From Armatimonadota bacterium (GTDB lineage: Bacteria > Armatimonadota > Chthonomonadetes > Chthonomonadales > Chthonomonadaceae), in contig JAGWMJ010000008.1 of the NCBI GenBank assembly GCA_028871815.1, positions 1 to 64,000 of the forward strand: a stretch of DNA of 64,000 nucleotides. Reading direction: 5' to 3'. The notes under the pieces are model-generated. The model searched no databases. It was given only the letters and a program-made list of their open reading frames with translations, and had not been told where the DNA came from. Each line of letters starts with the position of its first letter. Within the stretch, counting starts at the first letter, position 1. Made by a program: the position numbers and the translations under genes. Shown piece after piece: positions 1 through 64,000 of this stretch.

Positions 1-943
1 CGGCGTACAGAATAAGAATCGGGTAGTCGAATGTGGCCAGGTTGGTGGCCAGCACGTTTGGCATGTGATGCGAAAGCGCGCTGCCAATCCACAGAAACGT
101 GCCGTTGGCGAAGTGGAACTGATAGAGCCGGATCACGCTATAGACCCACCAGGTAAGTGGAAGCGGGATCAACATGGGGATGCACCCGGCCATGGGGTTC
201 ACCCCATGCTCCTTGTACGTCTCCATGATCTTCATATTCAGGTCTTTGCTGCCCTTCATTCGCTTCTGCAGGTCCGCGATGATCGGCTGGATCCGGCGCA
301 TCTCCCGCTGACTGGCATACGACTTGAGGTAGAAGGGAAATGTGATTGCCTTTACGGCAAGTGCGATGAGTACCAGGGCAAACCAGTAGCTGAAGCCCGG
401 CAGGCTGCCGGTAAGGCTGACGACGGAATTGAGCAGCTTGTAGCTGATGTACCGCGAGTTGCGCAGGTCGATCTCGTTCTCTATGGCGCGGCGCAGGTCC
501 ACGTTTCCGGCGGCGCCGTAGATGTGCTGGCGCGCCTGATCCGCCTCCGGCGAATCGCTGTAGGTGCTGAGAAGCTGATTCAAAACGCCATCGGCCTTGT
601 AGCCGAGGCCGGTCAGTTCGTCTTCCTTCTCGGTGCCGCCAATCTGCCGCAGCGTTACCTGGTAGTTATCGGCATGCAGCGCGTTCCATGCCATCAAAGC
701 CGCGCGCAGCAGCGCATCGGCCTGCACGGGCCCGTTCGTGCCGGAGTGATTCTTGACGCTGATATAGGCATCAAAAGCCCGGTCCAGTTCGTTGGAGGCC
801 GCATCCCGCTGAGCCTTGGCAAACCGGCTGTCGAACTGCGGATTCTGCGCGCTGGCGGGCATGCCAACGGCCATCAAAACCACAAAAAGTGGAAAGAAGC
901 GAAGAGCTGTTGTGAAGGTGAGGGTTGGTTTAGAGCGAAGCAT
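1..943 (-). CDS. yidC: YidC/Oxa1 membrane protein insertase (partial, cut by left edge)
   Basis: Reading from the ATG at 943 gives 314 codons that run off the left edge. Residues 1-32 form a signal peptide ending in ASA. Residues 33-170 are a soluble helical stretch. From about residue 175 the Oxa1/YidC membrane core begins: a first membrane segment, the basic cytosolic hairpin (KSYASQREMRRIQPI), then the conserved EHGVNPMAGCIPMLIPLP segment. YidC helps fold and insert inner-membrane proteins. The N-terminal soluble part is shorter than the large periplasmic domain of proteobacterial YidC. It lies downstream of rpmH, rnpA and yidD, the usual order. The C-terminal membrane segments are outside the window. 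Confidence 0.93.
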   Translation of the reverse strand, partial: MLRSKPTLTFTTALRFFPLFVVLMAVGMPASAQNPQFDSRFAKAQRDAASNELDRAFDAYISVKNHSGTNGPVQADALLRAALMAWNALHADNYQVTLRQIGGTEKEDELTGLGYKADGVLNQLLSTYSDSPEADQARQHIYGAAGNVDLRRAIENEIDLRNSRYISYKLLNSVVSLTGSLPGFSYWFALVLIALAVKAITFPFYLKSYASQREMRRIQPIIADLQKRMKGSKDLNMKIMETYKEHGVNPMAGCIPMLIPLPLTWWVYSVIRLYQFHFANGTFLWIGSALSHHMPNVLATNLATFDYPILILYA

Positions 944-964
944 AAATGGTGATATCGCAGGCGT

Positions 965-1210
965 TCACGGAACGGGATCGAAACCGCCGGAAGAGAAGGG
1001 ATTGCAGCGCAGAATCCGACGGAAGCCGAGCGCCACTCCGTGCCACACACCGTATCGGATAATTGCCTGTGCGGCATACTCCGAACACGTGGGAGAGAAT
1101 CGGCAGGATGCCGGACGGAACCGGCTGCCGGATTGATAGATGCGGATCAACCCGGTGGCGATGCGGCGCGCCGCCGGCGGCGGCTGCGCGGACCCTGAGC
1201 CTCCGATCAC
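965..1210 (-). CDS. yidD: Membrane protein insertion efficiency factor YidD
   Basis: The protein carries the YidD (DUF37) core: IRIYQSGSRFRPASCRFSPTCSEYA, then GFRRILRCNPFSSGGFDPVP, with the three conserved cysteines. It is a small membrane-associated factor that assists YidC. I chose the GTG at 1210, nine bases after the rnpA stop, which gives 81 residues, the usual family size. The frame stays open to 1297, but the added residues have no family likeness and would overlap rnpA. It sits between rnpA and yidC. Confidence 0.9.
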   Translation of the reverse strand: MIGGSGSAQPPPAARRIATGLIRIYQSGSRFRPASCRFSPTCSEYAAQAIIRYGVWHGVALGFRRILRCNPFSSGGFDPVP

Positions 1211-1218
1211 ACCCTGGC

Positions 1219-1566
1219 CTAATCGCACGTTACCGGTCCTCCCGCCACGCCGGCGGCGCACAATGACTGCGCAACTTCGGCACACAATGCGCTCCACGGC
1301 GCGCGGAGCGCTTCCTTCCGACAGATTACGGCAACATCACCGGCAGCGGATCCCGGCGCCGGCGCAAAGGCGCGCACCGCTTCGCGAAGCCGCCGCTTCA
1401 TGCGGTTGCGCTCCACGGAACCGCCCTGCCGTTTGCTGGCGATATAGGCAAACCGGCTTGCCGAGCCTCCGCCGGATCGGCGACGAAGTACGCGCAGAAC
1501 GCAGAAACTGCCCGCTATCCTGCGGCCGCTTGCGACCGCCTTTCGCACGTCGCGGCCGGCGGCCAT
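1219..1566 (-). CDS. rnpA: Ribonuclease P protein component
   Basis: The RNase P protein signature is seen as SVERNRMKRRLREAVR, the arginine-rich RNR motif that contacts the P RNA. The protein assists 5' maturation of tRNAs. Starting at the ATG at 1566 gives 115 residues, the normal size. An upstream GTG at 1692 would add 42 residues without family likeness, so I rejected it, but no start has a strong ribosome binding site. The gene lies between rpmH and yidD as expected. Confidence 0.88.
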   Translation of the reverse strand: MAAGRDVRKAVASGRRIAGSFCVLRVLRRRSGGGSASRFAYIASKRQGGSVERNRMKRRLREAVRAFAPAPGSAAGDVAVICRKEALRAPWSALCAEVAQSLCAAGVAGGPVTCD

Positions 1567-1752
1567 GGAGGGTGGCGGTTTTCCATGCGGCTTGAGGTTG
1601 CACATCGCGATAAGGGCGCGGCGCAAACCCGCAGCATGTCGCCGGCTATCCGGCGCCGACAACCAGCGGTTGCGCATCAGCACGCAAAACACTGACGAAA
1701 TCGGCCCGCGCCCGGTTTCCCGGCAATCAGGGAGCCGTGCAAAGGAGGCCGT

Positions 1753-1887
1753 CTATTTGATCAGCTCGTGCCGACCGCGCTGGCGCCGCCTGCGCAGCGT
1801 ATTCCGCCCATCATGCGTCCGCATCTTGCGGCGAAAGCCATGCACTCTTGCGTGACGGCGGTTATGCGGCTGGTAGGTTCGCTTCAT
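1753..1887 (-). CDS. rpmH: 50S ribosomal protein bL34
   Basis: A 44-residue reading frame starts [22 protein letters not shown] and ends RHELIK. This is the complete bL34 pattern: MKRTYQP start, GFR.RM, TR.GR..L..RR.KGR. It is a structural protein of the large ribosomal subunit and the first gene of the rpmH-rnpA-yidD-yidC unit. An AGGA lies about 13 bases upstream and AAGG directly abuts the start. Confidence 0.96.
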
Positions 1888-1913
1888 CCTTGCGTCTCAA
1901 TCCTGCGAGAAAG

Positions 1914-1926
1914 TCCAACCAGTATA
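1914..1926 (-). promoter_or_regulatory. Predicted -10 element for rpmH operon
   Basis: Reading the minus strand, TATACT (plus positions 1921-1926) lies about 34 bases upstream of the rpmH ATG and predicts a leader of about 27 bases. No good -35 was seen. The call is by eye. Confidence 0.45.
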
Positions 1927-2001
1927 GCACACACTACAGCCATCGCGCATCATCCGGATTCCGCGGAGCCGGCCAGCCTGAAAGGCAGAATCCGCAATGG
2001 G

Positions 2002-2007
2002 TATACT
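2002..2007 (+). promoter_or_regulatory. -10 element, leaderless promoter of the WecG-type gene
   Basis: TATACT ends nine bases before the ATG at 2017, so transcription should start about three bases before the codon. No Shine-Dalgarno sequence lies between them. This is the pattern of a leaderless mRNA. Confidence 0.5.
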
Positions 2008-2016
2008 GCCACCGTT

Positions 2017-2775
2017 ATGACCACAGTGGTGGAGCGTCCCGCGTTACCGCATATCCAGGTACTGGGTTTCGCCGTGCACGATCTTGGCATGGATGGTGCG
2101 CTCGACGCTATCGACACCTTCATCGCGGAGGGTTCGCCTCACATTGTTGTTACCGCCGACTCCTCGATGCTGGTTATGGCGCAGCACGATGAGGAGCTTG
2201 CGGCCATTCTGCGCAAGGCCGCCCTGGTTACCGTAGACAGCGCCGGCGTTCTGTGGGCGGCGCGTCGCAATGGCGCCTCGCTCCGGACGCGCGTCTCCGG
2301 CGTGGAACTGGTTGAGCAGCTCTGCAAGCACTCACAGCAGCGTGGTATCCGCCTCTACTTTCTGGGATCCGCGCCGGGAATCGCGCAGGGCGCGGCCGCG
2401 GAGATGGAGCGGCGGTATCCCGGCGCGGTCATGGTGGGTGCGTACCATGGTTACTATCCCGCCGAAGAGGAGCAGTTGGTTTGCGACGAGGTTCGCAGGG
2501 CCAGGCCCGATGTCTTGTGCGTGGCAATGGGCATTCCCAGGCAGGAGAAGTGGATCAACCAGCATCAAAACGAGATCGGCGTGCCCGTGGCGATTGGTGT
2601 CGGCGGCACCTTCGACGTGCTCTCGGGATCGGTGCGGCGGGCGCCTCGCTGGATCCAGTCCGCTCGCCTGGAGTGGCTCTGGCGCACGCTGGCCAATCCG
2701 AAAAAAGCCCACAAAGCGGCTCTGCTGCCGAGATTTGTGGTAATGAACCTGCTCAGGCGCCGTAATGGCTGCTGA
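2017..2775 (+). CDS. WecG/TagA/CpsF family glycosyltransferase
   Basis: The 252-residue protein matches the WecG/TagA/CpsF (GT26) family. It shows ITADSSMLV-like VVTADSSMLVM near residue 46, then VTVDSAGVLWAARR, the FLGSAPG segment, GYYPAEEE, the LCVAMGIPRQEKWI block, and GVGGTFDVLSGSVRRAPRWIQSARLEWLWRTLANP near the end. Members transfer N-acetylmannosamine or related sugars onto lipid-linked carriers in cell-surface polymer synthesis. I chose the ATG at 2017 because family likeness begins just after it; the frame is open upstream to 1768 but that part is unrelated. The acceptor is unknown. Confidence 0.9.
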   Translation: MTTVVERPALPHIQVLGFAVHDLGMDGALDAIDTFIAEGSPHIVVTADSSMLVMAQHDEELAAILRKAALVTVDSAGVLWAARRNGASLRTRVSGVELVEQLCKHSQQRGIRLYFLGSAPGIAQGAAAEMERRYPGAVMVGAYHGYYPAEEEQLVCDEVRRARPDVLCVAMGIPRQEKWINQHQNEIGVPVAIGVGGTFDVLSGSVRRAPRWIQSARLEWLWRTLANPKKAHKAALLPRFVVMNLLRRRNGC

Positions 2776-3820
2776 AGCAGCCGCGCCGGTCAGTGTCGCG
2801 CTGGTCGGCTGCGCCACCGGCTGGCCACTGTGGGGCGCGGCGCTGCGCGTCAATCGCGCACTGAACGTTACAGCGGTTATGGATGGCGATGACTTTGCCG
2901 CTCGCACCGCCGCGCGCGGGCTGCGCAAGCCCGCCATTCACCACACCGTCACGGATCTGCTCGCCGGCGACAAGCCGGTATCGGCCGCCCTGGTAGCTCT
3001 GCCGCCGGCGGAGCGCGGTGTGGCTATAGCACGGCTCATCGAACGGGGCATGCACGTACTGGCGGAAGCGCCGATTGCCGCCACGTTGGGTGAGGCAGAG
3101 GCACTGTGCCGTGACGCGGAAGCGCAAGGCGTACTGCTGATGCCTGCATTCACGCGCCGGTTTGAACCCGATATCAACGAGCTGGCCGCAATGGCCCGCG
3201 AAGATCGTGCCCGCGAGCAGCAGGCGCGCTGCGAATGGTGGCTCCCCACCGACCGTGATCGCGACACCACCGGAGACCTGCAGCCGGAGTGGCCCGATTG
3301 GCGCGACGTATGGCGCTCGGCCGCGCTTCAGGCCGCCGACGTTGGCCGTATGCTGCTGGGAGACGCCGAGAGCGTGAGCGCGGATCTGGATGAACCGAAG
3401 GATTCGGGGCCCGGGAAGGGGCGATCGATGCAGGCCCATCTCATCGTGCGGCACCGGCACGGCACCGGTGTTCAGCATATCGGAACTACACCCGGGGTGC
3501 ATACACTGGAGCGCTATACACTGGTTTGCCAGGGCTCACGGCTGCAGATCGATATCAGCCCCTGGCGCGATACCGGCGATGCGGAGGGTGAGGCGCTTGA
3601 GCGCCATACTCGCATGCTGACTCACTTTGCGGCGGCCGTGTCCGGCGCCGAAACCGCAGAGGTCACGTGCCGCGATGCCGTCGCTGCCCAGGAGATCGTA
3701 GAGGCAGCCCGAATCTCCTCGCGCGACCACATCAAGACCGCGCTGCCGCTGTTTCCGATCGATCCGGCGCGTGGCGGCGGCGGGCAGGAAGCGGAGACGG
3801 ACGAGCCGGCGCGGATTTGA
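2765..3820 (+). CDS. Gfo/Idh/MocA family protein lacking the catalytic Lys
   Basis: The 351-residue protein begins with a Rossmann-like fold (VALVGCATGWPLWGAALR) followed by the helix-strand pattern of the family (LIERGMHVLAEAPIAATLGEAEALC) and an alpha/beta C-terminal domain. In active NAD(P)-dependent members this segment reads CEKP; here it is AEAPI, so the catalytic lysine is Ala. The glycine-rich nucleotide motif is also degraded. It overlaps the upstream glycosyltransferase by 11 bases, suggesting coupled translation. It may be a non-catalytic relative; the partner is unknown. Confidence 0.75.
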   Translation: MAAEAAAPVSVALVGCATGWPLWGAALRVNRALNVTAVMDGDDFAARTAARGLRKPAIHHTVTDLLAGDKPVSAALVALPPAERGVAIARLIERGMHVLAEAPIAATLGEAEALCRDAEAQGVLLMPAFTRRFEPDINELAAMAREDRAREQQARCEWWLPTDRDRDTTGDLQPEWPDWRDVWRSAALQAADVGRMLLGDAESVSADLDEPKDSGPGKGRSMQAHLIVRHRHGTGVQHIGTTPGVHTLERYTLVCQGSRLQIDISPWRDTGDAEGEALERHTRMLTHFAAAVSGAETAEVTCRDAVAAQEIVEAARISSRDHIKTALPLFPIDPARGGGGQEAETDEPARI

Positions 3821-3878
3821 GGGCCACATCGGCATCGGGCTTTACAACCCGGCAGCCATCTGGAGAGGGAGAAGCAGC

Positions 3879-4172
3879 GTGATCGAGCATCTGGTTCTAT
3901 TCAAGTGGCGCGACACCGTTACGCCACGGGACGTTGCGGAAATCCGCGAGGCGCTGCTCGGCATGCGGGGACGCATAGACGGTCTGCAGGACCTGGTGTG
4001 CGGTGAGAACTTTTCGGAGCGGGCACAGGGCTGGCAGTTTGGCCTGGCGGTGCGGTTTGAGACCCGTGAAGCGCTGGAAGCTTACGCAAGGGATCCGGTT
4101 CATGAGAAGGTTGTGGAGCAGTTCATTAATCCGGCGCGGTCCGAGGTTTTGGCGCTGGATTTCGAGATATAG
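3879..4172 (+). CDS. Dabb (stress-responsive A/B barrel) domain protein
   Basis: The 97-residue protein opens with IEHLVLFKWRD and contains the GLQDLVCGENFSERAQGWQFGLAVRFETREALEAYARDPVHEKVV pattern of the dimeric alpha/beta-barrel Dabb family. Members range from stress-induced proteins of unknown activity to small cyclases and decarboxylases. The GTG at 3879 follows GGAGAGGGAG by a suitable distance. It lies between the Gfo/Idh/MocA protein and an epimerase on the same strand. Confidence 0.85.
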   Translation: MIEHLVLFKWRDTVTPRDVAEIREALLGMRGRIDGLQDLVCGENFSERAQGWQFGLAVRFETREALEAYARDPVHEKVVEQFINPARSEVLALDFEI

Positions 4173-4207
4173 CGGACCTGCCTCGCCGCAGGCCGATGGA
4201 GGGTGGA

Positions 4208-4930
4208 ATGCGCGTGCTTGCGGTAGGTGGATCGGGCTATGTCGCCGGGCTCACGCTCCCGCTGCTGGCCCCTCGGTTCCAGTTTCGCGTTTTTGACCGG
4301 CAGCCGCCTCCGCCCGACCTGCCATGTGACTACCTCGCCGGCGATGTCCGGGATCCGGCCGCGCTTGAGCGCGCCATGACGGGATGCGACGCGCTGCTTT
4401 ACATGGCGATGGGCTGCAAGGAGTTCCGATCTCCGGAGGGCGCCCTGAGCGCGTTCGATGTGAATGTTACCGGGCTCTACCTGGCGCTGCGGGTTGCCCA
4501 GGATGCCGGGATCCGCCGGGCGGTGGTCACGAGTAGTATGTCGGTCTACGAGGGCCTTTGCAAAACGCGGATTGACAGCGAGGATGAGCCGGCTGACGCC
4601 ATGGGCGTATACGGGCTCACGAAGCGGCTTGGTGAGGAGGCGTGCCAAGCGGCTGCCTCGCAGTGGGGTATGCACGTGGTCACGCTTCGCCTATGTCTGC
4701 CGGTGAGCGCGGCAGAGTGGATGGAGAAGAACCCGGGCGGCGAACCGACGATTATGACGGAGGCCTCCGACACGGCGCGCGCCATCGAGGCGGCGCTTCT
4801 GCGCGATGGCGAAGGATTCGAAGCCTTTATGATCAGCGGCGACTACACCGGGAAGCACATGAGCCTGCGTAAAGCCGAACAGCTGCTCGACTGGCGGCCG
4901 ATGATGCGGCCCGAAACCGCCGCCACGTGA
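4208..4930 (+). CDS. NAD-dependent epimerase/dehydratase family protein
   Basis: The 240-residue protein is an extended SDR. It has the nucleotide motif VGGSGYVAG near the start, a DVRDPAAL acidic turn, the VTSSMSVYEG strand carrying the catalytic Ser, and YGLTKRLGE providing the YxxxK pair. Such enzymes act on nucleotide sugars or related substrates; the substrate cannot be read from sequence. The C-terminal substrate region is shorter than in typical sugar epimerases (about 310 residues). GGAGGG at 4198-4203 supports the ATG at 4208 over the one at 4196. Confidence 0.85.
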   Translation: MRVLAVGGSGYVAGLTLPLLAPRFQFRVFDRQPPPPDLPCDYLAGDVRDPAALERAMTGCDALLYMAMGCKEFRSPEGALSAFDVNVTGLYLALRVAQDAGIRRAVVTSSMSVYEGLCKTRIDSEDEPADAMGVYGLTKRLGEEACQAAASQWGMHVVTLRLCLPVSAAEWMEKNPGGEPTIMTEASDTARAIEAALLRDGEGFEAFMISGDYTGKHMSLRKAEQLLDWRPMMRPETAAT

Positions 4931-4937
4931 TGCGGAC

Positions 4938-5477
4938 CTACTCGAGCTCCTCCACCACTACCTGGTCGTTGGTATAGATGCAGATTTCCGCGGCAATCGC
5001 CATAGCCCGGACGGCGATCTCGCGCGCGGTCAACTTGGTACTCCGCACCAGCGCCTTGGCCGCCGCGGCCGCATACGGCCCGCCCGATCCGATGGCGGCG
5101 ATACCGTCATCCGGTTCGATTACATTGCCGTCGCCGGAGAGCACGTAGATCGTCTCGCCATCGGAAACAATCATCATCGCCTCCAGACGGCGCATCATCC
5201 GGTCGGTCCGCCAGTCCTTGGCAAACTCGATGGCGGCGCGCGTCAGGTTGCCGCTCACCGTTTCCAGCTTGCGTTCAAAGTGGTCGGCCAGTGCCTGAGC
5301 GTCGGCAACCGACCCGGCAAAACCGGCCAGGACTCTGCCCTGGTACAAACGGCGCACTTTCCGGGCGGTGTGCTTCATCACCGCATTCTGAAGCGTTACC
5401 TGCCCGTCGCCGGCCAGGGCCACGCGGCCGCCCGCCTTCACGCCAACAATGGTGGTGGATCGAATTCGCTTGGTCAT
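4938..5477 (-). CDS. hslV: ATP-dependent protease subunit HslV
   Basis: The 179-residue protein has the HslV (ClpQ) pattern. A seven-residue propeptide precedes the catalytic N-terminal Thr in STTIVGVK, then [30 protein letters not shown], and [14 protein letters not shown]. HslV forms a double hexameric proteasome-like chamber fed by the HslU unfoldase. The start at 5477 gives the standard N-terminus; the frame is open to 5588 but adds no likeness. hslU is not adjacent and is not in this window, which is unusual. Confidence 0.95.
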
Positions 5478-5485
5478 GGCTGAAT

Positions 5486-5491
5486 AGCATA
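5486..5491 (-). promoter_or_regulatory. -10 element, leaderless promoter of hslV
   Basis: On the minus strand TATGCT ends eight bases before the hslV ATG at 5477, predicting a two-base leader and no Shine-Dalgarno site. It matches the geometry of the other leaderless promoters in the window. Confidence 0.45.
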
Positions 5492-5590
5492 CCCACGGCG
5501 TGCCGCCCGCTGCGGCGCAGGAAACGCGGCGCCTCACGCGGAAGTGACCGTGAATCACAAAACCGTCACCTGCCGCCCCCTCGTTCACCC

Positions 5591-7912
5591 ATGCCCCACT
5601 TGCTGCGCGCAGCAGCGTCCATCAGCCTGCTGATTAGCATGCAGTCTTCGCTTGCCGACACGGTTTACGTCTCGCCCTCGGGCAGTGACGGCGCCGCCGG
5701 TACCCGCGGCGCCCCGGTGCGCACGATCTCGCAGGCGCTCAGCCGCCGGGCGAACCGCATCGTACTGGAGGCTGGCCTATACCGCATCGAGGCGCCGATC
5801 ACGATCGGTCCGGAGAGCAGCGGCCTTACCATTGAGGCCGACGCCGGCGCTCATCCGGTGGTCACGTCGGCGGAGCGACTGCGGCTGGTGTGGCGGCGGT
5901 GGCAGGGAGGCGTGTACCGGGCTTCCGTGCCCACGCACGTGCGCGCGATCGACAGCCTCTGGGTGGCCGGCCGCCATGAGGTGCTGGCGCGATACCCGAA
6001 CTTCGACGCCGACGCGCCCTATCTCAACGGCGCCTCCTCCAGCGCCCTCTCGGCCGACCGTGCCGCGCGCTGGTCGGATCCGCGCGGGGCTATTGTTCAC
6101 GCCATGCAGCAGGGTTTGTGGGGTGATGAGTGGTTTGAGATAACGGGGAAGTCGCCGGATGGCGAGCCGCTGCTGAGCCCCCCGTGGGGCAACAACCGTC
6201 CATCGCCGCCGCATCCGAACTATCGTTACGTGGAAGGGCTGCTGGAGGAGCTGGACGCTCCGGGCGAGTGGTATTTTGATGCCGCTCGCCACTTTCTGTA
6301 CTACTACCCGCATATCGGAATGGATCTCGCCACGGCGGATGTGGAGGCTTCCGAGAGCGCGGAGCTGTTCCACATCGACGGCGGCGCCGGCGGTACGGTT
6401 CGCGGTGTGACGCTGAGTGGGCTCAGCTTTGAGCGCACCGCGCGCTCGTTTCGCGATACGCGCGAGCCACTGCTGCGTAGTGACTGGGAGATCGCCCGCC
6501 GAGGCGTGGTGGTTCTGGAGAACACCGATGGCTGCCGAATCGACCGGTGCCGGTTTGTGGACGTGGGCAGCAACGGCGTGTTTGTATCGGGCAGAAACCA
6601 CCGCGCAGTTGTGAGCGGCTGCCTGTTCCAGGATGTAGGCGCCAGCGGCATCTGCTTTGTGGGTCGGCCCACGGCCGTGCGCAGCCCGCTCTTCCACTAC
6701 TCGGAGCGCCTGGCGCTTGACCAGGTCGACCCCACGCCGGGTCCGCGTGGCGATGCCTACCCGATGGAGTGCATGGCTCAGGACTGCCTGATGCTCCGCA
6801 CGGGCCGCGTCGAGCTTCAATCTGCGGGTGTGGAAATCTCGATGGCGCGGCGGATCACGGTGGACCACTGTACGATTCGCGACGTGCCCCGCGCCGGCAT
6901 CAATATCGGCGACGGCTGCTGGGGCGGAGACCTGATCGAGAACTGCGATGTGAGTGACACGGTGCTGGAGAGCAGCGACCATGGTGCGTTCAACTCATGG
7001 GGCCGCGATCGCTATTGGGGCGTCGATTTCGCCGGCAAACCGATGCCGCCCGGCATGCCCGAGTGGGACACGATTGAGCCGAACGTACTGAGGCATAACC
7101 GTTTTCAGTGCGCACACGGGTGGGATATCGATCTGGACGATGGCAGCAGCAACTACGTTATTGAGGATAACCTCTGTATGCAGGGCGGCCTCAAGCTCCG
7201 CGAAGGCTACGACCGAACCGTGCGCAACAACCTGATCCTGTTCAATGGATTGCACCTGCACGTATGGTTCACCGCCAGCCACGATATCATCGAACGTAAC
7301 CTGGTCTCCTCGCCCTACGCGCCGATTGAGATGCCGGCGGTGTGGGGCACGGCCGTAAATCGCAACTTCCTGTGCCTGCCTGGTCAGCCCGTGCGAACCG
7401 CCGGCGAACTGCAGCGCGTCAGTCACGCCGACGCCGACTCCCTGGAGGGCGATCCCGGCTTTGTCAACGCGGCCGCCGGTGACTATCGGCTCATTCGGAA
7501 TGCTCCCGCGCTGGCGACCGGCTTTGTGCCGTTTCGGCTTTCCGGATTCGGCGTAACCGATCCGGCGCTGCAGCGGCTTGCTTCCGGCATGGTGCAGGGC
7601 GGCGCCACGCCGCCGGTGGATGGCGCCAGGCGGCGAGCAGAGCAGGCCTTTCTGGGCGGGCGCGTGGAGAACCTGACCGGCATGGGTGACGTTTCGGCCA
7701 CGGGTATGTATGCCGAGACCGGTGTGCTGGTGCTGGAGGCGCCCGATGGTTCGGAGCTGCGCGAGTTGGGAATCACCGCGCGAGACGTGGTGCTCGCCTG
7801 GGACGAGACTCCGACGCCGGACGTTGGATCGTTGGTTCAGGCGGCGCGCAGGCAGCTGCACCCTGCGCAGATCACCGTGTGGCGCAGCCAGAAACGCACG
7901 CCGATTCCGTAG
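5591..7912 (+). CDS. Secreted right-handed beta-helix protein with PDZ-like C-terminus
   Basis: The 773-residue protein has a signal peptide (residues 1-22, ending SSLA) and then the DUF1565-type opening [26 protein letters not shown]. Many short beta-helix rungs follow ([53 protein letters not shown]). The fold suggests binding or cleaving of carbohydrate outside the cell. The last 75 or so residues ([44 protein letters not shown]) look like a PDZ domain, which is unusual here. The frame is open to 5291 but the signal peptide fixes the start at 5591. Substrate unknown. Confidence 0.85.
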
Positions 7913-8021
7913 GCGCAGCGGCGGCGGTGCGGTTGCGTTCCAGGCTGGACGACAAACGGCATCATCCCACTGAGGTTCTTCCACGATGCGTGGGGGCGCG
8001 TAGGTTGTATGCGCAGCGCGG

Positions 8022-8570
8022 TTACCAGGCCGGCGGCTCGACACCGAACTGGGCCGCATACTCCTTGTTCAGGCGCTGCCAGCCGCCGAACTTCATTGCA
8101 TCGCCGGCAACCATGCGGCCGATCGGCGCCCCGCTGAGCATGCGATCGAGAACGTCGAGGCAGATGTGCCAGCCCGCGGCGCCCATGGAGATATACCGGC
8201 GACCGATCCTTGCACGCAGCGTCAGCCGTGTGCCATCCGGCAGCGCTTCCAGCTCCCAACGGGTATCGAGACCGTTCCACGCGAACTCCAGCAGAGTCGG
8301 CGCCTCGGCGTGGGTCACGGTGGTCTCGGTGACGTGCGGCGACGGCGCTCCAACCGTGGTCAACTTCACCACAGCTCCTACCCGGTCCAAACTCACGTCG
8401 GCATCAAACGGCGCCCACTCGCGCAGCTGAGCCGGGTCGGTTATCGCCTTCCAGACTTTTTCCGGCGAGTGGTGCAGTTCTCTCACGAGAACGAGCAGCC
8501 AGTTCTCTCCGTCCTTCTGTACTTCCGCCCCGAATGCAGGGGCCGGCATATATGGATCGCGATCGGTCAT
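8022..8570 (-). CDS. SRPBCC domain protein (AHSA1-like)
   Basis: The 182-residue protein has the SRPBCC/AHSA1 pattern: LVLVRELHHSPEKVWKAITDPAQLREWAPFDADV, then a long beta-sheet region and a C-terminal helix. The fold binds hydrophobic ligands. AAGGAG seven bases before the ATG at 8570 decides the start. It follows the ArsR-family gene at 8606-8911 by 35 bases; such ArsR/SRPBCC pairs are common, and the regulator most likely controls both genes. The ligand is unknown. Confidence 0.9.
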   Translation of the reverse strand: MTDRDPYMPAPAFGAEVQKDGENWLLVLVRELHHSPEKVWKAITDPAQLREWAPFDADVSLDRVGAVVKLTTVGAPSPHVTETTVTHAEAPTLLEFAWNGLDTRWELEALPDGTRLTLRARIGRRYISMGAAGWHICLDVLDRMLSGAPIGRMVAGDAMKFGGWQRLNKEYAAQFGVEPPAW

Positions 8571-8605
8571 CTTCTGCTCCTTGAGTTCCATGTTGGTGGT
8601 ACAGG

Positions 8606-8911
8606 CTATTCGACGCGGTCCAGATGGCGCTCGAGCGCGTCCACGTGCGCGGACAAGAGCCTGCGAAACGGAGTGAGCCACGCATCAACTTCCTGCAGCG
8701 CCTCCGGTTTCAGGCGGTAGAGGCGGCGCTGTGCATCCACCGTGCACTCCACCACGCCGGCCTCCCGTAGAACGCGCAGGTGCTTGGACACAGTGGGTTG
8801 AGACATGCGCAGACGACGCTCGATCGTCCCGACCGAATGCTGCGACGAGGCAAGCAGGCTCAGTATTGCCCGGCGGTTTGGTTCCGCAATCACGTCGAAC
8901 ACAGATTCCAT
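8606..8911 (-). CDS. ArsR family winged-helix transcriptional regulator
   Basis: The 101-residue protein is a compact winged helix: FDVIAEPNRRAILSLLASS, the recognition region RLRMSQPTVSKHLRVLREAGVVECTVDAQRRLYRL, and a C-terminal dimer helix. No metal-binding CxC is present, so it is not a classic metal sensor. It belongs to the group paired with SRPBCC proteins and likely represses its own operon. A palindrome lies inside its promoter (8932-8945). The ATG at 8911 fits family length. Confidence 0.92.
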   Translation of the reverse strand: MESVFDVIAEPNRRAILSLLASSQHSVGTIERRLRMSQPTVSKHLRVLREAGVVECTVDAQRRLYRLKPEALQEVDAWLTPFRRLLSAHVDALERHLDRVE

Positions 8912-8917
8912 GCCAAT

Positions 8918-8947
8918 AATATACCCATTTAGACATATACGTGTCAA
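8918..8947 (-). promoter_or_regulatory. arsR promoter with internal operator palindrome
   Basis: On the minus strand a perfect -35 TTGACA (plus 8942-8947) is followed after 18 bases by TATATT (8918-8923), which ends six bases before the ATG, so the transcript should be leaderless. Between them GACACGTATATGTC (8932-8945) has GACA/TGTC arms and overlaps the -35. That is a plausible ArsR operator that would block polymerase. Confidence 0.6.
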
Positions 8948-9057
8948 GGCATATATCACGTTGAGATGATGATAGAACCACGAAACAACCGATTCCGGAA
9001 TCGCGGCCGGCTGCTTGCCGCGGCCGGCCCGCGACGCGATATGGCCAAAAGACAGGC

Positions 9058-9390
9058 TTACCGGCGGGGCCAGTACATGATGACGGCCACCCCGACCAGG
9101 CAGATGCAGGCGCCCCAGCATTCGGCAGGGTCGGGCACTCGGCCGTCGAGCCGCCAGCCCCACAGCAGCGACATGATGATGAAGACGCCGCCGTACGCCG
9201 CGTAGATCCGGCCGAAACTGCCCTCCGGCTGCAGAACGGGCAGTACGCCATACAGCGCGAGAAGGATGGCGCCGAGGAGACCGAGCACCGGAGGTTGACC
9301 CTTCCGGAGCCACTGCCACATCAGCCAGCCGCCGCCAATCTCAAAAAGGCCGGCGCCAAGGAAGAGCAGCGCCGACCTTAAAACTATCAA
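9058..9390 (-). CDS. YnfA/UPF0060 family small membrane protein
   Basis: The 110-residue protein has four membrane segments and the family blocks FLGAGLFEIGGGWLMWQWLR, GRIYAAYGGVFIIMSLLWGWRLDG and the C-terminal GVAVIMYWPRR. The family resembles small multidrug-resistance proteins but its role is unsettled. The only start that keeps the first membrane segment is TTG at 9390, because an in-frame stop at 9415 closes the frame upstream. It follows the phosphoesterase gene by 24 bases. Confidence 0.88.
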   Translation of the reverse strand: MIVLRSALLFLGAGLFEIGGGWLMWQWLRKGQPPVLGLLGAILLALYGVLPVLQPEGSFGRIYAAYGGVFIIMSLLWGWRLDGRVPDPAECWGACICLVGVAVIMYWPRR

Positions 9391-9414
9391 CGGACTGATG
9401 ATGCGCGTCGCACG

Positions 9415-11358
9415 CTAATTCGGCGCGGGAGTTGGGTCGGTGGATGGCCTCGGATTGAAATCGGGCGGGATATTGTTCGGAATTCCCAGCCGGATATCCA
9501 CGGGCGTCACGCCGGCAAGCCGGCATGGCTGTGACCCACCGGGAGGCAGACCGAGCACCACCGACTCCGGTATCTCCACGTACGAGGCAGGAAGCGGGGC
9601 GGCGATGCCTTCCAGGCGCGCCGGATCGAACGCCGACGCAAGATCGGTAACGCCTGGCGTCAAGGCGTCGGCCGGACCCAGATTGGCCAGCCCGTACCGG
9701 GTTTTGCCCAGATGACGGGCGTGTAGTTCGTCCGGCAGTTTCGCCAGCGGGATGAGTTGGAAAACGTTATCTACAAACTTCACCACCGAAGCCTGGTCGC
9801 CCTCAGCGTGCGCCACATAGTGGACGCGAGCCCACGGCGATATAAGCAGCAATGGAATCCGCGGACCATCGGTCATGCGGGATCCGTCCGGCCCAAACGT
9901 GCGGGCCGGCGGCGGGATGTGGTCGTAATCACCCTCGGAGTCATCCCACGTGATAATGATGGCGCACTGCTTCCAGTATGGGCTTTTTGCTATACGATTG
10001 ATGGTGTCTGCCGCCATCGCTTCACTGATCTGCGAGTCGGAGTCGCCGGGGTGGTCGTCGTCACCTTCAAAGTCACCTGACCGGCGCGCCCTGGGCTGAA
10101 CCGGTTTCAGGCCAAGCTCATTCTGGCTTCCACCCTTGATGAAGAAGACCCCGCCCGCGGCCGGCAGGGCGTGGTGAGCCACGTCCGCGGCGAAATCGTG
10201 CATGCCGTGCATTTCGGAGCGCATCCGCGGGTTGTTGGCGATATAGCCGAAATACTGCGGACCGTCGTGGTGCGTCACGAAGGAAAAGTGCTGACCTTCG
10301 GCATCGACCCGGCCGTTATCTGCCGGGCGCTTGTCATACCCCTCCTGATACCATCCGAAGCCGACCGGCCGCCGGTTTGCAGCCGTAACCGCCCGAATAT
10401 CGTGGTGCACGTCGGCAAGGTCTTGAGCGGCGTTGGTATCGGCGGCGGCCGTCCGCTTCAGGCTCCGGCCGCGCAGCGTCAACGGGATGGTGGCGTATGT
10501 GAGGTTGATCTGCGGATGCGCGGAACCGCGGCCGCCTTCCGCCGGCATCTTGTTGGGGCTCGTATCCTTTTTGGATCCCCAGAAAGGATCGGCATCTCCC
10601 AGTACGGGTACGCCGCTGCCGTTTGAGCCGGGGGCGTTGAACGCCTCGTCCGGATGCAGCACCCACTGGGTTTCGCCCGATTGGGCCCCAATAATCGCCA
10701 GGTTGCCCGGCGTGGATGGGCCGGCTATCAGCTGGAATATGTGATCGAACAGAACGAAACGGTTCGCGTAGCGCCACAGCAGCGGAATCGTTGAGCAATC
10801 CTCGTGCGCCATCGTCAATTCGCCATATTGCCGGGCCTTGAGCGATGGGTTTCCGGTGTGCGTGATGCGCCGCTCTTCGGTGACGGCATACCGATCCATG
10901 CGTGGCTTGCCGCCTACTACGTCCATTTTGGCCAGAATGGCGGTATGCGCGTGTGTGACGTCGTCCTGGTCCGCGGCGTACTGCGCCGGGCCCATTCGAA
11001 ACGGCTGGATGGTACCGACCGAGCCGTCGGTATTGATCAGCAGTTGATGGAAGCCTGGTGTATCCTGCGATGGGCGCGAGTAGATTCCATCGGCGCCGGG
11101 AAACGTACCGAAGTAGGAGTCGAAGGAGCGATTCTCTTGATAGATAACAAAGACGTACTTGACTCTGCGTCGAAGCAATTGCCAGATGCGCTGTGCTGAA
11201 AGGTGCGGTTCACGCGCGGCGGCGACAACAAACGGCCGGATGGCCGCATCGGGTGGGGCCGCGTGGTAGTTGACGCGCACCGGCGCATCGGCCGACGCAG
11301 ACAGAACGAGCACGCCAAGCGCGCACAATGCGGGCATCACAGGTTGTAAAAGCTTCAT
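9415..11358 (-). CDS. Secreted phosphoesterase (alkaline phosphatase superfamily, PF04185 type)
   Basis: The 647-residue protein has a signal peptide (residues 1-24) and the PF04185 signature FVIYQENRSFDSYFGTFPGADGI, where Glu-Asn coordinates metal. It then shows STPGNLAIIGAQSGETQ and IITWDDSEGDYDHIPPPA, holding further acidic and His ligands, and GPRIPLLLISPWARVHYV. The family includes phospholipase C and acid phosphatases that hydrolyse phosphate esters outside the cytoplasm. The real substrate is unknown. A lone gene with ynfA behind it. Confidence 0.88.
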   Translation of the reverse strand: MKLLQPVMPALCALGVLVLSASADAPVRVNYHAAPPDAAIRPFVVAAAREPHLSAQRIWQLLRRRVKYVFVIYQENRSFDSYFGTFPGADGIYSRPSQDTPGFHQLLINTDGSVGTIQPFRMGPAQYAADQDDVTHAHTAILAKMDVVGGKPRMDRYAVTEERRITHTGNPSLKARQYGELTMAHEDCSTIPLLWRYANRFVLFDHIFQLIAGPSTPGNLAIIGAQSGETQWVLHPDEAFNAPGSNGSGVPVLGDADPFWGSKKDTSPNKMPAEGGRGSAHPQINLTYATIPLTLRGRSLKRTAAADTNAAQDLADVHHDIRAVTAANRRPVGFGWYQEGYDKRPADNGRVDAEGQHFSFVTHHDGPQYFGYIANNPRMRSEMHGMHDFAADVAHHALPAAGGVFFIKGGSQNELGLKPVQPRARRSGDFEGDDDHPGDSDSQISEAMAADTINRIAKSPYWKQCAIIITWDDSEGDYDHIPPPARTFGPDGSRMTDGPRIPLLLISPWARVHYVAHAEGDQASVVKFVDNVFQLIPLAKLPDELHARHLGKTRYGLANLGPADALTPGVTDLASAFDPARLEGIAAPLPASYVEIPESVVLGLPPGGSQPCRLAGVTPVDIRLGIPNNIPPDFNPRPSTDPTPAPN

Positions 11359-11539
11359 GACGAGAGCTTCCTCCGAGTCTCATGGCGGGCGCCGGGTTTG
11401 TGCCGATCTGCGTCCGGCCGCCCGCCTCCATGGTACCTGTTGACCCGGGCCAACGCCTGTGACACAGTGGGCCGGAAAGGTTAAGTCTCGGTTAAACTGC
11501 CGTTCGAGCATACCCGGGGAGGCAGGCGGTCGCCGCGGG

Positions 11540-11545
11540 TATACT
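11540..11545 (+). promoter_or_regulatory. -10 element upstream of the DUF1015 gene
   Basis: TATACT lies 38 bases before the ATG at 11584. Unlike the leaderless cases, the predicted leader contains a good Shine-Dalgarno AAAGGAG. No clear -35 is present. Confidence 0.4.
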
Positions 11546-11583
11546 TGCCGACACCCGGCGGCAGGATTCTGAAAGGAGTGTCT

Positions 11584-12900
11584 ATGGCGGTCGTTCGTCC
11601 GTTTTGCGGCATCCACTTCGATGGGGAGCGCGTCGACCTGGCTCAGGTCGCGGCGCCTCCTTACGACGTGATCTCGCCCGCCGAGCAGGAGGCTCTGTAC
11701 GACAGGAGCCCGCACAACATCATTCGGCTGATCCTGAACCGCGCCGAGCCGGGAGATTCGGAGCACGCGCGGTATGACCGGGCTGGAGCCTGGCTGCGCA
11801 CGGAGTTGGACGAGCAGATTCTGCGACGCGACACGCAGCCGGCGCTTTACGAATACGTACAGCGCTTCAACGATCCGATCGCACCCGCCAAGGTCCATGA
11901 GCGCCGGACGCTGCTGTGCACCCTGGAGCTTCAGCCCTACTCTGCCGGCGTGGTTCTGCCGCACGAAGAGACCCACTCGAAGGCGAAGGCCGACCGGCTG
12001 ATGCTCATGACGGCCACACAGTCCAACCCGGAACCGATCTACGGCCTGTATGAGGATGCCGCCGGCGATGTCGCGGCGGCACTGGATGGGGCCACCCGCT
12101 CAGCCGCGCCACTGCTGCAACTGGGTGCGCCCGGCGACGCCGAAACGTGCGGTGAGCACACCGTCTGGCGCCACGCCGATGAGACTTTGTGCCGGGAGAT
12201 CGTCGCCCTGTTTGCGCCCCGTCGCGTTTGGATTGCCGACGGCCACCACCGTTACGAAACCGCGCTTGCGTATGAGGAGCGGCAGCGTGCCGCGGGACGC
12301 GCCACCGGCGGCAGCAGTTCGCAGATACTGATCGGCCTCACAGCCTTTGAAGACCCGGGGATTGTGGTGCTGCCCACGCACCGGATGGTTCTGCGCGGCG
12401 CCATGGCTGCCGCGCACATGCCCGGCCTGTTGAATCTGCTCGGCAAGTGGTTCTCGGTCACGCGCGATGTCGATCCGGAGAGTTTCCTGGCGGGGCGCGG
12501 TGGAGAGGGTCGGTTTGTGATGCTGGCGGGCGCCGGCACGCCACGCCGGTACGGCCTGGCGCTGCGAGACCGGGCCGAGATGGAGACGCTGGCCGAGGCG
12601 GGCCATTGCGAGGCATGGCGCCGACTGGATGTCTCGGTGCTGCAGACGCTGGTTTTGGATCACAGCCTGGGTATCCGCTGGAAGGATTTGGCGGCCACAA
12701 CCGAAGTTGCCTACACGCGTGACGCCGTACAGGCGGCGGAGTGGGTTGCCGCCGGCGAATGGCAGCTGGCATTTCTTCTGCCGCAGCCGAGCGTGGAGGA
12801 GGTCCGCGACGTGGCCGCAGCGGGCGACAAGATGCCGCAGAAATCCACCTTCTTCTATCCGAAGCTGTGGAGCGGCCTGATCCTCCGATCGCTGCTTTGA
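11584..12900 (+). CDS. DUF1015 family protein
   Basis: The 438-residue protein matches DUF1015 over its whole length: FCGIHFDGERVDLAQVAAPPYDVISPAEQEALYDRSPHNIIRLIL at the start, then RRTLLCTLELQPYSAGVVLPHEETHSKAKADRLMLMTATQSNPEPIYGLYED, IADGHHRYETALAY and a C-terminal PQKSTFFYPKLWSGLILRSL. The family often sits near serine or phosphoglycerate metabolism genes and its activity is unproven. AAAGGAG precedes the ATG at 11584 by a good distance. The pcrA-type helicase follows after 11 bases. Confidence 0.92.
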   Translation: MAVVRPFCGIHFDGERVDLAQVAAPPYDVISPAEQEALYDRSPHNIIRLILNRAEPGDSEHARYDRAGAWLRTELDEQILRRDTQPALYEYVQRFNDPIAPAKVHERRTLLCTLELQPYSAGVVLPHEETHSKAKADRLMLMTATQSNPEPIYGLYEDAAGDVAAALDGATRSAAPLLQLGAPGDAETCGEHTVWRHADETLCREIVALFAPRRVWIADGHHRYETALAYEERQRAAGRATGGSSSQILIGLTAFEDPGIVVLPTHRMVLRGAMAAAHMPGLLNLLGKWFSVTRDVDPESFLAGRGGEGRFVMLAGAGTPRRYGLALRDRAEMETLAEAGHCEAWRRLDVSVLQTLVLDHSLGIRWKDLAATTEVAYTRDAVQAAEWVAAGEWQLAFLLPQPSVEEVRDVAAAGDKMPQKSTFFYPKLWSGLILRSLL

Positions 12901-12911
12901 CAGGCGTATCG

Positions 12912-15128
12912 ATGCGCCGGGAGGATCACCGGCTTCTCGAAGGCCTGAACGAGCGCCAGCGTGAAGCCGTCACGTGGGGTGATGGACCGCTGCTCATTTT
13001 CGCGGGCGCCGGCAGCGGCAAAACGCGGGTTCTTACGCATCGGGTGGCATGGCTGGTTGCCGAGCGTGCGCTGCCACCGAGATCGATCGTAGCCGTTACG
13101 TTCACCAACAAGGCAGCGCGTGAAATGCGAGGGCGGATTGAAGGGCTTACCGGCAGCCTCACGGCGCGATCCATCGCGGCCGGCACGTTTCATTCGATGT
13201 GCGCGCGATGGCTGCGGGAGTTTGCGGACTACGCCGGAGTAAGCCGCAACTTCACCATCTACGACGATACCGACCAGATGGCGCTGATGAAGCACTGCCT
13301 GGCCGAGCTTAACGTGAACACCGAGCATATCGCGCCGCGCGCGGTGCTCTCACGCATCAGCCGTGCGAAGGAGAACCTGCTCACTCCGGAAGCGTTCGCC
13401 GGCCTTGCGTCGGACTATTTTGAAGAGCAGTGCGCGCGCGCGTACACGGCCTACCAGGAATCGCTGGCGCTCAACGACGCACTCGATTTCGACGATCTGC
13501 TGATGATGATGGTGCAGGTGATCGAGCGCTCGCAGGTGGTTCGCGACGCCATGCAAGGCCGATTTCAGAGCGTTCTGGTCGACGAGTTTCAGGATGTGAA
13601 CGCGGCGCAGTACCGGCTGATACGGCGACTCGCCGAAACGCACCGCAATCTTTGCGTGGTCGGGGACGATGATCAATCGATCTACCGCTTCCGCGGCGCC
13701 GACGTCCGGTTGATCCTGCAGTTTGAGGAAGACTATCCGGACGCCCATGTGGTGAAGCTGGAGCAGAACTACCGCTCCACCAGTATCATCCTGAACGCCG
13801 CCAACGCCGTGGTGGAAAGAAACCCATCGCGCCGGGCTAAAAGGCTCTGGACGGCTGCCGAGGGTGGAAAGCCGCTGACGCGGATTGACGCCGACAACGA
13901 CCAGGAAGAAGCGGTTGGTATCGTTCGGCTCATCTCGGCCGACAGCGGTCCAAACCGCCGCAGCCTGAACGAGTTCGCCGTGCTGTATCGCACCAACGCG
14001 CAGAGCCGAGTGTTGGAAGAAGCGATGCGCAACTGGTCGATTCCATACCGCATCGTCGGCGGGCTGCGCTTTTACGACCGGAAGGAGATCCGCGACATCA
14101 TTGCCTATCTCCGCGTACTCCGCAACCCGGCCGACAGCGTGAGCCTGAAACGTATTGTCAACGAGCCGCCGAGGGGGATCGGCAACACCACCGTCGGGAC
14201 GGCCGAGAGGCTTGCCGCCGAGCAGGGCATAACGCTGTGGAGCGCATTGGAGCAGATGGCGACAAGCGGCGATGTGGCAAATCGAACGCGCCGCGCTGTG
14301 GGCAGCTTTCTGGAGATGATGGCGCTGGTCGGCAGCCGGCGCGAAGAACTGACCGTCACCGAACTCACGGTCTCTCTGCTGCAGCACAGTGGCTATCGCG
14401 ATTCTCTGAGCGAGGGTGGCTCCGAGGAGGGTTTCAACCGGCTGGAAAACCTGAACGAACTGCTTGCCGTGACGGCGCAGTTTGAGCAGCAGACCGAGAA
14501 TGCCAGCCTGGACCTGTTCCTGGAACAGGTTAGCCTGGTTGCCGATGTGGACACAATGGAAGAGTCGTCCGAGGCCGTCACTCTGATGACCCTGCACTCC
14601 GCGAAGGGCCTGGAGTTCCCGGTCGTCTTTCTTTCTGGTCTGGAAGAAGGCGTGTTTCCGCACATGCGCTCGCTGGAGGGCGGCGCTGCGGAACTGGAGG
14701 AGGAGCGGCGACTTTGCTATGTAGGCATCACGCGGGCGCGCGATGAGCTTGTGCTTAGCTGGGCGTGCCGCCGGGCTTTGTACGGCGGAATCCAGTACAT
14801 GCGGCCCTCGCGCTTTCTTGACGAGATTCCGGCAGAACTGTTTGGCTCCCGCGGGACGCGGAACCGCACGCCACTTCCTGAGCCCCGGCGCCGCGAGCCT
14901 GTGGAAGTAAGCGAGCTGGACTGGGCGCCGGTGCGAACCGTTCGCACGAACGTGACGCCCGATTCTCCATACCGGCTTGGCCAGCGGGTGCGCCATGCCG
15001 TGTTCGGAAAAGGTGTAGTGGTGGCGGTCGGCGCCGAGGGGAGCGAGGTTGCTGTAGACGTTGCGTTTCCGGATGTCGGCATCAAGAAGCTGATGCCTTC
15101 TTTCGTGCCGCTGGAGATACTGCCTTGA
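12912..15128 (+). CDS. pcrA: ATP-dependent DNA helicase, UvrD/PcrA type
   Basis: The 738-residue protein has all superfamily 1A helicase motifs: Q-motif LNERQREAV, Walker A GAGSGKT (residues 32-38), VDEFQDVN near 222, GDDDQSIYRFRGA, QNYRST, the VTLMTLHSAKGLEFPVVFL block, and GITRARDELVLSWA. It ends with the Tudor-like PcrA tail (YRLGQRVRHAVFGKGVVVAV) that contacts RNA polymerase in relatives. It unwinds 3'-5' in repair and clears replication obstacles. The ATG at 12912 gives the standard N-terminus; the frame is open further upstream inside the DUF1015 gene. Confidence 0.95.
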   Translation: MRREDHRLLEGLNERQREAVTWGDGPLLIFAGAGSGKTRVLTHRVAWLVAERALPPRSIVAVTFTNKAAREMRGRIEGLTGSLTARSIAAGTFHSMCARWLREFADYAGVSRNFTIYDDTDQMALMKHCLAELNVNTEHIAPRAVLSRISRAKENLLTPEAFAGLASDYFEEQCARAYTAYQESLALNDALDFDDLLMMMVQVIERSQVVRDAMQGRFQSVLVDEFQDVNAAQYRLIRRLAETHRNLCVVGDDDQSIYRFRGADVRLILQFEEDYPDAHVVKLEQNYRSTSIILNAANAVVERNPSRRAKRLWTAAEGGKPLTRIDADNDQEEAVGIVRLISADSGPNRRSLNEFAVLYRTNAQSRVLEEAMRNWSIPYRIVGGLRFYDRKEIRDIIAYLRVLRNPADSVSLKRIVNEPPRGIGNTTVGTAERLAAEQGITLWSALEQMATSGDVANRTRRAVGSFLEMMALVGSRREELTVTELTVSLLQHSGYRDSLSEGGSEEGFNRLENLNELLAVTAQFEQQTENASLDLFLEQVSLVADVDTMEESSEAVTLMTLHSAKGLEFPVVFLSGLEEGVFPHMRSLEGGAAELEEERRLCYVGITRARDELVLSWACRRALYGGIQYMRPSRFLDEIPAELFGSRGTRNRTPLPEPRRREPVEVSELDWAPVRTVRTNVTPDSPYRLGQRVRHAVFGKGVVVAVGAEGSEVAVDVAFPDVGIKKLMPSFVPLEILP

Positions 15129-15155
15129 TCGGCGCTTCCGCAGGAGGGCAGCGCG

Positions 15156-16295
15156 TTGGCTGAGAGCCGCGTTATCTCGGCGCTGCGCGCCGCTTACGAC
15201 CGAGAAGCGGAAGCCGCGCAGTGCTACCGACTTTTAGCCGAGCAGCAGAAGGAGGAGCGGCGCGCTCACATATTTATCCGGCTGGCAGAGGCTGAGGAGG
15301 ACCATGCCCGCCGCTTCTCCGAGCGAATTGTCGCTCTCGGAGGCGCGCCTCCCCCGCCGATTGGCCCGGCTACCGCGGCACAGCGGATGATGACGCGCAC
15401 ACTGGGAGCCGACGCGATGCTGCGCCGGATGGAAGCTGAGGAAGAGAAGAACATGGCGCAGTTTGCCAGGCACGCCGCAGCGCTGGCGGAGGATGCCGAG
15501 TCGCATACGCTATTCAACACGATTGAGGAGGAAGAGAAGCACCACGCCGCTTTACTGCACGGGCTCAAGCCGCCGGTAGAGCCCAAAACGCGCCTTGAGG
15601 CGCTGTTGAAGGCGGAGAAGTGGCATGTAAACACCGGCAGCTGGATCGGCGACTCGATCTACGGCATCAACGACGGGCTGGGCGCGGTATTCGGAATCGT
15701 CAGTGGTATGGCGGGTTACGCCGGCGGTCGGCATGTGGTGCTGGTAGCCGGCATGTTCGGGATGCTGGCTTCCGCGCTGTCGATGGGTTCCAGCGCCTAC
15801 ATGGCCGGCAAGTCGGAACGCGAGGTTTATGAGGCCGAGCTGATGCGCGAGAAGGCGGAAATCGTCGACTCGCCGGAGCACGAAAAGGAGGAGCTGGGCC
15901 TGCTCCTGCAGTTGAAGGGGCTTGACGAAGCTGACGCAACGGCGATGGCGGAGCGCATCGCGCAGCAGCCGGACCAGTTTCTGAAAACGATGGCCCAGGA
16001 AGAGCTGGGACTCAGCGAACGACACTTTCCAAATCCGTGGATCAGCGCGGTTTCAGCTCTGGTATCCACCGCGATCGGCGGTACGATCCCCGTTCTGCCC
16101 TTCATGTTCACACACGGCATGCCGGCGCTGGTGGCGGCCGCCATCGTCGGTATGGCGGCCCACTTCGTTGTTGGCGCCGCGAAGAGCGTGGTGACCGCCC
16201 GCTCATGGGTATGGAGCGGATTGGAGATGACGCTGATCGGCTTCATCTCCGGTGGAATCACCTACGGAATCGGCGCGCTGGCACACGCCGCGTAA
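15156..16295 (+). CDS. Ferritin-like/VIT1 fusion iron exporter (MbfA-like)
   Basis: The 379-residue protein joins two parts. Residues 1-135 are a rubrerythrin-like four-helix domain with Glu/His iron ligands (REAEAAQCYRLLAEQ, AEAEEDHARRF, EAEEEKNMAQFARH, TIEEEEKHHAAL). Residues 155-379 are a VIT1/CCC1 transporter (SIYGINDGLGAVFGIVSGMAG, SMGSSAYMAGKSEREVYEAEL, several membrane segments). This is the layout of MbfA, a membrane-bound ferritin that exports iron in alphaproteobacteria. The TTG start at 15156 follows GGAGGG (15143-15148) at a proper distance. No Irr or Fur box was recognised. Confidence 0.85.
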   Translation: MAESRVISALRAAYDREAEAAQCYRLLAEQQKEERRAHIFIRLAEAEEDHARRFSERIVALGGAPPPPIGPATAAQRMMTRTLGADAMLRRMEAEEEKNMAQFARHAAALAEDAESHTLFNTIEEEEKHHAALLHGLKPPVEPKTRLEALLKAEKWHVNTGSWIGDSIYGINDGLGAVFGIVSGMAGYAGGRHVVLVAGMFGMLASALSMGSSAYMAGKSEREVYEAELMREKAEIVDSPEHEKEELGLLLQLKGLDEADATAMAERIAQQPDQFLKTMAQEELGLSERHFPNPWISAVSALVSTAIGGTIPVLPFMFTHGMPALVAAAIVGMAAHFVVGAAKSVVTARSWVWSGLEMTLIGFISGGITYGIGALAHAA

Positions 16296-16312
16296 GAGCA
16301 GCTCCGCCGGCG

Positions 16313-17740
16313 CTACTTTGTCTGCTGCTGCAGGAACCCCGCCCAATCCGGCGCGTTTCCAGGCTGCGATAGCGCGAGTTGGCCGTAAGAGGTCAGATAG
16401 TTCCCGGGCTGTGGTACGTAGACCGCCAGACCGTTAGAGTTGGCCTGGCCCGTACTGCCGTGGGCTGCCGTGATGACGGCGCCGGTCTGGCCCGTAAGCG
16501 CCGCCTGGAGATTCACGCCGGCCTGTTTCACATCGGAAAACGCCGTGCCGGGCACGCTTCCTCCACCGGTGCCCACCCCATTGAGGATCAGGCTGATATA
16601 GTTGTAAAGGTCCTTGTTATCATGGTAATCGTAGGCCTGCGCATTATCACGGGCGGCGCCGTAGAGAGTGGCCTCGACGCTGTTGTGCAGCGTAAGGGCT
16701 TTACCGAACGTCTCCATGGCTTGACCGACTGCCTGCATCTTCGACAGATCGATCACCGATTGCGTGATGTCGGTCGCCGATGAGTATGGCGGGTTGTTCA
16801 CAAACTCCTTGACGATGCTGGTACCCACGGCGCACGGATTGGCGGCATCGGCCTTCAGATCGGTCAGCCACTTGTCGTAGGGGTATCCCGGCCCGGGCGG
16901 GCTCTCTTCGGAGCCGACCATCACGCGGGCGCTATTGCGCAGTTCGTAGGCGACCTCCACCATGCCTTCCAAAGATGCATCGAAGACGATCATGTCGAGG
17001 GGCTGCGCCAGGTTTTGCAAAGCCAGCGGAAGCTCCCACGTCTCAATCTCCCAGTTGGTTTCGTTGTCCTGCGAGACGGCATTGGCCTTTGGCGACGTGA
17101 TATGCCGGTACGCGCTGCGGTATGCCGGCCGCCATCCGGAGCCATGGTCCCAAATCAGGAGCATAACGTTATCGGCCGGATAGTTGGAGACGCCCCAATG
17201 CACAAAATCGGAAAGCACCTGGTAGGCGCCCATATCCGACTGGTCCGCCGGCAGCCCGGCATCGTTCGGATTGTAGGATTTCCCATTGGTGCTGGGATCG
17301 GCAAGCCGATCGGGGTCCAAAACCGTGGTGTTTCCGTTTTCAATGGCCTGCACATCGGTGGCGTTGTGCTGTTTGATGAAGTAGCGGCGGGTGCCCACAA
17401 ACGAGGCGTTTCCACAACCCGGGTCGGAACAGGTTCCCGCAGCGGCCTGTTTCCACTGTACAACGATATTCACGTTGGCATCTGAGCCGACGGATGCAAT
17501 CTGACCCATGTTCAGCAGACTGTATGGCTGCAGGTCGTTAGCGGCGTTCATGTAGATAAGCACCGTCCATTTGGCGCGGCCAGCCTGGTGTGCATTGGTT
17601 GCGCATGCGGCGCGGCCGGCGGGCGGTGGAGGAACCACCGCGCCGCCGCCGCCGCCGCAGCCGGAAAACGAGGCGCCGGCAATCCCGATGATGCCGGTCC
17701 ATAGCGAGGCTCGCCGCAACCAGTTGCCCGCTTTCAACAT
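16313..17740 (-). CDS. Clostripain (C11) family lipoprotein with Cys-to-Ser active site
   Basis: The 475-residue protein has a lipoprotein-type signal (IAGASFSGCGGGGG, Cys28) and a C11 peptidase core. The core shows KWTVLIYMNAANDLQPYSLLNMGQI, the catalytic His199 in LLIWDHGSGW, and FDASLEGMVEVAYELR. In active clostripains the last motif reads DAC(L)xGM with the catalytic Cys; here residue 256 is Ser (TCT at 16973-16975). It is therefore either a pseudoenzyme or a Ser-nucleophile variant. The rest of the fold is intact. It lies convergent to the MbfA-like gene and divergent from the Tat peptide/amidase pair. Confidence 0.85.
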   Translation of the reverse strand: MLKAGNWLRRASLWTGIIGIAGASFSGCGGGGGAVVPPPPAGRAACATNAHQAGRAKWTVLIYMNAANDLQPYSLLNMGQIASVGSDANVNIVVQWKQAAAGTCSDPGCGNASFVGTRRYFIKQHNATDVQAIENGNTTVLDPDRLADPSTNGKSYNPNDAGLPADQSDMGAYQVLSDFVHWGVSNYPADNVMLLIWDHGSGWRPAYRSAYRHITSPKANAVSQDNETNWEIETWELPLALQNLAQPLDMIVFDASLEGMVEVAYELRNSARVMVGSEESPPGPGYPYDKWLTDLKADAANPCAVGTSIVKEFVNNPPYSSATDITQSVIDLSKMQAVGQAMETFGKALTLHNSVEATLYGAARDNAQAYDYHDNKDLYNYISLILNGVGTGGGSVPGTAFSDVKQAGVNLQAALTGQTGAVITAAHGSTGQANSNGLAVYVPQPGNYLTSYGQLALSQPGNAPDWAGFLQQQTK

Positions 17741-17839
17741 TCCTGCACCTCCTGCGTGCGCCTACCCGGCGCGAAGCGCGCACATCGCTCAAGTCTCCAA
17801 AACCGTGGGGGATTCGTTCCGGGCTGCTCGCACGCGTTG

Positions 17840-17868
17840 TTGCGGGGCAAAGGGGAAGAGGCTATAAT
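17840..17868 (+). promoter_or_regulatory. Sigma-70 type promoter upstream of the Tat peptide/amidase pair
   Basis: TTGCGG (17840-17845) and a perfect TATAAT (17863-17868) are separated by 17 bases. The predicted start is near 17875, about 107 bases before the GTG at 17982 that has its own ribosome binding site. A GTG at 17880 in the same frame is also possible. Confidence 0.6.
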
Positions 17869-17981
17869 AGGCTCGCCCGGTGAGGAATTATACCACGGCG
17901 GCCGTCCCCATGCTTGACGCAACTTGGCGATGGGTGATCGGTGGCGCCGCCCACCATCTCGCTTGCCTGGAGGACCACAGA

Positions 17982-18284
17982 GTGAAACGGAAGGCTGCCA
18001 TGACTCGCCGTGAATTCTCAACGATACTAGCCGGCGCCGCTGCGGGGCTGGCCGTTCCGGCAGCAGCGCAAACGCCGGCTGAACCGGCCAAACCGCCGGT
18101 GGATGGGCGCATTGCGTGGCTGATATCGGAACGTGGCGCTTCCGGCACCGAGGCGCAAAACAGCGGTATCGCCGACCAGTTGAAGCAGATAGACGGTACC
18201 GCGGCGGCAATGCGCAAGTATCACCTGGATGATGGCGGCAGCGAACCGGCGACCGTTTTTTTCGCGGAGCGAAGCCATGCGTAA
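17982..18284 (+). CDS. Small Tat-signal protein preceding the amidase
   Basis: The 100-residue protein has a twin-arginine signal (TRREFSTILAGAAAGLAVPAAAQT) and then about 65 polar residues (IAWLISERGASGTEAQNSG, AAAMRKYHLDDGGSEPATVFF). I do not recognise the mature part. GGAGGA, seven bases upstream, supports the GTG at 17982; the frame is open back to a GTG at 17880, just after the promoter. Its stop overlaps the amidase start by eight bases, so the two are likely translated together. It may be an exported partner of the amidase, but that is inference. Confidence 0.65.
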   Translation: MKRKAAMTRREFSTILAGAAAGLAVPAAAQTPAEPAKPPVDGRIAWLISERGASGTEAQNSGIADQLKQIDGTAAAMRKYHLDDGGSEPATVFFAERSHA

Positions 18285-19695
18285 ACAGATACCGGACCGG
18301 GACGTGTGGTTTCTTTCGGCCACCGAACTCGGCGCCCGCATCCGCGCCGGCGAGGTGACCTCCGTGGAGTTGACTCGCCTCTACCTCTCGCGACTGGAGC
18401 ATGAGGGGCGCCGCTTGAACGCCGTTGCCGAACTGACCGCCGACCTTGCAATGAAACAGGCGAAAGCTGCCGACGCCGAGGCAGCTCACAAACGGTTCCG
18501 CAGCCCGCTGCACGGCGTTCCGTTTGGCGTGAAGGACCTGTTCGCCACCGCGGGTATTCCAACGCGCTGGGGTTCGCCGGCGCACAGCGACCAGGTTTTT
18601 CCGTACGATGCCACCGTGGTGAAGCGGCTGCGCGAGGCCGGCGCCGTGCTGGTGGCCAAACTGGCCATGGTGGAGCTCGCGGGCGGCGGCGGTTACGAAA
18701 CGCCCGGCGCTTCCATCACCGGCCCGGGCCTTTGCCCCTGGAATGCCGATCGGTGGTCGGGCGGATCCTCCTCCGGCTCCGGCGCAGCCGTCGGCGCCGG
18801 CGCGGTTGGCTTCGCCCTTGGCACCGAGACATGGGGCAGCATCACCGTTCCCGCTGCGTTCTGTGGCGTTTCGGGCCTGCGGCCCACCTATGCGCGAGTG
18901 AGCCGGCACGGCGCCATGGCGCTCTGCTGGACGATGGACAAGGTTGGCGCGCTGTGCCGCTCCGCCGAAGACTGCGGCCATGTGCTGGCGATCATCGGCG
19001 GCCACGATCCGAACGACGCCACCAGCGCGCCGGGAAAGTTCGCCTTCCGGGCGCGAGCCGCAACATCATCGGCGGCTCGGCCGGTAAGGCTGGGAATCCT
19101 GCCGCAGAATTACCGTAAATCACCAGACGCCAAGCGGCTTTTTGACGCCGCCGTGGCTGTTTTCCGGGGCCTGGGATTCCATACGGCTCCTGCAAAGTAT
19201 CCGGCTGGAATACCGTACGATGCGGCCGCCAATGCCATTGTGACGGCCGAGGGATCCGCCGCATTTGAAAACCTGATACGCAGCGAAAAACTGGCGCTGC
19301 TCGCCGATCCTTCGCAGCAGGCCGGGCTGCTGTCCGGCCTCGCGATGCCGGCGGCCGATTACCTACGCGCGCTCCGGATCCGGACGCAAGCCCTAAAGGC
19401 GCTGAACACCCTCTGGACGCGGTTTGACGCGCTCATCGCTCCCACGCTGCTGACCCCGGCGATACCGGCCAACGCCAACATGAACACCCTGGATGTTCCC
19501 TGGGGCGGAAACGGCGGGCCGGGCAACCTTGCCGGCTGGCCGTCTATCTCCGTGCCCATGGGCTTTACCGCCAATGAGCACCTGCCGCTGGGCCTGGAGA
19601 TCATCGGCAAGCCATTCGCCGAGCAGACGATCCTCTCGATCGCGATGGCCTGGCAGAAGCATACCAGCTTCCACCGGCAGCACCCGGCGATCTAG
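18277..19695 (+). CDS. Amidase signature family hydrolase
   Basis: The 472-residue protein is an amidase-signature enzyme. Lys of the Ser-cisSer-Lys triad is in GVPFGVKDLFATAG, the glycine/serine block is GGSSSGSGAAVGAG, and the nucleophile Ser lies in GTETWGSITVPAAFCGVSGLRPT. The family hydrolyses amide bonds of many small substrates and includes GatA; this protein is not GatA because the flanking blocks differ and gatB/gatC are absent. The ATG at 18277 has GGAG upstream. No signal peptide is seen, although its partner gene encodes a Tat substrate. Confidence 0.92.
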   Translation: MRKQIPDRDVWFLSATELGARIRAGEVTSVELTRLYLSRLEHEGRRLNAVAELTADLAMKQAKAADAEAAHKRFRSPLHGVPFGVKDLFATAGIPTRWGSPAHSDQVFPYDATVVKRLREAGAVLVAKLAMVELAGGGGYETPGASITGPGLCPWNADRWSGGSSSGSGAAVGAGAVGFALGTETWGSITVPAAFCGVSGLRPTYARVSRHGAMALCWTMDKVGALCRSAEDCGHVLAIIGGHDPNDATSAPGKFAFRARAATSSAARPVRLGILPQNYRKSPDAKRLFDAAVAVFRGLGFHTAPAKYPAGIPYDAAANAIVTAEGSAAFENLIRSEKLALLADPSQQAGLLSGLAMPAADYLRALRIRTQALKALNTLWTRFDALIAPTLLTPAIPANANMNTLDVPWGGNGGPGNLAGWPSISVPMGFTANEHLPLGLEIIGKPFAEQTILSIAMAWQKHTSFHRQHPAI

Positions 19696-19775
19696 CAGCG
19701 CCTGCCTGCTGCGCGCAGGGCGCAATTTGGCCTGCTCACATGTGGTATTCACCGGCGTTCACGGCGCCGGCGCGC

Positions 19776-21830
19776 CTACCAGATCATCATCTTCTGGCGC
19801 TGCGTCACCCAGTCGGGCACGGGCTGACCGAACGCCTGGTAGAACTCGGGCATAAGCGAGGTCGGACCGATAACGCGATATTCGGCTGGAGAGTGCGGAT
19901 CGGTGTTGATCTGCAGGCGCAGGCTTTGGTCGCGCATCTTCTCGCGCCACAACTGGGCGTATGCAATGAAAAAGCGCTGATCCGGTGTAAAGCCATCAAT
20001 CTTCGCCGGTTCCGGATGCGCCTTCTCGGCTAACTGGAATGCCGTCCAGGCGATCCGCATGCCGCCGATATCCGCCGTGTTCTCACCCAACGTCAATGCG
20101 CCGTTGATGTGCAGCGTCCCTATCGGCACATAGGCGCTGTACTGCTTTACGATGAGGTTGCTCCGCTCCTTGTAAGCCGCCGCGTCGGCCTTTGTCCACC
20201 ACTCTTTGAGGTTGCCGGAGGCATCAAAACGGCGGCCCTGGTCATCGAATCCGTGCGTCATTTCGTGGCCGATCACCATTCCGATGCGTCCGTAGTTGAC
20301 GGCATCGTCCGCCGCGGTATCGAAGAATGGAGGCTGCAGAATGCCGGCCGGGAAGTTGATGCTGTTATCGCGCGGAGAGTAGTAGGCATTCACGGTTGGC
20401 GGCGACATTCCCCATTCGTTCCGGTTCCGCGGTTTGCCGATTCGCGAAAGGCTGCGACGGAAGCCATATTCGGCGCCCTGCTGAATGTTGGCGAAGAACG
20501 AGCTGCGCACAATCGGCAGCCCAGCATATTTCCGCCACTTCGACGGATATCCCACATTTATCGCGATTGCATCTACCTTGTGGAGCGCCTGCTTATGCGT
20601 TGCGGCGCTCATCCAGGCTACCGAGGCAAGGCGCCCACGCAGCACAGCGCGCAGGTTCCGCACCATCATCAGCGAACGCTCACGCGCGGCAGGCGGGAAT
20701 GCCCGCGCAACGTAGAGGCGGCCGAGCGCCTCTCCGAGCATCCTGTTGGTTACGGCCACGATGCGGCGCCAGCGCGGCTGGTTGACTGGAATACCTCTCA
20801 GCTGCTTGCCGGTGAAGGCGAAGTCGGCCGCCACAAAGGGTTGGCTGAGATACGGCGCAGCGCGGGCGACAACGTGCCAGCGAAGATAGGCCTGCCAATC
20901 GGGCGGCGGCGTGGTTTCAATCATCTTGCCGACAGCCGTCAGCGCGGCCGGATTACCGACGTTGACCTGGGTGTTGGTATGCATGCCCAGGTCGTTGAGG
21001 TACCGCTGCCAATCAATCCCCGGCGTCAGCGCATTGATCTGGGCCAGGGTCATCACATGCAGGGTGGCATACGGGTTTCGCCGCTTTGCTCGCTCCATGG
21101 CTGACTTAGCCATGGCCGTCTCCATCCGCATCACCGTCTGAGCATCGGCTGCCGCCTGATCGGCCGGCTCGCCGATGAGGCCGAGCATGGTGGCTACATG
21201 CTGAACGTACGCAGCGCGGATGCGGGCCATCCGCGGATTCTTGCTGAGGTAGAAGTCGCGGTTGGGCAGCCCCAAGCCGCCCTCGTCCCAACCGAAGATC
21301 GTCTTGTTGGCATCGGTTGGCAGGCCGCGCGCGCCGGCGCTGAATGCGGCTCCGACGCCTTCCATCTGCAGCTTCGCGATGGTGTCCAGCACGCCTGTAG
21401 CGTCGTAGATTTTCGCGATATCATCCAGTTCCGGCTGGATCGGCCTGTATCCGGCCGCATCGATCGCGGCACGATCCATACCGCTGGCGTAGAGGTCACC
21501 CACCTTCTGGATCGCGCTGCCGGGCGCCGCGGTTTTGTCGGCTGCCGCGTCGGTAACGATCTGGTGCAGCAAGTTCATGTTCCGCAAGTAGAGGCCATTG
21601 AAGTTGCCCCATGAGGCCTGGTCCGGCGGGATTGTCGTGGTTTTCAGCCAGTTGCCGTTTGCAAATCCATACAGGTCTTTAACGGGATCCACCGATCGGT
21701 CCATACTCGCGAGGTCCAGGCCGCGCGTCCAAACCGTGTGTCCCCCCGTTGACCCGGTTTGAGCGCGCAGCACGACCTGCGAACCGGCGGCCGACCAGCA
21801 AACGAGTACAAGGCAAAGTAACTGCTTCAT
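19776..21830 (-). CDS. M13 family zinc metallopeptidase (neprilysin-like), secreted
   Basis: The 684-residue protein has a signal peptide (MKQLLCLVLVCWSAAGS) and the M13 core. Visible are the family opening SMDRSVDPVKDLYGFANGNWLKTTTIPPDQASWGNF, VNAYYSPRDNSINFPAGIL, the zinc site VIGHEMTHGFDDQGRRFD, and ENTADIGG with the third ligand. The C-terminus QKMMIW resembles the usual terminal Trp motif. Such enzymes cleave short peptides outside the cytoplasm. CAGGAG in front of the ATG at 21830 decides the start over an upstream one at 21926. Confidence 0.94.
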   Translation of the reverse strand: MKQLLCLVLVCWSAAGSQVVLRAQTGSTGGHTVWTRGLDLASMDRSVDPVKDLYGFANGNWLKTTTIPPDQASWGNFNGLYLRNMNLLHQIVTDAAADKTAAPGSAIQKVGDLYASGMDRAAIDAAGYRPIQPELDDIAKIYDATGVLDTIAKLQMEGVGAAFSAGARGLPTDANKTIFGWDEGGLGLPNRDFYLSKNPRMARIRAAYVQHVATMLGLIGEPADQAAADAQTVMRMETAMAKSAMERAKRRNPYATLHVMTLAQINALTPGIDWQRYLNDLGMHTNTQVNVGNPAALTAVGKMIETTPPPDWQAYLRWHVVARAAPYLSQPFVAADFAFTGKQLRGIPVNQPRWRRIVAVTNRMLGEALGRLYVARAFPPAARERSLMMVRNLRAVLRGRLASVAWMSAATHKQALHKVDAIAINVGYPSKWRKYAGLPIVRSSFFANIQQGAEYGFRRSLSRIGKPRNRNEWGMSPPTVNAYYSPRDNSINFPAGILQPPFFDTAADDAVNYGRIGMVIGHEMTHGFDDQGRRFDASGNLKEWWTKADAAAYKERSNLIVKQYSAYVPIGTLHINGALTLGENTADIGGMRIAWTAFQLAEKAHPEPAKIDGFTPDQRFFIAYAQLWREKMRDQSLRLQINTDPHSPAEYRVIGPTSLMPEFYQAFGQPVPDWVTQRQKMMIW

Positions 21831-22268
21831 GCGCGAAATCTCCTGCGGCTCAGCGGAACCAAAAACTACGAGGACAAGGGAAGGGGCACGAAAAACCCGG
21901 CGGTACATTCGATACCGATGCCGCAAAATCCTTCCTTTGTGCGGCTGAAGGGCACACAGGCGATAGATACTAGTTGTTACACATGCACCCGGCCTGAAGT
22001 GTTACCACGGTGCCCGGGGGTACAGAAGCGGCAAGTGGACCTTTACGCGGCGCGCACCCGCACACCGGCAGCCGAGCATGAGGCGTTTTGTGCCTCACAC
22101 CTGGGCGTAACCCAGCCATGCTGCATATGTCACATACGGTCCATTGGTCCCATTCGGAGGCTCAGGCTCCGCGACAAGCCGGTCGCGCAGAGCGGAGATG
22201 GGACAACTACGGCAACTGAGACCTATGGGAGACACCATCACCCGAAGATCGAGCGCGGCGCAGCCACA
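21831..22268 (-). other. Gene-free stretch between copA and the M13 peptidase
   Basis: No reading frame in this 438-base stretch looks real. It holds the leader of the M13 gene, a hairpin with TGAGGC/GCCTCA arms near 22078-22099, a CGGAG/CTCCG hairpin near 22155-22171, and one copy of a dispersed repeat (22141-22230) that recurs near 39427-39600. No rho-independent terminator for copA was recognised. Confidence 0.5.
22141..22230. repeat. Dispersed intergenic repeat, copy 1
   Basis: Blocks CCATTGGTCCCA (22141-22152), CGGAGGCTC (22155-22163) and TGAGACCTATGGGA (22217-22230) recur in another gene-free stretch at 39427-39600. There the first two blocks are identical and the third has one mismatch. 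Confidence 0.4.
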
Positions 22269-24542
22269 TCACGCTGTCTGCCGCTTGTATCTCGCCAACC
22301 GAAGCGCGTTACCAACCACGCTGATATCGCTCAGCGCCATCGCTACGCTGGAGACGATAGGTGAAAACACGACGCCACTGAGAAGGTAGAACAGGCCGGC
22401 AGCCATGGGTATGCCAAGTGTGTTGTAGCCGAACGCAAAGGTGAGGTTCTGACGTATATTGCGCATGGTCGCGCGCGACAGCAGGATGGCGTCAACCACA
22501 CCGTTCAGGTCGCTGCCGGTCAGGATGACATCTGCTGCCTCGATAGCAATATCTGTTCCAGCGGCAATTGCGATACCTACATCCGCGGAGGCCAGAGCGG
22601 GAGCGTCGTTGACGCCGTCTCCCACCATGGCGACCACGCCGAACTCCTTCTTGAGGCGGTTGATTTCTGAGGCCTTGTTCGCCGGCAGTGTCTCGGCCAC
22701 CACCTGCCGGATGCCGACCTCCGTGGCCGCGGCATTCGCCACCGCGGCACGATCTCCGGTGATCATCACCACCTCAAGGCCCAATCGCTTGAGTCGCGCC
22801 ACCGCTCCGGCTGCCGACGGCTTGACGGCGTCGGCAATGCCGATGGCGGCGACAACCGATCCATTCACCGCCAGCAGCACCGGCGTGTTCGCGCGCGTTT
22901 CAAGCTCCTCGATCTCAGTCTGCAGCTCCTGCGGGATAACGGCTCGCGCCTCCTTGATCAATGCGGGTGACCCGGCAATCACGCGGCGTCCGGCGACGAT
23001 CGCCCGGGCGCCACGGCCCGGTACTGCGAGGAACTGCGATACATCCGGCGCCCTGACGGCACGAGAATTGGCAGCATCCACGATCGCTCTGGCTACGGGG
23101 TGTTCACTGCCCTGCTCCACCGCGGCTGCGGCTGCCAGGGCATCCACCTCGGTCCAGCCATCCGCCACCTTGATATTCTGGACAACCGGCCGGCCCTCGG
23201 TGAGCGTTCCGGTCTTGTCCATCACCACGCATCGAACCGCGGAGAGACGTTCGAGAGCCGGCGCACTCTTGAACAGAACGCCCATGCGCGCGGCAGTGGC
23301 GGATCCCACCATGATCGAGGTTGGCGTGGCGATTCCCAGGGCGCACGGACAGGCGATGATCAACACGGCAACTGCCGCCGTGACGGCGTGGCCCAGGCGC
23401 GGATCGGGGCCAAACAGGAACCAGCCGGCAAATGTGAGCACTGCCGCCGCCAGAACCGCAGGCACAAAGATAGCCGTCACCCGATCTGCCATTCGCTGTA
23501 TGGGGGCGCGTGACGCCTGGGCTTCCTGAACCAGCTGAGCGATGCGGGCGAGGGCAGTCTGAGATCCAACTGCCGTAGCCGTCATTTCAAACGTGCCATC
23601 GCGGTTCAGCGTGCCGCCGGTCACCAGGCTGCCCTCCACCTTGTGAGCCGGCTCGCTCTCGCCGGTCAGCATGCTCTCGTCCACCCAGGACTCGCCGGCA
23701 GTAACCTTGCCATCCGTCGGCACCTGGCTGCCCGGCTTGACACGCAGCCGGGCTCCGACCGTAATGGCGGTTCCCGCTATCGTAACATCTCCGCCATCCG
23801 TAACCAGAATCGCTTCCCGCGGCCGCAAATCCAGAAGCGCCTGCATCGTGTGCCTGGCGCGGCCGCGCGACCTGGCCTCCATCAACTGGCCGGTGAGGAT
23901 CAGCGTGATGATCACTGCCGCGGTTTCGAAATACGCGCCGCCGGAGCCGCCGTGCGCCGCCACGTAGTGGGGTGCAACGGTAACGGCCGCCGACCACGCC
24001 CACGCGGCAAACGTACCAAGCGCGATAAGCGTGTTCATATTCGTGGTTCGACTCTTTAGAGCCGCCCATGCACCCGTAAAGAACCCGCTGCCGGCGCCGA
24101 ACACGACCGGCGTGGTGAACGCCAGCTGCAGCCAGTTCCACCACGGCGCGTTCATCGTGCGAATGGGGAACAGACCCAAGTGGCCACCCATATCCATGAT
24201 CAACACCGCCGCTGTAAGTACCGCGGCCACCAGAATCCGGCGCACGGCGCCGCTCGTCTCATCGTGCTCCATACCGGGCATCTGCTCGGGAGTCCCGGGT
24301 TCCGCAATCGTCGCGTGATAGCCGGCGGCTTCAATCGCCTCGATCAAACTGGCTTGCGGCGTGGCCGCTCCGGCACGAACCACGGCGCTTCCGGTCATCA
24401 GATTGACGTTAGCGTCCTCAACGCCGGGCACGCCTCGCAGAGCCTTTTCCACGTGCGCCACACACGACGCGCAATGCATTCCGGTTACGGTAAGCGTGCA
24501 TGCAGCAGCCGCCGAAGTGTCACTGGAAACGGTACTCGTCAT
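22269..24542 (-). CDS. copA: Copper-translocating P-type ATPase CopA
   Basis: The 757-residue protein starts with one heavy-metal-associated domain (TVTGMHCASCVAHVEKAL, metal Cys24 and Cys27), then eight membrane segments with the CPC motif (IIACPCALGIATP, near residue 400). The P-type ATPase motifs follow: TGES (MLTGESEPAHK), DKTGTLTEG with the phosphorylated Asp, SEHPVARAI, MITGDRAAVANA and VGDGVNDAPALA. It pumps Cu(I) out of the cytosol at the cost of ATP. It follows csoR by nine bases and is surely under CsoR control. The stop lies at 22269. Confidence 0.96.
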   Translation of the reverse strand: MTSTVSSDTSAAAACTLTVTGMHCASCVAHVEKALRGVPGVEDANVNLMTGSAVVRAGAATPQASLIEAIEAAGYHATIAEPGTPEQMPGMEHDETSGAVRRILVAAVLTAAVLIMDMGGHLGLFPIRTMNAPWWNWLQLAFTTPVVFGAGSGFFTGAWAALKSRTTNMNTLIALGTFAAWAWSAAVTVAPHYVAAHGGSGGAYFETAAVIITLILTGQLMEARSRGRARHTMQALLDLRPREAILVTDGGDVTIAGTAITVGARLRVKPGSQVPTDGKVTAGESWVDESMLTGESEPAHKVEGSLVTGGTLNRDGTFEMTATAVGSQTALARIAQLVQEAQASRAPIQRMADRVTAIFVPAVLAAAVLTFAGWFLFGPDPRLGHAVTAAVAVLIIACPCALGIATPTSIMVGSATAARMGVLFKSAPALERLSAVRCVVMDKTGTLTEGRPVVQNIKVADGWTEVDALAAAAAVEQGSEHPVARAIVDAANSRAVRAPDVSQFLAVPGRGARAIVAGRRVIAGSPALIKEARAVIPQELQTEIEELETRANTPVLLAVNGSVVAAIGIADAVKPSAAGAVARLKRLGLEVVMITGDRAAVANAAATEVGIRQVVAETLPANKASEINRLKKEFGVVAMVGDGVNDAPALASADVGIAIAAGTDIAIEAADVILTGSDLNGVVDAILLSRATMRNIRQNLTFAFGYNTLGIPMAAGLFYLLSGVVFSPIVSSVAMALSDISVVGNALRLARYKRQTA

Positions 24543-24551
24543 GGCCGCGCC

Positions 24552-24833
24552 TCATTTGGCAAACTTGTAGATAACGTCCATCATTTCGCGGTGGATCCGC
24601 TCAGCCTCAACGGGGTCGCCGCGGCGAAGCGCGTCCGTGACGCAGGTCTCCAGGTGGTTGCGCATTATCACCTTGCCTGCTGCGCGGAGGGCTTCATGGA
24701 TCGCAGAGATCTGCGTCAGCACCTCCACGCAGTAGGCCTCATTCTCCACAAGGCGCTTTACCCCTCGAACCTGTCCCTCAACTCGGCTGAGCCGGTTCAG
24801 CACATCCCTCTTTGTCTGATCGATTACGGGCAT
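24552..24833 (-). CDS. csoR: CsoR-type copper-sensing repressor
   Basis: The 93-residue all-helical protein is a CsoR/RcnR (DUF156) regulator: RLSRVEGQVRGVKRLVENEAYCVEVLTQI and the NHLETCV block. The Cu(I) ligands Cys35, His60 and Cys64 are all present. Copper binding releases the repressor from its operator and turns on copA, which follows after nine bases. The ATG at 24833 lies one base downstream of the predicted transcript start. Confidence 0.94.
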   Translation of the reverse strand: MPVIDQTKRDVLNRLSRVEGQVRGVKRLVENEAYCVEVLTQISAIHEALRAAGKVIMRNHLETCVTDALRRGDPVEAERIHREMMDVIYKFAK

Positions 24834-24840
24834 GGCGATG

Positions 24841-24861
24841 ATTATACCCCTCTAGGGTATA
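24841..24861 (-). promoter_or_regulatory. csoR-copA promoter with CsoR operator
   Basis: A 19-base palindrome at 24843-24861 has TATACCC/GGGTATA arms, the AT-ends-with-G-tract shape of CsoR boxes. On the minus strand its end overlaps a perfect TATAAT (24841-24846), which finishes seven bases before the csoR ATG. Repressor binding would cover the -10. The transcript should be leaderless. Confidence 0.75.
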
Positions 24862-24998
24862 CGATCGGCATCTCCAGCCGGTTCCATCGCGGGCGCCGCG
24901 GATTAGAAGCAGAGGAAAACCGGCTGCCCGTGGCGAACAGGAAGCTCGCTACCCCGTCGGTGAGTCTGCAGCCGTCTGTCGTCGCGAAGTACCTCCTG

Positions 24999-25796
24999 AT
25001 GCCATTCCCTTACTTGCGCCGGTTGGCGACCGTGTTTGGTTTCGCCATCGTGTGCCATGCTGCCATGGCGGCTCCGCTGCGATCGTATCGCACCGTCGCG
25101 GCCGGTGTACCACTCATGGTGGTTGCTGTTGACCTCAACGACCAACATGTTCGCGTTACGGGAATGACGGCAGCCGGCGGCAGCGGCAGCGCCGAGGGCT
25201 TCGGCAGCATGGTGCGCCGCACGCACCCGGCGTTTGCCGTCACCGGCACCTACTTCGACCCTAAAACGCGGGTAGTACTGGGTTCTCTGGTGGTCGACGG
25301 CCAGCTGGTGCACCACGGCGGCTACGGTACCGGGCTCTGCCTGACGGACGACAACCGGTGCGAGTTTGGCGGCCCGTACATTCGCAACGGGCGTGTGTAC
25401 TGGGGTGATTACGACTTCGTCTGCTGCAGCGGTCCCAGGCTGGTGCGCTCCGGTCGAGCCGGAGTTAACGCCGGACGGGAGGGATTCCACGATCACCAGC
25501 TGCTGTCGCCGGCCACGCGCGCGGCTGTTGGACTTACCTCAGACAACCGGCTCGTTTTTGCCGCCACCCGCGACAAAATCTCGCTGCCACGGATGGCGAT
25601 GGTGATGAAGGCGCTTGGCTGCCGTAACGCCATCGAGCTGGATGGTGGCGCATCGCTGGCGTTCTACTACCGCGGCAGCTACCTGATCACGCCGCGGCGT
25701 CCGCTCACAAACCTGATCCTTGTCTACGACCGGCAGAAGCAGTACGCACGTTTTCGCCGGCGTTTAACGCACCATGTGGGGCAACGACCGGGCTAA
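24999..25796 (+). CDS. Phosphodiester glycosidase (NAGPA) family protein, secreted
   Basis: The 265-residue protein has a signal peptide (LRRLATVFGFAIVCHAAMA) and the NAGPA-like domain: AFAVTGTYFDPKTRVVLGSLVVDGQLV, CCSGPRLVRSGR, RAAVGLTSDNRLVFAAT, and CRNAIELDGGASLAFYYRG near the end. The family is named for the enzyme that uncovers mannose-6-phosphate; bacterial members often act in cell-wall glycan turnover. The ATG at 24999 sits just before the signal peptide; a GTG at 24959 is also possible. It converges with the ECF sigma gene, overlapping by four bases. Confidence 0.82.
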   Translation: MPFPYLRRLATVFGFAIVCHAAMAAPLRSYRTVAAGVPLMVVAVDLNDQHVRVTGMTAAGGSGSAEGFGSMVRRTHPAFAVTGTYFDPKTRVVLGSLVVDGQLVHHGGYGTGLCLTDDNRCEFGGPYIRNGRVYWGDYDFVCCSGPRLVRSGRAGVNAGREGFHDHQLLSPATRAAVGLTSDNRLVFAATRDKISLPRMAMVMKALGCRNAIELDGGASLAFYYRGSYLITPRRPLTNLILVYDRQKQYARFRRRLTHHVGQRPG

Positions 25797-26350
25797 TCCT
25801 CGTCGTTCGCCACGCCAAGCATCTCAAACTGCGACCAGCCATGCGCCGCCAGGTAGACGCGGACCCTGGCTCTGGCGCGGCGTATTCGCTGCTCGGCAGC
25901 TTTTTGCGTGGTTCCTGTCTGCGCCGCCAGTTCGCGAACCGTGTGGCCATCCTGGCAGTGACCGATCACGAGTGCCCGCTCTTGCGGATGCAGTTCGGCC
26001 AAAGCCTCCAGTAGAGCCGCGCGCGCCATATGCAGCAAGGCGGTCGCGGCGCAAGGGTCCTCATCAGCGCCAGCGCGGCACGGCGGGCAATCCGCTGCCA
26101 AACCGTCCTGCGAGCGGTGGACTCTGCGTTCGTGTCTTAGCCAATCGCGGGCGTGGTTCCGCGCAGACTTGTAGAGCCAGCCGCCATCCAGGGAGCTTGA
26201 GAGTGGCGCTTCACGCTCCGCCGCCGCCATCCACCGCAGCAAGAAGCTGGACGCGACATCCTGTGCGTCATCCTCGTGGATGCCCAATGCCCGCGCTGCG
26301 CGGTACCCGGTCTCGCGCACCCTCCGCAGCTCAATCGCGGTCGCTCCCAT
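25793..26350 (-). CDS. ECF-type RNA polymerase sigma factor
   Basis: The 185-residue protein has a weak sigma region 2 (residues 20-75, EDDAQDVASSFLLRWM and GGWLYKSARNHARDWLRHERR). Region 4 is clear: LAELHPQERALVIGHCQDGHTVRELAAQTGTTQKAAEQRIRRARARVRVYL. The charged linker is short, as in ECF factors. No anti-sigma gene is adjacent. GAAGGGG supports the ATG at 26350. It is the last gene of a minus-strand group led by the HEAT-repeat and pseudopilin genes, which may be its targets. Confidence 0.88.
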   Translation of the reverse strand: MGATAIELRRVRETGYRAARALGIHEDDAQDVASSFLLRWMAAAEREAPLSSSLDGGWLYKSARNHARDWLRHERRVHRSQDGLAADCPPCRAGADEDPCAATALLHMARAALLEALAELHPQERALVIGHCQDGHTVRELAAQTGTTQKAAEQRIRRARARVRVYLAAHGWSQFEMLGVANDED

Positions 26351-26458
26351 CGCCAACCCCTTCAGTCAATGCGTACGTGGACCGGCATTAACCAGCGGCA
26401 GCCTCTGGCCGTCAACGCCGGCAATCAGTTCAGCCATTGCCGCATTTGCGCGATGTCG

Positions 26459-26593
26459 TCAGCGAATCGAGCACTGGGCGCAAGCTGCGTCCTGCGTCGT
26501 TGACACCGGCGTCACCTGGGCTGCCCAGGCAATGGCCGCTGCAAGCATGGCCACCGCAGCGAGCAAACATGCCGATCCTGCCCATCGTTTCAC
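26459..26593 (-). CDS. Possible 44-residue secreted peptide
   Basis: A GTG at 26593, two bases after the pseudopilin stop, opens 44 codons that end at a TGA. The product is mostly a signal peptide (KRWAGSACLLAAVAMLAAAIAWAAQ) followed by about 20 residues with two Cys (AACAQCSIR). The tight spacing and the clean signal sequence argue for a real gene. I do not recognise it. Confidence 0.45.
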   Translation of the reverse strand: MKRWAGSACLLAAVAMLAAAIAWAAQVTPVSTTQDAACAQCSIR

Positions 26594-26595
26594 GA

Positions 26596-35433: not shown

Positions 35434-36045
35434 ATGCCTGATTTGGAAACGAGTTTGCGCCGGCCGATCGACGCTCAAGCGCTGGATCAGCTATTCCGGA
35501 ACGCACGCACGCACCGGCAGTGGCAGCCGATCCCGCTTGATGAGGCGCTGTTACGCGAGATTTACAACCTCGCCCGGCTTGGCCCAACCAGCGGCAACTG
35601 CTGCCCCGCGCGGTTCCTGTTTGTAACCACGCCGGAAGCAAAGGAGCGCCTGCTGCCCGTGCTGGCGGAAGGCAATCGCGAGAAGAGCCGCACAGCCGCC
35701 GCCGTGGCGATTATTGCGTACGATGTGGAGTTCTACGAGCAGCTACCGAAACTGAACCCGTATAGCGATGCACGGTCGATCTATGTCGGCAACGAACCGC
35801 TGATTCACGAGACGGCATTCCGGAACAGCAGCCTGCAGGGTGCGTACTTCATAATGGCCGCACGGGCGCTTGGCGTGGATTGCGGGCCGATGAGCGGCTT
35901 CAATGCCGAGCAACTGAATGCGGAGTTCTTTCCCGACGGCAAGTGGAAAGTGAACTTCGTGTGCAACCTGGGACGGGGCGACGCAGCCAGGCTCTTTCCG
36001 CGCCAGCCGAGGCTGGAGTTTGAAGAGGCGTGCCGGGTCGTTTAG
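35434..36045 (+). CDS. Nitroreductase family protein, RutE-like
   Basis: The 203-residue flavoprotein resembles RutE (malonic semialdehyde reductase) closely: LFRNARTHRQWQPIPLDEALLREIYNLARLGPTSGNCCPARFLFV, DARSIYVGNEPLIHETAFRNSSLQGAYFIMAARALGVDCGPMSGF, and a RQPRLEFEEACRVV end. RutE is FMN-dependent and reduces malonic semialdehyde during pyrimidine breakdown, but no other rut gene is nearby. GGGGAG with seven bases of spacing supports the ATG at 35434; one at 35410 is possible. A TATGAT at 35363 may be the -10. Confidence 0.88.
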   Translation: MPDLETSLRRPIDAQALDQLFRNARTHRQWQPIPLDEALLREIYNLARLGPTSGNCCPARFLFVTTPEAKERLLPVLAEGNREKSRTAAAVAIIAYDVEFYEQLPKLNPYSDARSIYVGNEPLIHETAFRNSSLQGAYFIMAARALGVDCGPMSGFNAEQLNAEFFPDGKWKVNFVCNLGRGDAARLFPRQPRLEFEEACRVV

Positions 36046-36111
36046 GCCATGAGATGTGGGCAGGGCACATCCATCTACGATCTGAACGCCCGCGGCGGCA
36101 CCAACGACCCG

Positions 36112-36900
36112 TTATAGACCCACGGTTTGGCCACCATCCACAAACCAGGTCTGACCCGTAACATAGGCGGCCGCCTCCGAGGCCAGAAACACCACGGCGT
36201 TCGCCAGCTCTTCGGGGCGCCCGAGGCGGCCGAGGGGTATCCGGCGTTCCATCTCCCGGCGCGCCTCATCCATCGTCGATCCGGCGGCGGCTGATCGGCG
36301 CTCCAGCAGGTGCTTGATACGGTCGGTATCAAAGCTGCCGGGCGCGACATTGTTCACGGTTATTCCGTACTCTGCAAGCTCTTGCGAGAGGGTTTTGCAA
36401 AGCCCGGCGATACCCGGACGGATGGTATTGGAAAGCAGTAGACCTGGGATGGGCTGGCGCACGGAGGTGGACGTGATCACCACGATCCGGCCCCAGCCGG
36501 CAGCCTGCATATGCGGCAGCGCGCTGCGAATTAAGCGTACCGTGGAGAGCAGCGTACTCTCTATCGCCGATGCCCATGCGGCGGACTCCAGTGTCTCGAA
36601 AGCGCCGGCCGGCGGGCCGCCACTGTTCGGCACCATGATCTGCAAGCCGCCGAACCGGTCGGCTGCCAGCTCGACAGCGCGGGTGATCTCTTCCTCTCGC
36701 GTCACATCCGCGGTCAACGCAAGCGTTTCGGCGCCGGTTTCGCGGGCGATCTGCGCCGCGGCCGCGTTCACCTCATCCGTGGTGCGCGCGCATATAGCGA
36801 CTCGAGCGCCCTCGGCGGCCAATCCACGAGCCACGGCGAAGCCGAGGCCCTTGCTTGCCGCAGCCACAAATGCCGCCCTGCCCTTCAAACCCAGATCCAT
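36112..36900 (-). CDS. SDR family protein lacking the YxxxK motif
   Basis: The 262-residue protein is a classical-length SDR: AAASKGLGFAVARGLAAEGA nucleotide motif, MVPNSGG in place of NNAG, VITSTSVRQPIPGLLLSNTIRPGIAGLCKTLSQELAEYGITVNNVAPGSFDTDRI, and FVDGGQ near the end. Where active members have YxxxK, it has LLLSNTIRPG, so both catalytic Tyr and Lys are missing. A known SDR subgroup shares LSN..RP here, so this is a family trait rather than decay. Catalysis is uncertain. Confidence 0.87.
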   Translation of the reverse strand: MDLGLKGRAAFVAAASKGLGFAVARGLAAEGARVAICARTTDEVNAAAAQIARETGAETLALTADVTREEEITRAVELAADRFGGLQIMVPNSGGPPAGAFETLESAAWASAIESTLLSTVRLIRSALPHMQAAGWGRIVVITSTSVRQPIPGLLLSNTIRPGIAGLCKTLSQELAEYGITVNNVAPGSFDTDRIKHLLERRSAAAGSTMDEARREMERRIPLGRLGRPEELANAVVFLASEAAAYVTGQTWFVDGGQTVGL

Positions 36901-36978
36901 TTCGACCTCACTTTCGCGCCGAACCGGTAGGGCCGGTACAATAGAGCGGCGAGCCGGTAACCGGCGCGCTGAGTAACC

Positions 36979-37968
36979 ATGAACCGACTAAAACTGATCG
37001 CCTTTGCCGCCGCCATGCTTGCTGCGCCGGCGTCCGCCGTTTGCCAATCCGCACCCCCTCCCGCCACGGCGATACAGGCGATGCGCCTATCCCTATACGC
37101 CTACGACGCTTCGCTGCCGCTGAACGCGACGCTCAAGCCGATGGATGCAACGGCAACCCATACGCGCTATCTGTTGAGCTACGACAGCGTCCATGATCAG
37201 CGCGTGCCGGCAATCCTTTCGCTGCCGGTCGGTTTCGTCGCCCCGTGGCCCGCCGTGATATTGTTGCACGGCTCCGGCGGAAACAAAGACTCCTCCTACA
37301 TCCAGTGGGCCGCTGAGATGCTCAACCGCGAGGGATATGCGGCGCTCTCCATCGACACGCAGTACTGTGGAGACCGGCGCAAGCCCGGAGTGAGCGGAAA
37401 TGTTTACATGCCGGACTCGTACCGGATGCGGGATGCATGGGTTCAGACTGTGGTCGATCTCCGCCGGGCCGTGGACTATCTCGACAGTCGATCCGACATC
37501 GCGCCGAAGCACATCGGCTTCCTCGGATTCAGCCAGGGCGCAATGCTTGGCGCCGTGTTTGGTGGCGTGGACCGGCGGGTCAGCTGCGTATGCCTGGCCG
37601 TGCCGGGCGGCGGCTTTGTGAACGTGGTGAAACACATCGACCGTTATCCGCTGCTGAAATCGTATTGGCCCGAGAAGGCCACGCCCTCCGTTATGCGCAA
37701 AGTGGAGATGATTGCCGGCGTAACCGACCCCATCCACTATATTGGTCGGATCGCGCCGCGGCCACTGATGATGATAGTGGCGAACCAGGACCAGGTGATA
37801 CCGCCGGAGTCTTCGGCGGCGCTTGTGGCTGCCGCGGACTCGCACGGCCATGCCGATGTGGAGCGCTGGCAATCGGGCCACATCCTCAATCCCAACGCGC
37901 TGTTTGATATCCGCGCCTTCTTCGAGAAGCAGTTCGGGAAGGCCGCACCGGCGCGTCGCGCAGACTAG
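36979..37968 (+). CDS. Secreted alpha/beta hydrolase (dienelactone hydrolase/acetyl esterase type)
   Basis: The 329-residue protein has a signal peptide (MNRLKLIAFAAAMLAAPASA) and an alpha/beta hydrolase core. The oxyanion region is VILLHGSGGNKDSS, the nucleophile Ser lies in GFLGFSQGAMLGAVFGG, an Asp candidate is in VANQDQVIPPES, and the His is in WQSGHILNPNAL. It probably cleaves ester bonds of polysaccharides or small esters outside the cytosol. A TACAAT lies about 37 bases upstream. It diverges from the SDR gene with 78 bases between. Confidence 0.87.
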   Translation: MNRLKLIAFAAAMLAAPASAVCQSAPPPATAIQAMRLSLYAYDASLPLNATLKPMDATATHTRYLLSYDSVHDQRVPAILSLPVGFVAPWPAVILLHGSGGNKDSSYIQWAAEMLNREGYAALSIDTQYCGDRRKPGVSGNVYMPDSYRMRDAWVQTVVDLRRAVDYLDSRSDIAPKHIGFLGFSQGAMLGAVFGGVDRRVSCVCLAVPGGGFVNVVKHIDRYPLLKSYWPEKATPSVMRKVEMIAGVTDPIHYIGRIAPRPLMMIVANQDQVIPPESSAALVAAADSHGHADVERWQSGHILNPNALFDIRAFFEKQFGKAAPARRAD

Positions 37969-39032
37969 AGGGAGCTCGCCTGTACGGCCAACGCCGGCTC
38001 CACGCTCGTTGGGCCCGGGACCGCAGCCTCCGCTTTCATCACCGCACGCAGGGCCATGAGAGCCACCTCAATCTGGTCGGGCCTCGGTACGCGCGTTGTC
38101 AGGTACTGCGACCACATTCCGGGCGCCAGCAGCGTCATCACCACGAAGCTGCTCCGAAACCGGCCCGCCAGCTTGATCGTTTCGTACGCCAGGCCGGCTA
38201 CCAGCGGCACAATAGCGAGATGCAGCGGTATGCGCAGGTACCAGACCGGGCGCGGGAGCACCACATACAGCACGAGGTTGATGAGCAGCACCACGAAAAT
38301 GAAGCTGGTACCGCACCGGGGATGGATCCTGCTGGCGGCTTCGGCATTTTGCAGCGTTAGCTCCTTGCCTGCTTCCAGCGTATTGATCGCCTTGTGTTCA
38401 GCCCCGTGATACATAAAGACTTCACGAATGCCGGGCAGCAGCGAGATCAGCAGGATGTAGGCGAAGAACGTCAACATTCGGATAATGCCATCCGACACGT
38501 TGAGCTCGTATCGAGAAACGGCGCCATGCGCGCCGAACAGACCGGCGCGGTGGGCAACTCCGGTCAGCAGCGTGGGCAGCGCTACAAACAGGCCGGCGCC
38601 GGCCAGAAAGCTGAACAGCAGCGTGCCGCCGATCGCCACATCGCTCAATCGGTTACCCTCGGCCGATTTGCCTGAGTTCGGGGCGGCTGATATGACCGAA
38701 GGACTGCCCTCCGGCTCGCTGCCCGTCTCCTGTCCGAGCTGGACCCGCGATGCAAACTTGAGCGCGCGCGCGCCGAGCGCCATCGCATCGATGAGTGCCA
38801 GCGTACCGCGAAGCAGCGGCCGGCGCAGCCACTTCAGCTTCGCGAGCCACGTAGCGTCGATCGGCTCACCGCGCAGCACGATCTCGCCCGACGGCGCGCG
38901 ACACGCCACGGCGAAGTGGCCGGGGCTGCGCATCATCACGCCTTCTATTACGGCCTGACCGCCATAGAGAAGATATTCCTGTTTTACCGATCCGTCAGGC
39001 GTGGGCATCTCGGGCGTTTCTGCCGCAGTCAT
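37965..39032 (-). CDS. DUF1385 (YqhQ-like) membrane protein
   Basis: The 355-residue protein carries the DUF1385 pattern: YLLYGGQAVIEGVMMRSPGHFAVACRAPSGEIV, RRPLLRGTLALIDAMALG, then four or so membrane segments, with REVFMYHGAEHKAINTLEAGKELTLQNAEAASRIHPRCGTSFIFVVLLI. The function of the family is unknown. It follows rpmE, a common arrangement in which prfA usually comes next; here prfA is missing. It overlaps the end of the plus-strand esterase by four bases. Confidence 0.92.
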   Translation of the reverse strand: MTAAETPEMPTPDGSVKQEYLLYGGQAVIEGVMMRSPGHFAVACRAPSGEIVLRGEPIDATWLAKLKWLRRPLLRGTLALIDAMALGARALKFASRVQLGQETGSEPEGSPSVISAAPNSGKSAEGNRLSDVAIGGTLLFSFLAGAGLFVALPTLLTGVAHRAGLFGAHGAVSRYELNVSDGIIRMLTFFAYILLISLLPGIREVFMYHGAEHKAINTLEAGKELTLQNAEAASRIHPRCGTSFIFVVLLINLVLYVVLPRPVWYLRIPLHLAIVPLVAGLAYETIKLAGRFRSSFVVMTLLAPGMWSQYLTTRVPRPDQIEVALMALRAVMKAEAAVPGPTSVEPALAVQASSL

Positions 39033-39110
39033 GCAAAACGAAAGCGCCGCGGCGCCCCGGCCAATCGGCCTGCAGGCGCCGGCGGCGCATGGAAGTTACC
39101 GGTGGGGCCA

Positions 39111-39317
39111 CTACTGTTTGCGCAGCTTGTACTTTTGCAGGAACTTCTCGACGCGACCCTCGGTGTCAACGATCTTCTGCTTGCCTGTGAAGAACGGATG
39201 GCACGCCGAACAGATTTCCAGCTTGATGGTATCTTTCGTGGAACGCGTCTCAAACGTATTGCCGCACTGGCACGTTACATGGGCCAGTTTGTATTCGGGA
39301 TGGATTCCCTGTTTCAT
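39111..39317 (-). CDS. rpmE: 50S ribosomal protein bL31
   Basis: The 68-residue protein matches bL31: [28 protein letters not shown], then [32 protein letters not shown]. The CxC and CxxC pairs show the zinc-binding form. GAGGTGATC at plus 39322-39330 is a strong ribosome binding site for the ATG at 39317. Confidence 0.97.
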
Positions 39318-39350
39318 CTCGGATCACCTCTCAAACGCTTTGGGCACACT

Positions 39351-39356
39351 ATTATA
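39351..39356 (-). promoter_or_regulatory. -10 element of rpmE
   Basis: A perfect TATAAT on the minus strand lies 33 bases upstream of the rpmE ATG, predicting a leader of about 26 bases that holds the ribosome binding site. No clear -35 was seen. Confidence 0.55.
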
Positions 39357-39426
39357 TACGAAAACCGGTTCCGGCATGACTTTGCCCGGCGGCGGCGCCA
39401 GGCCGGCTCTCCCGGAATAGGACCGA

Positions 39427-39600
39427 TGAGACCTTTGGGATGTACGACGACGATTTGCCTCACGCGGCGCCAACGCATCGTCGGCCGGCGAGCAGCAATC
39501 AATCGGCGACGACGCTCCAGCCATTGGTCCCACAGGCCGCATCGGTTGCATGCGGAGGCTCGCAGTTGCATGGTGCTGATCGGTAATGACACCTATGTGA
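39427..39600. repeat. Dispersed intergenic repeat, copy 2
   Basis: TGAGACCTTTGGGA (39427-39440), CCATTGGTCCCA (39521-39532), CGGAGGCTC (39553-39561) and ACCTATGTGA (39591-39600) correspond to blocks in the gene-free stretch at 22141-22230. Confidence 0.4.
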
Positions 39601-39809
39601 CGCATTACCGTCCGTGCGATAACGCTTGATCCGGGCCAATCTGCGTGCCGCCAACCGGCACCCTGAGCGAAGCGAAAGATCGCTCCGGCTGACGTATGCG
39701 CCTCCCTGGATGGCGGAGCGAGATGCAAACGTTTACGCGGCACACAAAGGAATTCCGCTGCGCGTAAAGGAATCGGTGCAGCCTGACACGGCTGCGATAG
39801 GAGTTGAGG

Positions 39810-40481
39810 ATGGCTGTACAGGTTGCAGATGGGTTCTTGATGGGCCGGAACAGCCGGCTCGTATGCCTGGGCGACAGCATCACCGAAGATGCTCGGGGCT
39901 ACGTTCCGTTGATGTCCGCGCTGATTGCGGCCGGCTACCCCGAGCGCAACGTGAGCGTTGTGAACGCTGGCATCGGCGGCCATCGCGCTCCCGACATGCT
40001 GGAGAGGTTCAAGCGTGACGTTCTGGAACGCCGGCCCGCGGTAGTAACCATCAGCGTCGGCATCAACGATGTCTGGCACGGTTTCACTGATACCTCACCG
40101 GATGGCTCGGGCCCGCGCGGCGTACAGCTGGACACCTACACTCTCTGTGTGCGGCAGATGCTCGCCATGCTGCGAGAAAGCACCGACGCAGAACCTGTGC
40201 TCATCACGCCAACGGTAATCGGAGAGGATATCGACAATCCGGATAACGCGCGCAATGCCAGATTACGTGGCTACGTGGAGGCGATCCGGTCGCTGGCTGA
40301 CGAACACGGTACCTACCTGGCCGATGCCCACGGCGCATTCCTGCAGGCGATCCGGGCGGGCGTAGCATCGAATCCGGCGTTCCGGCTCACCACCGACGGC
40401 GTCCACACCAACGACAGCGGCGCGGCTGTACTGGCCCTGTGCCTGCTCGGCGCGTTGGGTTTCGCCGGATTGGCCGGCTAG
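39810..40481 (+). CDS. SGNH/GDSL hydrolase family protein
   Basis: The 223-residue protein has the four SGNH blocks: Ser in VCLGDSITEDARGY, Gly in VNAGIGGHRAPDML, Asn in TISVGINDVWHGF, and Asp/His in TTDGVHTNDSGAAVLA. It is a cytosolic-looking esterase or lipase without a signal peptide. TAGGAG, six bases before the ATG at 39810, decides the start. Substrate unknown. Confidence 0.92.
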   Translation: MAVQVADGFLMGRNSRLVCLGDSITEDARGYVPLMSALIAAGYPERNVSVVNAGIGGHRAPDMLERFKRDVLERRPAVVTISVGINDVWHGFTDTSPDGSGPRGVQLDTYTLCVRQMLAMLRESTDAEPVLITPTVIGEDIDNPDNARNARLRGYVEAIRSLADEHGTYLADAHGAFLQAIRAGVASNPAFRLTTDGVHTNDSGAAVLALCLLGALGFAGLAG

Positions 40482-40708
40482 TCCGACCCCGGAGCGCACG
40501 TTGGCGCCACCACCGGTCCGCGGAACCCGATGTCATCGTGCGAGCCGTCACAGAACGGCTTGGTCTTGGATCCGCCGCAGCGGCAGAGGAAGCAAGGCTC
40601 ACCGGGCTCAATCACGACCAGCCGGCCGTCCTCACATTTGATCGTGAACGGTCCGTTGACTTCGTACGGACCATCATCCCAGATACTGATCTCTACATCT
40701 TCGGGCAT
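40478..40708 (-). CDS. CDGSH iron-sulfur domain protein
   Basis: The 76-residue protein has the CDGSH [2Fe-2S] site, with three Cys and one His, in EPCFLCRCGGSKTKPFCDGSHDDIGF. The N-terminal half is a small beta domain (DVEISIWDDGPYEVNGPFTI). The family carries a redox-active, labile cluster; roles in bacteria are poorly known. It is the last gene of the minus-strand run from the GNAT gene and overlaps the end of the SGNH gene by four bases. Confidence 0.93.
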   Translation of the reverse strand: MPEDVEISIWDDGPYEVNGPFTIKCEDGRLVVIEPGEPCFLCRCGGSKTKPFCDGSHDDIGFRGPVVAPTCAPGSD

Positions 40709-40744
40709 CTTTACTTCCGCTTTCCATCGGCCGAGGGCCGAGCC

Positions 40745-41857
40745 TCACACAGGTTCAACGATCCGCAGTTCGGCCGGCGGCTCGGCATTCAGACTCCGGC
40801 TCCCGGTTTCCGTGACCGTCACGATGTTCTCGATGCGCACTCCAAAGCGGCCAGGCAGGTAGATACCGGGTTCCACGCTGAAGCACATCGATGGCTGCAG
40901 CACGGTTGAATTGCCCTGCACGATATAAGGCGGCTCGTGCGTGGATAGACCAATGCCGTGGCCAGTCCGGTGCAGGAACTGGGGGCCATAGCCGGCCTGT
41001 TGGATCACCTCACGGGCGGCGGAGTCCACCTGTTCGGCCGAAGTGCCCGGTCGGGCAGTGGATCGCGCCGCCATGTGCGCGGAGTAGACGGTGGCATACA
41101 CCTCGCTAGCGCCGGGATCCCGCGGCTCGCCGAACGCTACCGTTCGGGTGATATCGGAGGCATAGCCGGTATCGGCAGAACCGATATCGATAATCACCAC
41201 ATCCCCGCGTTTCAGCCGGGTATCGCCGCTGAGGTGGTGCGGGTGCGCGCCGTTTTCGCCGAAGCAGACCAGGGGCGAAAACGATGGTCCTTTGCCGCGA
41301 CGAGCAATCCCATCCAGAATCACGCGGCCAAACTCCCGCTCGGTAACTCCCTCGCGCAACCCGGCGAGAGACTCCTCACAGACCGCGTCGATGTCACGCG
41401 CCGCCTGCTCGAGCGCAGCCAGCTCATCCGGCGTTTTCAACTGCCGCAGCCCCGCGAGCAACTCTCCGGCCGGCTGCCAGCGCGTTGCGGGAAAGAGACG
41501 CTGTAGGTGCAGCAGGTGGACCGCAAGCAGCTCGTCATCTGCCATGGCGGCGCCCGGCGCGCCCCACTCGTTCAGCAGATCACGGACCTGCCCGTACCAC
41601 TGTGGACCATCGTCCCAGCCGACCACGCGATCGACGCCCGCCGGATTGGCGGCCGCTTCCCGAGCGTTCATCGAGGGTACCAGCAGCACCGGCTCGCCCG
41701 CGGCCGGCAGCAGCAGCGCAATGAGCCGCTCGTGTCCGCCTTCCGCCCATCCGATGAGATAGCGCATCTGGTCGGTAGGCGCCACGACCAGCAACCCCGC
41801 ACCGCTGTCGAGCAGTGCGCGCTGTGCCGCCGCAATCCTCTTCCGGTAGTCGAACAC
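40745..41857 (-). CDS. M24 family metallopeptidase (Xaa-Pro aminopeptidase type)
   Basis: The 370-residue protein has a creatinase-like N-terminal domain and a pita-bread catalytic domain. The metal ligands are visible: two Asp in VVIIDIGSADTGYASDITRTV, His in FLHRTGHGIGLSTHE, Glu in FSVEPGIYLPGRFGVRIENIVTV, and a last Glu in that ENIV block. It removes residues next to proline. The start is GTG at 41857, 23 bases after the cysS stop. Confidence 0.92.
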   Translation of the reverse strand: MFDYRKRIAAAQRALLDSGAGLLVVAPTDQMRYLIGWAEGGHERLIALLLPAAGEPVLLVPSMNAREAAANPAGVDRVVGWDDGPQWYGQVRDLLNEWGAPGAAMADDELLAVHLLHLQRLFPATRWQPAGELLAGLRQLKTPDELAALEQAARDIDAVCEESLAGLREGVTEREFGRVILDGIARRGKGPSFSPLVCFGENGAHPHHLSGDTRLKRGDVVIIDIGSADTGYASDITRTVAFGEPRDPGASEVYATVYSAHMAARSTARPGTSAEQVDSAAREVIQQAGYGPQFLHRTGHGIGLSTHEPPYIVQGNSTVLQPSMCFSVEPGIYLPGRFGVRIENIVTVTETGSRSLNAEPPAELRIVEPV

Positions 41858-41880
41858 GATGGAGATCTCCCGAGGGCCCT

Positions 41881-43257
41881 TCAGATCAACTTCCGGCGTA
41901 CGATGTCACCATCCGCCGAATCCAGCACTTCATATCCCATAGCAATCAGCTCGTCGCGCAAGCCGTCGCTCAGCTTCCAGTCCTTCGCGGCACGGGCGGC
42001 CGCGCGTTGCTCACGGATGCGCTGCGCTTCCGGTGGGAGGGTTTCGGCCGACTGGTGCTTCCGCTCGTCCAGCTTCAGACCCAGAATTGGATCGAACTCC
42101 CGCCACAGCGAAAAGCTGCCGTAGCCGTTCAGCAAACCGACGGCTGTGGGAATGCCAAGGTCCAGGTTGATGGCATCCAGAACCTCCTGCCGCGCCTCCA
42201 TCCAGTCTTCGCGACCGCGCGCCAGTGTGTCCGACTCCGGCGACAGCGAGTAGATGCGCCGCAGGCCGGTGGTGGCCGCATCCAGCGCATCCAGGCTGAA
42301 GTTCAGCCGCGAACGGTAGTGAGCCTGCATGCAGAAATACCGGTAGGCCAGGGGATCGTAACCGGCGTCGATCAGCGACTGCAGCGTGTTGACCGATCCG
42401 CCCTTCGACTTCGAAACCTTCTCGCTGTCCATCAACAGAAACTCGCCGTGCAGCCAGCAGTTGACAAACGGATGGCCCGTGGCCGATTCGCTTTGCGCTA
42501 TTTCATTGGTGTGGTGCACGGGGATGTGGTCGACGCCGCCGCAGTGCAGGTCAAAAGTTTCTCCCAGGTAACGCATCGACATGGCCGAGCACTCGATATG
42601 CCAGCCGGGGTACCCCTCGCCCCACTTGCTTGGCCAATGCATGATGTGCGTGGGCTTGTTGAGGAACCAGAGCACAAAGTCGGAGGGATGCCGCTTGGTA
42701 ACGTCCTCTACGACCTCGGCCCGCGCGCCCTGGCGCTGTTCGGAGAGCTGCAAACGCGCCAGCTTTCCGTAATCCTCGTCTCGGCTTGTATCGAAGTAGA
42801 CGCCTTCGCTGGTGACGTAGGTGCAGCCATTGGCCTCCAGGCGTTCAATGAGTGCGATCATCTCGGGCACGTGCTCGGTGGCACGCGGCGTTACGTCGGG
42901 CCGTTCTATATTCAGTAGGGATGTATCGTGGAAGAACGCCTCTTCATAAAACCGTGCCAACTCCCACGGTGACTTATGTTCGCGCTGCGCCGCAACCTCC
43001 ATCTTGTCGTCGCCGGCGTCCGCATCGGTCGTCATGTGACCAACATCGGTGATGTTCATCACATGGTGGACGTCGAAGCCGTTGAACTTCAGCGTGCGGC
43101 GGAGCAGGTCCTCAAAAATGTAGGTCCGCAGATTGCCGATGTGGGCGTAGTTGTACACCGTGGGTCCGCAGCAGTAGAGGCGGACCTGTGGCGGATCGGC
43201 CGGCGTCAGCGGCTCTATGGCGCGCGTCATGGTGTTAAAGAGTGAGAGTGGCGGCAT
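41881..43257 (-). CDS. cysS: Cysteinyl-tRNA synthetase
   Basis: The 458-residue class I enzyme has CCGPTVYNYAHIGNLRTY (HIGH motif and first zinc Cys), WHIECSAMSMRYLGETFDLHCGGVDHIPVHHTNEIAQSE (further zinc ligands) and the KMSKS loop as EKVSKSKGG. It charges tRNA-Cys. The KMSKS variation (KVSKS) is mild. The C-terminal region ends with the anticodon domain. Its neighbours GNAT, OGG and M24 run on the same strand. A TATAAT and GGATGGAG lie just upstream. Confidence 0.95.
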   Translation of the reverse strand: MPPLSLFNTMTRAIEPLTPADPPQVRLYCCGPTVYNYAHIGNLRTYIFEDLLRRTLKFNGFDVHHVMNITDVGHMTTDADAGDDKMEVAAQREHKSPWELARFYEEAFFHDTSLLNIERPDVTPRATEHVPEMIALIERLEANGCTYVTSEGVYFDTSRDEDYGKLARLQLSEQRQGARAEVVEDVTKRHPSDFVLWFLNKPTHIMHWPSKWGEGYPGWHIECSAMSMRYLGETFDLHCGGVDHIPVHHTNEIAQSESATGHPFVNCWLHGEFLLMDSEKVSKSKGGSVNTLQSLIDAGYDPLAYRYFCMQAHYRSRLNFSLDALDAATTGLRRIYSLSPESDTLARGREDWMEARQEVLDAINLDLGIPTAVGLLNGYGSFSLWREFDPILGLKLDERKHQSAETLPPEAQRIREQRAAARAAKDWKLSDGLRDELIAMGYEVLDSADGDIVRRKLI

Positions 43258-43274
43258 TCGTACGCTCCATCCTC

Positions 43275-43280
43275 ATTATA
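43275..43280 (-). promoter_or_regulatory. -10 element of cysS
   Basis: TATAAT on the minus strand lies 17 bases before the cysS ATG at 43257, inside the 40-base gap after the glycosylase gene. The predicted leader is about 11 bases and contains GGAG. Confidence 0.5.
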
Positions 43281-43297
43281 CTTTCAGGCGCGCCCGG

Positions 43298-44188
43298 TTA
43301 CCGCTGCAGGGCATCCAGGAAGAGGTACTGCTGTGCCCAACCGGCGCGGTTTCCGTAGCGCCGGCGCCAGAGATCGCCGATCTCCTGGTAGGCGGTTGGA
43401 GTGAGCGATTTCGCCGCACTTCGGTAGCCCAGCAGTTCGATGCTGATTCGGAGTATATGCGTGTCGACCGGCACGGCCTCATCACAGCCCAACCCGAACA
43501 GGGCGATGCAATCGGCGATTTTGCGTCCGATGCCGAAGAACTGCATGAGATCGGTGCGCGCTTCGCCCCACGGAGCCGACTGCAGGGCATCCAGCCAGCC
43601 GGCATCTCGCTGCAGCAGGGAATGCGCCGCAGCAATAACTCGTGGCGCCCGGTAGCCCCACAGATCGGCGCGTAAGTCTCCCTCATCGGCTTCCGCCAGC
43701 GCCGCAGGCGTCGGGAACGCATAAAACGGCCATGGCTCGTCGGTCAGTTCTGTAACGATGCGCTCGCCATATCGCTCCGCGAGCCGTGCCACTGTGCGTT
43801 CAATCTTCACCACCGTGTTTGCGGCGGCGCACTGAAACGCAAAGAGACACTCGAGCGGAGGTTGGCGGAGAATCCGAAGTCCGGCATGGCGGCCGGAAGC
43901 AGGGCCGAGATGCTCATCGGAGCGCCAGGAGGCGTAGAGCGCATGGAGATCCTCGTCAAGCCGCAGATACCGGCTCAACGCAGGCCAGTCATCGCGTTCG
44001 GGGAACGTCTGCCAGAGGATTTGCCGAGGCGCCGCGTCCGGCTGTTCGCGTAGGGCCGCTACCCCGGCGCCGATGACGCCCCACCATGTTCCGCGGCTGT
44101 CGCGGCGCCAGCGAAACGCCTGACCACCTGCCAGCGTGCCCGGAAGATCGAGCGGGTACTGCTCGGTGCAGAAGCTATTCCAGTTCAC
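43298..44188 (-). CDS. 8-oxoguanine DNA glycosylase (OGG1 type)
   Basis: The 296-residue protein has an OGG N-terminal domain (LDLPGTLAGGQAFRWRRD, AAGVAALREQP) and an HhH-GPD domain. Its active site is MQFFGIGRKIADCIALFGLGCDEAVPVDTHILRI; the Lys in GRKIADC forms the Schiff base and the Asp in VDTHI completes catalysis. It removes oxidised guanine and nicks the abasic site. The GTG at 44188 overlaps the GNAT stop (GTGA), so the genes are coupled; the longer frame to 44269 adds no likeness. Confidence 0.92.
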   Translation of the reverse strand: MNWNSFCTEQYPLDLPGTLAGGQAFRWRRDSRGTWWGVIGAGVAALREQPDAAPRQILWQTFPERDDWPALSRYLRLDEDLHALYASWRSDEHLGPASGRHAGLRILRQPPLECLFAFQCAAANTVVKIERTVARLAERYGERIVTELTDEPWPFYAFPTPAALAEADEGDLRADLWGYRAPRVIAAAHSLLQRDAGWLDALQSAPWGEARTDLMQFFGIGRKIADCIALFGLGCDEAVPVDTHILRISIELLGYRSAAKSLTPTAYQEIGDLWRRRYGNRAGWAQQYLFLDALQR

Positions 44189-44883
44189 CGGCCCGCCGAG
44201 CCGGGCGGCAGCATCATGTGATGCGGCTCTATGTTGAGAACCATCAACCGCGAGTCGTGCGTCATCCACTGCGCCTGTGGCGGGTCTTTCCAGTCGATGA
44301 ACCCAAACCGTCGATAGAGTGCATAGGCGCGGTTGTTGTCTCGCATCACATGGAGGGACAGGCGTGGTCGTCCGGCGGTTACGGCCGTCGCGGCGGCATG
44401 ACGCAGCAGCGAGGTGCCGATTCCGTGGCTGCGGAGGTGCGACGTAACCGCAAGCGCCTCGATGTAGAGGATATCGGGCGCACAGGGTATTCGGCGTGGC
44501 ACCACTGCCAGCGTTGTGCTCACGCCTATGGCTGCGCGGAGCGCCGCGGGAAACGACAGGTGCGGCCGCACCGTTCTCAGAATCGTGCGGAACGTGGCTG
44601 CGCCGATTTCACCCGTTGTATTGTGTGCACATACCCCCACGACCGCGCCGGAGAGCGCGGCGACCCGATATCGCGCCAGATCCAGAACTCCCGCAGCATA
44701 AAGCGCCGTTTGCGCGGCAACGATCCGCTCCGTTGAGCGGCGCCCGTAGAGGGAACGGAACAGTTGCGGGAACGCATCCACCGAAATCTGAGCAATGATG
44801 CCGGCGTCAGCGAGGGCTGCTGGATAGATAACCGGCGGTGTTTCGGCGCGAATCGTGTCGTTTGGAGGTTGCGCTGAGAGCAT
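44185..44883 (-). CDS. GNAT family N-acetyltransferase
   Basis: The 232-residue protein has the GNAT fold: motif A as LYIEALAVTSHLRSHGIGTSLLRHAAATA and motif B as LSLHVMRDNNRAYALYRRFGFID. It acetylates an unknown amine or protein N-terminus. It is the first gene of a group that continues with the OGG glycosylase, cysS, M24 peptidase and CDGSH protein. Confidence 0.9.
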   Translation of the reverse strand: MLSAQPPNDTIRAETPPVIYPAALADAGIIAQISVDAFPQLFRSLYGRRSTERIVAAQTALYAAGVLDLARYRVAALSGAVVGVCAHNTTGEIGAATFRTILRTVRPHLSFPAALRAAIGVSTTLAVVPRRIPCAPDILYIEALAVTSHLRSHGIGTSLLRHAAATAVTAGRPRLSLHVMRDNNRAYALYRRFGFIDWKDPPQAQWMTHDSRLMVLNIEPHHMMLPPGSAGR

Positions 44884-45116
44884 TCAGATTCGTCCGGTGA
44901 TACGCGGCCACTATGCGGCCCTACTGCACTAAACGCCGAATGAGGCGCGCCTGCCGGGTACAACATACTTCCGCGGCCACGTTCGCCACGCAGGTTAATC
45001 CGGCTTTTAGCGCGAATTGTACCTCCACCATCATTCGATCGCCGCGCCTTGCAACCGGCGCGCACGTGCCGACGCGGCGCCCGAACCGGTCAATAGAACC
45101 TATCGCAACCTGAAGT

Positions 45117-46754
45117 ATGGAGACACACTGGGCAATCGATCTCGGCACCACCAACACGTTGATCGCGAAGTGGTCGGGCACCCATGCCACCACCATTGCG
45201 CTGGACGAAGTGGCGGAGTACGAGCTGACCTGGAACACGCCGCTGGTGCCCAGCGTCGTCTACTTTCAGGATGTAAACCGCGTCATCATCGGCAAGCCGG
45301 CGCTTTCCGCGCGTGAAATAGATCCTGCGGCCGACCTGGGGCCCCGCGGCCCGCTGGCGCGTTCGTTCAAGAAGACCCTGGCGCGAGCCAGCCAGCAGAC
45401 TGTGGCGCAGGTGGGGGCCGAGACGATATCGGCGCGACAGTGCGCAACCGCATTTTTGCAGCAATTGCTCAACGTGACGCGCGAATACGAGCGCGAGCAT
45501 GCCGATCCGAATCGCACCCGCAGAGAGCGCCTGATGCGCTTGCTCCGATGGTGGCGCAAGGAGGGTCAGGTCACCGATCTGACCATGACAGTGCCGGTAG
45601 AGAGCTACGAACCCTACCGGGCCGAGCTGTCGCAGATCGCGCGGCGCCTTGGAGTTTCACGCTTCCAGACCCTGGATGAGCCGGTGGCCGCCGCACTGGG
45701 TTACGGTGTGGACCTGGCCAACGAAAAGCACATCATGGTGGTGGATTTCGGCGGTGGAACGCTGGATCTGGCGATCGTTCGGACACACCCATCCGGCAGC
45801 CGAGACGGCTCCGGTGGCGCCAGTGACCGGGCAACCCTACTGGCCGCACGGGGGCTCAATCTTGGTGGCGAAACGGTGGATGAGTGGCTGGCCGAACTCG
45901 GCTGCAGCCGCCTCGATGCACATCAGGATACACTTCGTCCGCGGATGCGCGCGCAGGCCGAAGCGATCAAGAAAGATCTCAGCGTAAAGGCGCTGATATC
46001 GGATTGCGGTTACTTTCTGCTTCCCGGTGGCCTGCGTATTGAGGTTACCCGCGAGGAGTTTTTGGCCCTGCTCGATACCAACGGTCTCTACCGCTCCGTG
46101 GATACGCTCACCGAGGCAACGCTGGACGACTGCCGGCACCAGATTTCTGAAGCCGACCTCGACGCCGTTCTGCTGGTTGGCGGCTCAACGCTGCTGCCGG
46201 GCATCCGGGATCTGTTCGAGCGACGATTTGGCAGCCAGCGCGTCCACTACTGGGAACCGTTTGAGGCGGTGGTCAAAGGCGCCGCGGTTTTCGGCGCCGG
46301 CTATACCGTGGACCAGATTGTGCATCATGACTACGCTATCCGCGTCTACAACGACAACGATCAGCGTGCGGAATACGAGCGGCTGGTGCACCGCGGTACC
46401 GGGTATCCCACGCCGAACCCTTTCGAGACCCGTTACTATGCGGTTACCGACGGCCAAACCCTGTTTCGCCTGCCGGTGTGCGAAGTCGGTTACGGTGGTC
46501 GTGTCTCGCTTCCCTGGCGACGCCGAATGAACGGCAACGAATACTGGGTGCCTCAAGGTCCGGAAGAGAGCGAATGCGTGATTACGCTCAATGAGGGTGA
46601 TGCCCTGCGCCTGGCGCCTCCGGGCTCAGGTCCGCAAGCGCGGCTGCGGATCGACTTTACCATTGACGAAAACCGTTACCTTTGCGCCACCATCCACGAT
46701 CTGCAAAAGCAGAGGGATCTGCGTTCCGATGACCGCGTCGTGCGGCTGAGGTAA
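45117..46754 (+). CDS. Hsp70/DnaK-like ATPase with a short C-terminal domain
   Basis: The 545-residue protein has the Hsp70 actin-like ATPase: phosphate 1 WAIDLGTTNTLIAKW, connect TVPVESYEPYRAELSQIARRLGVSRFQTLDEPVAAALGYG, phosphate 2 MVVDFGGGTLDLAIVRTHP, and adenosine motif AVLLVGGSTLLPGIRDLFERRFG. After the ATPase (about residue 390) it has a short beta-rich region in place of the full substrate domain and helical lid. It is not DnaK itself. The next gene, a TPR-Yip1 protein, may work with it. Client unknown. Confidence 0.9.
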   Translation: METHWAIDLGTTNTLIAKWSGTHATTIALDEVAEYELTWNTPLVPSVVYFQDVNRVIIGKPALSAREIDPAADLGPRGPLARSFKKTLARASQQTVAQVGAETISARQCATAFLQQLLNVTREYEREHADPNRTRRERLMRLLRWWRKEGQVTDLTMTVPVESYEPYRAELSQIARRLGVSRFQTLDEPVAAALGYGVDLANEKHIMVVDFGGGTLDLAIVRTHPSGSRDGSGGASDRATLLAARGLNLGGETVDEWLAELGCSRLDAHQDTLRPRMRAQAEAIKKDLSVKALISDCGYFLLPGGLRIEVTREEFLALLDTNGLYRSVDTLTEATLDDCRHQISEADLDAVLLVGGSTLLPGIRDLFERRFGSQRVHYWEPFEAVVKGAAVFGAGYTVDQIVHHDYAIRVYNDNDQRAEYERLVHRGTGYPTPNPFETRYYAVTDGQTLFRLPVCEVGYGGRVSLPWRRRMNGNEYWVPQGPEESECVITLNEGDALRLAPPGSGPQARLRIDFTIDENRYLCATIHDLQKQRDLRSDDRVVRLR

Positions 46755-46897
46755 AAGCCGTCACACGCCGCTGCGCCCCCCGGATGCAGGAATAACAGCG
46801 TCTAACGCCAAATACCGGTGGAGAGTGTGGACGACGGGTTGAGACCGGCCGAGCGCACGCATTCTGGGGCGAGCGGCAGAACCAGGGAGGTGATTCC

Positions 46898-48136
46898 ATG
46901 TCCGTCACCATGGACGCGGCGCTGACCGCCTACGCCGCCGGCGACTTTGCCGGAGCTGCGGCAGGATTTGAAGAGGCGCTTCGCGAGACGCCGGACGACG
47001 TCGGAGCGGTTTCGCACCTTGCTGCATGCTATGCGCAACTCGGGCGGCAAACAGAGGCGGTCACCGCGCAAACTCGCTGCGTTCAGCTTGCGCCCGGCAG
47101 TGCCGAGGCGAGGTATCAACTAGCGCTGTATCTGCGGGGATCCGGTTGGCTGGAGCAGGCGCGCCAGGCAGCAGAGCAGGCTCTTATGCTCGAGCCGACG
47201 CACACGGCGGCGCAAGCGCTTGTCATGGAGATCGGAGCGCCGACGCATTCGCAGGCCGCGCCGCAGCAACCCAGCGCGCTGCCGAACCAGGTTCCCGCCG
47301 GCATCGCACAGCCATACGGCGCTCAACCCGGAGGGATGCCGACCTACCTCAGTCAGCCGCACGTGGAGGACTCGTTCGACCTTCGCCAGGCCGCACGCGA
47401 TATCTGGAGCGTGATCACCGGCCCAAATGCATTCTTCATGCAGCAGGTCGGTCGCGAAGGGCGCAAGGCGCCGTGCGCGATGATTCTCCTGCTGGCCATT
47501 ATATCAATACCGACGTCTGCGATTAACTATGGCAAGCTCTTCGGCTGGCCTCTCGCAGTGGGCATCCTCATACTCGGCGTACCCGTGCTGTACCTGTTCG
47601 CGGTTGTCTTCACGCACATATCGGCGCGGATTCTCCACATGGTTGCGGGATGGTTCGGCAGCACTGCAAGCCTGGACAGCACATTCCGCGCTTACGTTTA
47701 TGCCACGGCGGTCGGGGCACCGATGGCCGTAATCATGTTATTGTTCGCCGTGTTCTCGCCGATGTCACCCGGCTTTATGCCCGGACGGTTTCCGACGCCG
47801 CCGCCGATTACCGGTGCATACGCGCCACCCACAACCACGGGACCGGGTGCGCCGCCGCCTATTGCGGCATCGGGCGGCACACTGCCCAACGCCGGCTCCA
47901 TCGCGAGCGTGCTGGCCTTATTTGGGATTGCTCTCGTGCTGGAGTTGGCTTTCGGCATCTGGATGCTCTCCGTGCTCGTTATCGGCGTTTCGACGCTTCA
48001 CTCCATACCCAGCGGTACTGCGGCCGGCGTGATTGTTCTTGCCGGCCTGATTGGAAGTGCGTGTCTCGTCGTGGCCATGGTCATCGCTGATATCGTGAGT
48101 GTAGCTGTTATAGCGGCCATGTCGGGCCGATCATAG
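46898..48136 (+). CDS. TPR repeat/Yip1 domain membrane protein
   Basis: The 412-residue protein has two or three TPR repeats in residues 1-105 (AYAAGDFAGAAAGFEEALRETPDDVGAVSHLAACYAQLGRQTEA, ARYQLALYLRGSGWLEQARQAAEQALMLEP). A Pro/Gln-rich linker follows, then a Yip1-like part with five membrane segments (residues 165-412, WSVITGPNAFFMQQVGREGRK). A Gly/Pro-rich loop lies within it (PTPPPITGAYAPPTTTGPGAPPP). GGGAGGTGATT is a near-ideal ribosome binding site. It lies 143 bases after the Hsp70-like gene on the same strand. Confidence 0.85.
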   Translation: MSVTMDAALTAYAAGDFAGAAAGFEEALRETPDDVGAVSHLAACYAQLGRQTEAVTAQTRCVQLAPGSAEARYQLALYLRGSGWLEQARQAAEQALMLEPTHTAAQALVMEIGAPTHSQAAPQQPSALPNQVPAGIAQPYGAQPGGMPTYLSQPHVEDSFDLRQAARDIWSVITGPNAFFMQQVGREGRKAPCAMILLLAIISIPTSAINYGKLFGWPLAVGILILGVPVLYLFAVVFTHISARILHMVAGWFGSTASLDSTFRAYVYATAVGAPMAVIMLLFAVFSPMSPGFMPGRFPTPPPITGAYAPPTTTGPGAPPPIAASGGTLPNAGSIASVLALFGIALVLELAFGIWMLSVLVIGVSTLHSIPSGTAAGVIVLAGLIGSACLVVAMVIADIVSVAVIAAMSGRS

Positions 48137-49345
48137 AGTGGCTTGCGCGTCGATCCGGTTTACCAAGCGCCGCCCCGTAACGGCCACAAGCGCCGCGTAG
48201 AGCGCGGCCACCGACGCGCCGGCTGCGGTGGCTGCGGCTACGCCCCACCGGTCGGCCAGCCAACTCATCGGCAGCGCGCCGAGCGGCCACATCCCGATTA
48301 CCGAGATGGTAAAAAGGCTCATAACCCGTCCACGCATCTCGTGACTGGTGAGGTGCTGCATCAGGGTTTGGATGGTTGCATTAACCACAGCGCCGGCGGT
48401 TCCAACAAGAAACAGCAGGAGTAGAGCCGGCTCAAGGCTCCGGACGGCGCAGAACGCCACCAGCATAACGCCACACAGTAAGCCCGCACCAAGCGAGATC
48501 CACGCCTTGCCACGAATCGACGCCAGCCACGCAACCAGAAACCCTCCCGCAATCGCGCCGATTCCCGGCGCCGTGCGCAACGCCGCCAGAGTCGCGACAC
48601 CGCCGTGAAAGAGACGAACGGCGAACACCGGCAGAAGACTCTGGTATGGCGTTGCAAAGAAGCTTAAGACGGCGAGCAGACTGACCAGCAGAAGGATGCC
48701 CGGCGAGTCGCGCACATACCGAAGGCCCGCTCCCACGTTCCGGATAACGGAAGGATTCTCTGACGCCAGGCCCTCGTGGACGCGCAGCGCCCACACCGCA
48801 CCGATGACGGCGAGGTAACTGAGCCCGTTCAGGTAGAATCCCCAGGCCATGCCGAACGCGTGAACCACGGGAGCGGCCATCGCCGGTCCCAGTGCGGCTG
48901 CACCTGTAAACGTAATGGAGTTCAGCGCGATGGCATTGGCAAACTGCTCGCGCGGCACCAGATGCGGCAGCAGGGCCTGGCGGGCGGGCTGATCGACCGC
49001 CAGCAGCGCGGCGGTTACGAACGAAACCACCACCACATGCCAAACCTGAAGCCGGTCCGCAGCGACCAGCGCACCGAGAAGGATGGCGCACAGTCCGAAA
49101 AGCGTTTGTGTAACTATAAGCACTTTGCGTTTTTCAAAGCGATCGACCAGCGAGCCGCCGAAGAACGACAACCCGATGAGCGCCACTGCCCTCGCCGCGT
49201 TGACATAGCCGAGGTCGATGGCGCGGTGCGTAAGCTGGTAAACCGCGTAGTCCTGCGCCACACTCTGCAGCCACGTACCGCTGTTTGAGATCAGAAGGCT
49301 GAACCACATAAGCCGGAAGTTGCGGTGGCGCAGCGACGCGAACAT
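48131..49345 (-). CDS. MFS transporter (DHA/MFS_3 type)
   Basis: The 404-residue protein has about 12 membrane segments and the MFS_3-type pattern: FRLMWFSLLISNSGTWLQSVAQDYAVYQLT, GSLVDRFEKRKVLIVTQ (the loop 2-3 motif), VDQPARQALLPHLVPREQFANAIALNSITFTGAAALGPAMAAPV, and MRGRVMSLFTISVIGMWPLGALPMSWLADRWG. Relatives export siderophores or drugs. The start at 49345 is preferred; 49357 is possible. It is divergent from the methylase gene, with starts only 26 bases apart. Confidence 0.92.
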   Translation of the reverse strand: MFASLRHRNFRLMWFSLLISNSGTWLQSVAQDYAVYQLTHRAIDLGYVNAARAVALIGLSFFGGSLVDRFEKRKVLIVTQTLFGLCAILLGALVAADRLQVWHVVVVSFVTAALLAVDQPARQALLPHLVPREQFANAIALNSITFTGAAALGPAMAAPVVHAFGMAWGFYLNGLSYLAVIGAVWALRVHEGLASENPSVIRNVGAGLRYVRDSPGILLLVSLLAVLSFFATPYQSLLPVFAVRLFHGGVATLAALRTAPGIGAIAGGFLVAWLASIRGKAWISLGAGLLCGVMLVAFCAVRSLEPALLLLFLVGTAGAVVNATIQTLMQHLTSHEMRGRVMSLFTISVIGMWPLGALPMSWLADRWGVAAATAAGASVAALYAALVAVTGRRLVNRIDAQATL

Positions 49346-49371
49346 TCCGCCTTCCATTTGAGGACCAACCG

Positions 49372-50688
49372 GTGATCTCCGAGTCAAATCCGCCCCTCCG
49401 CCCGGTCTCGCCGCGCGCGTTGGCCGCCGCCGCAGAGTTGTTGGGACTCTGGCTGGAAGATGCGAGTCAGCCTCCACTTGATCGGCTGGTCGCCCGAGCG
49501 CTACGCGAACGACGATACCTGAACTCGAGAGAGCGCCGCACGGTGGGTGACGCTGTATTTGGTGCGGCGAGGATGCTGCGCCGCCAGCGCTGGGTTTTAC
49601 AGCGCCTGCAGCTTGGCGAGACACCTCTGGCGCACATCCAGTTGTGGCTTGCGTGTGAAGGCTTCGACTTTGCCGGATCGGCCGGTGAGTATTGGCTGCC
49701 GGGCCTACCCGCTGCCCTTGCGACGCTGCCCGGCATCGAGGCGCCTGCTGACGCGTTACGAGTCACGCACTCAATGCCGGACGGATTGGCTGGAGAGCTT
49801 GAAGCGCTGCTTGGGCCGGAAGCGCTTGCCGCAGCCGCCGCATTCAATCTGGCGGCGCCGGTTATGGCCAGGGTCAACACGCTAAAGACAAACCGATCGT
49901 CGTGGCTCGAGAGGCACCCCGTAATGCGGGCGTCGGCGATCAGTCCGTGGGGAGTCTGGCGTGAGAAACGCCCATCAAACGACGCCGCCACGGATGCAGC
50001 CGGCGAAATCGCATGGCAAGACGAGGGCAGCCAGCTTGTTGCGCTTGCGACCGCATGCCGTCCGGGCAACTTTGTGGTGGAGATCGGCGCCGGCGCGGGA
50101 GGCAAGGCGCTGGCAATGGCCGCCATGATGCAGAATTCGGGCCGGATCCTTGCTGTGGACATCGCTCCAAAGCGGCTGGAGATCCTTCGCGAGCGTGCGC
50201 AGGCTGCCGGTGTAACCTGCATCCGCACCTGCTGCACCTCTGTGGCCGAAGCGGAGCTGAACGGTGAGTTGACGCGTTTTGCCGGCTGCGCCGACATCGT
50301 GCTGGTGGATGCGCCTTGCACCGGTACCGGAGCTATCCGGCGCTCGCCCGATGCACGCTGGCGAACTGTCAACACGCCGTATGAGCCCGTGCAGCGGGCC
50401 ATGCTTGGCGCAGCCGCCCTGCTCGTGCGTCCGGGCGGAGCGGTTGTGTACGCTACGTGCGCGGTTGAGCGGTCACAGAATGAAGCGATCGTGATCGATG
50501 GTGCGCGCAGCAGCGGCCTGGAAATCGAGGATGTCGCCGAGTCGATACGGCACACGCGCCTGCTGGACGCTCCAGCCGCCGCGGCGATCGGTGGCCAAAT
50601 CCGAACTGGGGACCTGGGGTTTGCGCGCACATGGCCGCACCGCGGAGGGATGGATGCCTTCTTCATTGCCCGACTGCGGAAGCCGTGA
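49372..50688 (+). CDS. NOL1/NOP2/Sun (RsmB-like) cytosine-C5 RNA methylase
   Basis: The 438-residue protein has an N-terminal NusB-like helical region and a methyltransferase domain. SAM motif I is FVVEIGAGAGGKALAMAAMM, the first active-site Cys is in LVDAPCTGTGAIRRSPD, and the catalytic Cys in VVYATCAVERSQNEAIV. It places m5C in rRNA or tRNA, by relation to RsmB. A GTG start at 49372 is inferred; the frame opens just before. Confidence 0.88.
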   Translation: MISESNPPLRPVSPRALAAAAELLGLWLEDASQPPLDRLVARALRERRYLNSRERRTVGDAVFGAARMLRRQRWVLQRLQLGETPLAHIQLWLACEGFDFAGSAGEYWLPGLPAALATLPGIEAPADALRVTHSMPDGLAGELEALLGPEALAAAAAFNLAAPVMARVNTLKTNRSSWLERHPVMRASAISPWGVWREKRPSNDAATDAAGEIAWQDEGSQLVALATACRPGNFVVEIGAGAGGKALAMAAMMQNSGRILAVDIAPKRLEILRERAQAAGVTCIRTCCTSVAEAELNGELTRFAGCADIVLVDAPCTGTGAIRRSPDARWRTVNTPYEPVQRAMLGAAALLVRPGGAVVYATCAVERSQNEAIVIDGARSSGLEIEDVAESIRHTRLLDAPAAAAIGGQIRTGDLGFARTWPHRGGMDAFFIARLRKP

Positions 50689-50753
50689 TGCCGTGCCGAA
50701 AACGGCGCAGGAGGTTACCCGTATCGCGCCGAAAGGTAAGCCGGTCACACGCC

Positions 50754-51485
50754 ATGGAGACTGAGCCGAACCGCCGTATCTACAGCCTTCGTCTGTTTCC
50801 GCTGAATTGCGTCCTGTTTCCTCAGTTCACAATTCAGCTCAACGTTTTCGAGGACCGGTACAAGCGGATGATCCAGGAGTGCATGGACTCCGGGGCACCC
50901 TTCGGCGTGGTACTCATTCGGGACGGCGAAGAGACCGGTCAGCCCGCCGTGCCGCACGATGCCGGCTGCACGGCGCGGATTGTTTCGGTTGAACGCCTCG
51001 ACGACGGACGGCTGACCGTAGTGGCGGCGGGAGAATCCCGGTTCCGGCTGCTGGATTACTCGGTTGCCGACGCCGGTTACCTGACGGGGCGCGTTGAAGA
51101 CCTCGTGGATGTGTACGGCCATGGCGACGTGGCGCCGGACGTTTTGGCAACGGCCGTGGAGTTGTTTTCCACCTACCTGAAGCTGCTGGCGGAACGGGCG
51201 TCACTCTCCATTCCGCCGATTGATCTCCCGGATGAACCAGACCGGCTGGCGTACTGCATAGCGGCAATCTCGCCACTGGCGCTGGCGGTAAAACAGAAGC
51301 TGCTTGAGACGGCCGATGCCGAGTTGCGGCTGGTTATGGAGACGGAGCTGCTGCGGCGCCAGATAGCCCGGCTGGAGGAGCGCCGCGAGCATAGAGCCGA
51401 CGCCGGTAAAGTGGCGATCCGGTTCCGGCCGATGGGGCAGGACGATGAGTGGCTGGCCGGCTGGGTGAAACGCTCGCGCAATTGA
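50754..51485 (+). CDS. Lon N-terminal (substrate-binding) domain protein
   Basis: The 243-residue protein resembles the Lon protease substrate-binding domain alone: YSLRLFPLNCVLFPQFTIQLNVFEDRYKRMIQECMDSGAPFGVVLIRDG, then GCTARIVSVERLDDGRLTVVAAGESRFRLLDYSVADAGYLTGRVEDLVD and a C-terminal helical part. No ATPase or peptidase domain follows. Stand-alone members have unknown clients. The ATG at 50754 gives the usual start; the frame is open upstream to 50631. Confidence 0.88.
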   Translation: METEPNRRIYSLRLFPLNCVLFPQFTIQLNVFEDRYKRMIQECMDSGAPFGVVLIRDGEETGQPAVPHDAGCTARIVSVERLDDGRLTVVAAGESRFRLLDYSVADAGYLTGRVEDLVDVYGHGDVAPDVLATAVELFSTYLKLLAERASLSIPPIDLPDEPDRLAYCIAAISPLALAVKQKLLETADAELRLVMETELLRRQIARLEERREHRADAGKVAIRFRPMGQDDEWLAGWVKRSRN

Positions 51486-51495
51486 GCCTGAGATC

Positions 51496-52380
51496 TCAGG
51501 CCCGCGGGTGGGCCGCGCGGTAGGCGGCTCGAAGGCGATCTTCCGAGACGTGCGTGTAGATCTCGGTGGTGGTGATGCTGGCGTGGCCAAGGAGTTCCTG
51601 AATAACCCGCAGTCCGGCGCCACCATCCAGCAGGTGCGTGGCGAAGGTGTGGCGTAGCACGTGCGGCGTAACGCGCTGCCGAATGCCGGCGCGGATGCCG
51701 GCGCGACGCAGTATTTCGCCGATCTGCTGGCGCGACAGCGGTCCGCCATGCTGATTGGGAAACAGCCATTGCTGGGCGCCGGGCCGTTCACCGGCATCCA
51801 TCGCCCACGCATCTACGGCCTGTATAGCGGCAGGCGCAACGGGTACTACGCGCTCCTTTCCACCCTTTCCCAGGCATCGCACAGTGGAAGCTTCCGGGTC
51901 CAGGTCATGCGGCGCCAGGCCGGCTAGCTCGGAGACGCGCAAGCCCGTGGCGTAAAGCAGCAGGCAGATAGCGCGATCGCGCAGGTACCATCGGTCCGAA
52001 GGCTCGAGCGCACGCAGCAGCGCAGAGACCTCCGTCGCAGTGAGAACCCTCGGGAGCGGTATGCCGAAGCCCCGAGCCTCCAGAAACTGGCAGAAGTTTC
52101 GCTCTGCCAGGCCCTCCGCAACCAGAAACTGCGCGAAACATCGAACGGCCACCACCTTGCGCCGCATAGTGGCGGCCATCGCTCCACGGGAGCGCAGATG
52201 CTCCACCCATGCCAGGGCGTCACTCTCACCCAGTCGGTCCGTGGCAGCCACGCCCCGGACGGTGCAAAGGGCGGCGAACTGAGCAAGATCGCGGCGGTAG
52301 GCATTCTGGGTGTTCGTCGCCATGCCGCGCTCGAATCTCAGTGCGCTCAGATACTGGCGGATGGCTTCGGTAATCTCCAT
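51496..52380 (-). CDS. xerD: Tyrosine recombinase XerD-like
   Basis: The 294-residue protein has the N-terminal SAM-like domain (AIRQYLSALRFERGMATNTQNAYRRDL) and a catalytic domain with the R-H-R-H-Y set: Arg in YATGLRVSELAGL, HxxR in TPHVLRHTFATHL, His in LLGHASITTTEIYTHV and the Tyr in that same block. It most likely resolves chromosome dimers with XerC. The start at 52380 fits XerD; it diverges from the VOC gene with 26 bases between. Confidence 0.85.
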   Translation of the reverse strand: MEITEAIRQYLSALRFERGMATNTQNAYRRDLAQFAALCTVRGVAATDRLGESDALAWVEHLRSRGAMAATMRRKVVAVRCFAQFLVAEGLAERNFCQFLEARGFGIPLPRVLTATEVSALLRALEPSDRWYLRDRAICLLLYATGLRVSELAGLAPHDLDPEASTVRCLGKGGKERVVPVAPAAIQAVDAWAMDAGERPGAQQWLFPNQHGGPLSRQQIGEILRRAGIRAGIRQRVTPHVLRHTFATHLLDGGAGLRVIQELLGHASITTTEIYTHVSEDRLRAAYRAAHPRA

Positions 52381-52406
52381 GGGTAGTCGAAAGGCGGCAA
52401 CAGATC

Positions 52407-52766
52407 GTGCAGATTGAGGGCGTGATTGCAACCGTAATGGTGACCGATATCGAGCGTGCCGTGCAGTTCTACTGTGATAAGCTCGGCTTCACGATCGCCG
52501 ATGAAACCTGCTCATGGGTTTTGTTTGCAGAAGGTGTCGCGCTGCGAACGGCGCCGGAGGCGATGCCGGACGACGCGTTCCGGATGAACGCGGTAGCCAT
52601 TACCCTGGCGGTGACCAGCGTGGAACAGGCGTGGAAGGAGCTAACGTCCCGTGGCGTGGCGTTTTACCTTGCCCCGACCATGCAGGGCGGCGTCTGCGTT
52701 GCCGCTTTTCGAGATAGCGAGAACAACGTAATGGAACTGATTGAGCTAAACGGTTCCGCGGCATAG
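52407..52766 (+). CDS. VOC/glyoxalase family protein
   Basis: The 119-residue protein is a vicinal-oxygen-chelate fold with two beta-alpha-beta3 units: VIATVMVTDIERAVQFYCDKLGFTIADETCSWVLFAEG and VAITLAVTSVEQAWKELTSRGVAFYLAPTMQGGVCVAAFRDSENNVMELIEL. The reaction is unknown; the set of metal ligands is incomplete. GTG at 52407 is the start. Confidence 0.87.
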   Translation: MQIEGVIATVMVTDIERAVQFYCDKLGFTIADETCSWVLFAEGVALRTAPEAMPDDAFRMNAVAITLAVTSVEQAWKELTSRGVAFYLAPTMQGGVCVAAFRDSENNVMELIELNGSAA

Positions 52767-52803
52767 CCAATCCACCAGGTGCCGGTCGTCGAGTGCATTG
52801 CCG

Positions 52804-53631
52804 TCAGCTCGTCCCGCCACCGCCGGCGCCGCTATCACCGGGTGGCGCTGAGAAGTCATCGGGATAGCGTCTCGATAGGACGATCATCAGCAGCACCAAC
52901 GCCACGATAACGCCACACGCAAGGTATTTGCCGTTGGCGCCCAGGTGAGTCTCGGCGCCCAGCTCTCCGCCCCAGCTGAACACCAGATAGTACATCCGGT
53001 CAATCAGCAGAGCGAGGCGCGCCATGACCGTGGAACCGAAGATTGCCCCAAACGCAAACATCATCATCCAGCGGCCCAGCCTGGAGCTGACCTTGATCGC
53101 CGGGTTCCGATGCTCAAATGAGAAGAAGAAGTACGACAGGACGCACACCACCATCACCACGAAAATGATGTTGTTGATCGCGTCACCCGGAGTAACTGCT
53201 TTTACGGTACCAGCCGCGGCGTGCGGCAGCAACGGCTTGAATGTGGCGGAAATCTGTGGCCACTGGTCGTTCGCAAACTGCTGAAATGCCTGACCCGAGG
53301 CCACGCCGAGGAAAAACCCGATGATGAGGCGCGCCATCCAATTGTGACGGCGCGAGAAGATGAAGTAGTAGTAGAACCCGATCATGAGTTCAAACATGTA
53401 CCACCACATGCCCTTATCCACCATGGGTTGATACCATTTGGGGCGAATGATATCTGTCCATGTGTTGGCAACCAGAAAGCCTGTGGCAAGCCCGAGATAG
53501 ACGTGTTCAAAGAAACGGTAGAGCTTGTTCTCACGATAGAGCAGCGAATAGAGGCCGATCGTACAGAGCGCGCCGATCCAGATCTGAATGTGCGGAGCGG
53601 TTGCCGCCAGCCAGGGAGAGAATCCTCTCAT
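52804..53631 (-). CDS. Membrane protein of DUF6754-associated operon (gene 6)
   Basis: The 275-residue protein is almost wholly membrane: about seven hydrophobic segments from APHIQIWIGALCTIGLYSLLY to the last AVIVALVLLMIVLSR (near residue 255), with a soluble tail of Gly/Pro (SAPPGDSGAGGGGTS). I do not recognise the family. Its ATG overlaps the stop of the previous gene (ATGA at 53628-53631), so they are coupled. It is the last gene of the operon. Likely a part of one membrane complex with its neighbours. Confidence 0.8.
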   Translation of the reverse strand: MRGFSPWLAATAPHIQIWIGALCTIGLYSLLYRENKLYRFFEHVYLGLATGFLVANTWTDIIRPKWYQPMVDKGMWWYMFELMIGFYYYFIFSRRHNWMARLIIGFFLGVASGQAFQQFANDQWPQISATFKPLLPHAAAGTVKAVTPGDAINNIIFVVMVVCVLSYFFFSFEHRNPAIKVSSRLGRWMMMFAFGAIFGSTVMARLALLIDRMYYLVFSWGGELGAETHLGANGKYLACGVIVALVLLMIVLSRRYPDDFSAPPGDSGAGGGGTS

Positions 53632-54512
53632 GCTGAAGCCTCCTGCTCACGGCGTTTCGACGCACGTTCTATCAGCATTCCCGCGTTGCCGAGAATGATC
53701 ATCAGGATGATAAGCAGGTGCGCGAAGGATGAGGAGTTGTTGAACTTGGTGGCTATTGCGGTTTCCGGTGGCAGCGGATGGCCCTCCTTCTGCTCCTCGT
53801 TCTCCACCAGCGTCTCATACTCCGCGGCCGCCGAAAGGCCCTGAAGCAAGCCCTTGATCTGGCCGCTATCGAGATAGTTGAACGACTCGGGGGCCATGAC
53901 GGCTGTGACAGCAATGCCCGTTTTAAGACGGTACGGTCCGCCAACGAACTGTATGTAGGTCTGGTAACTGCTTGTCGCCGTAATATCTATCAACGCGCTG
54001 AAGTCGGCTGCCGTGTGCACTCCAGCCATTACCGGAAGGCTGCTGAGCTTGTTGCCGTGGATGTCGGTACTGAACGTACCGGGAACGTTGAGATCCATCG
54101 CTTTCAGCGAGTTGTTCATATCCACCTTAAACCCGATATTCACCCAATCGATACCCTCGCGGTAACCAAACTCCTTCCCAATGCGGATTGCCGCATTCTC
54201 GCCCTGGGTTTTGCCCTGCGGATCGGAGTATGCCAGCATGCCGAATCGCAGGTGACGCAGCATCAGGTGCCGCATAATGGCTTCCGTTTCGGGGAGGTTC
54301 TCTCCGCGGGTTCCAGCAGACCAGTCGATGCCAAGCAGCACAAAGCTATGCTCAGGAAGCGACTGAATCATGTTGAAAAGGTCGCGCGACGGCTTGGTTG
54401 GGTAGACCGGCGGATTGAACTCCAGAAAGAATGGCGCCACCACGCAGAGAATGAGCAGTGCATACAGATACCGCCGGTCGAGTCTTTGGAGGTTGTTGAC
54501 GATGTTTGCCAT
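53628..54512 (-). CDS. Bitopic extracytoplasmic-domain protein of DUF6754-associated operon (gene 5)
   Basis: The 294-residue protein has one membrane segment at residues 15-32 (YLYALLILCVVAPFFLEF) and one near the end (FAHLLIILMIILGNAGMLIERASKRR), with a soluble domain of about 220 residues between. The domain has the pattern SLPEHSFVLLGIDWSAGTRGENLPETEAIMRHLML, FGYREGIDWVNIGFKVDMNNSLKAMDLNV, and IQFVGGPYRLKTGIAVTAVMAPESFNYL. I do not recognise it. The topology suggests an extracytoplasmic sensing or binding part. Its ATG follows the stop of the gene before it directly (TAAATG). Confidence 0.82.
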   Translation of the reverse strand: MANIVNNLQRLDRRYLYALLILCVVAPFFLEFNPPVYPTKPSRDLFNMIQSLPEHSFVLLGIDWSAGTRGENLPETEAIMRHLMLRHLRFGMLAYSDPQGKTQGENAAIRIGKEFGYREGIDWVNIGFKVDMNNSLKAMDLNVPGTFSTDIHGNKLSSLPVMAGVHTAADFSALIDITATSSYQTYIQFVGGPYRLKTGIAVTAVMAPESFNYLDSGQIKGLLQGLSAAAEYETLVENEEQKEGHPLPPETAIATKFNNSSSFAHLLIILMIILGNAGMLIERASKRREQEASA

Positions 54513-55328
54513 TTATACCTGGCCGTCGAAGTAGCTGCCGCGCTCCAATCCGAGCCATACGCGCAGCGCCACGGCAAGATTGCCGATTCCCACGCCGAAG
54601 GCAATCGCCCGAACGGCGGCGGTGTTTGGAACGACGAGCAGCCAGTTGCGGATATTCTCCAGCCGGAAGCTGGAAACGAACCCTGCGTCCGGCAGCGAGT
54701 GCGTAACAAACTGCCCCAGAGATATCTGTCCCAGCATTACGACGACGGCGGTTATCAGCAGCAGGGTGGCTTCGGCGCTGCGCGCACGGAATGCGCGGTA
54801 TGCGGCCGAGACGATATAGAACGCGATCAGCGAAAACATTGTCGCATCGAGCGACTGGAGGGCGCCGTCGTACAGGAGCTTATTCTCGTTGATGTTGATG
54901 AGGTTCTGATGTGGCTGCTGGAGCACGTTCACGACGAACATTATGATGAGCGAGGCGAAGAATGCCGAGCTGTTGAGCATGTCGGCGCCGCCACGAACCA
55001 CGCGCTTGAAATGGATCTGGCACAGGTTCACCAGTCCAAGACCGACCGCCCAACCTACGAGCACCGGACTGACGTTACCGAATGGTTCAATGAACGGCGT
55101 GAGGAAGTTACCGGCATGCTGCGCACCCTTTGGTCCCTGCAGGTGCGTTGGCCAGAAGAACTCCACGACAAAGAACAGTCCACCAAGAAAGGTGATGCCA
55201 AACACCAGGTATCGCCGGTAGCGCTGTGGCGTTTGCATCAGCGCCAGCGTGACCACAACTGAGAAGAGGATGGCGCCAACCATCCAGGCGATTAGCGCCA
55301 ACCCGTGTTTCGGGGTGAATAGTTCCAT
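54513..55328 (-). CDS. Membrane protein of DUF6754-associated operon (gene 4)
   Basis: The 271-residue protein has seven or so membrane segments (LIAWMVGAILFSVVVTLALM, YLVFGITFLGGLFFVVEFFW, PVLVGWAVGLGLVNLCQIHF, SSAFFASLIIMFVVNVL and others). A Gly/His-rich loop (THLQGPKGAQHAGNFLTPFIEPFGN) lies near residue 65. The length and segment count are close to gene 6, so the two may be paralogous subunits. I do not recognise the family. The stop abuts the ATG of gene 5 without a gap. Confidence 0.8.
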   Translation of the reverse strand: MELFTPKHGLALIAWMVGAILFSVVVTLALMQTPQRYRRYLVFGITFLGGLFFVVEFFWPTHLQGPKGAQHAGNFLTPFIEPFGNVSPVLVGWAVGLGLVNLCQIHFKRVVRGGADMLNSSAFFASLIIMFVVNVLQQPHQNLININENKLLYDGALQSLDATMFSLIAFYIVSAAYRAFRARSAEATLLLITAVVVMLGQISLGQFVTHSLPDAGFVSSFRLENIRNWLLVVPNTAAVRAIAFGVGIGNLAVALRVWLGLERGSYFDGQV

Positions 55329-55365
55329 ATTAGATCAGGTTATGGTGCATTGCGTTCGCGCCCTT

Positions 55366-56145
55366 CTACTTGCGCATGAACTGATGGACCAGCCACTCGC
55401 CCCATGGAGCATGGCCGGTGGCGATTAGAGAGCCTAAAACCATAATGGCCAGCAAAACGCCCTTACAGAAATCCTGACCAACCAGGCTGCCGAGTTGAGT
55501 GGGCTCCCTCGAGAGGTAGGCGCTGGCGGCGTAGAATTCGTCTCCAATAATCACGTAGTCACAGGCGGCAATGAAGAAGGGAATCTGCGTTGTTGCCGTT
55601 GTTCCGGCAATCTGAATAGCGCCAACCTGCTGACCCACCTCGGCGATCACCAGTGATTCCGCATAGTAGTAACCAAACAGGAAGGTAGCGGCCGCCTTCT
55701 CGCGCATGACCAGACCGGCGACGGCTGCGGCGTAGGCAAACTGGCGATTCGTGAGGAATCGCACGTCGTCGGGGTTGTAGAGTTCGGGCCTGCCTGCGGC
55801 AATGTAACTATCCCGCACCGCCTCTTCGGTAACCGGCTGCATCTGCGGGTCAAAAACCGGACAGATGGCGCGGGCGCCGAACTGAGCCGACTCGCGGATA
55901 ATGTAGGTGATGATGGAGAGCGCCTGGAGCGTAACGATCTCGATGCCGCCGTTGACTCCAAGGCCGGTTGTGCAGACCATGGGACGGCCCATTTCGGTTG
56001 CACGGCCAATGGCTTCGTCGATAGCGGTAAGGCCCTGGATACGGCGGATGTAGAGGTTACGGCGGCGGGCCAGCAGTATCCCCATGATTATCGCGATGCT
56101 GAACACCGACAGCAGCACCCGTACCATGTCGTTCGCGTGGTTCAT
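55366..56145 (-). CDS. DUF6754 family membrane protein (gene 3)
   Basis: The 259-residue protein has an N-terminal membrane segment (MVRVLLSVFSIAIIMGILLA), a soluble central domain with RRIQGLTAIDEAIGRATEMGRPMVCTTGLGVNGGIEIVTLQALSIITYIIRESAQFGARAICPVFDPQMQPVTEEAVRDSY, and two C-terminal segments (near FFIAACDYVIIGDEFYAASAYL and GVLLAIMVLGSLIA). The MGRPM.....G block is the conserved core of the DUF6754 group. Function unknown. The ATG at 56145 lies within gene 2, overlapping by 89 bases. Confidence 0.82.
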   Translation of the reverse strand: MNHANDMVRVLLSVFSIAIIMGILLARRRNLYIRRIQGLTAIDEAIGRATEMGRPMVCTTGLGVNGGIEIVTLQALSIITYIIRESAQFGARAICPVFDPQMQPVTEEAVRDSYIAAGRPELYNPDDVRFLTNRQFAYAAAVAGLVMREKAAATFLFGYYYAESLVIAEVGQQVGAIQIAGTTATTQIPFFIAACDYVIIGDEFYAASAYLSREPTQLGSLVGQDFCKGVLLAIMVLGSLIATGHAPWGEWLVHQFMRK

Positions 56146-56428
56146 CCGTCATCTCTCCAAGGCGGTCCATCAGTCTGGTAATGTTGGCGCGATCCTGCAG
56201 AAGCTTGGCGGCCTGCTGCAGATTGCGCGGCCCAAAGATTGGCGCCAGTATTCCGGACGCCAGGATCATCGCCTGGCTTGCGATATTGCTCAATGGCCGG
56301 TGCGTTTCCAGCAACAGAATCGCCGGTGTGGCCAGTCCTCGTTTGAGAATCTGGTGGGCGATCGCTTCAATCATTTCGTCACGACGCTCGGCCGGTAGGT
56401 CGGCGTCCCAGTCAAACGCGCCGATCAC
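56057..56428 (-). CDS. Small protein of DUF6754-associated operon (gene 2)
   Basis: The 123-residue protein has a soluble start (IGAFDWDADLPAERRDEMIEAIAHQILKRGLATPAILLLET) and one hydrophobic stretch (ASQAMILASGILAPIFG). The last 28 residues overlap the DUF6754 gene and look random, so the natural end may be a shared or decayed region. The GTG start at 56428 overlaps the stop of gene 1 (GTGA). I do not recognise it. Confidence 0.65.
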   Translation of the reverse strand: MIGAFDWDADLPAERRDEMIEAIAHQILKRGLATPAILLLETHRPLSNIASQAMILASGILAPIFGPRNLQQAAKLLQDRANITRLMDRLGEMTDEPRERHGTGAAVGVQHRDNHGDTAGPPP

Positions 56429-56913
56429 TGGGCAACCCCGGCCGCCGTATCGTGGTTTGCAATGCCTTCCGCAGATGCCATGCTGGCCACGAATTGGCGT
56501 ATCGTGAATTCATCTGGAGCGCTTCCGAAGCGCACATAGAGGCCCCGGAATGGCGACAGTCGATTGGTTGGCAGTACCGGGCTGAGGCGGATACCCCAGG
56601 CGTTGGAGCGCCAGTACCGTACCTGGCCCCAGCCCAACCGGGTATCGGCGATGAGAGTTCGAGCGGAGGCCCCATCGGAATCGAGTCGGTACGTTATCGG
56701 CAGTAGATAGTCGAGACTCGAGCCGACGAGCAGGCCGGCAGCTGCCAGTACCGGTAAAACCGAAGAGAACATCAACCAGACACAACTGCAACCAATAACA
56801 AGCACCATCGCCAGAACCACCAGTTTACGCGGCTGCTGCCGCAGAAGGTGTACGCGCCACTGCAGCGCCGGGCAATCGGTAGACGCCTCCGCGACGTTGG
56901 CGAATTGGTTCAT
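56425..56913 (-). CDS. Two-segment membrane protein, first gene of DUF6754-associated operon (gene 1)
   Basis: The 162-residue protein has two membrane segments (KLVVLAMVLVIGCSCVWLMF and VLPVLAAAGLLVGSSLDYLLPI). A beta-rich cytosolic part follows (TYRLDSDGASARTLIADTRLGWGQVRYWRSNAWGIRLSPVL), whose layout resembles bacterial PH-like domains. It is read first after the consensus promoter at 56977-57005. Frames are open upstream to 57369 but the ATG at 56913 is the only one inside the transcript. Unknown function. Confidence 0.75.
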   Translation of the reverse strand: MNQFANVAEASTDCPALQWRVHLLRQQPRKLVVLAMVLVIGCSCVWLMFSSVLPVLAAAGLLVGSSLDYLLPITYRLDSDGASARTLIADTRLGWGQVRYWRSNAWGIRLSPVLPTNRLSPFRGLYVRFGSAPDEFTIRQFVASMASAEGIANHDTAAGVAQ

Positions 56914-56976
56914 AGTGCTTGCAAATGACCGATGCGCAGGTAGGCCGGGGTGTTGGACGGCCCGAACCCACGCAGC

Positions 56977-57005
56977 ATTATAGTGAGTTCCACAACGCGT
57001 GTCAA
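56977..57005 (-). promoter_or_regulatory. Perfect-consensus sigma-70 promoter of the DUF6754 operon
   Basis: On the minus strand TTGACA (plus 57000-57005), 17 bases, then TATAAT (plus 56977-56982). This is an exact consensus promoter. The predicted start is near 56970, giving a leader of 57 bases before the ATG at 56913. Confidence 0.85.
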
Positions 57006-57053
57006 CAATGTCCGTCCGCTTCAGGCGCGCCACGCAGTTCCCCGTGTTTCGCG

Positions 57054-57082
57054 TTGACTTGAAAACACCCATTTGGTATACT
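57054..57082 (+). promoter_or_regulatory. Sigma-70 promoter of infC operon
   Basis: TTGACT (57054-57059), 17 bases, TATACT (57077-57082): one mismatch in each box. The predicted start near 57089 gives a leader of about 81 bases before infC. It lies back to back with the promoter of the DUF6754 operon. Confidence 0.8.
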
Positions 57083-57169
57083 GCCGCGTGTGTGGCGAAT
57101 CGGACACATCTAACCGCCGTTTCGCCGCGCGATGGTCCGTAATCGGGCCGTTCGCCGGGAGGAGAATCG

Positions 57170-57706
57170 ATCAACAAAGACTTTCGCATCAACGAGCAGA
57201 TTCTGCGGGGCGCGCGCGACCAGCGCGTCCGTGAAGTCCGTCTGATAGACGACGAGGGGAACCCGCTGGGCGTGATGGCAGCCCGCGATGCATTGAATTT
57301 GGCGCAAGAGAAGGGCATGGACCTTATCGAAGTGGCCCCCAATGCCATGCCGCCGGTTTGCCGCATCATGGATTATGGGCGGTACAAGTATGAGCAGGGC
57401 AAACGGGATCGCGATCAGCATAAGCGTCAGAAACAGCAGGAGATCAAGGGCATCAAGATGCGCCCGGTTACGGCCGAGCATGATTTCCTGGTGCGACTGC
57501 GCGCAGCGCAGCGGTTCCTGGACGAGGGTGATAAAGTCAAGATCACAATACAGTTCAAATCTCGGGAAATCACGCACCCTGAAATTGCGCGCCGGTTGAT
57601 GGACAAACTTGTTCAAGCCATGGGCGATACGATCAATATCGAAAAGCCACCCTCCATCGAAGGTCGTTTTATGACGATGATTGTGAGCCCGAAAGCCTCA
57701 AGCTGA
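57170..57706 (+). CDS. infC: Translation initiation factor IF-3, AUC start
   Basis: The 178-residue protein is IF-3: (M)NKDFRINEQILRGARDQRVREVRLIDDEG, then LIEVAPNAMPPVCRIMDYGRYKYEQGKR (linker) and the C-domain IKMRPVTAEHDFLVRLRAAQRFLDEGDKVKITIQFKSREITHPEIA. Homology begins at ATC 57170, five bases after GGGAGGAG (57157-57164). The frame is closed by TAA at 57140, and no ATG, GTG or TTG lies between, so translation must begin at AUC. IF-3 genes with rare start codons are known and allow IF-3 to limit its own synthesis. It heads infC-rpmI-rplT-pheS-pheT. Confidence 0.93.
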   Translation: MNKDFRINEQILRGARDQRVREVRLIDDEGNPLGVMAARDALNLAQEKGMDLIEVAPNAMPPVCRIMDYGRYKYEQGKRDRDQHKRQKQQEIKGIKMRPVTAEHDFLVRLRAAQRFLDEGDKVKITIQFKSREITHPEIARRLMDKLVQAMGDTINIEKPPSIEGRFMTMIVSPKASS

Positions 57707-57805
57707 CGTGTCGCGTTGCGGGGCACGATTGGGGTATTCTTAGAGTCCTGCCGGATGGCTCCATATCGCCCGGCACTCGTGATGTGTTCGCGCCGTGAAT
57801 GTGAC

Positions 57806-58009
57806 ATGAAAAGCAAACTAAAGACAAGAAAGACCGCCGCCAAGCGCTTTACGATTTCCGGCAGCGGCAAGATTATGCGCGGCAAGACCGGTCTGAACCA
57901 CCTGATGCGCAAGAAGGACGGGCAGCGACGCCGGCACCTGCTGGGAGATGGCGAGCTGCACAAGAGCGATCGAAGCCGGGTGCGCCTTTTGCTGGGTGAG
58001 GGAGCTTAA
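57806..58009 (+). CDS. rpmI: 50S ribosomal protein bL35
   Basis: The 67-residue protein matches bL35: MKSKLKTRKTAAKRFTISGSGKIMRGKTGLNHLMRKKDGQRRRHL. Its place between infC and rplT is the universal order. The upstream frame to 57716 is ignored because homology starts at the ATG at 57806. Confidence 0.96.
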   Translation: MKSKLKTRKTAAKRFTISGSGKIMRGKTGLNHLMRKKDGQRRRHLLGDGELHKSDRSRVRLLLGEGA

Positions 58010-58012
58010 AGT

Positions 58013-58393
58013 ATGCCGCGCGTAAAACGTGGCATGATGGTGCGGAAGCGCCACAAGAAGGTTCTGGCTTCCGCCAAAGGTTACTGGGGCGGCAAGCGCA
58101 AGCTATTCAAAACTGCTCATGAGCAGTGGATGAAATCCGGTAATTATGCCTACCGGGACCGTCGAAATCGCAAGCGCGACTTCCGGCGCCTCTGGATCAC
58201 CCGCATCAGTGCCGGTTGCCGTGCGGAAGGCATGCAGTACTGTCGCTTTATCGCCGGACTGAATCGAGCCGGAGTTGCGCTGGACCGCAAGGTGATGGCG
58301 CAGATCGCCGTGGAGGATCCGACGACCTTTAAGCAGCTCGTGGCGCGTGCCGCGAGCGCGCTGCAGCTACAGGCCGCTGGTCAGGGGGCGTAA
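58013..58393 (+). CDS. rplT: 50S ribosomal protein bL20
   Basis: The 126-residue protein matches bL20: PRVKRGMMVRKRHKKVLASAKGYWGGKRKLFKTAHEQWMKSGNYAYRDRRNRKRDFRRLWITRI, with its long basic N-terminal helix, then a globular C-domain. It is needed early in large subunit assembly and in some bacteria represses its own operon. It begins three bases after rpmI. Confidence 0.96.
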   Translation: MPRVKRGMMVRKRHKKVLASAKGYWGGKRKLFKTAHEQWMKSGNYAYRDRRNRKRDFRRLWITRISAGCRAEGMQYCRFIAGLNRAGVALDRKVMAQIAVEDPTTFKQLVARAASALQLQAAGQGA

Positions 58394-58427
58394 CCACTCG
58401 GCTTCTATTAGAAAACGCATTGCAAAC

Positions 58428-58479
58428 GCCCCGCATACCCCGCCGTCACGCGCCGTGGCAGCAGGAAGCGGGGCTTTTT
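58428..58479 (+). terminator. Rho-independent terminator or attenuator between rplT and pheS
   Basis: GCCCCGC (58428-58434) and GCGGGGC (58468-58474) form a perfect 7-bp stem followed by TTTTT. A second CCCCGC at 58438-58443 can compete for the 3' arm, so the hairpin could switch. It ends 20 bases before the pheS start, so it would regulate readthrough into pheST. No Phe-rich leader peptide was found. Confidence 0.7.
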
Positions 58480-58498
58480 GCTGGTGGAACATCGAACT

Positions 58499-59491
58499 GT
58501 GAGTGACGAGACCTTGAATCGCCTGGAAAAGGAAGCGGTGGATGCAGCCCTTGCGGCCGCCTCCGCCGCGGATATCGATGCCGTGGAAACGCAATTCCTG
58601 GGCCGCAAAGGCAGTATCAACGCGCTTCGGCGCGGTATTGCCATGCTCCCTTCCGAGGACCGGCCCGGCGCCGGCGCTGCAATCAATAAGGCTGTTGAAC
58701 GTGTGCAGAATCTCCTTGCCGAGCGGCGTGCGGCGCTGGAGAGCGCCGCTGCAACCGCCGCGCCGGCGCGTACGATCGACGTCACCCTCCCCGGTCAGCC
58801 GATGAACAGCGGAACCCTCCATCCGTTGACTCAGGTCTCGCAGGAGGTCAAGGCGGTACTGGGCGGCATGGGCTTCGAGTTTGTAGATGGGCCCGAGCTG
58901 GAGAGCCATCGGTACAACTTCGGCGCATTGAACTATCCTGACGACCACCCCGCGATGGACGAGCAGAGCACCTTCTTGCTGGATGGTGACCGCGTTCTGC
59001 GGACGCAGACGACCGCGCTGCAGGGCCGCGTGATGGAGAAGCGACGCCCACCGTTCCGCATCGCGACAATTGGGCGCTGCTTCCGGTATGAGGCCGTGGA
59101 CGCCACCCACCACCACACGTTCCACCAGGTGGATGTGTTTATGGTGGATCAGGGCATCGGCATGGCCGAACTGAAGGGGACGCTGGCTGAGTTTGCTCGC
59201 GCCATGTTCGGAGCGGAAACCGAGGTCCGATTTCGACCGGACTTCTTTCCGTTTGTTGAGCCGGGCGTGGATTACTCGATCCGCTGGGGCGGCAGGTGGC
59301 TGGAGATTGGAGGCGCCGGACTGATTCACCCAAACATTCTCCGGGCTCACCACATCGATACGGAGCAGTACAGTGGCTTCGCGTTCGGGCTTGGTATAGA
59401 ACGCATTCACATGATTCGGTGTGGCGTAACGGATTTGCGCCTCTACCTTGAGAACGACTGGCGATTCTTGCAGCAGTTTGCGGAAGGCTAA
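58499..59491 (+). CDS. pheS: Phenylalanyl-tRNA synthetase alpha subunit
   Basis: The 330-residue protein has the coiled-coil N-terminal arm and the class II catalytic core: motif 1 as HPLTQVSQEVKAVLGGMGFEFVDGPELE, motif 2 as RIATIGRCFRYEAVDATHHHTFHQVDVFMVD, and motif 3 as YSGFAFGLGIERIHMIRCGVTDLR. It binds ATP and Phe and works as an alpha2beta2 tetramer with PheT. I chose GTG 58499 because GGTGGA lies upstream and it lies beyond the terminator; TTG 58478 is in the stem-loop's U-tract. Confidence 0.95.
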   Translation: MSDETLNRLEKEAVDAALAAASAADIDAVETQFLGRKGSINALRRGIAMLPSEDRPGAGAAINKAVERVQNLLAERRAALESAAATAAPARTIDVTLPGQPMNSGTLHPLTQVSQEVKAVLGGMGFEFVDGPELESHRYNFGALNYPDDHPAMDEQSTFLLDGDRVLRTQTTALQGRVMEKRRPPFRIATIGRCFRYEAVDATHHHTFHQVDVFMVDQGIGMAELKGTLAEFARAMFGAETEVRFRPDFFPFVEPGVDYSIRWGGRWLEIGGAGLIHPNILRAHHIDTEQYSGFAFGLGIERIHMIRCGVTDLRLYLENDWRFLQQFAEG

Positions 59492-59494
59492 ACC

Positions 59495-61561
59495 ATGCGG
59501 ATACCCGTAACCTGGCTGAAGGAGTTGGTTCCAATCGGCATCTCTGTGGAGGAGCTTGCCGCCGGCCTTACGATGGCTGGGCTGGAGATTGAGTCCGTGG
59601 AACCCGGCGTCGACGGAGAGGTACTGAACGCCTACATCACGCCAAATCGGGGCGACTGTGCGTCGATCCTGGGCGTTGCTCGAGAAGTGGCGGCAATATG
59701 GACGCTGCCACTAAGGCTGCCGAACATAGGGCCGGCGCATGCCGGTACGGCTGCCGGTTTCCAGGTGAGCGTTCAATGCCCAGAGCTTTGTCCCAGGTAT
59801 GCCGCCCGCCTGGTGACGGATGTTCACGTCGGCCCATCCCCACCCGACATGCAGAGGCGCCTGACGGCAGCCGGCATGCGACCTATCAACAACGTCGTGG
59901 ATGTGACCAACTATGTAATGCTGGAGCTGGGCCAGCCGATGCACGCGTTCGACCGGGAACGTCTGGCGGGTGACACGATCCGGGTTCGTACCGCCGAAAG
60001 CGGCGAGACGCTTGAGACACTGGATGGCGTACATCGCAGCCTGGAGGCCGGCACACTATTGATTGCCGATAGCAAAGCGCCGATTGCACTTGCCGGAGTG
60101 ATGGGCGGGCGCGATACAGAGATTGGACCGGACACAACGTCGATTCTGCTGGAGTCGGCCAGCTTTGGCGCACGTGCGGTGCGCCGAACCTCCCGGGCGC
60201 TGGGCTTGAGAACGGAGGCTTCGTACCGGTTTGAGCGCGGCGTCGATCCGGATGGCGCCGTGCGCGCATTGGCTCGTGTCTGTGAGCTGCTCCATAAGAT
60301 TGGCGCCGGCCAGCCATCCGACGAAATGGTTGATTGCCGGGCGGCGGCGTCCGAGCCCGTCTGGATCCGCTTCCGACCGGGCCGCTGCGGCAGCCTTCTC
60401 GGCATTCCCATGGATGCACGGCGCGCCGTCAACTGCATGGGCCGACTTGGCATAACTCTACGTTCACGTGGCGCGGCGTCGGAGGCGGAACTTGAGGCAT
60501 TGGCCCCATCCTGGCGAAGCGACCTGAACTGTGAAGAGGATCTGATCGAAGAGACCGGCCGCATCGCCGGTTACGGGGAGATACCCGAGCGGCTTCCACA
60601 CGGTGTAACCTGCCGCGGCGGTGACAGCGCACAGGGGCTTATGCTCATGGAGGTACGACGGGCGCTGCAGCAGTGCGGTCTTAGCGAGGTCGTTACACAC
60701 AGCCTGGAAGCGCCGGCATCGTGGGAATCGGAGGATGAGAGCGCGACGCGGCTGCACCTCCGAAACGTCCTCTCGGCGGAGATCTCTACGCTGCGGCCAT
60801 CGCTGCTGCAGGGCATGCTGGAGTCGGCTGCCGCCAATGCCTCACATGCGGCGCCCGCAACGGCGATCTTCCAGGTGGGCACTGTATGGCAGCCGGAGGA
60901 ATCGCTGCGGGCGGCTGTTCTGGTCTCCGGCTCGCCCGGCGCGCGCGCATGGGATCCCGGTATGCGGCAACGCCCGGCGGATTACTACACGGCGCGCGGC
61001 GCCGCCGAGCGACTGCTCCGAGCGCTGCGGGTGGATGACGTGAGGTTTGTACAGCAGCCCGGGGGCGGTGGGATGCCGTTTGGCGGCGGGCTCATGGAGC
61101 CGGCCCGCTGTGCAGAGCTGCAGCTGGCGGACGGAAGCCGTGTCGGCGTCGCCGGCGAGATTCAGCCCGAAATCTTGCGCCAGATGGGTATCCGCCGTGC
61201 CGCTGCCGCGGTGGAGATTGACCTGAACGCGCTCCGCCGTGCAGTACCAGCCGCAGCGCCGAGATGGCGTCCCGTGCCCCGGTTTCCAGCCAGCCTCCGC
61301 GATCTGGCTCCTCGGCTGCCGACAGCCGTCTGCTGGTCGCAGGTAGACGCGGCGGTGCGCCAGGCTGCGAGCCCATTGGTTGAGCGCTTCGCCTTGACGG
61401 ACCTGTACGAAGGGCCACCGCTTCCGGCCGGCGTGCGAGCGTATACCATCTCGTTCACGCTCAGATCGGCGGAACGAACGCTGGATGACGAAGACGCCGA
61501 CGCCGAAATGGCAACGCTGCAGGACGCCCTTCAAGCCTTGGGCGCGACATTTGCCTCGTAA
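59495..61561 (+). CDS. pheT: Phenylalanyl-tRNA synthetase beta subunit without tRNA-binding B2 domain
   Basis: The 688-residue protein has the start MRIPVTWLKELVPIGISVEELAAGLTMAGLEIESVEPG, and then goes directly to YITPNRGDCASILGVAREVAAI. In normal bacterial PheT (about 795-805 residues), the EMAP/OB-type tRNA-binding domain of about 110 residues lies between those points; here it is missing entirely. The B3/B4 editing domain (VVDVTNYVMLELGQPMHAFDRERLAGD, LGLRTEASYRFERGVDPD), B5, the catalytic-like core and the C-terminal FDX-ACB domain (RFPASLRDLAPRLPTAVCW) are all present. It starts three bases after pheS. Confidence 0.95.
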   Translation: MRIPVTWLKELVPIGISVEELAAGLTMAGLEIESVEPGVDGEVLNAYITPNRGDCASILGVAREVAAIWTLPLRLPNIGPAHAGTAAGFQVSVQCPELCPRYAARLVTDVHVGPSPPDMQRRLTAAGMRPINNVVDVTNYVMLELGQPMHAFDRERLAGDTIRVRTAESGETLETLDGVHRSLEAGTLLIADSKAPIALAGVMGGRDTEIGPDTTSILLESASFGARAVRRTSRALGLRTEASYRFERGVDPDGAVRALARVCELLHKIGAGQPSDEMVDCRAAASEPVWIRFRPGRCGSLLGIPMDARRAVNCMGRLGITLRSRGAASEAELEALAPSWRSDLNCEEDLIEETGRIAGYGEIPERLPHGVTCRGGDSAQGLMLMEVRRALQQCGLSEVVTHSLEAPASWESEDESATRLHLRNVLSAEISTLRPSLLQGMLESAAANASHAAPATAIFQVGTVWQPEESLRAAVLVSGSPGARAWDPGMRQRPADYYTARGAAERLLRALRVDDVRFVQQPGGGGMPFGGGLMEPARCAELQLADGSRVGVAGEIQPEILRQMGIRRAAAAVEIDLNALRRAVPAAAPRWRPVPRFPASLRDLAPRLPTAVCWSQVDAAVRQAASPLVERFALTDLYEGPPLPAGVRAYTISFTLRSAERTLDDEDADAEMATLQDALQALGATFAS

Positions 61562-61569
61562 GTGGCTGC

Positions 61570-62454
61570 TTAAGCGGGCGTCAGATCGAAGACCGCGATT
61601 TCGGGCGGGGCGTTGATGCGCAGCGGGATGCCGATCACGCCCAGGCCGCGGCATACATACAGCCGCCCCGGGCTCAGGCCCGAGCGATACCATCCTGCGA
61701 TCCACGGCGTGCCGCTATGGATGATCAGTTGCGTCAGCCCCGGGATGTTGATCTGCCTTCCATGCGTGTGGCCGGTTATTGTGAGGCAGGCGTGATCGCG
61801 CATCTTACGGAAGTAGGTCGGATTGTGCGTCATTGCAATAACCGGCGCGTTTGCAGGCACCTTTTCGAACGCCGCGACATCGTCCGGCCAGCCCTCGCGA
61901 GAGTCGTCGGCGCCAACGAGCCACAGGCCGTTTTGCAAACGCGTACTGGTGTTGGTGAGCACCGGCACACCGATATCGCGAAGGTGCCGCTGAATTACCG
62001 GCGCGCCGGTATGGTCATCGCAAACGTAATCGTGGTTGCCGAGGACCGCATAGATGCCCAGCGGCGCATGCAGCCGTGAGAGTTCTTGCGTGCACGATGG
62101 CATATAGCGCGACGAGCGGGTAACAAAATCGCCCGTAAGCAGGATGAGCGCGGGCATCTGCGCCATCGCCATATCCACAGCTTGTGCCACAAACTGCTGC
62201 GACACACACCAGGAGCGATGTAGGTCGCTGATCTGCACGGCTCGGATGGGCGCAGTCAACCCGCGTACGGGCACGCGATGGCGCGTGACCTGCATCGAAC
62301 TGACCTCGCCAAGGCCCTCGCCGAGCGCAGCGGTGCCTACGACGGCGGCCAGCCGGGTAATCGCGTCTCGGCGTGTGATCCATTCGCTCGATGGATCGTC
62401 ATCCAGTTGGCATGCCACCAGCGCTTTGCGGGGGGCCTGTGGCGCGGCGTCCAT
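61570..62454 (-). CDS. Metallophosphoesterase with N-terminal export signal
   Basis: The 294-residue protein has an RR-containing N-terminal export-like segment (TRRDAITRLAAVVGTAALGEGLG), then the calcineurin-like phosphoesterase blocks: AVQISDLHRSW, LILLTGDFVTRS, AVLGNHDYVCDD, ITGHTHGRQINIPG. The YkuE/LpxH-like layout suggests phospholipid or nucleotide hydrolysis at the membrane. The start is ATG 62454; frames are open further but homology ends here. It shares a 19-base divergent promoter with the YchF-like gene. Confidence 0.9.
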   Translation of the reverse strand: MDAAPQAPRKALVACQLDDDPSSEWITRRDAITRLAAVVGTAALGEGLGEVSSMQVTRHRVPVRGLTAPIRAVQISDLHRSWCVSQQFVAQAVDMAMAQMPALILLTGDFVTRSSRYMPSCTQELSRLHAPLGIYAVLGNHDYVCDDHTGAPVIQRHLRDIGVPVLTNTSTRLQNGLWLVGADDSREGWPDDVAAFEKVPANAPVIAMTHNPTYFRKMRDHACLTITGHTHGRQINIPGLTQLIIHSGTPWIAGWYRSGLSPGRLYVCRGLGVIGIPLRINAPPEIAVFDLTPA

Positions 62455-62459
62455 CGTGC

Positions 62460-62469
62460 TACTATTATA
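62460..62469. promoter_or_regulatory. Overlapping divergent -10 elements, leaderless in both directions
   Basis: Only 19 bases (62455-62473) separate two divergent ATGs. Plus: TACTAT (62460-62465) ends eight bases before the ATG at 62474. Minus: TATAAT (plus 62464-62469) ends nine bases before the ATG at 62454. The two -10 hexamers overlap by two bases, and neither gene has room for a ribosome binding site. Confidence 0.6.
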
Positions 62470-62473
62470 GAAC

Positions 62474-63553
62474 ATGAAGACTGGCATCATCGGCCTGCCG
62501 CAGAGCGGCAAGACCACGCTGTACAACGCGGTTTCGCGTTCCTCTGTAGATCTTTACGCAGACAGCGAGCCTCGTATCGCCGTCATCCAGGTTCCGGATC
62601 CCCGATTTGAACATGCGGTGGCCGTTTGCAGCCCCAAGAAGCGCACCCCCGCCACGCTGGAGATCACCGACGGCGCCGCACGGATTGAGGCTGCTGCGCA
62701 CTCCAGGTCCGGCGGGCGCGGCACGGGCGACTTTCTAGCCGGTGTGAGGTTGATGGACGCGCTGGTGCTGGTTGTGCGGGCTTTTCGCGACGCGGCCGGC
62801 GCCGCTACCGATCCGGTTCGCGACGCCCAGCAGCTGATGGAGGAGCTGGTGCTCGCCGACCAGATACTGGTGGAGACGCGCCTGGAGCGGCTGGAGAAGG
62901 GTCACCTTCAGAAGCGCGAGTCACCTGCGGAGGCCGCTGAGCGTCACGCCCTCTTGAAGGTGCTGGTACACCTTGAGGCCGGCCTCGCCCTGCGGACGCT
63001 GGAGATGACCGAAGACGAGCAGCGCTGCCTTCGCGGCTTTGCGTTCGTTTCCGCAAAGCCGCTTATCGTGGTGGCCAACACCGACGAGGGGGCGGATGCC
63101 GACTCTCCGGAAATCAGTGCGCTCTCCGCGTTTGCCGGTCAGCATGGCGCCGGATTTACCGCGCTCTGCTGCAAACTGGAGGCCGAAATTGCTCAGATGA
63201 ATCCCGCGGAAGAGCGCGAGTTTCTGGAGGCGCTGGGCCTGGCGGCTCCAGCGCGCGACAGGTTGATCCGCGAGGCCTACTCCGCGTTGGGGCTGATCTG
63301 CTTCTTTACCGTAGGCGATGACGAAGTCCGCGCCTGGACCGTAGCGAAAGGGACAATAGCTGTTCAGGCAGCCGAGAAGATTCACTCCGATATCGCCCGT
63401 GGTTTCATCCGGGCCGAGGTGATTGCGTGGGAGTTGTTTGAAGCGGCCGGCGGATGCTGGGACGACGCTCGCGGCGCCGGCCATGCGAGGTTGGAAGGCA
63501 AAGAGTATATCGTCCGGGACGGCGACGTTATGCACATCCGGTTCAAGGTTTAG
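62474..63553 (+). CDS. YchF-like GTPase/ATPase (Obg superfamily)
   Basis: The 359-residue protein has a P-loop GLPQSGKTTLYNAV in place of the usual GLPNVGKS(T), then the YchF pattern VIQVPDPRFEHAVAVCSPKKRTPATLEITD (switch II region) and a coiled-coil part (VLADQILVETRLERLEKGHLQKRESPAEAAER). It ends in a TGS domain (GLICFFTVGDDEVRAWTVAKGTIAVQAAEKIHSDIARGFIRAEVI). YchF binds ATP rather than GTP in several bacteria and acts near the ribosome. The changed P-loop and short G-domain suggest a divergent paralogue. Confidence 0.9.
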   Translation: MKTGIIGLPQSGKTTLYNAVSRSSVDLYADSEPRIAVIQVPDPRFEHAVAVCSPKKRTPATLEITDGAARIEAAAHSRSGGRGTGDFLAGVRLMDALVLVVRAFRDAAGAATDPVRDAQQLMEELVLADQILVETRLERLEKGHLQKRESPAEAAERHALLKVLVHLEAGLALRTLEMTEDEQRCLRGFAFVSAKPLIVVANTDEGADADSPEISALSAFAGQHGAGFTALCCKLEAEIAQMNPAEEREFLEALGLAAPARDRLIREAYSALGLICFFTVGDDEVRAWTVAKGTIAVQAAEKIHSDIARGFIRAEVIAWELFEAAGGCWDDARGAGHARLEGKEYIVRDGDVMHIRFKV

Positions 63554-63559
63554 GCTGCG

Positions 63560-64000
63560 TTGACCACCAACTCCGTGCGACAAGCTCGATCACAATGGCC
63601 GCCGGTTACGACCGGCCTTCTTGTGATCATTGGTCTCATTTTTGTCGCGATGATGAATGTGGGTCACCAGCGACCCGATGTTGTGGGCATGGCGTTTGGG
63701 GACCAGGAGCCCGCGATGGTGCGAGCTGGACAGTGGTGGCGCCTGATCACTCCGATTTTTCTGCACGCGAGCGTCCCGCATGTTGCGCTGAACGGCCTTT
63801 CGCTCTGGATGCTCGGAAGCTTTATGGAGCGGACCTATGGCTCGCGGCGCTTCTTCCTTATCTTTGTGGTCACGGGAATTTGCGGAAGCCTGCTCAGCCA
63901 GTTTTTTCTCCACAACGCGTCACTTGGGGCGTCGGGCGCGATCTTCGGATTGGTGGGCGCCGGCATGGCGTTTCCGATACGCTTCAAGCGGCTGGTCAAT
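63560..64000 (+). CDS. Rhomboid family intramembrane serine protease (partial, cut by right edge)
   Basis: The frame from TTG 63560 (or GTG 63575) runs 147 codons to the window edge. It has a first membrane segment (TTGLLVIIGLIFVAMMNVG), the L1 loop motif AGQWWRLITPIFLHASVPHVALNGLSLWMLGSFMERTYGSRRF, and the catalytic Ser in ASLGASGAIFGLVGAG. The His that completes the dyad lies outside the window. Rhomboids cut membrane proteins within their helices. It follows the YchF-like gene by six bases. Confidence 0.9.
   Translation, partial: MTTNSVRQARSQWPPVTTGLLVIIGLIFVAMMNVGHQRPDVVGMAFGDQEPAMVRAGQWWRLITPIFLHASVPHVALNGLSLWMLGSFMERTYGSRRFFLIFVVTGICGSLLSQFFLHNASLGASGAIFGLVGAGMAFPIRFKRLVN

Follow-up and report, generated by a model that had tools for sequence, protein, structure and literature searches.

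A DUF6754 membrane gene block and an unlinked GlmL-family ASKHA ATPase belong to a conserved eight-gene set in Armatimonadota and other bacterial phyla

Actin-fold ATPases are found on membrane platforms in PilM of type IV pili and GspL of type II secretion, and another group of ASKHA proteins, the GlmL/MutL family (PF13941; NF040745 for GlmL, NF040744 for Or-4), includes GlmL, whose established client is glutamate mutase. The locus described here has points in common with each of these. Its protein C is a clear member of DUF6754 (PF20539), a family without a function, and the new part is the multi-gene context, in which C stands with five other genes of one block (A, B, D, E and F) and with two further genes, M and H. 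M is a full-length member of the GlmL/MutL family, but it scores far below the GlmL equivalog cut-off, the client mutases are nearly absent from the genomes concerned, and M is linked to a membrane operon. PilM and GspL couple an actin-like fold to an inner-membrane assembly as we propose for M, a likeness of description; unlike in those systems, no secretin or pilus motor gene is constant in the set. H is similar to RnfC (PF13375) in its N-terminal part but lacks the cysteine motifs and the flavin or Fe-S partners, and its C-terminus weakly resembles the SPT5/NusG KOW domain with no significant full-length match. In structure, C comes closest to DHS-like NAD/FAD-binding folds (sirtuin, CODH epsilon, transhydrogenase domain III) and RCK domains, as does E more weakly; in contrast to those proteins, C and E are membrane-anchored on both sides of the domain and have no sequence similarity to PDB entries. 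A search of the PDB sequences with all eight families found no relative.

The window, by which we mean the whole analysed stretch of 64,000 nucleotides (positions 1-64,000 of contig JAGWMJ010000008.1, assembly GCA_028871815.1, from an Armatimonadota bacterium of the Chthonomonadaceae), carries A to F as six co-directional ORFs on the minus strand between 56913 and 52804 (Table 1). A preliminary description of this DNA had reported these six genes and their tight coupling, and both hold: all six ORFs lie where it put them, and direct reading of the sequence gives GTGA at the A/B junction (56428-56425), TAAATG at D/E (54515-54510) and ATGA at E/F (53631-53628). B and C overlap by 89 nt because the tail of B is longer than in its relatives. 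Hydropathy predicts two transmembrane (TM) helices in A, two in C, six in D, two in E and at least three in F, while B appears soluble with a single marginal segment, so that five of the six are membrane proteins, as had been claimed; the domain of about 220 residues described between the two anchors of E is likewise present. Upstream lie the divergent genes infC-rpmI-rplT-pheS-pheT, identified by eye from the ORFs; the downstream neighbours are a convergent gene of the VOC family and one for a xerC-like recombinase.

Table 1 Genes of the six-gene block in the window
Gene	Positions	Strand	Length and start	Predicted features
A	56425-56913	-	162 aa, ATG at 56913	Small cytosolic domain (PH-like, weak) after two N-terminal TM helices
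B	56057-56428	-	123 aa, GTG start	Small and soluble, with one hydrophobic stretch; without known family
C	55366-56145	-		DUF6754; TM, predicted cytosolic Rossmann-like domain, TM; short form
D	54513-55328	-	271 aa	About 6 TM; without known family
E	53628-54512	-	294 aa	TM, predicted extracytoplasmic Rossmann-like domain, TM; without known family
F	52804-53631	-	275 aa	Polytopic membrane protein; without known family

Among A to F, Pfam recognised C alone (294 bits against a cut-off of 27, profile positions 13-249 of 257, E 8.7e-88), and NCBIfam recognised none of the six. The PH-like cytosolic part ascribed to A is weakly supported: window A gave no match, whereas 7 of 39 relatives matched bPH_6 at E ≤ 0.1 (best 0.0016); 40 relatives of A aligned over at least 75% of its profile. 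B contains the conserved motif PAILFLExHKPLxFxxSQ, and a weak match to citryl-CoA lyase (E 0.036) was discarded. D has the conserved core ATMFSLLAFFIASAAYRAFRAR-EAT and F the motif FGAxFGxTVMARxSLLIGR, and in both proteins conserved arginines and glutamates are placed within hydrophobic segments or next to them. Searches of D and F against Pfam, NCBIfam and PDB sequences returned sub-threshold matches only. The two had been thought to look like paired subunits, but they are not a recognisable pair, since an hhalign comparison showed no paralogy (probability 0.3%).

The clearest similarity within the set is instead that between C and E. AlphaFold2 models built with alignments from the collected loci had a mean pLDDT of 94.2 for C and 95.2 for E, and each shows a membrane helix, a Rossmann-like alpha/beta domain and a second membrane helix. 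Topology and fold class are thus shared and the sequences align in register after the first helix, although the sequence similarity is not significant (P 0.031). Positively charged residues follow the first helix of C (ARR..YIRRI) and precede that of E (LDRR), and therefore, by the positive-inside rule, the C domain would face the cytosol and the E domain the outside. Twenty polar residues of C are conserved at ≥93% across phyla, which suggests a binding site or tight interfaces. Foldseek searches of the PDB gave no match better than E 2e-3 for either model and none better than 3.8e-3 for C. VIA-align placed sirtuins, GmhA, CODH epsilon, transhydrogenase domain III and the MthK RCK domain near C (Z 9-12, rmsd 2.8-5.5 over about 110-165 residues) and gave for E a weaker, overlapping list (best Z 10.2); a family missing from such a list was not counted as evidence of absence. 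These modelled folds support a type of the nucleotide-binding kind and do not indicate a function. A sirtuin assignment for C was rejected, as the zinc-binding cysteine tetrad is missing (C195 is the only conserved cysteine in 77 C sequences) and no sirtuin Pfam model matched.

Nothing in the system varies more than the N-terminal part of C. This part is lacking in the window, where C has no N-terminal extracytoplasmic part, while in most other phyla a signal peptide opens C and is followed by at least one FN3-like domain, recognised by eye from AxDTPNDxGxSIxLxW in a region that no Pfam model matches; these domains would lie outside. The N-terminal part is much longer in loci L091, L114, L119 and L120, and in L091 a propeller-like region replaces the FN3-like part. 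Such variability would fit a signalling or sensing platform, in which the ectodomain of C binds an envelope ligand, the cytosolic domain reports together with M and H, and D and F serve as scaffold, and the weak PH-like domain of A would also suit a membrane scaffold. However, the set includes no kinase, cyclase, DNA-binding or receiver gene and its flanks are not conserved, and we regard this explanation as unlikely. Response regulators adjoin a few loci.

A scan of 84,980 species genomes gave at least 590 pattern matches for C, of which 589 were confirmed, and DUF6754 was present in 173 of 201 Armatimonadota genomes and in none of 14 control genomes. We collected the best 80 of the at least 589 confirmed loci together with further regions from Armatimonadota genomes, 100 loci including the window. 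The best 80 came from Armatimonadota, Latescibacterota, WOR-3/Stahlbacteria, Cloacimonadota and Planctomycetota (Scalindua and Loosdrechtia included), as well as Zixibacteria, Eisenbacteria, Gemmatimonadota, Poribacteria, TA06, Abditibacteriota and a few others. Profiles started from single window proteins found 97-102 homologues each for D, E and F, and 56-60 for A and B, among the ORFs of the collected loci. The order ABCDEF was present in 46 of the 100 loci and CDEF in 26; the rest kept the order unchanged, with duplicated or split hits or truncation at a contig end. Nearly all of the 100 loci, from about a dozen phyla, thus keep A-B-[M-H]-C-D-E-F, and C-D-E-F is the invariant core of the system; in one locus, L113, the C-D-E-F set occurs three times in tandem. 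The check proposed in the preliminary description, whether the same genes travel together in DUF6754 neighbourhoods, thereby has a positive answer. The tree of C groups largely by phylum, implying that the system is old and mostly vertically inherited, and viral contigs contained no relative of it. Opp/Dpp-type ABC genes recur near loci of Fimbriimonadia and Latescibacterota, in few clades and varying order, which we note as a lead only.

The bracketed genes M and H stand between B and C in many loci of Latescibacterota, anammox-type Planctomycetota and some Armatimonadota. In the window genome they occupy a separate locus (operon-profile matches 7e-288 for M and 6.7e-146 for H), with a methyltransferase-like and a pilin-like gene between them. 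In other phyla, where C-D-E-F stands bare, M and H form a pair of their own that in some cases follows B (L158, L166, L168) or A (L162); in L165 the pair has B, A, F and E as neighbours. From these split arrangements, the eight genes are best read as one set that has been cut at different points. The six-gene limit originally drawn around the block was accordingly wrong, and the statement that no enzyme motif is present stands for the six-gene piece and fails for the whole set, since M is an ASKHA ATPase by family.

M comprises about 600 residues of the MutL/GlmL family (PF13941, 2.5e-125 and 419 bits for a full-length relative; 425.8 bits for M of the window genome), and its invariant motifs DCGSTTTK and DIGGATTD predict that it is probably an active ATPase. 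A role in mutase repair is unlikely for nearly all these genomes, because the client mutase is essentially absent and M scores 223 bits against the GlmL equivalog NF040745, below its cut-off of 475: the glutamate mutase E subunit (PF06368) was detected in 1 of 201 genomes, weakly (29.8 bits), and methylmalonyl-CoA mutase in 10, against 179 genomes with M.

H has about 372 residues, with an RnfC_N-like barrel-sandwich part (PF13375, 4.4e-6, 27.1 bits against a cut-off of 25.6, a partial match over 46-84 of 101) and a C-terminal part that aligns weakly with SPT5 KOW (E about 0.07-0.4). The RnfC_N match, together with the transhydrogenase domain III found among the fold matches of C and E, raises the idea of a redox- or coenzyme-linked ion pump working by the logic of Rnf or transhydrogenase, with H in the manner of RnfC and C and E as NAD(P)-binding folds. 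But no invariant or nearly invariant cysteine occurs in 16 H sequences, which speaks against RnfC-type Fe-S clusters, the set has no flavoprotein or Fe-S subunit, and C has a single conserved cysteine; we consider such a pump improbable.

M and H are inherited together with C in the 201 Armatimonadota genomes. C and H were both found in 171, C alone in 2, H alone in 11 and neither in 17 (Fisher p 1.6e-15, a value that overstates independence, as presence is clustered by clade). The two genomes with C alone are 80% and 55% complete, and most of those with H alone are incomplete. Among genomes with ≥90% completeness and ≤5% contamination, the counts were 127 with both, 0 with C alone, 3 with H alone and 10 with neither, the three having H present and C undetected at 90-92% completeness. 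M followed the same pattern. E and F were absent from all 15 tested genomes lacking C, H and M, and H was present in all 34 tested genomes with partial or minimal loci, in a few at the C locus itself. The family and genus labels point to some 6-9 independent events of joint loss, including in relatives within the window's own family. Across many bacterial phyla, A to F, M and H are retained together or lost together, and the existence of an eight-gene system is well supported. That the window block adjoins translation genes (infC-pheT) could have meant that the genes stay together by chance or through essential neighbours; this is refuted by the order across phyla, where the flanks differ between lineages and the internal order is constant, and by the joint loss of the unlinked A-F and M-H, and we give it almost no weight.

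Our preferred reading, held tentatively, is that A to F provide the membrane part, and M and H the cytosolic module, of a conserved inner-membrane complex with eight components. The fixed, undescribed membrane complex first suggested for the six genes agrees with this in that the order is conserved and no transporter family was recognised; physical association of the proteins is what we infer from these patterns. C, D, E and F would form the core and A and B accessory subunits. D and F, in their predicted topology, would make up the membrane-embedded body; the Rossmann-like domain of C would lie on the cytosolic side and that of E, with a similar fold, on the outer side. The soluble cytosolic part would consist of M, the ASKHA ATPase, and H, a barrel-sandwich/KOW-like adaptor. 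M would probably bind and hydrolyse ATP and with H drive a conformational cycle on the cytosolic domain of C, and the change may pass through D and F to E and, in other phyla, to the FN3 or propeller ectodomain of C. Candidate work is the moving of a solute, lipid or envelope polymer, or the remodelling of an envelope partner; the ATP turnover, its coupling, direction and substrate are all presumed here.

Against an eight-component complex, CDEF stands alone in 26 of the 100 loci, so M and H could be a co-selected helper and not stoichiometric subunits. A related possibility starts from two observations: the invariant core is C-D-E-F, and the GlmL proteins to which M is related act as accessory ATPases, serving glutamate mutase. 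C-D-E-F would then be a membrane complex in its own right, such as a transporter or channel whose gating depends on a nucleotide or metabolite bound to the C domain, and M-H would be an assembly or repair chaperone for it. The closest folds of C, nucleotide-binding DHS/Rossmann domains that include MthK RCK and transhydrogenase domain III, are compatible with such gating, but the matches are generic, and the inheritance of M and H is no less strict than that of C, which is more than would be expected of an optional chaperone. We take this alternative seriously while doubting it. In its most specific form, the eight-component complex would represent an undescribed class of primary-active transmembrane machines. 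A GlmL-type ASKHA ATPase, and not an ABC, P-type, AAA+ or rotary one, would drive an inner-membrane complex of four subunits that has mirrored Rossmann domains on its two faces, in Armatimonadota, Latescibacterota, Cloacimonadota, WOR-3, Zixibacteria, Planctomycetota and others; this we put forward as a speculative possibility.

We know of no other case in which an ASKHA ATPase of the GlmL type is combined with such a membrane core of four proteins. In the open-access papers searched, we found no mention of DUF6754 and nothing relevant on a link between an ATPase and the system. LptD was uninformative as an outer-membrane marker, its Pfam model matching practically no Armatimonadota. The set is nearly universal in one phylum and spread over many poorly cultured ones, yet C is known only as a DUF, M is filed under a mutase accessory family that is not needed here, and none of the remaining six families carries a curated name. 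The label 'glutamate mutase L' is probably a misannotation in these phyla. With its components listed, the system is testable now. If the proposal is true, a membrane machine of ancient conservation that has its own ATPase and lacks a known counterpart in model organisms would add a major element to envelope biology.

Genes B and C, the latter encoding the DUF6754 protein, overlap by 89 nt at window positions 56057-56145, where the C-terminal tail of B is about 20 residues longer than in relatives; in locus L058, the start of C coincides with the end of B. The C proteins of L091, L119 and L120 carry approximately 680-730 additional N-terminal residues, with FN3-like repeats in the Cloacimonadota proteins and a propeller-like extension in L091. 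The C copies encoded by the tandem core sets of L113 lie well apart from one another in the C tree.

Opp/Dpp-type peptide ABC transporter genes are repeated neighbours of the system in Latescibacterota and Fimbriimonadia, in varying order. In the window, 37 bp separate the stop of F, the last core gene, from a VOC/glyoxalase-fold gene. The system is also present on contigs L124, L122, L064 and L068, metagenome bins labelled Klebsiella pneumoniae, Bacteriovoracaceae, Actinomycetota and Bacillota, and these taxon labels are doubtful. In L172, H, the barrel-sandwich/KOW-like protein, is preceded by a methyltransferase-like gene similar to that found between H and M, the MutL/GlmL-type ATPase, in L133, the separate locus of the window's genome.

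Coordinates and placement of features
Feature	Location	Remarks
Opp/Dpp-type ABC genes	L078, L080, L088	downstream of system
Opp/Dpp-type ABC genes	L082, L087	upstream of system
Opp/Dpp-type ABC genes, further group	L073, L081, L084, L092, L106, L115	downstream of system
VOC/glyoxalase-fold gene	window 52407-52766	convergent with F; PF00903, 1.2e-10
M-H region, window's genome	L133:6335-10927	contig C1
Pilin-like membrane gene	L133 7513-8286	between M and H
SAM-methyltransferase-like gene	L133 8226-9098	between M and H; Trm112-like N-terminus
Three tandem C-D-E-F sets	L113:851-10887	single MAG; H precedes sets
C with long N-terminal extension	L091:855-3629	propeller-like
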